A DNA stretch of 42,592 bases from a virus. The translations under genes and the position numbers were made by a program. Below the pieces are notes generated by a model, which was not told where the DNA came from, did no database searches, and worked only from the letters and a program-made list of their open reading frames with translations. Shown here one piece after another: positions 1 to 42,592 of the stretch. Every line of letters begins with the position of its first letter. The stretch's first letter is position 1. The stretch spans positions 1 through 42,592 of IMG/VR virus record IMGVR_UViG_3300025087_000149; one strand, written 5' to 3'.

Positions 1-2
1 GG

Positions 3-413
3 GCTAACCTTTCCGGGGCTAACCTTTCCAGGGCTAACCTTTCCAGGGCTAACCTTTTCGAGGCTAACCTTTCCAGGGCTAACCTTTTCGAGGCTAACCT
101 TTCCGGGGCTAACCTTTCCAGGGCTGACCTTTCCAGGGCTAACCTTTCCAGGGCTGACCTTTCCGGGGCTGACCTTTCCGGGGCTGACCTTTCCAGGGCT
201 GACCTTTTCGGGGCTGACTATGGAGTTTTTAAAATTTTGGAAACTCCGATCCAACTCGTACTAAAATACGATATCCTGATATTCAAACAAGAAGGGTATA
301 TCCAAGCAGGATGTCGCCTAAAAACAATAAAAGAATGGCAAGAAACCGCAATTTTTGAAGATCAGGAATTTTTAAACGAATGGAAAGATAAGATTTTAGC
401 ATTTGCAAAATAA
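3..413 (+). CDS. Pentapeptide-repeat protein, 3' part (runs off the window start)
   Basis: The frame is open from base 3 to the TAA at 411-413. It encodes about 15 tandem A(N/D)LSx pentapeptides ([20 protein letters not shown]). A non-repeat tail of about 60 residues follows, with the pattern IQAGCR..TIKEWQ and a charged end ([11 protein letters not shown]). Repeats of this kind fold as a right-handed quadrilateral beta-helix. The GCR..W tail is familiar from phage pentapeptide proteins of unknown role. The 5' part is at 42419-42592; joining the ends over the shared GGGCTAAC keeps the frame, so the whole protein is near 190 residues. Some family members mimic DNA and bind gyrase, but nothing here shows that activity. 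Confidence 0.9.
22..125 (+). repeat. 104-base block repeated at the other end of the window
   Basis: Bases 22-125 are identical to 42486-42589. Both lie in the pentapeptide-repeat gene and in the same codon phase, and the flanks differ by single A/G changes (AAC versus GAC codons). This fits a circular genome opened inside a repetitive gene, or a tandem duplication within the repeats that stopped the assembly. Confidence 0.85.
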
Positions 414-454
414 CTGAGGCGAAACAAGATAAAAACTTTTTGGAGGGTAAAAAA

Positions 455-559
455 ATGAAAGCGATAGAAAAATATAATAGTGAATTGGCGCAGTGGGAGT
501 TGATGGGGGCTGGATATTGTGGTATGGATTATCCAACCGCAAAGAGCAATATCAAGTAA
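455..559 (+). CDS. Small hypothetical protein (34 aa)
   Basis: ATG at 455 follows a strong GGAGG ribosome binding site (442-446) at good spacing. The ORF starts MKAIEKYNSELAQWE and ends KSNIK. It sits 41 bases after the pentapeptide gene on the same strand. No domain is recognised. The clear ribosome site is the main support. Confidence 0.55.
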   Translation: MKAIEKYNSELAQWELMGAGYCGMDYPTAKSNIK

Positions 560-580
560 ATACAAGGCTTTTCAGTTAGG

Positions 581-625
581 TGATACGTCTAGGGGTAATT
601 CGTGAATTATCACTAAGACGTATCA
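581..625. repeat. Nested inverted repeat
   Basis: TGATACGTCT (581-590) is perfectly complementary to AGACGTATCA (616-625). Inside it lies a second inverted repeat, TAATTC (596-601) and GAATTA (604-609). The element fills the gap between the 34-aa ORF and the radC-like gene. No T-run follows, so it looks more like an operator, recombination site or RNA processing hairpin than a terminator. Confidence 0.6.
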
Positions 626-681
626 GACAATTACGCAGATGGGCGAAAGAAGACAAAAGCAAAGCGATCTACAGGATTATA

Positions 682-694
682 GGGGAGATACAAA
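682..694 (+). promoter_or_regulatory. Leader copy GGGGAGATACAAA
   Basis: This 13-mer also occurs at 42051-42063 and inside 42379-42396. Here it lies just before a TTG codon (696) of the radC-like gene. GGGGAG at about eight bases from the codon acts as the ribosome binding site, so the motif is best read as a conserved translation-initiation leader. Confidence 0.5.
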
Positions 695-695
695 T

Positions 696-1133
696 TTGAA
701 AGGAAAAAGAAACATGATAATAACCGGACATAAAAAAAGACTACAAAATTCGGGCGACGTTGCCGAAATAATGCGAACCATACTCAGCAAGGAATCGGAA
801 TTTAACCAGCAAAAAGAACATTTTTGGGTTTTAGGAACTAACGTTAAAAATGTAATACAATACATTGAGCTGGTTTCGATAGGTAGCCTTACATCAGGCA
901 TTGTGCATCCAAGAGAGACTTTCCGGTTTGCTATCCTCAAGGGCGTAGCATCTATTTTCATCGTACATAACCATCCAGGAGGGGACGCAGAACCATCAAG
1001 AGAAGATATGCTGATAACGGAGAGACTTGTAAAAGCGGGGGACATTATAGGCATAAAATTACTGGATCATATAATCATAGCAAACGGCGCAGAAGAACAT
1101 AAATCGTTTAGGGATGATGGATTGATAACTTAA
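696..1133 (+). CDS. RadC/JAB-domain protein
   Basis: About 145 residues. It carries the RadC (JAB/MPN, DUF2466) core: ELVSIGSL, then HPRE, then HNHPGGDAEPS near residues 90-100, and a C-terminal LLDHIII. The HxHP(x)n(S/D) residues are the metal-binding set of JAB-fold enzymes. RadC-like proteins are common beside recombination or anti-restriction genes on mobile DNA, but their biochemical role is unsettled. I prefer TTG at 696 because it carries the same leader as other genes here. ATG at 714, preceded by AAAGGA, is the alternative. The frame is also open to an ATG at 639. Confidence 0.85.
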   Translation: MKGKRNMIITGHKKRLQNSGDVAEIMRTILSKESEFNQQKEHFWVLGTNVKNVIQYIELVSIGSLTSGIVHPRETFRFAILKGVASIFIVHNHPGGDAEPSREDMLITERLVKAGDIIGIKLLDHIIIANGAEEHKSFRDDGLIT

Positions 1134-1150
1134 AGAAAGGAATAAAATCA

Positions 1151-1363
1151 ATGAATAAAGACTATCTCAATTGGTGGATATGGTCGGTAATTATGGGATT
1201 TGCGATCCTAGCCGCTTGTTGGTGGACGGTTTGGGAAGAGATTGATAAGCAGTGTCCGGAGGAAAAGGAAGTTAAAGTTTATACCGGTGAATGGGTCGAG
1301 GATATTGTGAAAGTTGATAGCTGGTGGTCGGTTGGTTATTTAGAATTGGAGGTGGAAAAATGA
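1151..1363 (+). CDS. Small membrane protein (70 aa)
   Basis: One hydrophobic, Trp-rich N-terminal segment (about residues 8-28, WWIWSVIMGFAILAACWW) is followed by an acidic soluble tail, so a single membrane pass is likely. AAAGGA precedes the ATG at 1151. The stop TGA overlaps the next ATG as ATGA, so the two are translationally coupled. No family is recognised. Confidence 0.65.
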   Translation: MNKDYLNWWIWSVIMGFAILAACWWTVWEEIDKQCPEEKEVKVYTGEWVEDIVKVDSWWSVGYLELEVEK

Positions 1364-1614
1364 ATAAAATCATGTGGGTTGAAGTGCCTTGGAGCAAGAC
1401 AACAAATACCCGTAAGGTAATCAACTCTATTAAAAAACATTTTCCGGGTATAAAATATTACACAGACGAAGCAATAATTAAAGCATATAATGCCACATGG
1501 CATAAGTGGCACGATGAACCGGCCTGGCGTAACAATGAAGAGAGTTATATCTGCTCAAGAGTGTGGGATATTTTGGAGGGCAACCATGATTTACAACCGA
1601 ATAATACTATTTGA
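1360..1614 (+). CDS. Hypothetical protein (84 aa)
   Basis: The ATG at 1360 overlaps the previous stop (ATGA) and has GGAGGT about eight bases upstream, so I prefer it to the in-frame ATG at 1324. The protein starts MNKIMWVEVPWSK and is rich in Trp, Lys and His. No domain is recognised. The reading frame overlaps the next gene by 29 bases. Confidence 0.6.
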   Translation: MNKIMWVEVPWSKTTNTRKVINSIKKHFPGIKYYTDEAIIKAYNATWHKWHDEPAWRNNEESYICSRVWDILEGNHDLQPNNTI

Positions 1615-1756
1615 TACCGACATTTGGGAAGTGTACGAATTTCCATCAGAGTGGCGCCTCGTTAAACCCTGGGTTAGCATTACATTCCCAAAACCTGATT
1701 TATCAGATACTTATGATAGGTTTACCGATAGATTGTTAAAACTGGCATCGACCTAG
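1586..1756 (+). CDS. Hypothetical protein (56 aa)
   Basis: ATG 1586 follows TTTGGAGGG (1571-1579) at good spacing. The upstream ATG at 1490 has no such site. It starts MIYNRIILFDTDIWE and ends RLLKLAST. It is the last gene of the rightward block and is followed directly by a hairpin terminator. Function unknown. Confidence 0.6.
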   Translation: MIYNRIILFDTDIWEVYEFPSEWRLVKPWVSITFPKPDLSDTYDRFTDRLLKLAST

Positions 1757-1767
1757 ACCACATCAAA

Positions 1768-1929
1768 TCAATCCAAATGCGTCCTATGGGCATCTCGTTT
1801 CGCCTGGGACGCATTTTTTAGTCTATCTGCCTCCAATATCAACGCCAAAACATCAGCGTGAGATAATTTAATAGTAAAATTATTCAGGATTTTCCTTATT
1901 TTAGCAATTCTATGCGCATTAAATGGCAT
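1768..1929 (-). CDS. Hypothetical protein (53 aa)
   Basis: A basic small protein (MPFNAHRIAKIRKILNNF...) with a likely helical KLSHADVLALILEADRLK segment. I chose ATG 1929 because it overlaps the stop of the upstream 52-aa ORF by 11 bases, which suggests coupling. An ATG at 1968 is in frame but lies inside the upstream gene. The C-terminal codons overlap the terminator hairpin. Confidence 0.45.
   Translation of the reverse strand: MPFNAHRIAKIRKILNNFTIKLSHADVLALILEADRLKNASQAKRDAHRTHLD
1776..1820. terminator. Bidirectional intrinsic terminator
   Basis: AATGCGTCC (1776-1784) pairs with GGACGCATT (1807-1815), followed by TTTTTA. It lies between the converging rightward block ending at 1756 and the leftward replication block. 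The plus-strand signal is the stronger, because the T-run is on that side. Confidence 0.7.
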
Positions 1930-2077
1930 TGTGAATATCACTGGTGTCGCTCGTATTATTTTCTGCATTCCAGACCGTTTCTACAATTTCAATAAGCATC
2001 TGGTGTGAAAAATCGAAATTCTCAATTAAAGCCAAGCTTATCGTTTCCTTGTTTAGTATTTTTAATTTATCTTCCAC
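1919..2077 (-). CDS. Hypothetical protein (52 aa, GTG start)
   Basis: The ORF starts at GTG 2077 behind a strong GGGAGG ribosome site. It reads VEDKLKILNKETISLALIEN and ends SDIHNAI. Its stop overlaps the next small gene. It lies just downstream of the helicase-loader-like gene on the same strand. No recognised family; acidic and probably helical. Confidence 0.55.
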   Translation of the reverse strand: MEDKLKILNKETISLALIENFDFSHQMLIEIVETVWNAENNTSDTSDIHNAI

Positions 2078-2103
2078 AATTTTCACCCTCCCATTAAATT
2101 GAT

Positions 2104-2658
2104 TTAAGCCTCCTGATTTACCAATTTTAATACATTTTTCATCTTGTGTGAATGCGCTAACGCTTTAAACGATTCACTATCTAGTCTTCTATAATCCCAA
2201 TTCTCTTTTTTTGAATTATATTCCTTATGCCTGGTATCGCTCGGCGGAAATGGATTATGTGCCCTGACTGGTATCATCTCAGCATCAAGTATCGGTATAT
2301 TCTGCATGGTGGTATTATTGCAAGGGCAACGATAAGCAAAATCATAATACTTACCAATTGATTCCCGGTATTGCCATACATTATAATACCCTGTACGCTC
2401 ACATTTATCGCAATATTCCTGGGTTTCCTTGCTATCACCCCGCGGGATATAGTTTTTTATCATCGAGAGAGATGGAAATTTCTTTATATTTTCGTCTGCA
2501 AGGATATTGTCGCAAGCAATGATAAAAGCTTTAGTATTATATTTTGATAGTTCACGATTTAAAAACTCAATCTTAGTAGACCTTATTTCTTGTTGTGTAT
2601 CAGCGTTATAATTATCGTACAATCTATTAACCTGCTTGATTACTTCCGTCATTTCCAT
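2104..2658 (-). CDS. Zinc-containing replication protein, helicase-loader/inhibitor-like
   Basis: 184 residues. The N-terminal 70 residues (EVIKQVNRLYDNYNADTQQE, then FPSLSMIKNYIP) resemble the helical N-terminal domain of phage helicase loader/inhibitor proteins of the G39P type. A treble-Cys zinc site follows: CDKC near residue 84 and RCPC near 112. AGGAGG with 8-base spacing decides ATG 2658. It sits directly downstream of the initiator gene, the usual place for a loader. The role is inferred from context and weak resemblance; a general zinc-finger protein remains possible. Confidence 0.6.
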   Translation of the reverse strand: MEMTEVIKQVNRLYDNYNADTQQEIRSTKIEFLNRELSKYNTKAFIIACDNILADENIKKFPSLSMIKNYIPRGDSKETQEYCDKCERTGYYNVWQYRESIGKYYDFAYRCPCNNTTMQNIPILDAEMIPVRAHNPFPPSDTRHKEYNSKKENWDYRRLDSESFKALAHSHKMKNVLKLVNQEA

Positions 2659-2717
2659 CAATTTTACCTCCTACTGCATACAACAAAGGTGGATATCGAT
2701 TAATTATCAAATAATAA

Positions 2718-2747
2718 GAAAAAAGTAAGAATTCCGGAAGAATTCTT
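2718..2747 (-). terminator. Weak terminator-like hairpin
   Basis: AAGAATTC (2727-2734) pairs with GAATTCTT (2740-2747). Read on the minus strand it is followed by ACTTTTTTC, as in an intrinsic terminator. It lies between the initiator gene and the loader-like gene and could attenuate the downstream gene. Confidence 0.4.
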
Positions 2748-2773
2748 TGAAAAAACGTGATATGCTTATTCCA

Positions 2774-3535
2774 TCAAAAGCTATCTTTCATTTCCTCGTA
2801 CATACGCCTGTCACGTTCTTCAGTTGTCTCAATCTTCTTCTTGGCCTCCTGATATTCAATCCAGTCTTTCCAATTATTAAACCATGTGGAGCCGTTCTGT
2901 AATATTCCTCTTTTAACTCTATCAGATGATTTGTAATTATTTAACGCTTTTTGTAGGTTGTTATAATCTTCTTCTGTTTTAACAGATATTTTAAAATGTT
3001 TATACGCTGCTTTCTTGCCTACTCTACTTGGATATGTTTTCCAGATTGCATCGAAACGCACACACATAGTGTCTTTTGTAGCTGTAGCTGTAGCTGTAGC
3101 TGTAGCTGTAGTGGCTAACGGAGGTTTACAAGTGCTAACAGTTAACTTGTTAACATTACTGTTAACTTTTTTGTTAACACTTCTTTTGTCTCTCATATAC
3201 TCCCGCATATATTCTCTTCGGTTTTCCTCGTTTCGTAAATCTCTATAATGTATATAGTTAATTATCTTCCAGCCAAAAGACTCTCTTATTTTTTCTAATC
3301 TTCTACCCTCTTGTGTATCTGTGCGACTGGAAGGGTCAGGCATCATAAATTTGTCAATTGCCTTACCTACAACTTCTTCTTGCAAATTAATTCGCCTTGC
3401 AATCGCGGGTATTGTAATATCCACAAATCCATCTCTATCGGATAAAGTTAACATACAAAACCAAATATAACGAGTTTCTAAATCCTCTTCCATGATCGAT
3501 GAACTAAATATCTGCTCATACACTCTTGCATACAT
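2774..3535 (-). CDS. Phage replication initiator (lambda O / DnaD-like organisation)
   Basis: 253 residues. The N-terminal part (MYARVYEQIFSSSI, YIWFCMLTLSDRDG, IPAIARRINL) is the winged-helix pattern of phage replisome-organiser proteins. A basic linker (REYMREYMRDKR) and a low-complexity Thr-Ala repeat (about residues 142-153) lead to a C-terminal domain (FDAIWKTYPSRVGKKAAYKHF) typical of phage replication proteins that contact a loader. AGGAGT precedes the ATG. The DNA coding the linker carries the candidate origin repeats, as in lambda O. A promoter with an operator-like palindrome lies just upstream. Confidence 0.75.
   Translation of the reverse strand: MYARVYEQIFSSSIMEEDLETRYIWFCMLTLSDRDGFVDITIPAIARRINLQEEVVGKAIDKFMMPDPSSRTDTQEGRRLEKIRESFGWKIINYIHYRDLRNEENRREYMREYMRDKRSVNKKVNSNVNKLTVSTCKPPLATTATATATATATKDTMCVRFDAIWKTYPSRVGKKAAYKHFKISVKTEEDYNNLQKALNNYKSSDRVKRGILQNGSTWFNNWKDWIEYQEAKKKIETTEERDRRMYEEMKDSF
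3078..3178. repeat. Candidate replication origin: GTAGCT and GTTAAC repeats in the initiator gene
   Basis: Bases 3078-3110 hold five and a half copies of GTAGCT. Four GTTAAC sites then follow at 3141, 3149, 3161 and 3173. Further GTTAAC copies lie at 3447 and 3560. In lambda-type phages the origin iterons lie within the initiator gene, in the linker-coding part. Location and clustering both fit, but this is inference. Confidence 0.5.
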
Positions 3536-3547
3536 AATTTATACTCC

Positions 3548-3610
3548 TGTTAATAATATGTTAACTTGTAGTAATTAACAATATATTAACATAGTAAATT
3601 ATTTTGTCAA
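3548..3610 (-). promoter_or_regulatory. Promoter of the replication block with overlapping palindrome
   Basis: On the minus strand TTGACA (3610-3605) is 16 bases from TAATAT (3588-3583). A 17-base inverted repeat, near perfect, has arms at 3548-3564 and 3575-3591. One arm covers the -10 box and the other contains GTTAAC. This looks like an autoregulatory operator for the initiator. Confidence 0.65.
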
Positions 3611-3647
3611 TAGTTTTCCTCACGCTTTTTGCAATCATCGCACAAGG

Positions 3648-3947
3648 TCAGTTCAGAATCCAAGTCGTTCCAAAATGTGGATACAATTTATAATCAGGCT
3701 GGCAAGCTTCTATTTCCGCGGGTAGCTTTGATTCTACCCGATAACCTGTGCCGCCGATTATATTATTTTTAGGAAGTAACGGCATGTCGGAAAATTTGAA
3801 TATTTTGGAAGCATAATATTTGTTGTGATTAGCGAAAATTGGAGTTGTTATTTCAACTTGATCCCCGTTGCTTTTATGATATGTTGATATTTTCATAAGT
3901 GCCAGGTTTGGCAATTTTGAGTCTATGTCAAACAATCCTATTTTCAT
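3648..3947 (-). CDS. N-terminal fragment of a phage radical-SAM protein
   Basis: 99 residues starting MKIGLFDIDSKLPNLALMKI, with YASKIFKFSDMP, GGTGY and LPAEIEACQPDYKLYP further on. This order matches the region before the radical-SAM core in a family of phage proteins, where GGTGY and PDY.LYP precede the CxxxCxxC cluster. Here the protein stops before any such cluster, so it is truncated or a stand-alone domain. The frame is open to an ATG at 4031, but a terminator hairpin lies in that stretch, so I start at 3947. No ribosome site is seen. A frame-shifted 18-codon ORF with CDDC overlaps its end (3663-3607). Confidence 0.5.
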   Translation of the reverse strand: MKIGLFDIDSKLPNLALMKISTYHKSNGDQVEITTPIFANHNKYYASKIFKFSDMPLLPKNNIIGGTGYRVESKLPAEIEACQPDYKLYPHFGTTWILN

Positions 3948-3959
3948 GTACTGGCTCAT

Positions 3960-4014
3960 AAAAGAAAAATCAAGGCTGCCCGGTAAGTTGGGATAATAAA
4001 CCCGGACAGCCTTG
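3960..4014 (-). terminator. Intrinsic terminator (minus strand)
   Basis: CAAGGCTGCCCGG (3971-3983) and CCGGACAGCCTTG (4002-4014) form a 13-bp stem with one mismatch. On the minus strand it is followed by ATTTTTCTTTT. It would stop leftward transcription coming from the divergent promoter region, or attenuate the short gene beyond. Confidence 0.65.
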
Positions 4015-4140
4015 CGCAATATGTTGCTCAATAATCATACAATATAAAATTATCAATTACAAGTAGAAAATATTTATATCCTGGAAAGCCTTGTATATCC
4101 TTGCATTCGGGGTGTCGTGAAAATAAATTAGTTATTTATG

Positions 4141-4187
4141 TTGACAATCATATTGTTATGATGTATTATAGTTAAACAATAACAATA
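4141..4187 (+). promoter_or_regulatory. Strong sigma70-type early promoter with operator-like repeat
   Basis: TTGACA (4141-4146), a 17-base spacer and TATTAT (4164-4169) form a near-consensus promoter. TATTGTTAT (4151-4159) is complementary to ATAACAATA (4179-4187); this inverted repeat straddles the -10 box and looks like an operator. It drives the operon that begins at 4203. Confidence 0.75.
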
Positions 4188-4202
4188 TAAGGAGAATCAA
4201 CA

Positions 4203-4844
4203 ATGTGTGAATTCATAAGCTGGATCGAAAAAAACGGGAATGTGTACTACCTCACATATCACGATATATATCGGACTAGGCGTGGAAAAGAATTAAGGGA
4301 TTATTGCAAAAGCAAAGAAGATTTAATTGGACATAATGCAATAAGATTTTACTATGCCGAATTCATGGGCGGAGAAGATAAAGAGTGTACCGATTTCTCT
4401 TCTCCAAATAATTTCCCGAAAGAAATCGTAGCGGATATTAAAGCGGGTAAATTTAGGGGGCTGGGAACTGAGAAAGGACTGCTTCAGCAGCAAGCATGGG
4501 CTGAATACTCGAAGATTGAGCAGCAAGCATTGGCTGAATACTTGAAGATTGAGCAACCAGCATGGGCTGAATACTCGAAGATTAGGCAACCAGCATGGGC
4601 TGAATACTTGAAGATTGAGCAACCAGCATGGGCTGAATACTCGAAGATTGAGCAACCAGCATTGGCTGAATACTTGAAGATTGAGCAACCAGCATTGGCT
4701 GAATACTTGAAGATTGAGCAGCAAGCATTGGCTGAATACTTGAAGATTGAGCAACCAGCATTGGCTGAATACTTGAAGATTGAGCAGCAAGCATTTTGGG
4801 ATTTATTTAGGATTGTAAAAAATAGAAATCCTCTATGGAGGTAA
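4203..4844 (+). CDS. Phage protein with 11-residue tandem repeats (AWAEY(S/L)KIEQP)
   Basis: 213 residues. The N-terminal domain of about 95 residues (MCEFISWIEKNGNVYYL, GHNAIRFYY, CTDFSSPNNFPKEIV, IKAGKF) resembles an uncharacterised phage family. Nine perfect-length 11-residue repeats follow, A(W/L)AEY(S/L)KI(E/R)Q(P/Q), then a degenerate tenth (AFWDLFRI) and a basic tail. The repeats should form an amphipathic helix or coiled coil. The gene has a strong promoter and an AAGGAG ribosome site, so it is the first and probably an abundant early product. Function is unknown. Repeat number could vary by slippage. Confidence 0.85.
   Translation: MCEFISWIEKNGNVYYLTYHDIYRTRRGKELRDYCKSKEDLIGHNAIRFYYAEFMGGEDKECTDFSSPNNFPKEIVADIKAGKFRGLGTEKGLLQQQAWAEYSKIEQQALAEYLKIEQPAWAEYSKIRQPAWAEYLKIEQPAWAEYSKIEQPALAEYLKIEQPALAEYLKIEQQALAEYLKIEQPALAEYLKIEQQAFWDLFRIVKNRNPLWR
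4494..4790 (+). repeat. Nine 33-bp tandem repeats
   Basis: Nine in-frame 33-base units run from the GCA at 4494 to 4790. They differ mainly at TGG/TTG (Trp/Leu), TCG/TTG (Ser/Leu) and CAG/CCA (Gln/Pro) positions. Recurrent mixed variants suggest unit shuffling or slippage rather than steady divergence. Confidence 0.95.
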
Positions 4845-4850
4845 TCGTTT

Positions 4851-5081
4851 ATGGAGAAAGCATTGAAAATATACAATAAAACAGACCTAATGATTGAATT
4901 GGGAATCCCTAGCCAGCCGCATCTAATATGCCAATGGACACGTCGGGGAATTATTAAGCCCAAGAAGGGGAAAAACGGCAAATTAGTTTACACCGACAAG
5001 CACTTGGAAAGATTGAAAGAATACAAAAGTCTTAGAGATAGTTTGAAAGGATGGCAAGGAATTAGAAAAAACAGAAAATGA
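4851..5081 (+). CDS. Small MerR/excisionase-like HTH protein
   Basis: 76 residues. IYNKTDLMIELGI, then LICQWTRRGIIKPKK and KLVYTDKHLERLKEY match the winged-helix pattern of small MerR-like or excisionase-like proteins (HTH, a W..RG turn and a basic wing). GGAGG precedes ATG 4851, seven bases after the previous stop. It is probably a DNA-binding regulator of this operon; no integrase is present for it to serve as a true Xis. Confidence 0.65.
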   Translation: MEKALKIYNKTDLMIELGIPSQPHLICQWTRRGIIKPKKGKNGKLVYTDKHLERLKEYKSLRDSLKGWQGIRKNRK

Positions 5082-5187
5082 CATGCGAAAAGCGGAAAAG
5101 GCACTAAGTAGATTGGTAAATACAGATTCTGAAAGAGGTAGCAATGTTGTGGACGGGTAAACTATGAGTAAGAAGGAGAAATAATAA

Positions 5188-5232
5188 ATGAATATTTGGG
5201 CAAAAGCCTGTCGGTTTTTAAAAGGAGAATGA
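5188..5232 (+). CDS. Leader peptide (14 aa)
   Basis: ATG 5188 follows AAGAAGGAG. The peptide MNIWAKACRFLKGE ends at TGA 5230-5232. The ribosome site of the next gene (AAAGGAG) lies inside its last codons, so its translation could control the membrane protein at 5235. It is too short to support on composition alone. Confidence 0.35.
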   Translation: MNIWAKACRFLKGE

Positions 5233-5234
5233 TC

Positions 5235-5495
5235 GTGAATAATTTTGTAGATTATTTTAAAGTAGTGGTTGTGAGTATAATTGTTATAATATGTTGTTGT
5301 TTTGTTACGTGCTTATTTCTGCCCAAAATACATCAAGGATATTGGTTAGAGGTAGTCGATGGTAGAAATAGCTCTCAGATAATCCCAGTTTATAGAATAG
5401 TTAATAACTGGAAGTGGTATCCAGATAATGTTGCTTTTGTGTCAATAGACAAAGACGAATGCCTTCGGGTATTTAACACTCTGAAAGGAGAATGA
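5235..5495 (+). CDS. Small membrane protein (86 aa, GTG start)
   Basis: GTG 5235 has AAAGGAG at seven bases. A single strong transmembrane segment (about residues 9-30, VVVVSIIVIICCCFVTCLFL) is followed by a soluble part with Trp and aromatic residues (GYWLEVVDGRN, WKWYPDNVAF). The TGA overlaps the next ATG. No family recognised. Confidence 0.65.
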   Translation: MNNFVDYFKVVVVSIIVIICCCFVTCLFLPKIHQGYWLEVVDGRNSSQIIPVYRIVNNWKWYPDNVAFVSIDKDECLRVFNTLKGE

Positions 5496-5497
5496 AA

Positions 5498-5680
5498 TTG
5501 GAATTGAAGTTAGATGAAAAAGAGACTGAAGAAATTATTTTAGAGTGGGCAGTAATAAAATTTCCAGGTGTATTTAATGAAATACGGATAAGTGCTCAGT
5601 TTGGACATTTAGAGTCAGTGACTTTATATAAAAAAAACCCACCTGACAAAGTAAGCGACAGGAAAGGAGTAATACATTGA
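5498..5680 (+). CDS. Hypothetical protein (60 aa, TTG start)
   Basis: AAAGGAG at 5483-5489 is too close to the ATG at 5492 and well spaced for TTG 5498, so TTG is preferred. The next gene, recT, uses the same GGAG-plus-TTG arrangement. The protein begins MELKLDEKETEEIILEW and is acidic at its start. It overlaps recT by four bases. No domain recognised. Confidence 0.55.
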   Translation: MELKLDEKETEEIILEWAVIKFPGVFNEIRISAQFGHLESVTLYKKNPPDKVSDRKGVIH

Positions 5681-6561
5681 GTAACGAAATGGAATTAAAA
5701 AATAGTTTACCTGCACTGCTTGGAAGTGTAAATATTAAGAAAAAGTTTGAGGACATTTTGGGTAAAAAGGCACCTGGTTTTATGTCTAGCATTTTAAGCG
5801 CAGTTAATTTGAATGCAGAATTGAAAAATGCCGAACCACTGAGCGTAATATCGGCAGCGGCCATTGCGGCATCCCTAGACTTGCCGATTAATCCTTCTCT
5901 TGGATTTGCCTTCATAGTGCCTTACAAAAAAGAGGGGAAGCCGATTGCTCAATTCCAAATGGGGTGGAAAGGGTTTGTCCAGTTGGCACAGAGGACAGGG
6001 AAATATCAAACGCTTAATGTATCGCCCGTCTGTGAGGGCGAATTATTAGGTATAAACCCTTTTACAGGAGAGATAGCTCTATCCCATGAAAGCAAGAAGT
6101 CGGATAAAATAATCGGCTATGTAGCATATTTTAAGCTCTTAAACGGATTTGAAAAATATTGCTACATGACTAAAGAAGAATGCGAGAAACATGGTAAAAA
6201 GTATTCAAAATCTTACGATAAACCATACAGTAAATGGCAGCAAGATTTTGATGTTATGGCTTTGAAAACAGTCGTAAAACGGCTGTTAGGTAAATGGGGT
6301 ATACTATCTATTGATATGCAAAAAGCCCTAGAGACCGATCAGTCTGTAATAAAACAAGACGGAACATACGAATATGTTGATAATGAAACAGGGGAAAGTA
6401 CAGCCGGAGACCAAAAACCGAAAATGCCAAGGTCTAAATCAGAGAAAAAAAAGCTAGAAGCCACTGCGCAAACAACAGAAATGCCACAGGGCGAAAATAA
6501 AAAAATGGATAAAGATTTGAGCAAGCTTGCTGAACAGGCCGCTATGGAGGCAGGGGTATAA
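5677..6561 (+). CDS. recT: RecT-family single-strand annealing protein
   Basis: 294 residues, the usual RecT length. Core signatures: LSVISAAAIAASLDLPINPSL near residues 52-72, AFIVPYKKEGKPIAQFQMGWKGFVQLAQRTG, and later YSKWQQDFDVMALKTVVKRLL. RecT anneals complementary ssDNA made by its partner exonuclease and allows strand invasion in phage recombination. The C-terminal 60 residues are charged and low-complexity. The TTG start (5677) has AAAGGAG at good spacing. The TAATG overlap couples it to the nuclease gene. Confidence 0.95.
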   Translation: MSNEMELKNSLPALLGSVNIKKKFEDILGKKAPGFMSSILSAVNLNAELKNAEPLSVISAAAIAASLDLPINPSLGFAFIVPYKKEGKPIAQFQMGWKGFVQLAQRTGKYQTLNVSPVCEGELLGINPFTGEIALSHESKKSDKIIGYVAYFKLLNGFEKYCYMTKEECEKHGKKYSKSYDKPYSKWQQDFDVMALKTVVKRLLGKWGILSIDMQKALETDQSVIKQDGTYEYVDNETGESTAGDQKPKMPRSKSEKKKLEATAQTTEMPQGENKKMDKDLSKLAEQAAMEAGV

Positions 6562-7175
6562 TGGCAGACTTTATCTATAACGAAGACACAAGGATTCACA
6601 CGCTCAATGGAAAGATAATCCCATCGGTTTCAAATATTGTCGAACCGCTTTCAATGGATTATTCAAAAGCGCATCCCGGCAAGCTTGAATATAAGAAGGA
6701 TTTAGGGAATGCGTTCCATGAATGTATCCGGTTGTTTCTTAATAATGATTTAGACGAGGATTCCATTGACGAAGTCTTGATTATACCTTTTAAGCAATTT
6801 CGCGAATTTTGGCTAGAGGATGAATTTGAGGGCTTACCGCTACCCACGTCAATTGCAATAGAACACCCCTTCTGTAACGAGAAATTGGAATACTGCGGCA
6901 AGCCCGACCTTGTAACAAAAGATACTATTTACGACTGGAAGCTACGCAAATACGATCCCCTTTGTGACCCGCTCAGATTGGCTGGTTATGCTGGATTAAT
7001 TTCAGACTTCCTGCCAAAGAGAAAAATAGTTGTGGAATTTAGCCTTGATGGCGGATACAGGGTACACAATGCAGAAAAGAAACAAGCATGGCCTCTGTTT
7101 CGCAAATTACTGGAATGGTACTGGAAGAAAAAAGAATTTGAAACCTTATTGGAGAATTGGAGAAAAAGTATATGA
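6561..7175 (+). CDS. PD-(D/E)XK exonuclease, RecT partner
   Basis: 204 residues. The active-site order is H at FHECI, then GKPDLV (about residue 113) and YDWKLRK (about 125), followed by LAGYAGL with the usual Q/Y helix. This is the RecB/Cas4-like nuclease arrangement, in which two acidic residues and a Lys bind metal and cleave. Coupled directly to recT, it is most likely the 5'-3' exonuclease that makes ssDNA for annealing. It is shorter than RecE. Confidence 0.85.
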   Translation: MADFIYNEDTRIHTLNGKIIPSVSNIVEPLSMDYSKAHPGKLEYKKDLGNAFHECIRLFLNNDLDEDSIDEVLIIPFKQFREFWLEDEFEGLPLPTSIAIEHPFCNEKLEYCGKPDLVTKDTIYDWKLRKYDPLCDPLRLAGYAGLISDFLPKRKIVVEFSLDGGYRVHNAEKKQAWPLFRKLLEWYWKKKEFETLLENWRKSI

Positions 7176-7900
7176 GTGAAACAGTGATTGAGTCTGGGCA
7201 ATCTGTAGAAAACCAATTGAAAGGACAGGCAGTAAGCCTGAGAGAATCAGCACAATCTATTGCCGTGACTGATGAAAAGAGTTACCTGTTTGCCGGGCAA
7301 TTCGCAAAAGACATTAAGGATTGTAAAAGTAAAATACTAGATTATTTTAAACCACTAAAAGAGGCTGCCCATAAGGCACACAAGACCATTACGCAGAGGG
7401 AAGCTGAGGAAATAAAACCGCTTGATGAGGCTGATACAATCGTAAGAAAGGGAATATCTGACTACCTGAACGAACAAGAACGAATCAGAAAAGAAACACA
7501 GAGAAAAGCAGAAGCCGAAGCAGCCGAAGCAGCCAGAATTGAGCAAGAAAAGATATTAAAACAAGCTGTCAAAGCTGAGGAAAAAGGCAATACTGAAAAG
7601 GCCGAATCTTTGATTGAAAAAGCTGAAAACATATATTTTCAGCCGGTTATAATACCATCTATCATACAGAAAACAACTAAATTAGAAACCGGTGGTGGGA
7701 TTACCAGGAAAACAGAAATCGAAGTTGAGATTTACAATGAAATTAATTTTCTTAAAGCAATTACTGTAGGCAAAGTACCACTGGCAGCTATAGAATTTAA
7801 GCTCGGAGTGATTAAATCTTGGGTAAAAACTATGAAAATCAAGCATGGAGAAATTCCTGGGCTTTTAATCAAAGAAACGTCTGGTGTCTCTATTAGATAA
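7172..7900 (+). CDS. Coiled-coil protein of the recombination operon
   Basis: 242 residues from ATG 7172, which overlaps the preceding TGA (ATGA). A helical N-terminal half (FAKDIKDCKSKILDYFKPLKE) and a strong coiled coil rich in Glu, Ala, Lys and Arg (about residues 85-160) precede a C-terminal KxxIEVEIY..FLKAI domain. Proteins with this architecture are common next to phage recT/nuclease pairs, but I cannot name a function. An SSB- or Gam-like accessory role is possible and unproven. Confidence 0.75.
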   Translation: MSETVIESGQSVENQLKGQAVSLRESAQSIAVTDEKSYLFAGQFAKDIKDCKSKILDYFKPLKEAAHKAHKTITQREAEEIKPLDEADTIVRKGISDYLNEQERIRKETQRKAEAEAAEAARIEQEKILKQAVKAEEKGNTEKAESLIEKAENIYFQPVIIPSIIQKTTKLETGGGITRKTEIEVEIYNEINFLKAITVGKVPLAAIEFKLGVIKSWVKTMKIKHGEIPGLLIKETSGVSIR

Positions 7901-7904
7901 TTTC

Positions 7905-7980
7905 CTGCGGGGAGGGGCGGATCCCAAAACTGACGTGCTAAAACCTCACGGCAGACAATTACTTTATACACTCCCCGCAG
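7905..7980. promoter_or_regulatory. Structured RNA element with nested hairpin
   Basis: CTGCGGGGAG (7905-7914) pairs perfectly with CTCCCCGCAG (7971-7980). The interior holds CTGACGTG and CACGGCAG (one mismatch) as a second hairpin. No good T-run follows on the plus strand (TTTAACTTTT). It begins four bases after the stop of the coiled-coil gene. It could be an attenuator or processing site between the recombination genes and the rest of the operon. Confidence 0.6.
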
Positions 7981-8007
7981 TTTAACTTTTAGAAAGGAAG
8001 GTGTTAA

Positions 8008-8127
8008 ATGGAATCTGTACGAGGGTTGCAGGTTGATAGGCGTTTGTATAACGTAACTAAATTAAAAGCGCAAATTGCGCTGCCTGCAAACCCTATTAAC
8101 TTTTCGGACAGGTCAAGTTGTGGTTAA
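8008..8127 (+). CDS. Small basic protein (39 aa)
   Basis: ATG 8008 is preceded by AAAGGAAGG at good spacing. It reads MESVRGLQVDRRLYN and ends FSDRSSCG. Its coding DNA contains a palindrome, GCGCAAATTGCGC, and an imperfect AGGGTTGCAGG/CCTGCAAACCCT pair, so it may be partly an RNA structure. No family recognised. Confidence 0.45.
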   Translation: MESVRGLQVDRRLYNVTKLKAQIALPANPINFSDRSSCG

Positions 8128-8146
8128 GTCCACAGGTAAGTGAGAC

Positions 8147-8211
8147 GTATATCTGGACATAAGACCTTGCACTCGAAAGGCTCTGGAGTCGAGACCGAAC
8201 AAGGCATATAC
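8147..8211 (+). promoter_or_regulatory. Leader hairpin of three nested stems
   Basis: GTATAT (8147-8152) pairs with ATATAC (8206-8211), CCTTG (8165-8169) with CAAGG (8200-8204), and ACTC (8171-8174) with GAGT (8186-8189). All three are nested, giving one long interrupted hairpin. It ends 37 bases before the next start codon and may regulate that gene. Confidence 0.45.
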
Positions 8212-8247
8212 CATCCGCCTGCAACCTTATTTTTAGGGGTAACAAAC

Positions 8248-8583
8248 ATGGCTAAAGAAGTACCATACATGTCGAAATATCCTGTAGTACATATCTATGG
8301 ACAATATGCACACCACATGGAAGCTATTATACTTGGGAATAAGGTTGGATTGATGGCCTTGAAAAAAGCAATCAACACCGCTTTGTGTAGACCAGAAGGC
8401 AGGGGGTCACAGGAAGTATATGTAAATGATGGTGAAGGATACTATATTGAAATACAGGTCATACAAGACGAGAGAATAGATAATCTACCGGTGCCTTACA
8501 CGGCAGATTATGCACAAGATAAGTGTCGAAGGCTGGCTGCCTGTGCCCTATTTTTAGAAAGGGGAATATGGAAGCTAAAATAA
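8248..8583 (+). CDS. Conserved phage protein (111 aa)
   Basis: I place the start at ATG 8248, which has AGGGG upstream; the frame stays open to 8140 through the structured leader. The protein has HIYGQYAHHMEAIILGNKVGL, a DGEGYYIEI strand and a C-terminal helical segment (ADYAQDKCRRLA). It resembles small uncharacterised phage proteins that sit in early operons. No catalytic motif is evident. Confidence 0.65.
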   Translation: MAKEVPYMSKYPVVHIYGQYAHHMEAIILGNKVGLMALKKAINTALCRPEGRGSQEVYVNDGEGYYIEIQVIQDERIDNLPVPYTADYAQDKCRRLAACALFLERGIWKLK

Positions 8584-8774
8584 CAATGACGTTCAAGTAT
8601 GAACTCGACCCAGACGGTGTTTATAGAAAGCACGATAGAGATACATCCCAAAAATTGTTGAATGCCGATCTACATAATTTAACTAACGATCCCCCGTCTG
8701 TTTTTAAATGCATTAAGATTTATGATTTAGAATTCTCAGGAGAATTGATTGATGACAACACTAAAGAATGTTGA
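8568..8774 (+). CDS. Hypothetical protein (68 aa)
   Basis: ATG 8568 follows AAAGGGG and overlaps the preceding gene by 16 bases. It starts MEAKITMTFKYELDPDGVYR and ends DDNTKEC, mixed alpha/beta in character with no recognised domain. Its end overlaps the rusA start by 23 bases. Confidence 0.6.
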   Translation: MEAKITMTFKYELDPDGVYRKHDRDTSQKLLNADLHNLTNDPPSVFKCIKIYDLEFSGELIDDNTKEC

Positions 8775-9189
8775 TGTTGTGTTGTTACAAATCAATCTGC
8801 CGTTGTATTTAATTTTGCCAAGAAAGCGTGTAAAATCCAAGAGATTCTCTCTGAATCTGAATATTTACAGAAATACGCATTTTCAAGTTTTAAATCAAGC
8901 CAAGAAAATATTTGCTGGTTATGTTCTAAATTATTTAACTTCAGCTTGTTTTGCAAAGCCTTTTATTAATGGTCCAGTTGCGTTGGAATATACTTTGTAT
9001 TGGCCAAGTAAAAAGAGGGTAGACCTATCGAATGTTATAAGTGTTATTGATAAGTTTAGTCAAGATGCCCTTCAGGAAATTGGAATACTTAGAGACGATA
9101 ATGTGGATTATATAAAAAGGGTATCGTCGGAGTTTGGAGGCATAGATAAAGAGAATCCTAGATGTGTACTGAAAATAAAAACTTATTAA
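8752..9189 (+). CDS. rusA: RusA-family Holliday junction resolvase
   Basis: 145 residues. The RusA signature is present: KKRVDLSNVISVIDKF near residues 87-101 and GILRDDNVDYI near 111-121, with the catalytic acidic residues in the DLSN and DDN motifs. RusA resolves four-way junctions made by recombination and replication. AGGAG at nine bases supports ATG 8752; the neighbouring TTG at 8749 is possible. The N-terminal half is longer and more basic than in E. coli RusA (120 aa). Confidence 0.85.
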   Translation: MTTLKNVDVVLLQINLPLYLILPRKRVKSKRFSLNLNIYRNTHFQVLNQAKKIFAGYVLNYLTSACFAKPFINGPVALEYTLYWPSKKRVDLSNVISVIDKFSQDALQEIGILRDDNVDYIKRVSSEFGGIDKENPRCVLKIKTY

Positions 9190-9214
9190 TAGGGATACTA
9201 GAGTGTATGGATCA

Positions 9215-9266
9215 CCGGCAGGGGACGATCTTGAAGCCCTTCTCCTTTCTTGTTGTCCCTTGCCGG
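9215..9266. promoter_or_regulatory. Intergenic hairpin after rusA
   Basis: CCGGCAGGGGAC (9215-9226) pairs with GTCCCTTGCCGG (9255-9266) with one mismatch. No T-run follows. It fills the 100-base gap between rusA and the next gene and is likely an RNA processing or attenuation site. Confidence 0.5.
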
Positions 9267-9290
9267 AGGGTTTAAAATCGAGTTTAACCA

Positions 9291-9539
9291 ATGGGAATAA
9301 ATGATAATTTATTGAATCACGACGATGAAAAGGTATGCCCAAACTGTCAGGGTAGTGGAAGAATTACAAAGGGAGGGGAATTAATCACAGAAGAAAACAA
9401 GAAGGTATCAGATTTAACTATCAAAGAACTGCCCGAATTAATAATACAATGTATTAGGGATTGCAAAAAGCAGGACGCAGACAAGCAATATGGTGAATTG
9501 TGGCTTAAAAGGAAAAAGGAATTAAATCCATTGTTTTAA
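9291..9539 (+). CDS. Small protein with DnaJ-type Cys motif
   Basis: 82 residues. CPNCQGSGRI (about residues 16-25) is a single CxxCxGxG zinc half-site of the DnaJ kind. The rest is helical and Lys-rich (KVSDLTIKELPELIIQCIRDC). Similar one-motif proteins are widespread in phages. The upstream ribosome site is weak. Confidence 0.6.
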   Translation: MGINDNLLNHDDEKVCPNCQGSGRITKGGELITEENKKVSDLTIKELPELIIQCIRDCKKQDADKQYGELWLKRKKELNPLF

Positions 9540-9550
9540 AGGAGAATGAC

Positions 9551-9982
9551 ATGGAAACAACATTTGAAAATGCAAAAGTTGGGGATCGGGTGTATAGCCC
9601 ACTGTTTGTCGGTAAAGGAGAAACGAATGGAGAAATTATAAAAATATTGAATGCGCTAACTGCCTATTTTTCTATAGAAGTAATGCCTGACAACGCAAAA
9701 AAGGACGAATTTTTGTATGTTTTTACCGTTACTGGAGCTTATTTTTCAGACAGCAATCAAGTGCTTTTCTGGTCACGCCCGGAATTTGAAGTTCCGGTAA
9801 GGCGGGGAAGAATGGTGAAAAAGATAATGTGGATAGGGTATGACACGAAAATGCGTACCAATTATGGTGATGATAAAATACACTGGCTTCCATCAACGTC
9901 TTTATATGTTGAAAAAAACGATGCGGCAGAAGCGTGTCCAGAATATAAAGTAATTCCAATCGAAATCGAGGTTGAGGAATAA
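9551..9982 (+). CDS. Conserved phage protein with KOW/SH3-like start
   Basis: 143 residues. KVGDRVYSPLFVGKGETNGEII resembles the beta-barrel opening of a widespread phage family, continued by a YFSDSNQVLFWSRPEFEVP segment that is also characteristic. The second half is a different, tryptophan-containing domain (KIMWIGYDTKM...HWLPS). AAAGGAG precedes the ATG. Function unknown. Confidence 0.7.
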   Translation: METTFENAKVGDRVYSPLFVGKGETNGEIIKILNALTAYFSIEVMPDNAKKDEFLYVFTVTGAYFSDSNQVLFWSRPEFEVPVRRGRMVKKIMWIGYDTKMRTNYGDDKIHWLPSTSLYVEKNDAAEACPEYKVIPIEIEVEE

Positions 9983-10062
9983 AAGATGTCGATGAATGTC
10001 TAAAAAGTGACAGGGCGATGGCAATGGTTTTTCCTTATTACACAAAAGGGGGTGATGCTTAA
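9979..10062 (+). CDS. Possible 27-aa ORF with AUA start
   Basis: The ATA at 9979 overlaps the TAA stop of the gene before (ATAA). The frame continues for 27 codons (IKDVDECLKSDRAMAMVF...) to TAA 10062. GAGG lies seven bases upstream. Internal ATG codons would give only 14 aa. It is one of several candidate AUA starts in this genome. Confidence 0.3.
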   Translation: MKDVDECLKSDRAMAMVFPYYTKGGDA

Positions 10063-10064
10063 CA

Positions 10065-10205
10065 ATGTTCGGGGTAATGATTGTAAAGACTACACTTACA
10101 CTATGCCTTACATTCCTTTTAATTACCAAGGGGGGTTTGCGCATCCTAAAAAAACACGCATATTTATTAAGGACTTCTAAAATTCAAAATGAGATGTTTG
10201 TATGA
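10065..10205 (+). CDS. Small membrane protein (46 aa)
   Basis: ATG 10065 follows GGGGGTGAT. It has a hydrophobic stretch (VMIVKTTLTLCLTFLLI) and a basic tail. Its TGA overlaps the next ATG (ATGA), which supports translation of both. Confidence 0.55.
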   Translation: MFGVMIVKTTLTLCLTFLLITKGGLRILKKHAYLLRTSKIQNEMFV

Positions 10206-10546
10206 ATAAAGAAGAAATATTAAAACTTACTGCTTTGTGGTATGAATACGTTGGCATGGATCATCATAAAGACTGTGATTGCAATTGGTATATCGTGGAA
10301 GTATGGTCATACGGTGATCTACCACGTTATAGGGTAGAGCATAACGGATACATCTTTGAAAGCAAAAACTATAAGTATTATAAAAAAAGGGATGCCGTTG
10401 AGAAAGCATTTATTACAGAGATAAAAAAGGCATTTAAAAAAGAACTAAAATGGGCTAAAGAGGTTTTTAAATCATCGCAAGAGTACGATCAAATTCAATT
10501 TGAAAGGGCGGCGTGGCTAATAAACAATAAGGAGATGTTCGTATGA
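10202..10546 (+). CDS. Conserved phage protein (114 aa)
   Basis: The first half (LTALWYEYVGMDHHKDCDCNWYI, then WSYGDLPRYRVEHNGYIF) matches a recurring phage protein pattern with conserved DHHKD and CNWYI elements. The second half is a Lys-rich helix. Function unknown. A further ORF of 11 codons (10543-10578) overlaps its stop as ATGA, after GGAG. This is the last substantial gene of the rightward early operon. Confidence 0.7.
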   Translation: MNKEEILKLTALWYEYVGMDHHKDCDCNWYIVEVWSYGDLPRYRVEHNGYIFESKNYKYYKKRDAVEKAFITEIKKAFKKELKWAKEVFKSSQEYDQIQFERAAWLINNKEMFV

Positions 10547-10609
10547 GCAACAAAGATGAAATACCTTATAAGAACTAAGAGCAACGTGTATAGCGCCATT
10601 CATATTATT

Positions 10610-10792
10610 TTAATCCAAAGAATCAATATATTCTTGCGCTTTTTCTAAGCCATCTTTAATATACAACTGCCTTTGTAATTCGTGGTATTCCAACATTTTG
10701 ATGTGTAATTGTTCCATGCACTGAGTAATAAACATGGTAAGGTTTGACATCTCAAATTCGACATTGCTTAATTGTTCGTGTATGGTTTTCAT
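10610..10792 (-). CDS. Small coiled-coil protein (60 aa)
   Basis: MKTIHEQLSNVEFEMSNLTM continues as a nearly uninterrupted helix with heptad-like Leu/Ile spacing. The start overlaps the stop of the upstream gene (ATGA). It is the last gene of the long leftward region, converging on the early operon. No clear terminator was found in the gap. Function unknown. Confidence 0.6.
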   Translation of the reverse strand: MKTIHEQLSNVEFEMSNLTMFITQCMEQLHIKMLEYHELQRQLYIKDGLEKAQEYIDSLD

Positions 10793-11046
10793 TTTGGTAT
10801 GTGAGAACCTCCAAACCCTCCCGCAAAACCACTACATATGGTCAAGATTGTTTTAACAAGTTTGTGTTTTTCAAGTGATTTAATTCGTGGCTCCATAGGG
10901 CACTCAATAGGTTTATTAATTGTTTTCCTTAATTCAATAATTTCATCTCGTAAGGAAATTACAGTTTCGTAAGTTATCCTGGCTTGTAATTCAGGTTTCA
11001 TATCATTCCAGGAATCTTGACTTACTACGAGTTTGGGATCGGTCAT
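10789..11046 (-). CDS. Membrane-anchored small protein (85 aa)
   Basis: A soluble helical N-terminal region (ITYETVISLRDEIIELRKTI) is followed by a short C-terminal hydrophobic segment (LVKTILTICSGFAGGFGG). The topology suggests a tail anchor. It lies in the cluster after the holin and lipoprotein, so a lysis-related role is possible, but no lysis family is recognised. Confidence 0.6.
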   Translation of the reverse strand: MTDPKLVVSQDSWNDMKPELQARITYETVISLRDEIIELRKTINKPIECPMEPRIKSLEKHKLVKTILTICSGFAGGFGGSHIPK

Positions 11047-11231
11047 ATAGATAAAATCCTTTCAAGTTGTCCGGTGGGGCATCGCCTAGAATGCTTATAG
11101 ATCAATATGCCCTCTGATATTACAGGATGTGCCCCACATGCTCTACAATTTTCACCATATCTACCATCATCATATTTATCTTCAAGTTCTCGCCTTAATG
11201 CCTTGCTATACAATCGTTCTTTAATAGTCAT
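11043..11231 (-). CDS. Small Cys-containing protein (62 aa)
   Basis: CRACG near residue 29 and a later RRCPTG give a partial zinc site in a basic protein (MTIKERLYSKALRRELEDKY). The ATG overlaps the stop of the zinc-ribbon gene upstream (ATGA). Function unknown. Confidence 0.6.
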   Translation of the reverse strand: MTIKERLYSKALRRELEDKYDDGRYGENCRACGAHPVISEGILIYKHSRRCPTGQLERILSI

Positions 11232-11383
11232 TTTGTTATCACCGCAAGATTTAAAGCCTCTGATAAATTAAATGGTTTTCTGCATTTAATACATAAACAG
11301 GCTTCACTGTTCCAAGCGTATATCTGTAATTTAGTCTTGCAGTGTGGACATTCACAAGTGATATTCTTTCCTGTTTTACGCAT
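11228..11383 (-). CDS. Zinc-ribbon protein (51 aa)
   Basis: The ORF reads MRKTGKNITCECPHCKTKLQ and then EACLCIKCRKPFNL: two Cys pairs, CPHC and CIKC, spaced as in a zinc ribbon. Its start overlaps the stop of the previous gene and its stop overlaps the next start, so it belongs to a tightly coupled run of small Cys proteins. Probably DNA- or RNA-binding. Confidence 0.7.
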   Translation of the reverse strand: MRKTGKNITCECPHCKTKLQIYAWNSEACLCIKCRKPFNLSEALNLAVITK

Positions 11384-11597
11384 CCAAAGAGCCATCCTCT
11401 TCCTTTTGTTTACCTTTTACCATATTAGCATTTTCTAAATCCGTCCAATCACAGCCTTCGAGTATCCATTCAAAATCACAATTCCAACATTGCAAGGCTT
11501 CCGCATCCTCTATGGTTAAATCTGTTTCATCTCCGTTAGAGTAATAATTGGTTTTATTGCAATGAGGACAATTTGTTTCGTAATGTGTTATCATCAT
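11376..11597 (-). CDS. Zinc-ribbon protein (73 aa)
   Basis: Two Cys pairs, CPHC (residues 10-13) and CWNC (about 37-40), form a probable zinc ribbon; the C-terminus is acidic and Lys-rich. The start overlaps the lipoprotein stop as TAATG. It is a paralogue-like neighbour of the 51-aa zinc ribbon. Confidence 0.7.
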   Translation of the reverse strand: MMITHYETNCPHCNKTNYYSNGDETDLTIEDAEALQCWNCDFEWILEGCDWTDLENANMVKGKQKEEDGSLDA

Positions 11598-12010
11598 TAT
11601 GAATTTGATGGGAAGTAAGTTTTAACGAGCTTATTTAATGCTGGCTCATATCCCAAAGCACTGGCAATTTTCCTGATTGATTCTTTAGTTTTGGCATCAT
11701 TGGCGAATTCAACACCTTTAATTACAGCCCCAAGAGTACCGCCACGCCTTTTGGCAACCACAATGCTTGTCATCATGCCACCAATAAGACTTAGGAAACC
11801 TCCAGCAAGCCCTGTAATAGTTCCTACGCCTGGAACAAACGCATTGATAACAGGAGATGCAGATTCAATACCAGTATTGACTTTTGTGAGGATCGCTTCA
11901 AGATTTGTAGTTTCTTTACCAGTTGAATCAGTTTTGGTTTCCAGGAGATAACATCCTGATGTTGAAATGAGAAGTGCGAACACAACAGAAATTAATATTT
12001 TCGATTTCAT
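11597..12010 (-). CDS. Lipoprotein with an internal membrane segment
   Basis: 137 residues. A type II signal peptide is clear: MKSKILISVVFALLISTSGC, with lipobox STSGC. A Gly-rich hydrophobic segment lies at about residues 60-88 (VPGVGTITGLAGGFLSLIGG). It directly follows the putative holin gene with an overlapping start. Placement and topology would suit an outer-membrane spanin-like or superinfection-exclusion protein, but no family match can be claimed. Confidence 0.7.
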   Translation of the reverse strand: MKSKILISVVFALLISTSGCYLLETKTDSTGKETTNLEAILTKVNTGIESASPVINAFVPGVGTITGLAGGFLSLIGGMMTSIVVAKRRGGTLGAVIKGVEFANDAKTKESIRKIASALGYEPALNKLVKTYFPSNS

Positions 12011-12240
12011 TGTTTATTATCTCCATTTGGTAAGTCCACAGGTGTAGGATTAGTGGATAAATATTTTGCGATGCTTACTATAGAGGAAATCAATGCAGCA
12101 TACAAAAGCTTCCGTAACCCTTCTTGAAAATTGAAAGTTTCCGGGGCAATTACCATTGTAGAAATAGCTACCGTTCCTCCGCTAATTCCTGCATTCATCA
12201 AGCCTTTAAGCCATACACTAACATCTTTCATGTCAAGCAT
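12007..12240 (-). CDS. Putative holin
   Basis: 77 residues with two hydrophobic segments (GLMNAGISGGTVAISTMVIA and LLYAALISSIVSIAKYL) separated by a short PETFNFQEGL turn, and a charged C-terminus. Size and topology fit a class II holin. It is coupled to the lipoprotein gene and follows the tail-fibre gene, a common lysis-cassette position. AAGGAG precedes the ATG. No endolysin gene is found beside it. Confidence 0.6.
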   Translation of the reverse strand: MLDMKDVSVWLKGLMNAGISGGTVAISTMVIAPETFNFQEGLRKLLYAALISSIVSIAKYLSTNPTPVDLPNGDNKQ

Positions 12241-12260
12241 AAAATCTCCTTAATAAATTC

Positions 12261-12305
12261 GTGTAGCAGTATGGTTTGAAAGGAGAAAAGCCTATACTGC
12301 TACAC
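12261..12305. promoter_or_regulatory. 12-bp perfect inverted repeat before the holin
   Basis: GTGTAGCAGTAT (12261-12272) pairs with ATACTGCTACAC (12294-12305), loop 21 bases, no T-run on either side. It sits about 20 bases upstream of the holin ATG (on the minus strand) and could control holin timing. Confidence 0.6.
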
Positions 12306-12321
12306 GTTACCGCTAAGCGGA

Positions 12322-12441
12322 TTAATGAGAATTAGGTAATTTTAAATAAAAATATCCAATTATCATTGTTAATACCATACCCGCAAGGCAAAGTAAACAA
12401 GAAAAATATTGAGATATAAAATTCATACGTTTACGTAACAT
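12322..12441 (-). CDS. Small membrane protein (39 aa)
   Basis: The ORF MLRKRMNFISQYFSCLL has one hydrophobic segment (CLLCLAGMVLTMIIGYFYL) and basic N-terminal residues. No ribosome site is clear. A TTGACA hexamer lies just upstream at 12462-12457. It may be a second holin-like or antiholin-like product. Confidence 0.4.
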   Translation of the reverse strand: MLRKRMNFISQYFSCLLCLAGMVLTMIIGYFYLKLPNSH

Positions 12442-12475
12442 AAAAAGTGTTAATTGTCAAGGATTTTCTAACCCA

Positions 12476-15448
12476 TCATTCCAGTTTTTCCATTACTTCC
12501 AACCTGTTATTTATTTTAGACAAACTTGTCTCGATTTCGTCCGGCGTATATGTCCCATTTTGTAATGCTTTTAAAATTGAATCTTGATTTTTGTAAATAG
12601 AAACAATGTCAGATTTTAATGATTGAGAAGCCTTGATAAAATGCACAATTACAGACGCATAATCTATTGATTCTTTGTCGTCTCCTTTGATTTGGTCAGG
12701 AACTTCTTCAACAATTAATCCTCTCCTGGTGATTGAGGGCAGTCCTCTTGGATTCCAGCTTTTTGGTTTTACCTCATCAAATATCTTCCAGAAAACACGT
12801 TCCTTTTGTTTCTGAACATCTTCAATAAGTGTATTCCTATTTTCACCTGCTGCCCATTCAAATTCTGCATAAGCATTATAACCCGCTTCCATACTGGCAT
12901 AATCAAGCAGGGTGACTGTGACGCTACCAAGTTCGGCTACAAGGCTTTCATAAGTACTTTCATTATTTAATATCCAGGTAGCCTTGTTATCTTTTACATA
13001 TTTCTTTTTGGCTTCATCCTCAGCATCCAGCCAATCGGGTTTTATTTTAATTTCTGCTATGTTGTCCTTGATATTTTTGGTGGAAGCTACATTAAACGCT
13101 GTTGCCCTTACTGCACCATCGAACCAGCCTGTATAAGCATTTGATGTCCCTGTTACTGCGGTAGTTGTACCTAACCCAAATACTGTTGTACTAGCAGTAA
13201 CAAGAAAAAAAGTTCTCTGCGTAGTGGCTGTGCCAGTAGTAGTCATGGAAAGAACTGGAAAACCATCTCCTGGAGCAACATAGCGATAAGAATATGTTGT
13301 GTATGTACTGTCTACCGCTTGATTAAAATATTCCATTTCTTGCATACCTGCATAATTTCCACTTATCCAGTTTTGCGTCTGGTAATAACGATAAAATCTG
13401 TAAGCCGTATTGTTGCTAAAATTAAAATACTCCCATACCCCGCCTGACTGTGTTGTATAAGTGCCTGTATATAATGTTGACCATGAACTTGCATCCTGAG
13501 ACGCTTGGATTTGGAAGCTGTAAGTTTCATTGCTTGTTCCGTAAATTCTTACATAATCTATTTTCTTTGTTGTACCTGTCCCATAGTCGGCTATTAGATA
13601 ATGAGGATGAGCGGTATTACCTGTTTCCCATTGATTAGAAGCTCCCAAAATACCATCAAAAGCTGCGCCACCAGTTCCATTTGTTTGACTGTCTGCATAC
13701 GCAAGGGTAGGAGGGGCGGTGCTTGATCCTGATACATTGTATGCAGCCGTACCAGTACCAATATAGATTTGTCCAAATGTGCCTACCCCTAAAGTTGTGG
13801 TTGGGTATAACAGTAGATTGTCTGCCATCCAACTAGGGTCTAGTTTATTTGTCGTACTTCCGATAGGGAATTTACCTGATGCACCAGTAACAGAGGCTGA
13901 ACCGTTATCAGTAGGATTGCCGCTAATACCAGCCCAGGTATTAGTCAATTCAATATCGTTGACAATAAAACTTGCTGCGGTTACACTTCCGGAAAATGTT
14001 GCACTTCCAACAGCATTAAGCGCACCCCGTGTAGTAGTTGTTCCTATAGAAATTAGCGTGGGTTTAAGTGTGTTTGTTCCTGATATATCGTTATAAATCG
14101 GAATTTGTGTCGCTGTTAGACTTCCTTGCATATCCGATAGGTTTCTCGTTGTGATTTGCATTATATTATCAAGAGTAAGAGTATTTGGTATCCACTCGTC
14201 CAGCAATCCCACTATACCATAACTGGCATGTACGGCTATTGTCCCCTGTGGCACTACTCTTAACCCAAGCGTACCAAGCGTCTGTGTGCCTGTGTCTGTC
14301 CATCCACCTGCGGAAGAAGTGCCTGACGCGGTAATCGTTGGGGTTCCGGTGCCGTTGCTAGTTATTGATATTCCAGAACCGGCCAATATTTGCTGTACGC
14401 CATTATTAGTAACCGTTACAGAACCAGTGGATTGGTCTATAATTATTGCAGAACCCGCTATCAAACCACGAACACCAGTATTTGTGACTGTAATTGAACC
14501 AGTTGCCCCCGTTGTAGAAACACCAGAGCCAGCCGTTACATTGGTTAATCCAGTATTTGCTAATGTAATAGCCCCAGTCGCCCCTGTCGTAGATAGCCCT
14601 GAGCCTACGGCTACGTTTGTGACACCTATATTCGTGACTGTGATTGAACCAGTCGCCCCTGTCGTTGAGATACCAGAACCCGCCGTAAAGCTACTTACAT
14701 AACTATCAGTTGTCTTTACAAAATCTGTATTATTATAATTGTCAAATAAATCCGCATTTTTGCCCGTTAATGTTGTTGGAATATTTGCTAAAGGTACAAG
14801 GCCAGAACCATCTAAAATAAGCAGTGTATTTGTAATTGTCCCCGGATTATAACCATCAAGAGTATCAGCATCTTTACCTGTGAGCGTTCCAGGTATTCTA
14901 TTTAGATTTACCGTACCCGTGGCTAGATTGGTAGCATTTGTATAATAGGTGTCAGGCAAACCATTCAGTAGCAAAGCGTTACTTGCGACTGCTGCCGTAT
15001 TTGCCCTATCTTCAAACCATGATGTTCCATTTGTGAATAATCTAAAAGTCTGAGAACCTGTAACTGTAGGGCTGCCAACTCCATCAATATTAAGATTAAG
15101 CGTAATCGTTCCAGTATTGATATTCTTTATCCAGAATTTCTTAGTTATTGTCCCAGTAGCGACACTGGAAGCAGATGGAAAAGAGATAGTAAATCCTGAT
15201 GTACTAGAACCTAATATACCTGTCTGTGTCCCTGTAACAGTGTATGTCCCCGTTACTGTGGTAAGGTTTTCTAAATTAGTAATTACCGTTTTTATTTCTC
15301 TATCAGAGTTGTTGAATTCGCTTATTTTGGTATTGCTTTCTGTTGGAGTTGTTAAGTTTAAATCCATTGGCTTTGTGCCTGTGTAAGTAGCAGCAAACAC
15401 ATTTGAAGTGATGAACAATAACAGTGGTATTAATTTATATATTTTCAT
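12476..15448 (-). CDS. Tail fibre with signal peptide, F5/8-like and S74-like domains
   Basis: 990 residues. The protein begins with a Sec signal peptide (MKIYKLIPLLLFITSNVFA), which is unusual for a phage fibre. The fibre shaft (about residues 20-570) is Thr/Gly-rich and includes four or five repeats of the form AGSG(I/V)STTGATGSITVTN. Residues of about 575-715 look like a discoidin/F5/8 type C carbohydrate-binding domain (AFDGILGASNQW, YRFYRYY). From about 785 a peptidase S74-like chaperone region starts (STKNIKDNI), ending in a coiled coil. S74 domains trim themselves after trimerisation; the Ser here is in STKNIKDN. It probably binds the host surface. Confidence 0.85.
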   Translation of the reverse strand: MKIYKLIPLLLFITSNVFAATYTGTKPMDLNLTTPTESNTKISEFNNSDREIKTVITNLENLTTVTGTYTVTGTQTGILGSSTSGFTISFPSASSVATGTITKKFWIKNINTGTITLNLNIDGVGSPTVTGSQTFRLFTNGTSWFEDRANTAAVASNALLLNGLPDTYYTNATNLATGTVNLNRIPGTLTGKDADTLDGYNPGTITNTLLILDGSGLVPLANIPTTLTGKNADLFDNYNNTDFVKTTDSYVSSFTAGSGISTTGATGSITVTNIGVTNVAVGSGLSTTGATGAITLANTGLTNVTAGSGVSTTGATGSITVTNTGVRGLIAGSAIIIDQSTGSVTVTNNGVQQILAGSGISITSNGTGTPTITASGTSSAGGWTDTGTQTLGTLGLRVVPQGTIAVHASYGIVGLLDEWIPNTLTLDNIMQITTRNLSDMQGSLTATQIPIYNDISGTNTLKPTLISIGTTTTRGALNAVGSATFSGSVTAASFIVNDIELTNTWAGISGNPTDNGSASVTGASGKFPIGSTTNKLDPSWMADNLLLYPTTTLGVGTFGQIYIGTGTAAYNVSGSSTAPPTLAYADSQTNGTGGAAFDGILGASNQWETGNTAHPHYLIADYGTGTTKKIDYVRIYGTSNETYSFQIQASQDASSWSTLYTGTYTTQSGGVWEYFNFSNNTAYRFYRYYQTQNWISGNYAGMQEMEYFNQAVDSTYTTYSYRYVAPGDGFPVLSMTTTGTATTQRTFFLVTASTTVFGLGTTTAVTGTSNAYTGWFDGAVRATAFNVASTKNIKDNIAEIKIKPDWLDAEDEAKKKYVKDNKATWILNNESTYESLVAELGSVTVTLLDYASMEAGYNAYAEFEWAAGENRNTLIEDVQKQKERVFWKIFDEVKPKSWNPRGLPSITRRGLIVEEVPDQIKGDDKESIDYASVIVHFIKASQSLKSDIVSIYKNQDSILKALQNGTYTPDEIETSLSKINNRLEVMEKLE

Positions 15449-15457
15449 TTGGTACTC

Positions 15458-18400
15458 CTAGTTGCTATTGGTAATTTTTTTCAGATAGTCCTTTACGAAT
15501 TTTTCAGTAATAAGATTAGCCCTTAGCGAATCTTTTAATAGTTCAGCAAATTCCTGCCGTGGCATACTTTTTGAATATTTATCAAGTAGCGCTTCTTTCG
15601 ATTCGTTCCTTTTAGAATATCTCAAACTATCAATATACGGACTATCTTCTTTACCACTTTCTGTACGCCTGTAACTCCTCAAGAACTCTTTTGGACTTGT
15701 CGCCTTTGGGTCAATCTTTTTGTTGTATGCCAGCGGTATATATAACTCTTTATAAATTTCCCCATCTGACTTTCTTTGTAGATTTTTCTTGATATATTCA
15801 ATAGTAGACTGTTTTACTCCATAGTTTGATTTGGCATGTTTTCTCTCTATTTCGTCTTGTATTTTGTAAGATGATTGCTTGATACCTTGATCTGAAATAA
15901 TCAAGTATGTCCCTAATACATTCATGGGGAATACGTTCTTTAAGCTTTCAATAGACTTATGATCCTCTTTAATTTCATCATATCCGAAATTGTAAAATAA
16001 GCGTCCACCTGCTTCGTTCCAGCTATGCTTTAAAAGCGATTCAGCAGCAGGCATTCCACCAACATTAAATTTATCTTTTGGGATAATATCCATATTCCTA
16101 AATTCATCTTTAGGGTTTTCCCCTCGAACAAAGTATTGATACAGGTCTTGTCCTATTTTTATTAAAGGATGAAATTGATATGGTGACAACTCTGTGGCTG
16201 AATTTAACAATCCCCTTAAATCCATTTTTAAAAGTCTAAATACTAACTTTCTGGCTATCTGCCCTTGATAGTCTTCTGGTATCCCTATTGCAACCGGCTT
16301 CCCATTTACTGTGTATGGTGTTGGTATGATAGTCTTGCTTTCTATATCATATTGAGATATTCCGCTTAACACCTTCTTGATCCACTCAACGCCAGCAGCA
16401 CCAGCGCCAAGCAATGTAAGCAATGGTACAAGATTTAATGCCGTAGTTTTCCAGATATAAGCAGATGGCTTTGTACTAAAACTTTCCCATGCACTACGCA
16501 AGCCCTCTTTGTTTATATTAGAAAACATAAAGATGTTATTTGTAAGCCATTGTAGCCTGCCTGTTCTCCTTGCATTGGGCGTTCCCACCAAAGTTCTAAC
16601 ATCGTGCATTATTTGCCTTTCCGATTTAGCGGAATGCTTTTTCAGATATTTATATCCAGCTACTTTTGTGGACATTTCAGACACCCTTCCAGCTTTATCA
16701 AGGGTTTCCTCTATTTTCTTAACTACATATTTAAACCTGTTCCATGCACCAGGAGCCTGTTTATCTTCCCTGCCAGATATTTCAAATTCCGATTGTAATT
16801 GTTCGATTTTGGTTTCAAAATTTTCCTCTTGACCTGCATAATATCTGCCTGAAATTATACCGGCATTTTCCATCAATTTGGTAATATCGTCACTACGCTT
16901 ACCCATAAATACATCTTGTGCTGATTCTTTAAACCCACGCCCATAATCACCTAAAAACTCTGGAACATTTCTTAATTTTATTTCTGGAGTATTCTTTATA
17001 GTACCCTTGATATCACGAAATATATTTCGCCCCATCCAGATAGGATTCCAAGTAACAAGCAACCGCCTAAACGGTTGGCTTACTGTCTGGACTATCTTTG
17101 CAATCTGTTTTGCTTTGTAAGGTTCGTACTGATATGATTCTGCTATCTGCCTATCAACATAATAATGCTCTGGTTTGCCGTCACGCATTGCCGTAAAGAT
17201 AGCCAAGTTTTTACTGTCTTTTGGGTTTTTGGGCTGCCATTTTGTCGTGCTTTTATCTATATCGGCTGGTGTTAATTCATTTGTTTGCCGCAATACTTCT
17301 ACCATATCAAGTTTGGATTCGTTAATCTTGGCAGCCCGAACTAACATCATGTCTTGAATCATTGTGGCTACTATAGGGTTTTCAATTTCAGAAAGCGTTC
17401 CGTACTGTTTATAAATAGTCCCTGTTATCTGACCGCCATATCTTTCTTCTAGGTATTTATTAACACTGAAGCGTGTATAAAACATATTGTTTTTTACATA
17501 TTCAACCAATTCAGGATCGTATCTTTTGCCTTCATCAAGCGCGGGGAATACAAACCGTTTCCTTAATTCCCAATACTTAATGAATAATTCTTTAACCTTA
17601 TTAAACTTTTTATCGCCCCACTTATTCTGTAAATGTGTAAGCATTTCCTGTGAAGATTCCAGAGATTCACCACCAGGATTAAATATATCAAGCTTGCCCC
17701 TTTCTTCTTTCACCCTCGATGCTTGAGCAAAAACACCAAGTTCAGACAGCGCAATATTGCTTTCACGCATTGGTATGTCAACTTCTTTTGTGAAATGGTT
17801 AATAAGGTTTTCCATCTTAGAATCAATCATTGATAATTCTTCAATAGATAATCTTGCCTTAAGCCCTATCTCCCTTGTACTACCACTCTTCTTTTCGAGC
17901 TTTCTGATACGCTTTATACTTGCCCATTCCTCGTCTATAAGTTGTGTCATTACCGTATCCATGATAGTCTCTGTAGTGCTTCTCTGTCGTTCTTCCATAG
18001 ACTTTCTGGCCTTATGCCCACGTTCATATCCCTCTTCCATGCGCTGTATTCTGTTCTCGATTACTGCTTCCTTACCAAGTCCAGTCCTCTCTTGTATTGC
18101 ATCGTATGCCTGTTTGACTTCTGGCTTCTTCTCTAAATAAGCAAAGAATGATTTATAAAATTTAGGAGCCGTTTGTTTTAATAAGCCTGGATTCCACAAT
18201 AAAGCACCGCCAGCATCGGCATAAAGCTCTTTAGGTGAATATCTATAAGCTGTAAACTTTGCGTCTCCCTTGTCGTCAAAAGGCTTAACCTTTTGGGTTA
18301 ACGCTTTCAACTCAGCCATTATCTCTTGCTTTGTAATTACTTCACGTTCAGATAATTCCTGCGCCAAAAGCTTTTTGTACCCCTGATTGGCAGCCTTCCA

Positions 18401-20563
18401 AAATTCCGGCTGTCCTTTAGCCTCTGACAAGGCTTGTTTTCTTAGTTCAATCTTTCTTGTATTTATATCGTCTTCGCCGCTTGTAGGGAATGTATCCAGC
18501 ATGTGTTTAAGATATTCCTTCAATGTTGCTATGTGCCCAAGAACGTTCCCTCTCTTTGCTTTATCTGGCAAATAGTCTATATAGTGTAATAATTCATGCG
18601 CCATAACCTTCAACGCCAGCGTTTTGTCTTTTTTATATGCCCTGAGTTCATACATACGTGTCTTTTTGTTGAAGTCTTTTCTAAAGTCAATTTGATCCTC
18701 AGTTAATCCTGATTCCTCACGCATGTAATCTTCAAACTCTTGTGAAATTGTTTTAAATACCCGCGGAGATACTGATATTGTATCGTGTCCAATGGCTATG
18801 TCGCCTTTACGGATAGATAAGCCTGGTACTTCGGAGAGTAAGTCTTTAAACCCTTCTATATGTGGGGATAGTACGATTCTTTTGCCTATAGGCAGGTCTT
18901 GTCTTAATCCTATTTTGTCTTTTCTTTGACTATAATAACCAAGTTTGTTTTTCATAAACCGTTCTATTGCTGGATACTTACCCTTGCTTACCTCGTTATA
19001 AAGCTCTACCACTTCTGGTAATTCGTAAGGCTGGCGTTCTGCAACGGCATATTCTCGTTGTTCGGAGTAACCGCCCATGTCTGCATTGGAAGGAGGTTTC
19101 CCAAACAACTTCTGTTGTCCCTGTATATCCGCTTCCATCTGAGGCTTAATATCTGTCTTTTCGCCTTTGTCAATTAAAGGCGATTGTGTAAACTTCGGCT
19201 TACCCTTTTGAGATACTTGCATTATTTCTTGGGTTATTGGAGTAACCTCTGTCGGCTGAATTTGAGCGGGGGCAGGAGGTGGTTTTGAAGGCTCAAAAAC
19301 TTTAATTGTTTTTTCCCCTCGTTCAAACGCCATCCTTAACCTATTATTTCCATCAACAACAATTCCCTCTTTATTTATTACAATAGCCCCTTCTGTCATA
19401 ATCGGTCTTTTTACAAACTGTTCAGAGAAAATATCAGGATTGGTTTGTTGTAATTCGCTTATATCCTTTTCCGTTTCAATCCATTTACTATTTTCTAATT
19501 GTCTTATAGTATTAGGAGAAAGCCCTTCGTTGGTTATTTTTACTCTAAGGTCGCCCTGTAATGCTCCCTTTGCAGATACAGGCAAATCACTAAAATTTAT
19601 AGATTTTTCCGGCTGAATTTGAGCGGGGGTGGTAGGCTTCCCTTCTGGTTGAAGTAAATCTTTAGGTTCTGGTATAGGAATTCCTACTTCTTCTGGTTTT
19701 GTTTCTATCGTATATCTTGGGGTTTCTTTTGATGGCTGTTCTTTAAAAGGAATAATATCGCCAGGTAATTCTTTAGTAATATTTATCTTTGGTTGTTCGG
19801 GCATTATCTTGTGAGCGACTTGCGCACCCAATGCCATTACCGGCGATGTCATTAATACCTGCAAGGATGTCTGTCTTGCGTCTGGATACATCTCTTTTAC
19901 AAACTCACCTGTAGTTTTATCTGGATTTTGTGTCCACCACTTAACCGCTTTTTGTCCCACAGTATTTATGTTTTCACCAACAAGCTCTGATAATGTACTG
20001 AAAAGGGTTCTTCTCGCCAAAGATAAGCCAGGTTTTAATAAATATCCTAATGGTACATATTCGGTAACACCTTCAAGCGCACCTTCTCCCACAGCACCAA
20101 GGGCAGCCCTGCTGGGCGCTACGCCCTTTCCCCTTGACTCACCATAGCTTTGCCCGCCAGCCAATGCGATTATTGATGCCAAAGCAGGTATAGGACTCCC
20201 TGTCGCTACTGAGGCTGCCATGCCTGGTAAATTTTGAGCTACAGATTGCACGCCACCATACAAGGCACGTTTTAAATTACCTCGTATCTCAGGCATATCC
20301 TTTTGCATTTCAATTCCAGCACCTTTATATACGTCCTTACCCCAATCAGCTATTTTCTCACTACCGATAGCTTCTCCCGCCATCCTACCAAGTCCACCAA
20401 CACCCTGCGCAGCCGAATAAGGGGCATGTTTTAAAGAAGTTTTAATAACATCTACGACTGAGGGATCGCCCCATGTACCCGTTGCGCCTGGCGTATTTCC
20501 AGCAAGCAAATCTTTTGGCTGTAATAAATCTATTGGTTTTCTTTGAAGTAAATCAATAGGCAT
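15458..20563 (-). CDS. Giant polyvalent ejection protein (ParB-like, zincin, LPD38)
   Basis: 1701 residues. It starts with repeated (P)IDLLQ motifs and a hydrophobic Gly/Ala region (about 100-155). A ParB/sulfiredoxin-like domain lies near residues 340-425 (GIVVDGNNRLRMAFERGEK). A zincin-type metalloprotease motif HELLHYIDY is near residue 654. The C-terminal third (about 1160-1400: WNPIWMGRNIFRDIKG, VSEMSTKVAGYKYL, NIFMFSNINKEGLRSAWES) matches the LPD38 domain of polyvalent proteins. Such multidomain proteins are packed in virions and injected with DNA to protect or modify the infection. It takes the internal-core-protein position of a podovirus. Confidence 0.8.
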   Translation of the reverse strand: MPIDLLQRKPIDLLQPKDLLAGNTPGATGTWGDPSVVDVIKTSLKHAPYSAAQGVGGLGRMAGEAIGSEKIADWGKDVYKGAGIEMQKDMPEIRGNLKRALYGGVQSVAQNLPGMAASVATGSPIPALASIIALAGGQSYGESRGKGVAPSRAALGAVGEGALEGVTEYVPLGYLLKPGLSLARRTLFSTLSELVGENINTVGQKAVKWWTQNPDKTTGEFVKEMYPDARQTSLQVLMTSPVMALGAQVAHKIMPEQPKINITKELPGDIIPFKEQPSKETPRYTIETKPEEVGIPIPEPKDLLQPEGKPTTPAQIQPEKSINFSDLPVSAKGALQGDLRVKITNEGLSPNTIRQLENSKWIETEKDISELQQTNPDIFSEQFVKRPIMTEGAIVINKEGIVVDGNNRLRMAFERGEKTIKVFEPSKPPPAPAQIQPTEVTPITQEIMQVSQKGKPKFTQSPLIDKGEKTDIKPQMEADIQGQQKLFGKPPSNADMGGYSEQREYAVAERQPYELPEVVELYNEVSKGKYPAIERFMKNKLGYYSQRKDKIGLRQDLPIGKRIVLSPHIEGFKDLLSEVPGLSIRKGDIAIGHDTISVSPRVFKTISQEFEDYMREESGLTEDQIDFRKDFNKKTRMYELRAYKKDKTLALKVMAHELLHYIDYLPDKAKRGNVLGHIATLKEYLKHMLDTFPTSGEDDINTRKIELRKQALSEAKGQPEFWKAANQGYKKLLAQELSEREVITKQEIMAELKALTQKVKPFDDKGDAKFTAYRYSPKELYADAGGALLWNPGLLKQTAPKFYKSFFAYLEKKPEVKQAYDAIQERTGLGKEAVIENRIQRMEEGYERGHKARKSMEERQRSTTETIMDTVMTQLIDEEWASIKRIRKLEKKSGSTREIGLKARLSIEELSMIDSKMENLINHFTKEVDIPMRESNIALSELGVFAQASRVKEERGKLDIFNPGGESLESSQEMLTHLQNKWGDKKFNKVKELFIKYWELRKRFVFPALDEGKRYDPELVEYVKNNMFYTRFSVNKYLEERYGGQITGTIYKQYGTLSEIENPIVATMIQDMMLVRAAKINESKLDMVEVLRQTNELTPADIDKSTTKWQPKNPKDSKNLAIFTAMRDGKPEHYYVDRQIAESYQYEPYKAKQIAKIVQTVSQPFRRLLVTWNPIWMGRNIFRDIKGTIKNTPEIKLRNVPEFLGDYGRGFKESAQDVFMGKRSDDITKLMENAGIISGRYYAGQEENFETKIEQLQSEFEISGREDKQAPGAWNRFKYVVKKIEETLDKAGRVSEMSTKVAGYKYLKKHSAKSERQIMHDVRTLVGTPNARRTGRLQWLTNNIFMFSNINKEGLRSAWESFSTKPSAYIWKTTALNLVPLLTLLGAGAAGVEWIKKVLSGISQYDIESKTIIPTPYTVNGKPVAIGIPEDYQGQIARKLVFRLLKMDLRGLLNSATELSPYQFHPLIKIGQDLYQYFVRGENPKDEFRNMDIIPKDKFNVGGMPAAESLLKHSWNEAGGRLFYNFGYDEIKEDHKSIESLKNVFPMNVLGTYLIISDQGIKQSSYKIQDEIERKHAKSNYGVKQSTIEYIKKNLQRKSDGEIYKELYIPLAYNKKIDPKATSPKEFLRSYRRTESGKEDSPYIDSLRYSKRNESKEALLDKYSKSMPRQEFAELLKDSLRANLITEKFVKDYLKKITNSN

Positions 20564-21367
20564 TTATTGCTTCCTCATCCTTTTTAAAACCTCATCCGTT
20601 GTGATACCATACTTCTTGGCTGTAAATTCTAAATCTTCTTGTGTAGGCATATTTGTTGATTTATCTAAACTTTCACCTTTTCTATAAGTATCAATATCAT
20701 CATAAATATCGGATTCCCCACTTTTTTTGCTCCCTGCTGATTTAAACGTTTTAAACGCTTCTATGTACTCTGGAGTCCCCCTGTCTGTCGGAGCGAATCT
20801 CCATTGCGATTCAAACTGCGCTTGCTCTGCTGATAACTTTGCCATTCCCGGTCTCGACTCAAGAAGTTTATTCTTTTTTATACCCAAATCTATTTGTCTC
20901 TCTCTCTTATCATATCTTGCATTTCTGTCTTTAGATACCGACTCATTAATCAATTTTTGTAATGCCATCTGATTATCAAAATCAGCATTCCTTGCCATAG
21001 AATCACGCCATCTCGCATCTGCTTCTCTATAAGGTTTTTCGCTTTCCTCAAACTGTTTCTGTTTAAATCCAAACTTCTCTTTATTCAATCCAAATACATC
21101 ATTCCCCATATTCTGATCATATTCCTGCTGTTGTCTTTGCATAGATTCCTTAATCATCTTTGAATATGTCTCTTCTAACTGATTAGCACCACCACCAAAA
21201 CCAGCAGCAGCCCCCGCCACTCCTCGCAAAGCGCTATCTCCACCGCCATATCCGGTAGCAGCACCCATACCACCAGCCAGTAGAGAACCTATAAGCAATC
21301 CTATCTTATCGTTCTTATCTAAATAGCTTTTAGGTGTTTTACTCCAATCATATTGAAATGGTGGCAT
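20564..21367 (-). CDS. Internal virion protein (267 aa)
   Basis: A Gly-rich hydrophobic segment (about residues 22-60, GLLIGSLLAGGMGAATGYGG) precedes a long charged helical region (about 65-180, many Gln/Lys/Arg). It ends PTQEDLEFTAKKYGITTDEV. It is immediately upstream of the giant ejection protein in transcription order, spaced by one base. The layout matches podovirus internal/ejection proteins that cross membranes during DNA entry. Confidence 0.6.
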   Translation of the reverse strand: MPPFQYDWSKTPKSYLDKNDKIGLLIGSLLAGGMGAATGYGGGDSALRGVAGAAAGFGGGANQLEETYSKMIKESMQRQQQEYDQNMGNDVFGLNKEKFGFKQKQFEESEKPYREADARWRDSMARNADFDNQMALQKLINESVSKDRNARYDKRERQIDLGIKKNKLLESRPGMAKLSAEQAQFESQWRFAPTDRGTPEYIEAFKTFKSAGSKKSGESDIYDDIDTYRKGESLDKSTNMPTQEDLEFTAKKYGITTDEVLKRMRKQ

Positions 21368-21369
21368 AG

Positions 21370-21741
21370 TTATCTTCTCCCTAAATATCGTGCAAGTAAT
21401 GCTGAAATTACAGGATTAGTTCTGCCAGCATAAGCATTCGGCACTTCTGCGCCTCTTGTCATACCTAAACTTACAGAATCGTTCCCCCCTCTTGGAAATT
21501 CTCTTCTACGTCCTAATATAGAAGCGCCTAACGGAGCCATTGCTTGCCCTGCTGCCATGCCTATTGACCATGGATCTATTTCTGTAGATGGCGTTGTTGA
21601 TGGTGTATTGCTCATAATATTTTGACTAGCATCATAATTAAGCGATGTGGGGGCTGTTAATGATGGAGTATTAAGCTGATAATTAGGTACTCTATTTTGA
21701 TAATATTGCTGAGTTAACATATCAAATTCTTGCTTTGTCAT
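21370..21741 (-). CDS. Putative internal virion protein (123 aa)
   Basis: An N-terminal Gln/Tyr/Asn-rich disordered stretch leads to a short hydrophobic helix (SIGMAAGQAMAPLGASILG) and a basic end. It lies between other internal-protein genes with only a few bases of spacing. No domain recognised. Confidence 0.55.
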   Translation of the reverse strand: MTKQEFDMLTQQYYQNRVPNYQLNTPSLTAPTSLNYDASQNIMSNTPSTTPSTEIDPWSIGMAAGQAMAPLGASILGRRREFPRGGNDSVSLGMTRGAEVPNAYAGRTNPVISALLARYLGRR

Positions 21742-21743
21742 AT

Positions 21744-22091
21744 TTACACCCTCCCCCTATTTATGGGTGGCCTTACTGGCTGTGGTGTAAACATTCTCGG
21801 TGGCGGTCTAAATTCTGGTGGTATTGGCGGCAAACCAGGAGGCATTGGAGGCAATCCAGGCGGTAAATTAACATTCCCACCCCCGCCTGCACCGCTATTG
21901 CCTAACAGACTGGTTATTGCTTGTGGATTCTGTTGAATAATTGACATTATATCAGGCATTGGTTTTCGCATTGTTGCCCTTGGATTGTTAGCCATATTCG
22001 CTAATCCTGGCCGTCTACCCATAAAACCTCTCATCATTCTTGGATTGATTCCACTATTACCCAACAAGGATGTTATTGTTTGTTCATCCAT
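21744..22091 (-). CDS. Pro/Gly-rich structural protein (115 aa)
   Basis: ITSLLGNSG occurs twice (about residues 5-13 and 59-67). The C-terminal third is a Pro-rich tract (PPGLPPMPPGLPPIPPEF). It is probably disordered, and its position points to a minor virion component. Confidence 0.55.
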   Translation of the reverse strand: MDEQTITSLLGNSGINPRMMRGFMGRRPGLANMANNPRATMRKPMPDIMSIIQQNPQAITSLLGNSGAGGGGNVNLPPGLPPMPPGLPPIPPEFRPPPRMFTPQPVRPPINRGRV

Positions 22092-22366
22092 CAGTATCTC
22101 CTTCGATTCATCATGTAAGGATTATTGTATAAAGAATTACCCAAAATACTTCCATTGGTCTGTGGTTGTGTCCCTTGCGGTTGTTTTGGGTAAATATCAT
22201 TTGCTGTTGGCATTGGCCTTTGTGACATTAATGTTTGTCCAAGGTTAGGAGATTGAGCCCCCGGTATTTGCATGGGAGAGGATTTGAAAGCATTCATTCC
22301 CATTTGCGCACCTTGCAAACCAAGCGATGTGCCTCCTAAAATCATTGCTAACGTCAGTGGCTCTAT
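22091..22366 (-). CDS. Small virion-associated protein, probable AUA start
   Basis: From ATA 22366 the protein is 91 residues, MEPLTLAMILGGTSLGLQ if AUA is read as Met. Phage proteins of this type usually start with an xEPLTLA-like hydrophobic helix. GAGGG lies about ten bases upstream of the ATA. The first ATG (22345) has no ribosome site and would remove half of that helix. The rest is Gln/Pro/Asn-rich. It belongs to the internal-protein cluster. Confidence 0.55.
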   Translation of the reverse strand: MEPLTLAMILGGTSLGLQGAQMGMNAFKSSPMQIPGAQSPNLGQTLMSQRPMPTANDIYPKQPQGTQPQTNGSILGNSLYNNPYMMNRRRY

Positions 22367-22370
22367 AATT

Positions 22371-22583
22371 TTACACCCTCATTTCTTGTAATACAGTACA
22401 ACATTGTTTATTTAATTTATAATATGCTTCCTGTGTTATTCTGGTATTTCTCTTATGATATTGTTTTTCCACATTACAAATCTCAGGTCTATTGTCATAT
22501 ACAGTACATTCGTTTTTATCATTCAATAAACTACATCCCACAACCTTGCAACATGACTCACATTTTCCACAATTAAACTTTAT
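22371..22583 (-). CDS. YkgJ-like Cys-cluster protein, probable AUA start
   Basis: The frame reads (I)KFNCGKCESCCKVVGC, then ECTVYDNRPEIC, the CxxCxxCC...C...YxxRPxxC pattern of YkgJ/UPF0153-like metal- or Fe-S-cluster proteins. It contains no ATG upstream of the Cys cluster. Two ATA codons (22586 and 22583) follow GGAGG (3 and 6 bases), the first overlapping the preceding stop as ATAA. GTG inside the cluster would delete essential Cys residues. So a 70-aa product from AUA is the best reading. Confidence 0.65.
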   Translation of the reverse strand: MKFNCGKCESCCKVVGCSLLNDKNECTVYDNRPEICNVEKQYHKRNTRITQEAYYKLNKQCCTVLQEMRV

Positions 22584-24061
22584 TATTTACCTCCTGTTTG
22601 TTGTGCTGATTGTGTTACGGTTCCACCGAAATTACCACCTACTAATTGACTCAGGAGAGATGCTTCATTCCACGGTGCTAATTCACCTTGTTCAAATTTC
22701 TGAATATAGGCATTTAGCACGTCCTGGTTCATCTGTTGTTGCTCTGCTCCTGATGCCGATAATGCAGCAATGTCGCTATATCCTGCCTGATTAAGTTCAG
22801 GAGCGAATCCTAAAGATTGTAGAATATTATCAATGTTTTGTGTATCTGTTTGGGTTTTCAGTACAGCATTTTGTTTATTTATATCGCTTGTGATTCCAGC
22901 TTGCTCAAAATATCGTTGTAAATCATTCATTACATTTTGAACATTTGCCTCTTGCCCATACCCTGCTTCAGTTGTAGCTTTTTCTAATCCTAATTGAGTA
23001 TTGAGTCGGTTCGCCTCTTGTCCATATCCGGCATTTGCAAGAGCCTTTTCAAGTCCAAATTGAATATTTAATCTATTTGCTTCTTGTTCGTAATCAGATT
23101 CCTTGCCTGATAATTCACCGCCAAGCCCCAAAGCCTGCATTTGTGCATTTAATTGATTATCAAAGGCAGTGCCTCTTATATTTGCCTCTACATCTCCAAT
23201 GGATTCCAGATAATCCTTGTTTGCATTAGTTCTTAAATCTTCCCAAGCACCACTACCCCTTGCCCCTGCATCTTCGGCTGCTGAATTTATATTTGGTATG
23301 ACATTGCTTAGGTAATTCCGATTAATCCCCCTTGTTGCGGCTGTTATCATATCATCAAGATATTCATTACCACCATCCCCACCAGCCAAAACACCAAGCG
23401 GATTCCAGAAGTCATATCCAAGACTTGCCGCCTGCATTTGAGGGCTATAATTAACTGTAGCCCCCGACATATTTGGTGTATAATTAATACTTCTGCCTGT
23501 TATATCCCCGGGGTCATTTATTGTTGGCGTGTCTATGTTCCAGTATGGAATTTCATTTGCTCCGGTTATAACATTGCCTAGCGCTGTTTCTGATTTACCA
23601 AGTAATGATGATTGCATGGGCTTGCCAAAACTGTCCAAACGGCTATCTGCAAGTCCTTGCGTATATTCTTGTGCCTGTAATTGTGGTTCAGTGAACTTCG
23701 CAACACTAGGAGCGCCAATATCTTCTCCACCTTGATTTGCTGCATTAGTTAAATTAAGAATAGGATATAGTGCATCTTGCCACCAGCCTTTACTATTATT
23801 CCCTTGTGTACCCCAATAATCTAACCCACCTGGTTTTTTATAATTCGTATCAAAAAAGTCAGAATAAATAGTATCTTCGTTAGGACTCATGTATTTATTG
23901 CTTTTTGTGCCTGATGTGGCATTTGGATCATACTCAGGATTAATCACCCTACCTGTTGCTCCGTAAAGAGCGGATTGAAATATTGGTTTCAAATATTTTG
24001 ACTGCACATCCCATGGTTCAGAAGATGTTATTGAATTATATCCACCACCACTGCTAGCCAT
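22583..24061 (-). CDS. Internal/tail-associated virion protein (492 aa)
   Basis: Start ATG 24061 (MASSGGGYNSITSS), with GGAG ten bases upstream. An N-terminal Gly/Tyr/Asn-rich half is followed by a helical region with three 22-residue repeats of the form Y(E/G)QEAN(R/V)LN...LE(K)A...AG at about residues 325-392. Size, repeats and position fit a podovirus internal or tail-associated protein. No enzyme domain seen. Confidence 0.6.
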   Translation of the reverse strand: MASSGGGYNSITSSEPWDVQSKYLKPIFQSALYGATGRVINPEYDPNATSGTKSNKYMSPNEDTIYSDFFDTNYKKPGGLDYWGTQGNNSKGWWQDALYPILNLTNAANQGGEDIGAPSVAKFTEPQLQAQEYTQGLADSRLDSFGKPMQSSLLGKSETALGNVITGANEIPYWNIDTPTINDPGDITGRSINYTPNMSGATVNYSPQMQAASLGYDFWNPLGVLAGGDGGNEYLDDMITAATRGINRNYLSNVIPNINSAAEDAGARGSGAWEDLRTNANKDYLESIGDVEANIRGTAFDNQLNAQMQALGLGGELSGKESDYEQEANRLNIQFGLEKALANAGYGQEANRLNTQLGLEKATTEAGYGQEANVQNVMNDLQRYFEQAGITSDINKQNAVLKTQTDTQNIDNILQSLGFAPELNQAGYSDIAALSASGAEQQQMNQDVLNAYIQKFEQGELAPWNEASLLSQLVGGNFGGTVTQSAQQTGGK

Positions 24062-24605
24062 TTTTAATATTCTCCAAATCAAGAACATATTCTATATAGG
24101 ATTGTTTAAATCCCATAGGAACTAGCCGCCTTTCCCATCCTTTACGCAATGTCCAAAATCTCATTTTTTGGCATCCTTGTTCTTTTGCAAACTTCTTTAT
24201 ATCGTCTAAACCTTGTAAGAAGGTTTCTTTATTTATGCCAGGTTTAATGAACAAATGCACCATGCTGAGGAAATTCGTAGCATCAACATTGATGTCTTTC
24301 CTAACAGTAATAAATCCACAATATTTACCATCTAAGAATCCCATCCATAGCAATAAATCACCACTCAATAAGTCATTGAGTATCTTTGCTAAACTCATAT
24401 CCCCATTTGTAAACTCATGGACAATTTCAATTCCTTTAGTAATAGTTTGCCAACAGTTCAATATCTTTTCAGATTCAACTTGATATAAATAAGCATTGTG
24501 CTTTGTACTGGCTAATCTCTGTCCATTAATAGGCTTAAACAATGGGATTAACTTGAATTCACCCTCTTGTGGTTTAACCAAGTTTTCGCCAAGCACTTCC
24601 GTCAT
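24054..24605 (-). CDS. GNAT-like protein of the virion cluster
   Basis: 183 residues. A GNAT-like core is seen: LLLWMGFLDGKYCGFITVRKD, then LSMVHLFIKPGINKETF and KKFAKEQGCQKMRFWT. The last matches the helix and strand after the acetyl-CoA loop, but the canonical Q/RxxGxG/A loop is weak. GNAT-fold proteins are often found among tail genes of podoviruses; an enzymatic role is uncertain. Confidence 0.65.
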   Translation of the reverse strand: MTEVLGENLVKPQEGEFKLIPLFKPINGQRLASTKHNAYLYQVESEKILNCWQTITKGIEIVHEFTNGDMSLAKILNDLLSGDLLLWMGFLDGKYCGFITVRKDINVDATNFLSMVHLFIKPGINKETFLQGLDDIKKFAKEQGCQKMRFWTLRKGWERRLVPMGFKQSYIEYVLDLENIKNG

Positions 24606-25077
24606 AATAATAGAATCCTTTACCTGTATTCCTGAAGACTAAATAATAAAGTACATGGTCGTTACCAGGATCGCTTGAAAATGTAACTTCTATACCATCT
24701 GTTACCGTGGCATACCTCAACATAATTACAGGAGAAGCCCCTTGCGTTTTAATAAACACATAAGGAATATCGGATGCTGTGGCGCCTGTAACCGTTATTG
24801 TCTCAGTTGTACTACCGCCAACTGTTGTTGCTGTGCCTCCTGCTATATTTGTATATTGCGTTGATGTGGGATTCCAATTCGTACCATCAGCATAGGCAAT
24901 ATGTCCCTCCCTGAGAAACTCTGCTGGCGGTACTACTTGCCCAAGTACATCATTCAATAAAGGGCTTATCCATCTCAAGGCTAATGCAAGCGTATTGATA
25001 AATTCCGTATATTGCTCATGTGATACAACACCTATAAATGTTGGCAAAAGAGTTATTCTATTATGATTTACTGGCAT
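24574..25077 (-). CDS. Decoration/fibre-like protein (167 aa)
   Basis: After a helical start (YTEFINTLALALRWISPLLND) comes a beta domain: VGGSTTETITVTGATASDIP, ASPVIMLRYATV and VTFSSDPGNDHVLYYLVFR. The same pattern ends the protein at 28184-28798, so the two share a domain. It probably forms an Ig-like or jelly-roll decoration on the particle. Confidence 0.65.
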   Translation of the reverse strand: MPVNHNRITLLPTFIGVVSHEQYTEFINTLALALRWISPLLNDVLGQVVPPAEFLREGHIAYADGTNWNPTSTQYTNIAGGTATTVGGSTTETITVTGATASDIPYVFIKTQGASPVIMLRYATVTDGIEVTFSSDPGNDHVLYYLVFRNTGKGFYYYDGSAWRKLG

Positions 25078-25078
25078 A

Positions 25079-26581
25079 TTACCTACTTCCTATAATTACT
25101 GCTTCTGCATTAATAGAACTTATTCCATCGCACAAACCGCCACTTACTAAAGCTGTGCAATATCTTCCGGCTTTTCTTGGGTAAGCGCTTCCATAAACAT
25201 CAACATTTACTGCATCTGAATATGATCTATCTTCGTTTTCGTTAAATCTTGCGCCTATCTGAACGGATATATCCCCAGAAGCTTGTTCAACCTTTGGTCT
25301 TACTTTTAATACTGCTATAATTTTATCATCATAACTAAACTCAGAGGATTCTATTTTCCATGTCATAGCATCGCCCCCAAAATGAGCAACATAACCACCA
25401 GAATTTATACAAGCAAATATAGCAGAATTGTCTAACCAAAAAGAACTATCTGCTTCTGGCACAACAATATCAGCATCAGGATAAATTGTATCCATGCTGT
25501 CAGCATCCAACACTATTTTGTGTATCGTGAAAATGCCAGAATGTGTTAAAGATATTTTCGTAAATCTCTTTAGTTTTGGATTGTAGGCCAACAGAGTGTC
25601 AGGCGTTCCATCACTACTTATGGAAGGATAACTCCAGTAAATAACTCCCCGCCTTGCATCTGAACTAGATGTTATTCTGTGGAAATTATCAATGTCTAAA
25701 TCTTCCAAGATTGTATTTTTTATTCCCATTCCAATTGAAGTAATTATCCCATCGGCAGTCATTTCGTAAATATCTCGTTCATCAAAGAAATAACATACAT
25801 TTCCAAATACAATTATAGTACCTTCGATAGCGCCCTTGTCTCTCACCCTTAAACTATCCAAATTAAAAGTAAATTGTCCGCCAGAATACCATCCTACTGT
25901 AATTGAGTTTCTATGAAATATTAAAAGCATAGAACCCAAAGCAGTTAATCCAGTAATTTCACCATCCGCATCTTCTAAATTTCTTGAACCAGCCCCCGTG
26001 CTTAATGATTGTGCAAAATCTGCAATACTATCCCATGCCGACCATATAACTTTTTGTGGATATACAGTACCATCATTAAGATAAGCAAATATTAAATGCC
26101 CTTTGAAGAAAAGACAGAATTTTGCATTAGGAGGGCTTCCACCAAGTGCAACAAAATTAGTTGCCGTCATTCCTGTTAATCTTTGTGGGACATCTGCATA
26201 ATTAGTAGCAATTACGCTTTCCCCTTTTCTTGTGAAATACCATCTTGTAGTTGCTGCAGTATAAGCACCGGCTACTCTTGTAATATCTGCTAAAGATTGT
26301 GAAGTCTCCAAGCGATATAACTTTGTCGTTGTACCACAGAATAAATAATAATTCCCATCATTACTGAAATATTCTACATTTCCGATAGGCACACCAGATA
26401 AAATATTGCTTGAATAAGCAATGGGATTTAAAGCGGGATAATATTTTTCATCATAAGGACATAAATTCAAAGCCTGTAAAAGCCCACCGACAGGCATAGC
26501 ATTAGGCAGATAGTCTGGTAACCATCCCTTACTTATGTCTATTGTTATAGGTTTTCCTGTGGATTTTCGTTCTTCCGGCAT
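25079..26581 (-). CDS. P22 gp10-like stabilisation / tail hub protein
   Basis: 500 residues. It opens with KPITIDISKGWLPDYLPNAMPVGGLLQALNLCPY and continues with repeated propeller-like strands (YLFCGTTTKLYRLETSQ, GSMLLIFHRNSITVGWY, VCYFFDERDIYEM). This is typical of the phage stabilisation protein family, which plugs the portal and links to the tail. The preceding gene is the adaptor, as in P22-like order. Confidence 0.75.
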   Translation of the reverse strand: MPEERKSTGKPITIDISKGWLPDYLPNAMPVGGLLQALNLCPYDEKYYPALNPIAYSSNILSGVPIGNVEYFSNDGNYYLFCGTTTKLYRLETSQSLADITRVAGAYTAATTRWYFTRKGESVIATNYADVPQRLTGMTATNFVALGGSPPNAKFCLFFKGHLIFAYLNDGTVYPQKVIWSAWDSIADFAQSLSTGAGSRNLEDADGEITGLTALGSMLLIFHRNSITVGWYSGGQFTFNLDSLRVRDKGAIEGTIIVFGNVCYFFDERDIYEMTADGIITSIGMGIKNTILEDLDIDNFHRITSSSDARRGVIYWSYPSISSDGTPDTLLAYNPKLKRFTKISLTHSGIFTIHKIVLDADSMDTIYPDADIVVPEADSSFWLDNSAIFACINSGGYVAHFGGDAMTWKIESSEFSYDDKIIAVLKVRPKVEQASGDISVQIGARFNENEDRSYSDAVNVDVYGSAYPRKAGRYCTALVSGGLCDGISSINAEAVIIGSR

Positions 26582-27228
26582 TAAACAGCCCCTTCATAAT
26601 TTACGCTTTGATGAGAACCCGCCCAATCTTCACTAGCGGATATTCTTTTCCATTTTTCCAATCGCCTAGCATATAATTCCTGCCAAATAGGTATTTGTGC
26701 AATAGCTTCATCTGATTTTAAATATGGCTGTATTTCAAACAGTGATCCGTACAGCAATAATTCCCAAGCATTTTCAGTAAACCAATTGATTAAATTACTT
26801 GCTGATAAATCTGCTGAACGGTTATAAGTAGTTAATTCATAAGGATAGGTAGCGTCTGGATACGGCCTTAAATAGAAAACACCATCTGCTGTTGCTAATG
26901 CAAATTTCGCTGGTGTGTCTTTTACAGTAGCATCATACGGATATTTAGTCATTAAATCTGAATAACTTGTTTTATCTAACCAATGTCTTTTATCGCTAAC
27001 TGTAATAGATAAATACTTAACCTCTTTGTAACGCGTAGGAATAGTTATCGTATCAGTAGAAGAATTGACATTACCAGTTGCCTTAGCTTCCATGTGCTTC
27101 CAGTTGATTTCAGGGTCTTGTTCAAGATCATGCAATGTCATATTTATAAAGTCTGGTATAATCGTAGTGACCAAGTCCGGTCTTGCTGCATAATCACCAA
27201 TTTTAGTAGATAAATCTGTAAAGTTCAT
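26581..27228 (-). CDS. Phage adaptor / head-to-tail connector
   Basis: 215 residues. MNFTDLSTKIGDYAARPD, then a conserved beta core (DTITIPTRYKEVKYLSI), GVFYLRPYPDATYPYELTTY, WFTENAWELLLYGSLFEIQPYL and YARRLEKWKR. This is the standard layout of phage adaptor proteins that bind under the portal. It is coupled to the gp10-like gene by an overlapping start. Confidence 0.8.
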   Translation of the reverse strand: MNFTDLSTKIGDYAARPDLVTTIIPDFINMTLHDLEQDPEINWKHMEAKATGNVNSSTDTITIPTRYKEVKYLSITVSDKRHWLDKTSYSDLMTKYPYDATVKDTPAKFALATADGVFYLRPYPDATYPYELTTYNRSADLSASNLINWFTENAWELLLYGSLFEIQPYLKSDEAIAQIPIWQELYARRLEKWKRISASEDWAGSHQSVNYEGAV

Positions 27229-27581
27229 TTTCTCTTTGGTCTACCAGGTTTACGTTTTAATACCCCAACAGGGCTTTTTTCCCCTTGTTCATGTGTTTGA
27301 ACATCTCCACATCCGCCAACCGCTTCTTTGCTTGCCCCTCCGATAGATTCGACTTGCTGAGATTTTTCCCTTTTTCCGATTTCACTTGATACCCCTGTTT
27401 CGTCTTTTTTATCATTTACAAATCCTTTCATCCCAATTTCCAATGCTATCTTGTCTGCAATTTTAGCAAAAGCATCTCTGTCTGATTTTACCTCTTTACT
27501 TTTTAGGTATTCAATTTCTTCCTCTCGGCTATTAACTACCTTCTCGGCATCAATCCTTTTTGGATACTCAAAAAATTCCAT
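27225..27581 (-). CDS. Hypothetical protein with AT-hook-like tail
   Basis: 118 residues, highly charged; it starts MEFFEYPKRIDAEKVVNSRE and ends KRKPGRPKRK. PGRPKRK is an AT-hook-like DNA minor-groove motif. The middle is low-complexity. It could bind packaged DNA at the connector, but the motif is short. Confidence 0.6.
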   Translation of the reverse strand: MEFFEYPKRIDAEKVVNSREEEIEYLKSKEVKSDRDAFAKIADKIALEIGMKGFVNDKKDETGVSSEIGKREKSQQVESIGGASKEAVGGCGDVQTHEQGEKSPVGVLKRKPGRPKRK

Positions 27582-27602
27582 ATTTCACCTTTCTTGGTAA
27601 TA

Positions 27603-27636
27603 GCGAGGACTGTTTATTTTATTAAACAATCCCCGC
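27603..27636. terminator. Intergenic hairpin between virion genes
   Basis: GCGAGGACTGTTTA and TAAACAATCCCCGC form a stem with two G-U type mismatches (27603-27636). There is no T-run. It may trim expression of the genes downstream of the coat region. Confidence 0.4.
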
Positions 27637-27648
27637 CATACCTTTAAA

Positions 27649-28170
27649 TTATTCGTCTATTGCAAACCAATGCCCCGATGCAGTTCCAACATAAAGTGTT
27701 GACAAATTCAGATCAGTTGACGAACCATAATACCCTTGTATGGTAAATCCAGCGCCGCTAGTGGTTACTATATATTCTATGTTTGCTGTTGGTGATCCTG
27801 AAGCAGAAATGGAGAAAAATGGCCTATCACAAGCGGTAAGGCTAGTAGTAACGGTTTGAGAACCACTTACAATCAATAAGGCACCACTATCCATTTTGCT
27901 ACCCTGGTTATCGGTAAAGGAGGCAGCCTTCGTGGTATCACTTCCGTTGATACGGAATGTCCCTTGTACGTTAAAATTTCCAGTAACAGTACCATGCGTA
28001 ATCGCAGCATTTGTAATATTGTCTGTGGTTGTGGTATTTGTCGTAGTGGTTAACGTGGTAATAGTGGCAGTGTCAAATTTAACCGTAGCAGTACCAACTG
28101 CATACACATTGGTAGCAAGGAAAATTCCTGCTACCCCCAACATACTTAAAATTAACTTTCTCATTCTCAT
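27649..28170 (-). CDS. Secreted beta-rich protein of the virion cluster
   Basis: 173 residues. A Sec signal peptide is clear (RMRKLILSMLGVAGIFLA, cut near NVYA). The mature part is Thr-rich (TITTLTTTTNTTTTDN) with fibre-like GTVTGNFNVQGTFRING and a beta-rich C-terminus. Its place between coat/decoration and adaptor genes suggests a structural protein, yet it carries an export signal, which is unusual. Confidence 0.65.
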   Translation of the reverse strand: MRMRKLILSMLGVAGIFLATNVYAVGTATVKFDTATITTLTTTTNTTTTDNITNAAITHGTVTGNFNVQGTFRINGSDTTKAASFTDNQGSKMDSGALLIVSGSQTVTTSLTACDRPFFSISASGSPTANIEYIVTTSGAGFTIQGYYGSSTDLNLSTLYVGTASGHWFAIDE

Positions 28171-28183
28171 AATTTTTTATCTC

Positions 28184-28798
28184 CTATACAGTTACCCGGT
28201 AAAGTTCAACCGAAATAACATGGTCACTTGAAGGATTGGAACTGAATGTTACGCTTACTGTATTCGCGGCTGAAACATAAGCGGCAAGGACTGTAACAGG
28301 TGTCGCACCAGAGGTAGCTATTGTTACATTTACCAAGTCTGATGTGCTTGCTCCCGCAACGGTAAAATCCTCAGTTGCCGCACCACCTACCGTATTAAGA
28401 TTGCCACTCCATTTCAATGCCGTTTCTGTCAAGTAATTGACAACCCACATATACTTACCGCTAGATGTCTTAAGCCTTTCCGTTGAAAGAATGGCCTGCG
28501 CTCCGTTTACCGTTGGAAGCGACACAGAGGTTTCCTCGTCAATCCCGATTACATCTTCGGAATTACAAGCGATACTTACAATATTCTTATCGGCTGAGTT
28601 GACTTTGATTTTATGCGTTTTCGTCTTGAAAAGGTCGCTTTCCAAAGAAGATATTGCATAAAGAGTCATTGTGCTTGCCGCCGCCGGTGCTACATTGACT
28701 TGGTCATCGGTTTTCAACACAGTATAGCTTGCAGTTTTATTGACTACTGCTGTCGGGTTATACAGTGGAATCCGTATTTTAGAACTAAATAAAGCCAT
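28184..28798 (-). CDS. Capsid decoration-like protein (204 aa)
   Basis: It follows the coat gene with a GGAGAT ribosome site. The first part (YNPTAVVNKTASYTVLKTDDQVN, SAADKNIVSI) resembles head-fibre proteins. The C-terminal 75 residues (VGGAATEDFTVAGASTSDLVNVTIATSGATPV, SSNPSSDHVISVEL) repeat the domain of the 24574-25077 protein. Likely a surface decoration. Confidence 0.65.
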   Translation of the reverse strand: MALFSSKIRIPLYNPTAVVNKTASYTVLKTDDQVNVAPAAASTMTLYAISSLESDLFKTKTHKIKVNSADKNIVSIACNSEDVIGIDEETSVSLPTVNGAQAILSTERLKTSSGKYMWVVNYLTETALKWSGNLNTVGGAATEDFTVAGASTSDLVNVTIATSGATPVTVLAAYVSAANTVSVTFSSNPSSDHVISVELYRVTV

Positions 28799-28826
28799 AA
28801 TTATATCTCCTATTAAAAATTTAATC

Positions 28827-30014
28827 TTAACCCAAATGTCTGCAAGCCAGTGTTTCGTCTAACGTCTTAAACCCGTAGAGAATATCAGCACGATAAACCA
28901 TTTCGTACTGTTTAACATCCCAGCCCTTTGTAACCGTAATGGATATACCTTCTCTTGTCTCTGTATATCCAACACCGGGCATGTCCGGGATTTCGATTGG
29001 TACTACGGCAAGCGTAAAGGCATTACGAACAAATGCGACATTGTTCATAAAGGTTGTACCAGAAGAAGGATTAGTCTTGTGTGTTATTGCATCATTGTTG
29101 GCAGGAGATGCACTACAATTCTTATACGCCCCTTCTGTTATAATGCCTGGTGATATACCCAAATTGCCAGACGCCCCTGCAAAGTCGGTTGTTACCACAA
29201 ACTGTTTCAGATAGGTTTGCGTTACCCTGTTTACCGGATTAACGTCATAGCAAGAAGCAAACATCACGATATCGCCTTTCTTATATGTTCCAGCAGCAGT
29301 CATCCCATCAATGGCGATTGAACTACCCGTCTGGTTTGCTCCATTAACAAGAGGCGTGCCATCTGGAACACCAGCCGTCACACGAGGCAGGTTTTGGCTG
29401 ATATAAAAATCAAACTGTGCCAAATTGCCCAAATTCATCTCATTCATAAATTCGTCAACTTTTTTACTACCCGTAATGTCTTTCATTTCGTCTGCCATAT
29501 TTACTTGATAATCAGGGTCTATAACAAACTTCCTTTTATTAAGCGGCACAGATAGATTTGTTAATCTTCCCGCAACCTGTGCTATGCTTAAATAAGTAGA
29601 AGGCGTAGTCCCTGCCGTTCCGATTGCATTCGGTACATCCTTCACCATCGAGAAGGCATCCAAATCAAGTTGTGTTGATAATTCTATAGCGGTTGGTTCT
29701 ATCACTTCGTTATAGAATGTTTTTGGGTTTTTGTTAAGTGTTGCATCTACTTGATTTTGTGACCAACACACATGGCGTTGGTAGTCCACCTTAACTGGTG
29801 TGGTCTTTTGTGAAATTGCTTGTGTTTGTGCCACCCTGCCCAATGCAGATTGTACCTTAATTGGCATTTTCACATTTACAACGCCACCAGCCTCCTGTTG
29901 CTTTTTAAATTCAGATTCTAAATCTCTGTGAAATAATTTAATTGCAAGATTGGAATTGCGCAATGCAAGCCAAGTCATTTTTGCAATCTTTACTTCCGTA
30001 GGTAATGAAGCCAT
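28827..30014 (-). CDS. Major capsid protein, P22 coat-like
   Basis: 395 residues. The sequence matches P22 gp5-like coat features: an N-terminal VNVKMPIKVQSALGRVAQ strand, CWSQNQVDATLNKNPKTFYNEV, IELSTQLDLDAF and a C-terminal block VVPIEIPDMPGV...ISITVTKGWDVKQYEMVYRADILYGFKTLDETLACR. It has the HK97 fold by family. TAGGAGT precedes the ATG. Scaffold lies directly upstream. Confidence 0.9.
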   Translation of the reverse strand: MASLPTEVKIAKMTWLALRNSNLAIKLFHRDLESEFKKQQEAGGVVNVKMPIKVQSALGRVAQTQAISQKTTPVKVDYQRHVCWSQNQVDATLNKNPKTFYNEVIEPTAIELSTQLDLDAFSMVKDVPNAIGTAGTTPSTYLSIAQVAGRLTNLSVPLNKRKFVIDPDYQVNMADEMKDITGSKKVDEFMNEMNLGNLAQFDFYISQNLPRVTAGVPDGTPLVNGANQTGSSIAIDGMTAAGTYKKGDIVMFASCYDVNPVNRVTQTYLKQFVVTTDFAGASGNLGISPGIITEGAYKNCSASPANNDAITHKTNPSSGTTFMNNVAFVRNAFTLAVVPIEIPDMPGVGYTETREGISITVTKGWDVKQYEMVYRADILYGFKTLDETLACRHLG

Positions 30015-30017
30015 ATA

Positions 30018-30920
30018 TTATACTCCTAAAAATGTTTTTAATGTTTCTGGTGAATTATAAACCCCTTCGCCTTCCTCTTTTTCTGATGATACAGTATCTT
30101 TTTCCAATTGATTTGGATTAGGTTTAAGCATTTTTTTCTCAGCAGTTTTAAAGGCTTCGGCTTTCTCGAATAGCGCATTAATTGCCTTGAAGTTTTTAAT
30201 AGCCATTGCCTTACCAACGATTCGAGGGTCTGTCATAACACCGATTTCATGTTCCGTATATTCAAGTTCACTCATCGCAAAGTTTTCTATATCGGCTCGT
30301 TTAGAATCATAGTCCTTAATGCTCTTCCTAACCTCAGACATAGTATCAGCAATTATGGCATTGCCTTGTGCAGCTTGCCTTTGTATTGCAACACTTCGTT
30401 GATTCAAATTCCTATCAAGACTTCTAAGCCTGGCTATCTCAACCCTTAGCAATTTGGCATTGTCCGGGTCGAGCATCGGGTCTATATTGGCAAGCTGTAT
30501 TTCCCTGTTGTCTATTTCCTGCCCTATTCTGTCAAGCACACCAGAAGGGTCTCTATCAAAAGCCTCTTCTAAATTTCTTGGCTGGTTTCCGCTTCTCATT
30601 TGTGACAATTCTTGAGATTTTCTGGTAAATTCAGCCTGCAAACCTTTCTTTTCCCTAAGCCCAGCTTCATAATAAGGCTTTGCTAATTCTGGCACCCTGT
30701 TAGGGTCTAGTCTTTCAATAGGGATAGACTTCAACTCTTCAGATGTATAAGGCGCTACTTCCGATTCAATTGGTTTTGTTATATTACCATCAGCATCAAG
30801 TGACGGTATTGGCGTGGTCTTTTCGAGATTGTCCGACCCCTCTACGGGTTCAGCTTGCTGATTATCCGGTTTGGGTACGGGTTCTGCCAAAAGCTGGTCC
30901 AGTGTCACTTCGTCTTCCAT
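30018..30920 (-). CDS. Scaffolding protein
   Basis: About 300 residues, highly charged, mostly helical, Pro/Glu-rich N-terminus and a long coiled region (EAGLREKKGLQAEFTRKSQ...LRSLDRNLNQRSVAIQRQ). Composition and position immediately upstream of the coat gene are typical of scaffolds. ATG 30920 has GGAG at six bases; the in-frame GTG at 30932 is less well placed. Confidence 0.75.
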   Translation of the reverse strand: MEDEVTLDQLLAEPVPKPDNQQAEPVEGSDNLEKTTPIPSLDADGNITKPIESEVAPYTSEELKSIPIERLDPNRVPELAKPYYEAGLREKKGLQAEFTRKSQELSQMRSGNQPRNLEEAFDRDPSGVLDRIGQEIDNREIQLANIDPMLDPDNAKLLRVEIARLRSLDRNLNQRSVAIQRQAAQGNAIIADTMSEVRKSIKDYDSKRADIENFAMSELEYTEHEIGVMTDPRIVGKAMAIKNFKAINALFEKAEAFKTAEKKMLKPNPNQLEKDTVSSEKEEGEGVYNSPETLKTFLGV

Positions 30921-30990
30921 TTGAAACTCCACTTTCTAAACGCTCACTGGCGTTTGATTTGGCTTTCAAGGAAGCTCAGAAGGTACTAAT

Positions 30991-31090
30991 AAAAAAAGCC
31001 TAAATTAATACTAGCCGCAAACCCTTTCGGGTTATCAACCATTCGTGCGCATGGTTGATATTTGTTAAGCTAGTACAATTTAGGCTTTCT
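30991..31090 (-). terminator. Branched intrinsic terminator
   Basis: On the minus strand an outer stem of about 18 bp (arms 31086-31069 and 31015-30997) encloses two hairpins: ATCAACCAT/ATGGTTGAT and AACCC/GGGTT. A run of seven T follows (30997-30991). It separates the small-gene/TerL/portal block from the scaffold-coat block. The three-way-junction shape is much larger than an ordinary terminator and may also act as an RNA processing signal. Confidence 0.75.
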
Positions 31091-31115
31091 ATGAAGCTCT
31101 TATTAAATAATTATC

Positions 31116-31334
31116 TTATTTCAATTGTTCTTTCATAAATTGGTTTAAATTATTTTCAAATTTATCATAATCAAATTTTGGGTCTGACTTCATTTTTTTA
31201 GCAATTTCAATTTTGTCTAAATATCCCAAAAACAATTTTTTTTGTTTTATTATCTTATAGCTAAAAAGACTTATTATTATAAAACTTAACAAAATAAAAG
31301 TTAACCCACAAACCCATTTCTCTTTTTTACTCAT
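31116..31334 (-). CDS. Small membrane protein (72 aa)
   Basis: The N-terminal hydrophobic segment (VCGLTFILLSFIIISLFSY) is followed by a Lys-rich cytoplasmic-type helix ending FENNLNQFMKEQLK. The upstream ribosome site is weak. No family recognised. The sequence CTTTCTATGAAGCTCT occurs both after its stop (31084-31099) and before its start (31347-31362). Confidence 0.5.
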   Translation of the reverse strand: MSKKEKWVCGLTFILLSFIIISLFSYKIIKQKKLFLGYLDKIEIAKKMKSDPKFDYDKFENNLNQFMKEQLK

Positions 31335-31379
31335 TCCATTTTACTCTTTCTATGAAGCTCTGATTAATTATTATTTAAA

Positions 31380-31700
31380 CTATTGTTTTACAAAATATAA
31401 ATTATTAGGGCGAAAGACTATATCCTTATTACAACAATAACACTGTCCCTGGTGATTGATATCAACTATTTTATGGAAATACGCATGTTCGCAATTTGGG
31501 CATTCCTTTGGCTTTTCATGTGGAACATAAGGTATCCAATCATTTCGTTTTAAATCAATATTACACACTCGTGCATAAGCATTATTATTTTTATCCATAA
31601 AATAAAATCTATCACTTTCTAATTCAGCACGAAGTTTTGTTTTTATCTCTGGCAAAGTCGCCTTGCCATCTCCAGCCTCTAGGGCTTCGAATATGTTCAT
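31380..31700 (-). CDS. MNIFEALEA-family protein 1, possibly Tad2-like, with zinc ribbon
   Basis: 106 residues. The N-terminal half (MNIFEALEAGDGKATLPEIK, then NIDLKRNDWIPYVPHEKP) is shared with the genes at 31732 and 38368. DUF2829/Tad2-like phage proteins have a comparable layout: an MNFxEALE start and an (A/N)DW(E/I)P end. That likeness is inferred by eye. A C-terminal zinc ribbon follows (CPNC and CYCC). AGGAGA precedes the ATG. Confidence 0.6.
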   Translation of the reverse strand: MNIFEALEAGDGKATLPEIKTKLRAELESDRFYFMDKNNNAYARVCNIDLKRNDWIPYVPHEKPKECPNCEHAYFHKIVDINHQGQCYCCNKDIVFRPNNLYFVKQ

Positions 31701-31731
31701 TCTATTCTCCTGTTAAATATCATTTAAAGTT

Positions 31732-32058
31732 TTACAATTCCCATTCTACTGTAATTTTCATTAAAGGCTTACGGCTCTCTATATCAACGGAATTTATTCT
31801 AGCAAATACATAATCTAAAAGCGTTTCCCTAGTCCAATTTATATTCTCAAATACTTCTTTATGTTTAATTGTTTCACGTGGAACAACAGGTATCCAATCA
31901 TTGCGCTTTAAATCTATATACAATACTTCCCTAAAATAATCATATATCTCTGTATGTCTCCAAACAAAAACACCCTTTTCTTGTTTAACATAAAATCCTA
32001 TATCGCCTTTCAGTGTCGCCTTGCCAGAGCCAGCCTCTAGGGCTTCATATATGTTCAT
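31732..32058 (-). CDS. MNIFEALEA-family protein 2
   Basis: 108 residues: MNIYEALEAGSGKATLKGDI, then VLYIDLKRNDWIPVVPRETI. The C-terminal part (KEVFENINWTRETLLDYVFA, ending MKITVEWEL) is shared with the 38368 protein (REVFENVISIKLG, MKLTLEWEE) but not with copy 1. A parS-like site lies in the codons after RNDWIPVV. Function unknown; Tad2-like is a hypothesis. Confidence 0.6.
   Translation of the reverse strand: MNIYEALEAGSGKATLKGDIGFYVKQEKGVFVWRHTEIYDYFREVLYIDLKRNDWIPVVPRETIKHKEVFENINWTRETLLDYVFARINSVDIESRKPLMKITVEWEL
31870..31885. promoter_or_regulatory. parS: parS-like site 1
   Basis: TGTTTCACGTGGAACA equals the reverse complement of the degenerate chromosomal parS consensus TGTTNCACGTGAAACA at all 16 positions. 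It overlaps codons of the gene at 31732-32058 (VPRET), so coding constraint could have produced it. A second copy at 40119 shares 15 bases. Confidence 0.5.
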
Positions 32059-32069
32059 ACAACCTCCTA

Positions 32070-32192
32070 TTAAATTTCAGTGTCGGTTTTGCAATGCTTA
32101 CATTTCACCTCAGCATTCCCCTTTTTATTTTTTACTGCTATTACTTTATTACAGTCCTTATTTTTACATCTAACCTTTTCACCTAATGTCAT
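32070..32192 (-). CDS. Mu Com-like zinc protein (40 aa)
   Basis: The ORF reads MTLGEKVRCKNKDCNKVIAV and ends VKCKHCKTDTEI. Two Cys pairs and the KVIAVKNKKGNAEVKCKHC spacing match the Com family of phage Mu, small zinc proteins that activate mom translation by binding mRNA. No mom-like gene is present here. ATGA overlap with the previous gene. Confidence 0.7.
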   Translation of the reverse strand: MTLGEKVRCKNKDCNKVIAVKNKKGNAEVKCKHCKTDTEI

Positions 32193-32440
32193 TTTGAATA
32201 ATACTCCCTTATCTTTTTGGCTATATCCTCAAAACATTTGGCTATTTCTTTTATCGTCATTTCTTCATCTTCATACCAATGAAACGCACATTGGAGTTGA
32301 TCCTTTAATTTAAACTCTTTTCTTTTTCCTTTTTCAGTAAAGGGTTTAATTGTAAAAATAAAACCTTCAAACATTTTCAACTTAGACATGCTAAAATCTT
32401 CTGCGGTTTTTATTGTTAGAATAGCTTTTTTATTCTTCAT
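32189..32440 (-). CDS. Hypothetical protein (83 aa)
   Basis: MKNKKAILTIKTAEDFSMSK begins a beta strand and is followed by HWYEDEEMTIKEIAKCFEDIAKKIREYY, an amphipathic helical end. No recognised family. Its stop overlaps the Com-like start. Confidence 0.55.
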   Translation of the reverse strand: MKNKKAILTIKTAEDFSMSKLKMFEGFIFTIKPFTEKGKRKEFKLKDQLQCAFHWYEDEEMTIKEIAKCFEDIAKKIREYYSK

Positions 32441-32585
32441 TTTCTAATGGACACCATTCTGGAATAATTTGGTTATCTAATATAATTTTACGAGTAATAT
32501 CACATTCGTCAGGTTCAGATAAAAAACCAATAGAATATTTAGGGCATTCACAACATTTGCTAATTATAATAGTAATTTTTTTCAT
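32430..32585 (-). CDS. Small Cys-rich protein (51 aa)
   Basis: The ORF MKKITIIISKCCECPKYSI continues to PDECDI and ends IPEWCPLENEE. The four Cys positions and the terminal WCPL resemble small phage metal-binding proteins. Its start overlaps the previous stop (ATGA) and its end overlaps the next gene by 11 bases. Confidence 0.65.
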   Translation of the reverse strand: MKKITIIISKCCECPKYSIGFLSEPDECDITRKIILDNQIIPEWCPLENEE

Positions 32586-32881
32586 GCCAAGTCAAACCTT
32601 TCTAGGAATTTTTCTTCTAAGGTTTTCTCTTTAGACTTCTTAACAATTTCATCTGAAAGATAAGAAGTCAATCTACCCTTGACTTCATTTAGTGCTTTAA
32701 CAAAACAATAAATCTTTTCTCTGGACTCGTCATCTCTTCTCTGAGATGCTTTAAATTTAATCCATTCACCCTCTTCTAGCTCTTTAAAAGCTAGTATAAA
32801 TGCCGGATTTCCGAGAACTTCTTTTGCCTGGGCTATTAACGAATCTTGAGTTAATTTGTTATCTTTATCCAAAATGTCCAT
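32582..32881 (-). CDS. Small protein downstream of portal (99 aa)
   Basis: ATG 32881 has AGGAGA at good spacing; ATG 32887 is too close. The protein is helical and charged (MDILDKDNKLTQDSLIAQAK...LGNPAFILAFKELEEGEW). It overlaps the portal stop by 17 bases. Proteins of this size and composition commonly follow portal genes in P22-like phages; role unknown. Confidence 0.65.
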   Translation of the reverse strand: MDILDKDNKLTQDSLIAQAKEVLGNPAFILAFKELEEGEWIKFKASQRRDDESREKIYCFVKALNEVKGRLTSYLSDEIVKKSKEKTLEEKFLERFDLA

Positions 32882-34931
32882 TACCATCTCCTGTCATTGT
32901 AGGATTCATAGGGTTATTTCTATTCATTGGATTTGCCGGATCGGCTGGCCTCTCTATATTCTTTGGCATATTCGTATCAGTTGACTTTTTTTGCTCCATA
33001 TTGCCCATTCCAAGATTTGCCATAACTTTTTGTAATGCCATAGACAATTCCGGTGGTATTGGAACACCCATTCCGGCAAGGGCTGGCGCATATTTCATCA
33101 ACCCCATGACCAACTCTTGCACTGACATTACGAACTTCGGATCAGTAATAAAATCACTCTTATTCTTGAATCCCATAGCTTTTATAAGTTCACCAAGAGT
33201 GTGATAAACATTTTGTGCAGTAATTACTGGCAATTTTGCTCTTGCAATCTTCTCAAATATACCAAGAAGTTGTTGCATCTGCATCACAACCATATCTTTG
33301 TTATTTGTGCCAATTCCGATATTGATTATAACATCGCATTGTTTAACAACATCGTCAGGAGTTATGTCAACATTTTCATTTAATAACCGTATAACTGTTT
33401 TCTTCTGCAGGAACTTCTGATTGAGACGAATAATATCCTTTATCAAAGGAACGAATCCCATTTCGCCAATAAGTCTTGCCATCATTTTGATAATTTGAGA
33501 TGCTTGATATATCTGCTGAGATTGTCCTCTAAATGTCTTATTCAATGTCCCAACATCAACACCTTTATAAGCCCTAGGAATACCAGAGCGATACTCAATT
33601 ATTCTTTCAACTCTCTCGTACAACTCGAATGCCCAGGGTTGTAATTGTGGTGGTATAATTGATTGCACTGCATCCTGAAGGCTACCACTTGTTACGCGGA
33701 CATAACCACCAGGCACATTATTATTTTTAAAATCATCAAGATTGACCCTACCAGAAGCATCAACCAAATATCTACCCTGATTATTCATGTAGATATTATT
33801 AAGCAAGTTCCTCATTAAAGCAGTAGACAGTTCTTGAAATTTCTTTAAAAGATCATGGAAACTATAACCAATAAGTTTATGTGCTTGTCTAAACGCAGCG
33901 ATTGCCTCGAATGGTGGATAATCATATTCGTTCTTTTCGCTTACAAGAACTTTATTACCTATCATCTTTGTCAGCCAGGGTACGCCTGTTTCTATGTTGT
34001 TATAATAGCATTCGTAAACAATATAATTACCACTTTTTTCATCATAGCAAAAAGAAACACCATCAACATTTTCAAATCGTTTTGTTTCTACATCCGAAGA
34101 ATTAAGGTTGTGTTCTAAATCATCTTTAAATTTCTTGACTTTTTCAAAAGTATCTTTACCGAATTTCTTTATAAACCTGCCTTTACTATAAGTAACTTTA
34201 TGACACATAAATTCAGTGTCTTTTATATTTTGTATATCTGAAAGAATACCAACATTTTCACGACTTACAGCCTCAAGTAAAGGGTATTCGTCTTCAATGG
34301 TATATTTTAATTTTACGTCATGTTCTTTTATAGCCGGTTCAACTTCAATTCCAAATTCATTAACAATACTTGATTTTAGTATTCTTTCAGCATGTTCTAC
34401 AACCGTAACATCAGGAACATTAACTTTAGCATATAGTTCTTCAGTTGTTAATTTCTTATAAAATTTTTCTATAACCTGGACATCTTTATACCATTGATAT
34501 TTTGCAAATCCAATTCTGGCAATCATGGCATCTTGTATCCAGTCATGGCAGAACAAAAACCAATTGTTTTTAACTCTTGTTTGATAATCAACTAATGTGC
34601 TTAATTTTTCAGCCTCTCTAATATCCTCTCCGCTGCGTGGTTTTATAAAATATGTTTCATCATTTGCGGCAAATATATCAGCCATAAGTGGCATAGCCCA
34701 GTTGATAGCATCCGAAAGTGTTGGTATTACAGTTTTAGATACTCCTTCTTTCTTTTTTTCTCCCAAGTCCAATTCATTAGCTTCATAATATTTCATTGCC
34801 TCGACATGGTGGTCATTGAGAGTTTTATGAGTCTTATTTACCCTCTCAATCATCTCGACACAATAATCTATCTCGTCTTTATATTGGTCTTTAGTGTCCA
34901 ATTCTTTGGATTTATTCTCTTCTATTATCAT
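32865..34931 (-). CDS. Portal protein, P22 gp1-like
   Basis: 688 residues. Portal features: HHVEAMKYYEANELDLGEKK, GVSKTVIPTLSDAINWAMPLMADIF near the N-terminus, WIQDAMIARIGFAKYQWYKD, PPFEAIAAFRQAHKLIGYSFHDLLKKFQELSTALMRNLLNNIYMNNQGRY, and the ERVERIIEYRSGIPR crown region. It forms the dodecameric DNA channel. The TAATG overlap couples it to terL. The C-terminus is Asn/Pro/Met-rich. Confidence 0.85.
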   Translation of the reverse strand: MIIEENKSKELDTKDQYKDEIDYCVEMIERVNKTHKTLNDHHVEAMKYYEANELDLGEKKKEGVSKTVIPTLSDAINWAMPLMADIFAANDETYFIKPRSGEDIREAEKLSTLVDYQTRVKNNWFLFCHDWIQDAMIARIGFAKYQWYKDVQVIEKFYKKLTTEELYAKVNVPDVTVVEHAERILKSSIVNEFGIEVEPAIKEHDVKLKYTIEDEYPLLEAVSRENVGILSDIQNIKDTEFMCHKVTYSKGRFIKKFGKDTFEKVKKFKDDLEHNLNSSDVETKRFENVDGVSFCYDEKSGNYIVYECYYNNIETGVPWLTKMIGNKVLVSEKNEYDYPPFEAIAAFRQAHKLIGYSFHDLLKKFQELSTALMRNLLNNIYMNNQGRYLVDASGRVNLDDFKNNNVPGGYVRVTSGSLQDAVQSIIPPQLQPWAFELYERVERIIEYRSGIPRAYKGVDVGTLNKTFRGQSQQIYQASQIIKMMARLIGEMGFVPLIKDIIRLNQKFLQKKTVIRLLNENVDITPDDVVKQCDVIINIGIGTNNKDMVVMQMQQLLGIFEKIARAKLPVITAQNVYHTLGELIKAMGFKNKSDFITDPKFVMSVQELVMGLMKYAPALAGMGVPIPPELSMALQKVMANLGMGNMEQKKSTDTNMPKNIERPADPANPMNRNNPMNPTMTGDGNGHFG

Positions 34932-36469
34932 TAAGCTACCGCCGTTACAGGAAATTCAACTCGTTGATTAAATAAATTAATATCTGTCCAAACTATTCCG
35001 GTCAACGAATACCGATAAATATTTTCAGGCATGTGGTCGTCTTTATCTGAAGGTTGTCCGTTTTCGTCCTTTTCATATTTCTTCATCTCGTAGATATGTC
35101 GTGTGCATTTTCTGAATATTTTCAATGAAGGCATTTTATTTGCCCCCATTAACCAATTTTTAACATTTACAATACCGGATGATTTATCTTTTAAAGCAAC
35201 TTCAAGTCTTATCCCATGTTTTGCAAGCCTATGGCTTATGATAGTAAAGGCATCCTGTAAATGAGGCATCCTATTAGTCATCATTTTATTGTCGCCCTTA
35301 GAATAGGGGTCTATAAAAGCCTTATCTATTCTCCATGCATTAGATACTTTACGTCGGATTATTGCATCCGCAATTTCTTCGGCGCTTAGATGTTCCCAAA
35401 TTTCATCGACAACATATTTCCAACCAGGTTTATCCACTGCATAGAAACCAATAGCTTGTTCAATGCATGGATGGAAATCTATCATCGGTGTTACTGGCCA
35501 ATCCGTAGGTATCTTAAATTCATCGCATGTATGTAAGTCATAATTGAAAGTATCATATACTTTGCCTTGCCCGGAATACCAGCCACCCTCAAGACGTGCC
35601 TTTCTAACTTGAGGCGACCAACTTAAGGAGGCTCTGTCAAAGTTTTCTTTAGGTATGTATGTGTTTGAGTAAGCATGAATATTACGAACACATCCTACTA
35701 TTTTTTGCATTTCTGGTTTCGGGCTTTCAATTATATCTTCAAGGATCCAATCATAATCAGAATCAACCGATGTAAGTGTTTGCAAAATAATACCATCATT
35801 TTCTGAAAGTCCTCGAACACAAGCATCATCAATCGCTTTTTCGTGTGGCTCGTCTGGCCAAACAATGTGGCCTGTCCAACCTTCGTAAGCCTTAGCCGGT
35901 ATTTTATTGGTCATTAATTCAATACTAGAACCATTCTTATATTGAAAATAAGATTCAACTCCTATTTGATTTTTCTTGCCATAACCATCGTTGCCAAGTT
36001 TTACCATTTCATCGAAAATAAAAATTTGATATAGTTTCGGAATAATAACTTCGGCTGCATGATGCTCCCAATCCGCACATACGATCCTTACTTTTATCGG
36101 TGGCGTAAATAAAGTTTTCTTTTCTTTATCCCATGGCAAATAGCCTAAACAATTTGCTTGAACAAAATTTCCACCAAATATAGTTTTACCTGTTTGATTT
36201 GCCCCTTGCATAACCAACCGTTTTTTACCTGCATAATAAAAATCAAGTATCTGTTGTTGGTGTGGCAGAGGTTTAAAATATTCCCCGCCATGTGTATCTT
36301 TGTGCAGTTTGAGCTTTTTTAACTGCTCGATATATTTTATTTGAAGTTTTTTGGCCTGCTCAAGCTTAGATTCATAGCCTTTTCTTTGTTCATCAGATAT
36401 TTCCCCCGCAAGATAAGTCTGTATATCTGAGATCAAAAGGTCTATTGAATTTTCTTCTGTCGTAAGCAT
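34931..36469 (-). CDS. terL: Terminase large subunit
   Basis: 512 residues. Walker A GANQTGKT lies near residues 88-95 and Walker B IVWPDEP near 202-208. The C-terminal RNase H-like nuclease has acidic positions in MIDFHPCIEQAIGFYAVD and KAFIDPYSKGD. It is the packaging motor and headful or cos cutter. The portal gene follows immediately. No strong ribosome site precedes ATG 36469, so coupling to the small membrane-protein gene upstream is likely. Confidence 0.9.
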   Translation of the reverse strand: MLTTEENSIDLLISDIQTYLAGEISDEQRKGYESKLEQAKKLQIKYIEQLKKLKLHKDTHGGEYFKPLPHQQQILDFYYAGKKRLVMQGANQTGKTIFGGNFVQANCLGYLPWDKEKKTLFTPPIKVRIVCADWEHHAAEVIIPKLYQIFIFDEMVKLGNDGYGKKNQIGVESYFQYKNGSSIELMTNKIPAKAYEGWTGHIVWPDEPHEKAIDDACVRGLSENDGIILQTLTSVDSDYDWILEDIIESPKPEMQKIVGCVRNIHAYSNTYIPKENFDRASLSWSPQVRKARLEGGWYSGQGKVYDTFNYDLHTCDEFKIPTDWPVTPMIDFHPCIEQAIGFYAVDKPGWKYVVDEIWEHLSAEEIADAIIRRKVSNAWRIDKAFIDPYSKGDNKMMTNRMPHLQDAFTIISHRLAKHGIRLEVALKDKSSGIVNVKNWLMGANKMPSLKIFRKCTRHIYEMKKYEKDENGQPSDKDDHMPENIYRYSLTGIVWTDINLFNQRVEFPVTAVA

Positions 36470-36558
36470 GCCAATAATACTATCAAAAAGGTAATTCCAA
36501 TTACGGTCCAGAGAATAAACCAGTTAACATCTTTTAAAATATCAATTGCTATTTCCAT
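36442..36558 (-). CDS. Small membrane protein (38 aa)
   Basis: ATG 36558 follows TGGAG at six bases. The ORF MEIAIDILKDVNWFILWTVI has one transmembrane segment (WFILWTVIGITFLIVLLACL). It overlaps terL by 28 bases and the previous small gene by 10. Probably holin- or Rz-like in size, role unknown. Confidence 0.55.
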   Translation of the reverse strand: MEIAIDILKDVNWFILWTVIGITFLIVLLACLRQKKIQ

Positions 36559-36674
36559 TTGTTTCTCCATAAGTCACAGAAAATAAGTCCTGAAAAAAGC
36601 AAGAAAATAATAAAAAGAGAAACTGCAAGCGCTTTATAAAATCCCCAAGGCATCCCTAAAATATAATCAAGCAT
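36549..36674 (-). CDS. Small membrane protein (41 aa)
   Basis: The ORF MLDYILGMPWGFYKALAVSL has one hydrophobic helix (ALAVSLFIIFLLFSGLIF) and a basic end. It starts about 20 bases after the terminator stem at 36692-36741. No clear ribosome site. Confidence 0.5.
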   Translation of the reverse strand: MLDYILGMPWGFYKALAVSLFIIFLLFSGLIFCDLWRNKWK

Positions 36675-36686
36675 ATTTGTATCAAT

Positions 36687-36741
36687 AAAAAAATCCCGAA
36701 TCATTCGACTTATGCCTTACGGGCTGCGCTGATTCGGGATT
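36687..36741 (-). terminator. Intrinsic terminator with internal hairpin
   Basis: AATCCCGAATCA (36692-36703) pairs perfectly with TGATTCGGGATT (36730-36741). On the minus strand a run of seven T follows. The loop contains GCCCGTAAGGC, a smaller hairpin. It isolates the small accessory genes (36773-40507) from terL and portal. Confidence 0.75.
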
Positions 36742-36772
36742 CACTATCCCTTATGACGGATATAATAAGGGG

Positions 36773-36847
36773 TTAAACTAACCGATTAAATTTATTTAAT
36801 ACTTTTTTTACATTGGAGTAACTTTTATTAGCATTTTCATCTTTCAT
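36773..36847 (-). CDS. Possible small ORF (24 aa)
   Basis: The ORF MKDENANKSYSNVKKVLNKF overlaps the end of the preceding ORF. It contains a 28-base stretch (36810-36837) identical to 38334-38361, but read in another frame there. It may be a remnant of a duplicated small gene. Confidence 0.3.
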   Translation of the reverse strand: MKDENANKSYSNVKKVLNKFNRLV

Positions 36848-36908
36848 TAACATTGCCCATATAATCTAAATGTCTTTTATTCCCATATTCATCTTCTAAA
36901 TATACTAT
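36837..36908 (-). CDS. Possible 23-aa ORF with AUA start
   Basis: ATA 36908 overlaps the TAG of the upstream gene (ATAG). The frame reads (I)VYLEDEYGNKRHLDYMGNVN and stops at TGA. AAGG lies close upstream. There is no ATG near its start. It is a candidate AUA-initiated product. Confidence 0.3.
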   Translation of the reverse strand: MVYLEDEYGNKRHLDYMGNVNER

Positions 36909-37168
36909 ATGCCTTCATCTATATTAAATTCTTTTTCTGTTTTTACAGGATCATTTATGTATGCACTTATAGCATCAATTACACTCGTTTTGTCTTTAAA
37001 CACTATCTCTCTGCCACAACCAAGTTTTACAAGATACCCAGATCGAACAGATTTTACTTTAAAACAAATACCTGGTTTTACCTGAGTCGTATCGCTAGAT
37101 GGATAATAAGAAGACCATTTATTAGGATATTCATACATATTTGTAGGATATTCACACATATTTGTCAA
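36905..37168 (-). CDS. Hypothetical protein (87 aa)
   Basis: A repeated Tyr-rich start (MCEYPTNMYEYPNKWSSYYPS) is followed by a beta-barrel-like stretch (GICFKVKSVRSGYLVKLGCGREIVF). The TTG start at 37168 or the ATG at 37159 could be used; the ribosome site is weak. No family recognised. Confidence 0.55.
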   Translation of the reverse strand: MTNMCEYPTNMYEYPNKWSSYYPSSDTTQVKPGICFKVKSVRSGYLVKLGCGREIVFKDKTSVIDAISAYINDPVKTEKEFNIDEGI

Positions 37169-37177
37169 GATTAATCC

Positions 37178-37312
37178 CTATTTTTGTTTTATACATCTCA
37201 TACATTTCTCAGTAGTGGTTTGGTTCATTGGGTCACGCATTAAATGTCCAAGATTAACACTTAAAGTATATACAATCTCATGCCCTTTGAAAAAACAAAT
37301 TATTCTTTTCAT
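37178..37312 (-). CDS. Small CxxC protein (44 aa)
   Basis: The ORF MKRIICFFKGHEIVYTLSVN ends TTTEKCMRCIKQK. The start resembles the MK.(L/I)IC...GH opening of many tiny phage proteins, and CMRC is the partner Cys pair. Probably zinc-binding. Confidence 0.6.
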   Translation of the reverse strand: MKRIICFFKGHEIVYTLSVNLGHLMRDPMNQTTTEKCMRCIKQK

Positions 37313-37324
37313 TTTAAATTTTAC

Positions 37325-37504
37325 TTAAATACAATATTTCTTATATAATTTATTTAAGGTTTCAATCCTTTTTTTTGTAGTATAAGGTGCAGTTGAAGCA
37401 AAATACATAGCACGAAATAGTCGTCCTAGCCATGTTGTATAGGGATGAATTTTTGACTTGCTCAATTCTCTAAGTTCCTTTTTAGTATATCCTATCTTCT
37501 TCAT
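37325..37504 (-). CDS. Small basic protein (59 aa)
   Basis: I use ATG 37504, which overlaps the upstream stop as TAATG; the ATG at 37567 lies inside that gene. It starts MKKIGYTKKELRELSKSKIH and is strongly basic. Function unknown. Confidence 0.5.
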   Translation of the reverse strand: MKKIGYTKKELRELSKSKIHPYTTWLGRLFRAMYFASTAPYTTKKRIETLNKLYKKYCI

Positions 37505-37764
37505 TAATAGTCTATTCCTTTTCCCATGTATACATTTATTACTTCTATTGATTTTTTTAGTTTCCAATCATAATGTTTTCCAATTAAAAACCTGGCATAC
37601 ATATCAGTTGAGTTATTTTTCATTACATATTGTTCTACCATTTTTAATACACAAATCAGACTTTTTCTCTTGTGTTTTTTTTCTTCATATACTACTGAAA
37701 AACATTTATCCTCTTCAAAATTAACACGCATTAATTCTTTATTTTTAACAAACTTTTTCTTCAT
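37504..37764 (-). CDS. Hypothetical protein (86 aa)
   Basis: A basic protein (MKKKFVKNKELMRVNFEEDK, later VMKNNSTDMYARFLIGKHYD). No clear ribosome site. Coupled by TAATG to the next gene. No domain recognised. Confidence 0.5.
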   Translation of the reverse strand: MKKKFVKNKELMRVNFEEDKCFSVVYEEKKHKRKSLICVLKMVEQYVMKNNSTDMYARFLIGKHYDWKLKKSIEVINVYMGKGIDY

Positions 37765-37772
37765 TTTTAAAA

Positions 37773-38099
37773 TTATTGTTGATTAATTTTACTTATAGAA
37801 TTTCTAAAAAACGTCCCTATGTTATTAAGATCCTCAACAGTTGCTTCGCATCTCAAGGGAAATAATTCATCTTTATTGTTATTGCTAAATTCTTTTAGGG
37901 TTTTTTTTGCATGCTTTATTACTTCGAGAAGTTCTATTAATTCAAAAGAATCCACTTTTATACCTGGTACTATAAATATGGAATTAACAGGCTTTGGGAC
38001 TTTAATAGTTTTTGTTATAAATTCTTTGATTTCATTCATTTGTTTATTTGATATATTACAGATGATTTTCTTCTTTTTATTAATAATTTTTTTATCCAT
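37773..38099 (-). CDS. Hypothetical protein (108 aa)
   Basis: Lys-rich start (MDKKIINKKKKIICNISNKQ) then a mixed alpha/beta region (SIFIVPGIKVDSFELIELLEVIKH). AAGGAAAAG precedes the ATG. No recognised family. Confidence 0.55.
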   Translation of the reverse strand: MDKKIINKKKKIICNISNKQMNEIKEFITKTIKVPKPVNSIFIVPGIKVDSFELIELLEVIKHAKKTLKEFSNNNKDELFPLRCEATVEDLNNIGTFFRNSISKINQQ

Positions 38100-38120
38100 T
38101 TTATCTTTTCCTTGTATATT

Positions 38121-38282
38121 TTAAAATTTCAATACAGGTTTAACAAAAGACAGATCACCATTAGGGTGAAAATGCAATTCAAGTTTCTCTACATACTTGT
38201 TCGAGAAACCGGCCTGCTTGAGAAATTCAGAGAGTTCCTTTTTCTTATCTTCTAAAACTTCAAACATTATTTGTTTTGACAT
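38121..38282 (-). CDS. Small protein (53 aa)
   Basis: ATG 38282 follows GAGAGGA. The ORF MSKQIMFEVLEDKKKELSEF, then FSNKYVEKLELHFHPNGDLSF, suggests a short helix and a beta hairpin. No family recognised. An in-frame ATG at 38303 is inside the previous ORF. Confidence 0.5.
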   Translation of the reverse strand: MSKQIMFEVLEDKKKELSEFLKQAGFSNKYVEKLELHFHPNGDLSFVKPVLKF

Positions 38283-38367
38283 TATTCCTCTCATAAAGAA
38301 CATGCATTTTGGCTTTCTTCTTATCTTCTTTAGACATTGGAGTAACTTTTATTAGCATTTTTTTCAT
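38260..38367 (-). CDS. Small basic protein (35 aa)
   Basis: The ORF MKKMLIKVTPMSKEDKKKAK starts right after the TGA of the previous gene with GGGAAG upstream. Its first codons contain the 28-base block also found at 36810-36837. Confidence 0.45.
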   Translation of the reverse strand: MKKMLIKVTPMSKEDKKKAKMHVLYERNNVKTNNV

Positions 38368-38850
38368 TCATTCTTCCCACTCTAAAGTTAATTTCATTTG
38401 TTTATTAAATAACTTTTCTATGTTGCCAGTCTTTACAAAGCCCAACTTGATTGAAATTACATTCTCAAATACTTCCCTACACTTCTTTGTTCCAGGTGGA
38501 ACATTTCCGGGTGGTGGTAGAAAGTCTTTAACATAGGCTTCGCTAAAACCTATATTTATAAATTCAAAATATCTTTTGAACCAAGTTTCCCATAAACTAA
38601 AATTTGATTCTGTTATACCAAATGGTTTTGCCCAATCTTTCTTGACTTCAATATAGGGTATCCAATCGTTACGTTTTAAAAAATAATTTCCTACCTGGCT
38701 ATACGTGGGAATTGTTCCTGTATAATCTGTATTCTTTTTCCATTCAAAAAACTGATTTTTAGCATTTATAAAAACAAAACATTTACCTTGCCATTCTGGT
38801 AGTGTAACCAAACCATCTGTGGCAGCTTCGAGAGCCTCAAATATGTTCAT
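38368..38850 (-). CDS. MNIFEALEA-family protein 3 (160 aa)
   Basis: The longest of three paralogues: MNIFEALEAATDGLVTLPEW, then FLKRNDWIPYIEVKKDW near residue 60. The extra middle (ESNFSLWETWFKRYFEFINI) is unique, and the C-terminus (REVFENVIS...MKLTLEWEE) is shared with copy 2. The common N-terminal module suggests one fold with varied binding parts. A Tad2-like anti-defence role is a hypothesis only. Confidence 0.6.
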   Translation of the reverse strand: MNIFEALEAATDGLVTLPEWQGKCFVFINAKNQFFEWKKNTDYTGTIPTYSQVGNYFLKRNDWIPYIEVKKDWAKPFGITESNFSLWETWFKRYFEFINIGFSEAYVKDFLPPPGNVPPGTKKCREVFENVISIKLGFVKTGNIEKLFNKQMKLTLEWEE

Positions 38851-38851
38851 C

Positions 38852-38950
38852 TTATTTCCTCCAATCCCTTATTGCCACAATTCCCATAAAGACTACAAAA
38901 ATAAACGCCAGACCAACTGGTATTAAAATGCAATAATCATATATGCCCAT
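38852..38950 (-). CDS. Small membrane protein (32 aa)
   Basis: The ORF MGIYDYCILIPVGLAFIFVV is one transmembrane segment plus RDWRK tail. GGGAGG lies ten bases before ATG 38950. An in-frame ATA (38956) overlaps the upstream TAG and is closer to that site. Confidence 0.5.
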   Translation of the reverse strand: MGIYDYCILIPVGLAFIFVVFMGIVAIRDWRK

Positions 38951-38952
38951 GT

Positions 38953-39462
38953 CTATCTAGCCTCCCTTGTATATGTTTCTTTAACCGTTATATCTGCTGT
39001 GCTTGTGCCGCTTCTTTTAATCCCTATTCTATCATAGTCGTGCATTTGAGAAGCGGCAATACTTCCTGTTTGTGTGCCACTATAAACAGTTTCGCTTATT
39101 GTTACCCATGAGGTTGGCGTTGTTGTTCCATTTGCCATAAACAAACCTACTGTAATAGTTCCGGCATCCCCCATACTTGTAGTCTCTACGTGGATGCTCT
39201 TGTTGGTCATGCCCCGAATCTTAACTGCGCCTGCTGTACTTGACATGCCGCCACCATCATTGTATACATAGGCATTCCCAGTGCCTACTGCATAACTATC
39301 GAATCTCTTTACAAAATAACCATAAGTATTGTCGTGTTCATCAGGAAGGATATAAGTGATGTCGTTGTTGATCGGGTCGGAAGAAACTGTTACTGAATCG
39401 GCGTGTGAAAGACTTATAAGACTTGTTAAGAGTAAAAACAAAAAACATGGTAAATATTTCAC
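38953..39462 (-). CDS. Secreted beta-rich protein (169 aa)
   Basis: A Sec signal peptide (MKYLPCFLFLLLTSLISLSHA) precedes a beta-rich mature domain with Gly, Ser and Thr (TVSSDPINNDITYILPDE, GTITVGLFMANG). GTG start 39462 behind AGGAG. It resembles the other exported fibre- or decoration-type proteins here. No enzyme motif. Confidence 0.6.
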   Translation of the reverse strand: MKYLPCFLFLLLTSLISLSHADSVTVSSDPINNDITYILPDEHDNTYGYFVKRFDSYAVGTGNAYVYNDGGGMSSTAGAVKIRGMTNKSIHVETTSMGDAGTITVGLFMANGTTTPTSWVTISETVYSGTQTGSIAASQMHDYDRIGIKRSGTSTADITVKETYTREAR

Positions 39463-39473
39463 GTTTTGGACTC

Positions 39474-39797
39474 CTATTGATTTGGTGGATTTATTTTGTT
39501 TGAAGGAGGTGACAAATTTGGATATTTCCTCTCAATCATTCTTCGAGTCTCCTTTTCAAGTTCAATTAATTTTAATTCATTATCTTGAAGATAATATATT
39601 TTATCACAAGTTATTTTGCCTTGCAATATAGACGGATATGTTTTCCCTATATCAAAAATCATAATATGCGGTATATCTGCTTCAAGAGATGAATACGGAA
39701 TAAGCGCCTTGATGTCTTTTACTATCTTGCTACGATCAAAATTAACATATTTCCAATCAAATTCATCTATAATAAATACTCGATAAGTTATTCCCAT
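39474..39797 (-). CDS. Hypothetical protein (107 aa)
   Basis: MGITYRVFIIDEFDWKYVNF...PHIMIFDIGKTYPSILQG suggests an alpha/beta fold, with a helical end (KLIELEKETRRMIERKY) and a Pro-rich tail. AGGGAAC precedes the ATG; TTGACA at 39841-39836 with TATTGA 17 bases on may be its promoter. Function unknown. Confidence 0.5.
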   Translation of the reverse strand: MGITYRVFIIDEFDWKYVNFDRSKIVKDIKALIPYSSLEADIPHIMIFDIGKTYPSILQGKITCDKIYYLQDNELKLIELEKETRRMIERKYPNLSPPSNKINPPNQ

Positions 39798-39843
39798 TTA
39801 AAGTTCCCTATCTCAATATCATAAATTTTACACATTGTCAAGA

Positions 39844-39921
39844 TTATTTATTTATATTTTGCCATAGTTTCTTTAACATTGCTACTATTACTACCAACGT
39901 AGCAACAATACCTATTACCAA
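39844..39921 (-). CDS. Possible tiny membrane protein (25 aa, TTG start)
   Basis: The frame gives LVIGIVATLVVIVAMLKKLW and ends QNINK: one hydrophobic helix with a basic end. It lacks an ATG and a ribosome site, so this rests on composition alone. Confidence 0.3.
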   Translation of the reverse strand: MVIGIVATLVVIVAMLKKLWQNINK

Positions 39922-39934
39922 AATCCATGTTCAA

Positions 39935-40105
39935 CTATTTCAAGCATTCTGTGTTCCCTTTCTTGTAAACAAATTCAGAATGATGCCTCTCATTACAAAC
40001 CCTTCTTTTCCCACAAAATTCACAAATTGCATTTACGAGTGGCTTTAACATGCTCAAACCTTCACTATACCCATTCTCCTTTAAACATTCTTCGCATACT
40101 GTCAT
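39935..40105 (-). CDS. Zinc-binding protein (56 aa)
   Basis: The ORF MTVCEECLKENGYSEGLSML continues to AICEFCGKRRVCNERHH. Two CxxC pairs plus later Cys/His residues suggest a zinc finger. TTAGGGGGT gives a strong ribosome site. Located just downstream of the parS-like site. Confidence 0.7.
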   Translation of the reverse strand: MTVCEECLKENGYSEGLSMLKPLVNAICEFCGKRRVCNERHHSEFVYKKGNTECLK

Positions 40106-40118
40106 ATTAACCCCCTAA

Positions 40119-40134
40119 TGTTTCACGTGGAACT
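40119..40134. promoter_or_regulatory. parS: parS-like site 2 (intergenic)
   Basis: TGTTTCACGTGGAACT matches the degenerate parS consensus at 15 of 16 positions and shares 15 bases with the site at 31870. It is non-coding, just upstream of the zinc-protein gene, so codon constraint cannot explain it. Confidence 0.6.
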
Positions 40135-40202
40135 ACTCAACCTTAATTACTGTCACAAGAAATGATTTGGTTTATCACTGGTCGGATTCCCCACCCGACA
40201 CC

Positions 40203-40270
40203 GATATACGGCCAGGATCGAACTGGCGACCATCCCATTAGGCTGCTCTACCAAACTGAGCTACGTATTT
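40203..40270 (-). tRNA. tRNA-Pro(GGG)-like gene, shortened anticodon arm
   Basis: On the minus strand: acceptor AAATACG/CGTATAT (6 of 7 pairs), TA, D-arm GCTC AGTTTGGTA GAGC, and T-arm GCCAG TTCGATC CTGGC. All are intact. The central 16 bases (GCCTAATGGGATGGTC) are about six short of a normal anticodon stem plus variable loop; TGGGA would place GGG as anticodon. No CCA is encoded. It is likely a degenerate tRNA or tRNA-like RNA. Confidence 0.65.
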
Positions 40271-40411
40271 CGACAGGGTACTTGCTTACTTTCACCATTT
40301 ATGGATTACATTGTATAGTATACTATCAGGCATACAATATTTTCCATATATGCTAGAGCTTGCTTTCTCCTCAACACCCATGCCTGACACATGGCAGTGA
40401 TAAACTATTCT

Positions 40412-40507
40412 CTAACATTCATCTTCACCACAATATTTACGCCTTATCTCGCCATATTCCTTTACTTGGAATCCCTTTCCACATCTCTTACATTTCATAT
40501 CATGCAT
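40412..40507 (-). CDS. Tiny zinc-finger protein (31 aa)
   Basis: The ORF MHDMKCKRCGKGFQVKEYGE ends YCGEDEC: CKRC and C...C pairs form a minimal zinc finger. It has a strong GGGGGTG ribosome site and lies about 30 bases after the strong promoter at 40543-40571, so it is the first late-strand product. Confidence 0.65.
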   Translation of the reverse strand: MHDMKCKRCGKGFQVKEYGEIRRKYCGEDEC

Positions 40508-40836
40508 ATACACCCCCTTTTAAATATAATATTAATGTTCACATAATATTACATAAATATTATATTGTCAAAAAAAAACTTTATTTTTTTACAGCATGAG
40601 AGGATACTTATGTGTATTGTGTTTGTAGAAATATACCCCTACCCCCCCCCCCTTATCGGGTATGGCATCTGGGCAGGGTGTCGATCCTGTGGAATGTGGT
40701 AAAATGCAACAACGGCTGATAATATCAATTATGTTACCTTGCTCGAAAGTCATAACTATCATAAAGGTACACACTTAATACTTTGGGAGGAATTATCGAC
40801 AGTTATAAAACGTATGAAGTACAAGATGTAGTATGG
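40508..40836. other. Intergenic region with promoter and poly-C tract
   Basis: The region holds the promoter at 40543-40571 and a run of 11 C (40632-40642) flanked by ATACCC/GGGTAT. A 61-codon minus-strand frame (40774-40589) has no ribosome site and includes the poly-C tract; I do not accept it as a gene. Confidence 0.6.
40543..40571 (-). promoter_or_regulatory. Strong late-strand promoter
   Basis: On the minus strand TTGACA (40571-40566), a 17-base spacer and TATTAT (40548-40543) nearly match the sigma70 consensus. A ribosome site and the 31-aa ORF follow at the expected distance. It is at the head of the long leftward gene run. Confidence 0.75.
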
Positions 40837-41259
40837 TTAGAGTTGTTTGCGAAGATCATCGGCTTGCTTTTGCAGGTCTGCGATTGTGCCTTGAACCTCG
40901 ACTACGGAGATATTTGCTGTAGATTTGCCACTTTCCAGCCGTTCTTTATCATATAGAATACCCGCGGAAATGATCCGTTGATAGACTGGAGTGTCCTTTA
41001 TCTCTTGGTCGTCAATGGAGTTTAATATCCTTGACTGCAGGAACTGGAAAGTTTTAGCTCTATTTTTTTCGAAATGTTTTGCATTGGCTCTGTTGTACCC
41101 AACACGACGGAGTCTATCATGTACATTCTGCTTTGTACAGCCTACGAGGTCTGCAATCTCTTGGTATGAGAGAGGCGGCTCACGATCTGCATACTCAATG
41201 ATGGACTCAATCGGTATATCCTTAACAGATCTGTCAATAACGTCAACTGTGTCACCCAT
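40837..41259 (-). CDS. HTH protein, putative terminase small subunit
   Basis: 140 residues. A helix-turn-helix is clear: LSYQEIADLVGCTKQNVHDRLRRVGY (about residues 30-55). The C-terminal half (RIISAGILYDKERLESGKST, then a short coiled coil) resembles phage small terminase-like HTH proteins. It lies 4.4 kb from terL with its own leader and next to the large non-coding region, a plausible pac site. A general transcription regulator is the alternative. No ribosome site is obvious. Confidence 0.6.
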   Translation of the reverse strand: MGDTVDVIDRSVKDIPIESIIEYADREPPLSYQEIADLVGCTKQNVHDRLRRVGYNRANAKHFEKNRAKTFQFLQSRILNSIDDQEIKDTPVYQRIISAGILYDKERLESGKSTANISVVEVQGTIADLQKQADDLRKQL

Positions 41260-41652
41260 GAAGGTAAAAGGTAAAAAGATTATTTTGATAATCCCCCTAA
41301 ATCCCCCTTATGGGGCGGGGCTGTGCAATCACTGATATGTATTATCTACGGCAAATCTGCGCTCTTGATCTGCCGCTCACTATCAGGAGATATGTAATTT
41401 ACCGGATATACCGGCGACCGCTACTCTCGTACGGTCAATCCTAAGCAGTCATTAATACGCCTTGAGTCGGGCTGCTACGTCTCAAGGTATTCATAGCGCC
41501 TAGCGTTTCGGCGCCCTGCGGGCGATCTCCGGTGGGTGCGATTATTACTACCAAATATTTTATAATTTGTCAAGGATAATTTTTTACTATGGGTTTTTCT
41601 ATTATGCACTAACTGGACTCTAACTTTCATTTTCTAATAAAATTAAAACAAA

Positions 41653-41691
41653 AAAGGCTGTAAGCACCGAATATAGGCACTTACAGCCTTT
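41653..41691. terminator. Bidirectional intrinsic terminator
   Basis: AAAGGCTGTAAG (41653-41664) pairs perfectly with CTTACAGCCTTT (41680-41691). An A-rich run lies upstream and TTTC downstream, so the minus-strand version is the stronger. Confidence 0.7.
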
Positions 41692-41694
41692 CTT

Positions 41695-41725
41695 GAAGTC
41701 TAAAAGAAGTCTAATCGAAGTCTAA
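41695..41725. repeat. Three GAAGTCTAA direct repeats at 11-bp period
   Basis: GAAGTCTAA occurs at 41695-41703, 41706-41714 and 41717-41725, separated by two bases. The period is one helical turn, so the sites face the same side of the DNA, as expected for an array bound by a regulator, initiator or TerS. A related GGACTCTAA lies upstream at about 41615. Confidence 0.75.
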
Positions 41726-42047
41726 CTATTTAATTTTAATTTGCAAAACGCATTGCATGTATGAAATTCCCGCCTTCCTTGATTTACAAGGCTTTCGGGG
41801 TGGTGAAATTAAAATCAGCTTCTTTGGCTTATTTTAAACGGTAGTCGTGGGCATTTCACCCTTGCAAAAATATTGGTTTTTTCCCGCTGGCGCATTTCCA
41901 CCGATTTTGAAAGTACGAAAATGGACATGTTGATTTACAATGACTTACGATTAATTATTGCCAAAATTAAGAATTATTACGAATGGTACGATTATTGATG
42001 TATAGATAAGCAGATTCGCACGGCGGATCGATAATAAAACTCTGTGA

Positions 42048-42065
42048 GCGGGGAGATACAAACAT
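42048..42065 (+). promoter_or_regulatory. Conserved leader, copy before the 75-aa zinc gene
   Basis: GCGGGGAGATACAAACAT is identical to 42379-42396. GGGGAG is the ribosome site of the ATG at 42064. AGCGGGGAG here is complementary to CTCCCCGCT at 42297-42305, right after the gene's stop, so the site could be hidden by RNA pairing. Confidence 0.6.
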
Positions 42066-42291
42066 GAAACAAAAAAAAGAAATAGTGAAAGATAATCTAG
42101 AGCGTGCAAAAAAAAAGTTGCCATCATGTTGGACAGCCGATGTATTATCAAGTAGTATGATACCATCAGACACTTGTAGCGTATGTACGAGTGTATATAA
42201 TCAAGCAGAATACGAGCAGGCAATGAGAACAAATATTAACCTCTGTGATAACTGTAGAGCTGACGTTATGATTTCTCGGTTGGATCATTAG
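42064..42291 (+). CDS. Small zinc-binding protein (75 aa)
   Basis: MKQKKEIVKDNLERAKKKLP, then two Cys pairs, CSVC (about residues 38-41) and CDNC (about 61-64), forming a probable zinc ribbon. The leader gives a strong ribosome site. It is the first gene of the rightward block, so it may be a small regulator. Confidence 0.7.
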   Translation: MKQKKEIVKDNLERAKKKLPSCWTADVLSSSMIPSDTCSVCTSVYNQAEYEQAMRTNINLCDNCRADVMISRLDH

Positions 42292-42315
42292 TCCTTCTCC
42301 CCGCTAAAGGGTATG

Positions 42316-42354
42316 TGTTACATTTCGTGTAACATTGTTACATTTGGCGTAACA
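42316..42354 (+). promoter_or_regulatory. Tandem TGTTAC palindromes (operator)
   Basis: TGTTACATTTCGTGTAACA (42316-42334) and TGTTACATTTGGCGTAACA (42336-42354) are 19-base palindromes with arms TGTTAC/GTAACA and a 20-base period. They lie just before the leader of the pentapeptide gene. This looks like a repressor or activator binding pair. Confidence 0.7.
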
Positions 42355-42378
42355 CGATGGAAATTTAAGAAAAATCGG

Positions 42379-42396
42379 GCGGGGAGATACAAACAT
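42379..42396 (+). promoter_or_regulatory. Conserved leader, copy before the pentapeptide gene
   Basis: GCGGGGAGATACAAACAT, identical to 42048-42065. Here it precedes TTG, which opens a 13-codon leader frame (NRKEEKKW...) overlapping the real start. CTCCCCGC at 42297-42304 could pair with this copy as well, enclosing the two palindromes. Confidence 0.5.
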
Positions 42397-42418
42397 TGAA
42401 CCGAAAGGAGGAGAAAAA

Positions 42419-42592
42419 ATGGATATTAAAAAAATAATTGCCGGAGAAATTAAAAACCTTTCCGGGGCTGACCTTTCCGGGGCTGACCTTTCCAGGGCTA
42501 ACCTTTCCAGGGCTAACCTTTTCGAGGCTAACCTTTCCAGGGCTAACCTTTTCGAGGCTAACCTTTCCGGGGCTAACCTTTCCAGGGCTAAC
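42419..42592 (+). CDS. Pentapeptide-repeat protein, 5' part (runs off the window end)
   Basis: ATG 42419 follows AAAGGAGG. It reads [20 protein letters not shown] and then A(N/D)LSx pentapeptides to the last base, in phase with the 3' part at 3-413. The start, leader and palindromes show this is the authentic beginning. See the entry at 3-413 for the whole protein. Confidence 0.9.

Follow-up and report, generated by a model that had tools for sequence, protein, structure and literature searches.

Candidate AUA start codons at stop-codon overlaps of YkgJ-like cysteine-cluster genes in phages

Introduction

Initiation at AUA is generally regarded as a peculiarity of a handful of host genes. In Staphylococcus aureus, natural AUA starts are carried by infC, ccpN and citZ, and an AUU start by cvfC1, whose small protein product may contain a zinc finger; when ccpN, citZ and cvfC1, all with extended Shine-Dalgarno (SD) sequences, were assayed as reporters, output reached about 10–30% of that obtained with AUG (PMC13009471). 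The second system that bears on the present case is that of overlapping gene pairs, either with a 4-nt overlap (NTGA, -4 nt) or a 1-nt overlap (TAATG/TGATG, -1 nt), for which re-initiation is described in bacteria and archaea (PMC6728339, PMC12548453).

The locus considered here lies on the minus strand of a virus record from IMG/VR that is 42,592 bases long (IMGVR_UViG_3300025087_000149; this whole stretch is referred to below as the window), within a head/portal/stabilization module (PHROG head protein, portal, terminase). The original prediction, that a conserved cysteine-cluster gene appears here to start at AUA, is followed up below by comparison with phage homologues.

Results

A cysteine-cluster frame and its first NTG codon

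An intact small YkgJ/CxxCxxCC frame occupies 22586-22371 on the minus strand. It comprises 71 codons when counted from 22586, or 70 codons from the predicted start at ATA 22583 (22371..22583, minus), ends at TAA 22373-22371, and is blocked on its 5' side by a TAA directly before 22586. The frame translates as IIKFNCGKCESCCKVVGCSLLNDKNECTVYDNRPEICNVEKQYHKRNTRITQEAYYKLNKQCCTVLQEMRV followed by the stop (abbreviated, IIKFNCGKCESCCKVVGC...MRV and stop). Both the C-x2-C-x2-CC core and the C-x2-Y-x2-RP-x2-C segment are present, and C6, C9, C12, C13, C18, C27, Y30, R33, P34 and C37 are all residues that are invariant across 44 aligned phage homologues. While every one of these 44 members matches PF03692 at E<=0.01, the window protein alone scores 22.2 bits against a cut-off of 23 (E 2e-4). 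An AlphaFold2 model of the 71-residue frame, based on the 44-row alignment, has a mean pLDDT of 91.5, with helices at residues 11-15, 39-45 and 52-68 and a well predicted N-terminal Cys part; sequence and fold searches for a solved relative of the protein found none. The frame, its coordinates (22371-22586) and the early CGKCESCC motif were as originally predicted, with conservation holding at the level of the family (PF03692 in 44/44).

The first in-frame NTG, GTG 22541, is located past C6, C9, C12 and C13, and this is the start that an NTG-only ORF list reports, yielding a truncated protein of 56 aa. We consider its use highly improbable. Such a protein would drop four cysteines that are invariant in the 44 homologues, the SD of GTG 22541 is an AAGG just 2 nt away (-2.2 kcal/mol), and the residues ahead of the GTG are confidently folded in the AlphaFold2 model. 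The claim that no internal NTG can serve as the start thus holds, given the position of this first NTG behind the four invariant cysteines.

The predicted start codon and its ribosome site

The start region of the window reads CAGGAGGTAAATAATAAAGTTTAATTGT, and the junction behind the last codons of the upstream gene reads AGGAGGTAAATAATAAAGTTT. The 7-nt Shine-Dalgarno sequence AGGAGGT (22589..22595, minus) lies within the last codons of the upstream gene, 2 nt from a first ATA (22584..22586, minus) and 5 nt from a second (22581..22583, minus). The TAA of the upstream gene (22585-22583) shares two bases with the first ATA and one with the second, the latter overlap (TAATA) having the -1 nt geometry of TAATG. 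For a start at 22583, the duplex with the anti-SD amounts to -11.7 kcal/mol, which is among the two strongest of the ~38 window genes scored.

In the homologues, the initiator Met is commonly found four codons before the first Cys (M-K/E-F-x-C), which is the position of ATA 22583. Common start readings are AAATAATGGAATTTTTATGT or AAATAATGAAATTTTTATGC (L207, L247, L256, L267 and others), and the ATG of homologues such as L032 and L207 aligns with the second ATA. When the start of L032 (ATGAAGTTTAATTGT) is set against that of the window (ATAAAGTTTAATTGT), the first 15 bases differ at a single position (TAATGAAGTTTAATTGT versus TAATAAAGTTTAATTGT). Judging from these sequences, the second ATA is probably the better start, as ATA 22586 is too close to the SD and one codon upstream of the homologous Met. 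An AUA start was thus supported by the homologous Met position, the strong SD and the lack of a usable NTG, and the homologue alignment that had been suggested as a check commonly placed the start where the window has ATA 22583. It had also been stated that only ATA 22586 and ATA 22583 have a proper ribosome site and that the first overlaps the upstream stop; the site is confirmed for 22583, whereas 22586 lies too close to the SD and both codons, rather than one, overlap the stop.

A second assembly with the same ATA

As one base change would restore the usual TAATG, the ATA might be an ATG misread in sequencing or assembly. In IMG/VR, a second assembly, 3300009285_000172 (L006), has the same ATA within a 6,213-base stretch that includes the gene and matches the window at 100% identity; in the terminase-to-head region the two records share 72-82% identity, and from about 27314 downward 99.97-100%. 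With two assemblies in agreement, of which one is a separate contig, recombinant or mosaic, and with ATA at the same place in four other contigs, an error is largely refuted and is given next to no weight. The abrupt switch in L006 near window position 27314, from 72-82% to 99.97% identity, points to a recombinant phage or a chimeric assembly.

In protein and DNA-pattern scans for close relatives of the gene, the identical contig was the sole match, the relatives L005 and L007 end before reaching the gene, and phage records searched for a homologue of it gave one poor match. Since the one other copy is identical and none has diverged, constraint on the window gene is deduced from its intact, family-consistent sequence.

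Recurrence of ATA starts in the family

Homologues were collected from IMG/VR by a profile scan, with the window protein and plasmid homologues as queries, by two DNA-pattern scans in which ATA was sought at codon -4 or -5, and by a scan with the L108/L114 pair. The profile scan is blind to ATA and was the source of L018 (the window contig), L042 and L059, while L108 and L114 were retrieved by a scan requesting ATA; this should be considered when referring to the counts below. All scans together yielded 140 phage genes, or 85 representatives once near copies were removed. On the plasmids, YkgJ-like genes tend to adjoin a larger gene, just behind it, and an ATG-start YkgJ-like gene of Acinetobacter johnsonii pMRA (L010:1989-2255) is absent from the plasmid gene table.

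An NTG was found within 30 codons of the first Cys in 80/85 representatives. In the five without one (the window contig, L042, L059, L108 and L114), the codon at the start position, 4 or 5 codons before the first Cys, is in every case ATA, and never ATT, ATC, ACG or CTG. In each of the five, the ATA overlaps the upstream stop, as TAATA (window, L114), ATAA (L042, L108) or ATAG (L059). L042 has AGGAGG 5 nt upstream of its ATA, and TTG is the start in its relatives L084 and L097. In the group of L108 and L114, where we read the preceding gene as scaffold-like, other members mostly start at GTG, and one relative has GTG at the same position. L108 has a weak SD only, and in L059 a CTG ten codons before the Cys is a possible alternative start. 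The ATA label requires five changes on the 85-row tree, in which many forks are unresolved, and at least four of the changes are forced by well-supported branches. ATA starts are thereby predicted in at least three phage lineages of the YkgJ-like family besides that of the window. A mechanical NTG ORF list for L042, L059 and L114 gave only truncated or wrong-frame ORFs, in agreement with the expectation that AUA-start genes are missed by gene finders.

In the profile-scan subset (48 representatives), 23 starts overlap the upstream stop, of which 3 are ATA, while in the fetched phage DNA no convincing ATA, as judged by eye, was seen beside 441 NTG overlap starts, a comparison set that includes YkgJ genes. 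Fisher's test gives p of about 1e-4, or 4e-4 with one ATA allowed, and these values should be taken as rough, the query lineage being one of the three. By a crude test, open ATA frames at stop overlaps were not generally enriched in the fetched phage DNA; with an SD and no nearby NTG as requirements, inspection by eye left only the YkgJ cases as convincing, among loci that had been chosen for YkgJ. Among the matches listed (118 stretches) from a DNA-pattern scan of genome_contigs, none was a YkgJ gene with an ATA start.

Relative to the upstream gene, the Cys frame is shifted by -1 in each of the five ATA cases, as would be expected if a programmed -1 frameshift near the end of that gene fused the Cys domain to the upstream protein. 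Any TAATG or ATGA overlap, however, yields the same frame relation, and the homologues start separately with ATG, GTG or TTG. Furthermore, the -1 frame of the window is closed by a TAA right before the ATA, which leaves only GGT-AAA-TAA and no X XXY YYZ slippery heptamer, and inspection by eye of the gene ends upstream of L042 and L114 revealed no such heptamer. We thus hold a frameshift to be very unlikely. Of the observations that the original prediction named as arguing against an AUA start, neither was made: the homologues are neither fused to nor frameshifted from the upstream gene, and the second assembly has ATA, not ATG.

Start use or start loss

The main rival explanation is a recent loss of the start by an ATG to ATA change, the window gene being silent or decaying and its intact frame merely young. 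A single base separates the window from the TAATG arrangement of the homologues, and with the second assembly being identical, there would have been no time for decay to become visible. An ATG>ATA change of rpoS in E. coli O104:H4 is reported to have lowered RpoS (PMC12864459). However, ATA is found in every NTG-less homologue, whereas random loss would, by our estimate, give ATA with a chance of ~1/7 to 1/3 each time, and the 7-nt SD is still present in the window. In addition, L108 and L114, which both have ATA and are 67% identical where aligned, show a dN of 0.26 and a dS of 2.5. This is purifying selection between two ATA-start genes, which are therefore kept under strong constraint. We regard start loss as unlikely, even though it is the most serious of the alternatives.

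Neighboring genes and other features of the window

The upstream gene (22583..24088, minus; 501 aa) has a very weak match to a DNA-ejection protein. Its listed ATG 24088 has no SD (24054-24088, minus), and what looks like the true start is ATG 24058 (MASSGGG), behind TTGGAG and overlapping an upstream TAG. In the next gene of the operon (22091..22378, minus), ATG 22345 lacks an SD, while ATT 22369 and ATA 22366 lie behind GAGG, and this gene may begin at one of these two non-AUG codons; a homologue search to place its start found none. As a control, the window was scanned for NTG-less frames with an SD and ATA, ATT, ATC or CTG. Leaving aside frames in which an ATG follows closely, this gave one other ATA candidate, at 5184(+), which was rejected, as ATG 5188 and ATG 5229 account for the frame.

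Both record ends (1-215 and 42455-42592) lie inside one 15-bp repeat array (pentapeptide, A-N/D-L-S-x); the genome is therefore probably circular or permuted, with the record cut open within a gene for pentapeptide repeats. A 33-bp repeat, present in nine copies at 4486-4795(+), encodes tandem units of the EQPAWAEYSKI type in a 213-aa protein. Three minus-strand genes (31380-31700, 31732-32058 and 38368-38850) share the start MNIFEALEA and resemble a small family of paralogues within one phage.

Discussion

With a probability of roughly 78%, we propose that the cysteine-cluster gene of the window is a real gene with an AUA start at 22583, translated by termination-reinitiation with fMet at reduced efficiency, which would give a low output coupled to the preceding gene. 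The anatomy of the junction, the homologous position of the ATA, its recurrence across lineages and the purifying selection in the ATA-start sister pair L108/L114 can be read from the sequences themselves; initiation at 22583, re-initiation as its route and low output as its purpose are what we infer. Ribosomes finishing the 501-aa structural-module gene would halt at the UAA with AGGAGGU under the anti-SD. AUA 22583 already overlaps this stop, and the tethered post-termination ribosome would re-initiate at the AUA with initiator fMet-tRNA, at reduced efficiency and helped by the strong SD. The outcome would be a small dose of a 70-residue cysteine-cluster protein, coupled to the preceding gene, within the late structural operon. 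A change from ATGA to ATAA also switches the upstream stop from TGA to TAA, which is a possible additional driver.

A broader and more doubtful proposal, which we put forward tentatively, is that phage Cys-cluster genes repeatedly and adaptively use an AUA that shares bases with the upstream stop (AUAA, AUAG, UAAUA) as a re-initiation-only start. Free ribosomes would hardly use such a start, and the protein would be kept low and bound strictly to the translation of the preceding gene. If true, repeated independent use of AUA at stop overlaps suggests that coupled re-initiation relaxes the start-codon rule, and gene finders that consider only NTG would lose or shorten a type of phage gene that recurs. 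The YkgJ-like phage genes, with matched AUG, GUG, UUG and AUA homologues, would then offer a compact testable system.

The window protein shares both Cys motif segments with the PF03692 CxxCxxCC (YkgJ cysteine cluster) family, although it is short (70 aa), falls just below the Pfam cut-off when taken alone, and has a putative metal site, for which zinc/iron or Fe-S is a guess at the level of the family. Like the AUA genes of S. aureus, the window gene combines an AUA start with a strong SD, its 7-nt SD at 5 nt being comparable to their extended SDs; unlike infC, ccpN, citZ and cvfC1, it is a phage gene whose start lies on the preceding stop, and nothing suggests an infC-like feedback. With the coupled overlap pairs, the ATA genes share an identical geometry on the same strand, at -1 nt (window, L114) or -4 nt (L042, L059, L108). 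Because the start is ATA, however, their 4-nt overlap is ATAA or ATAG rather than ATGA, while the forms described in the available parts of those sources are NTG only (PMC6728339, PMC12548453). AUA starts are themselves known, and the new aspect, as far as it can be judged from sequence, looks to be that such starts recur at overlaps with stop codons within a single phage family.
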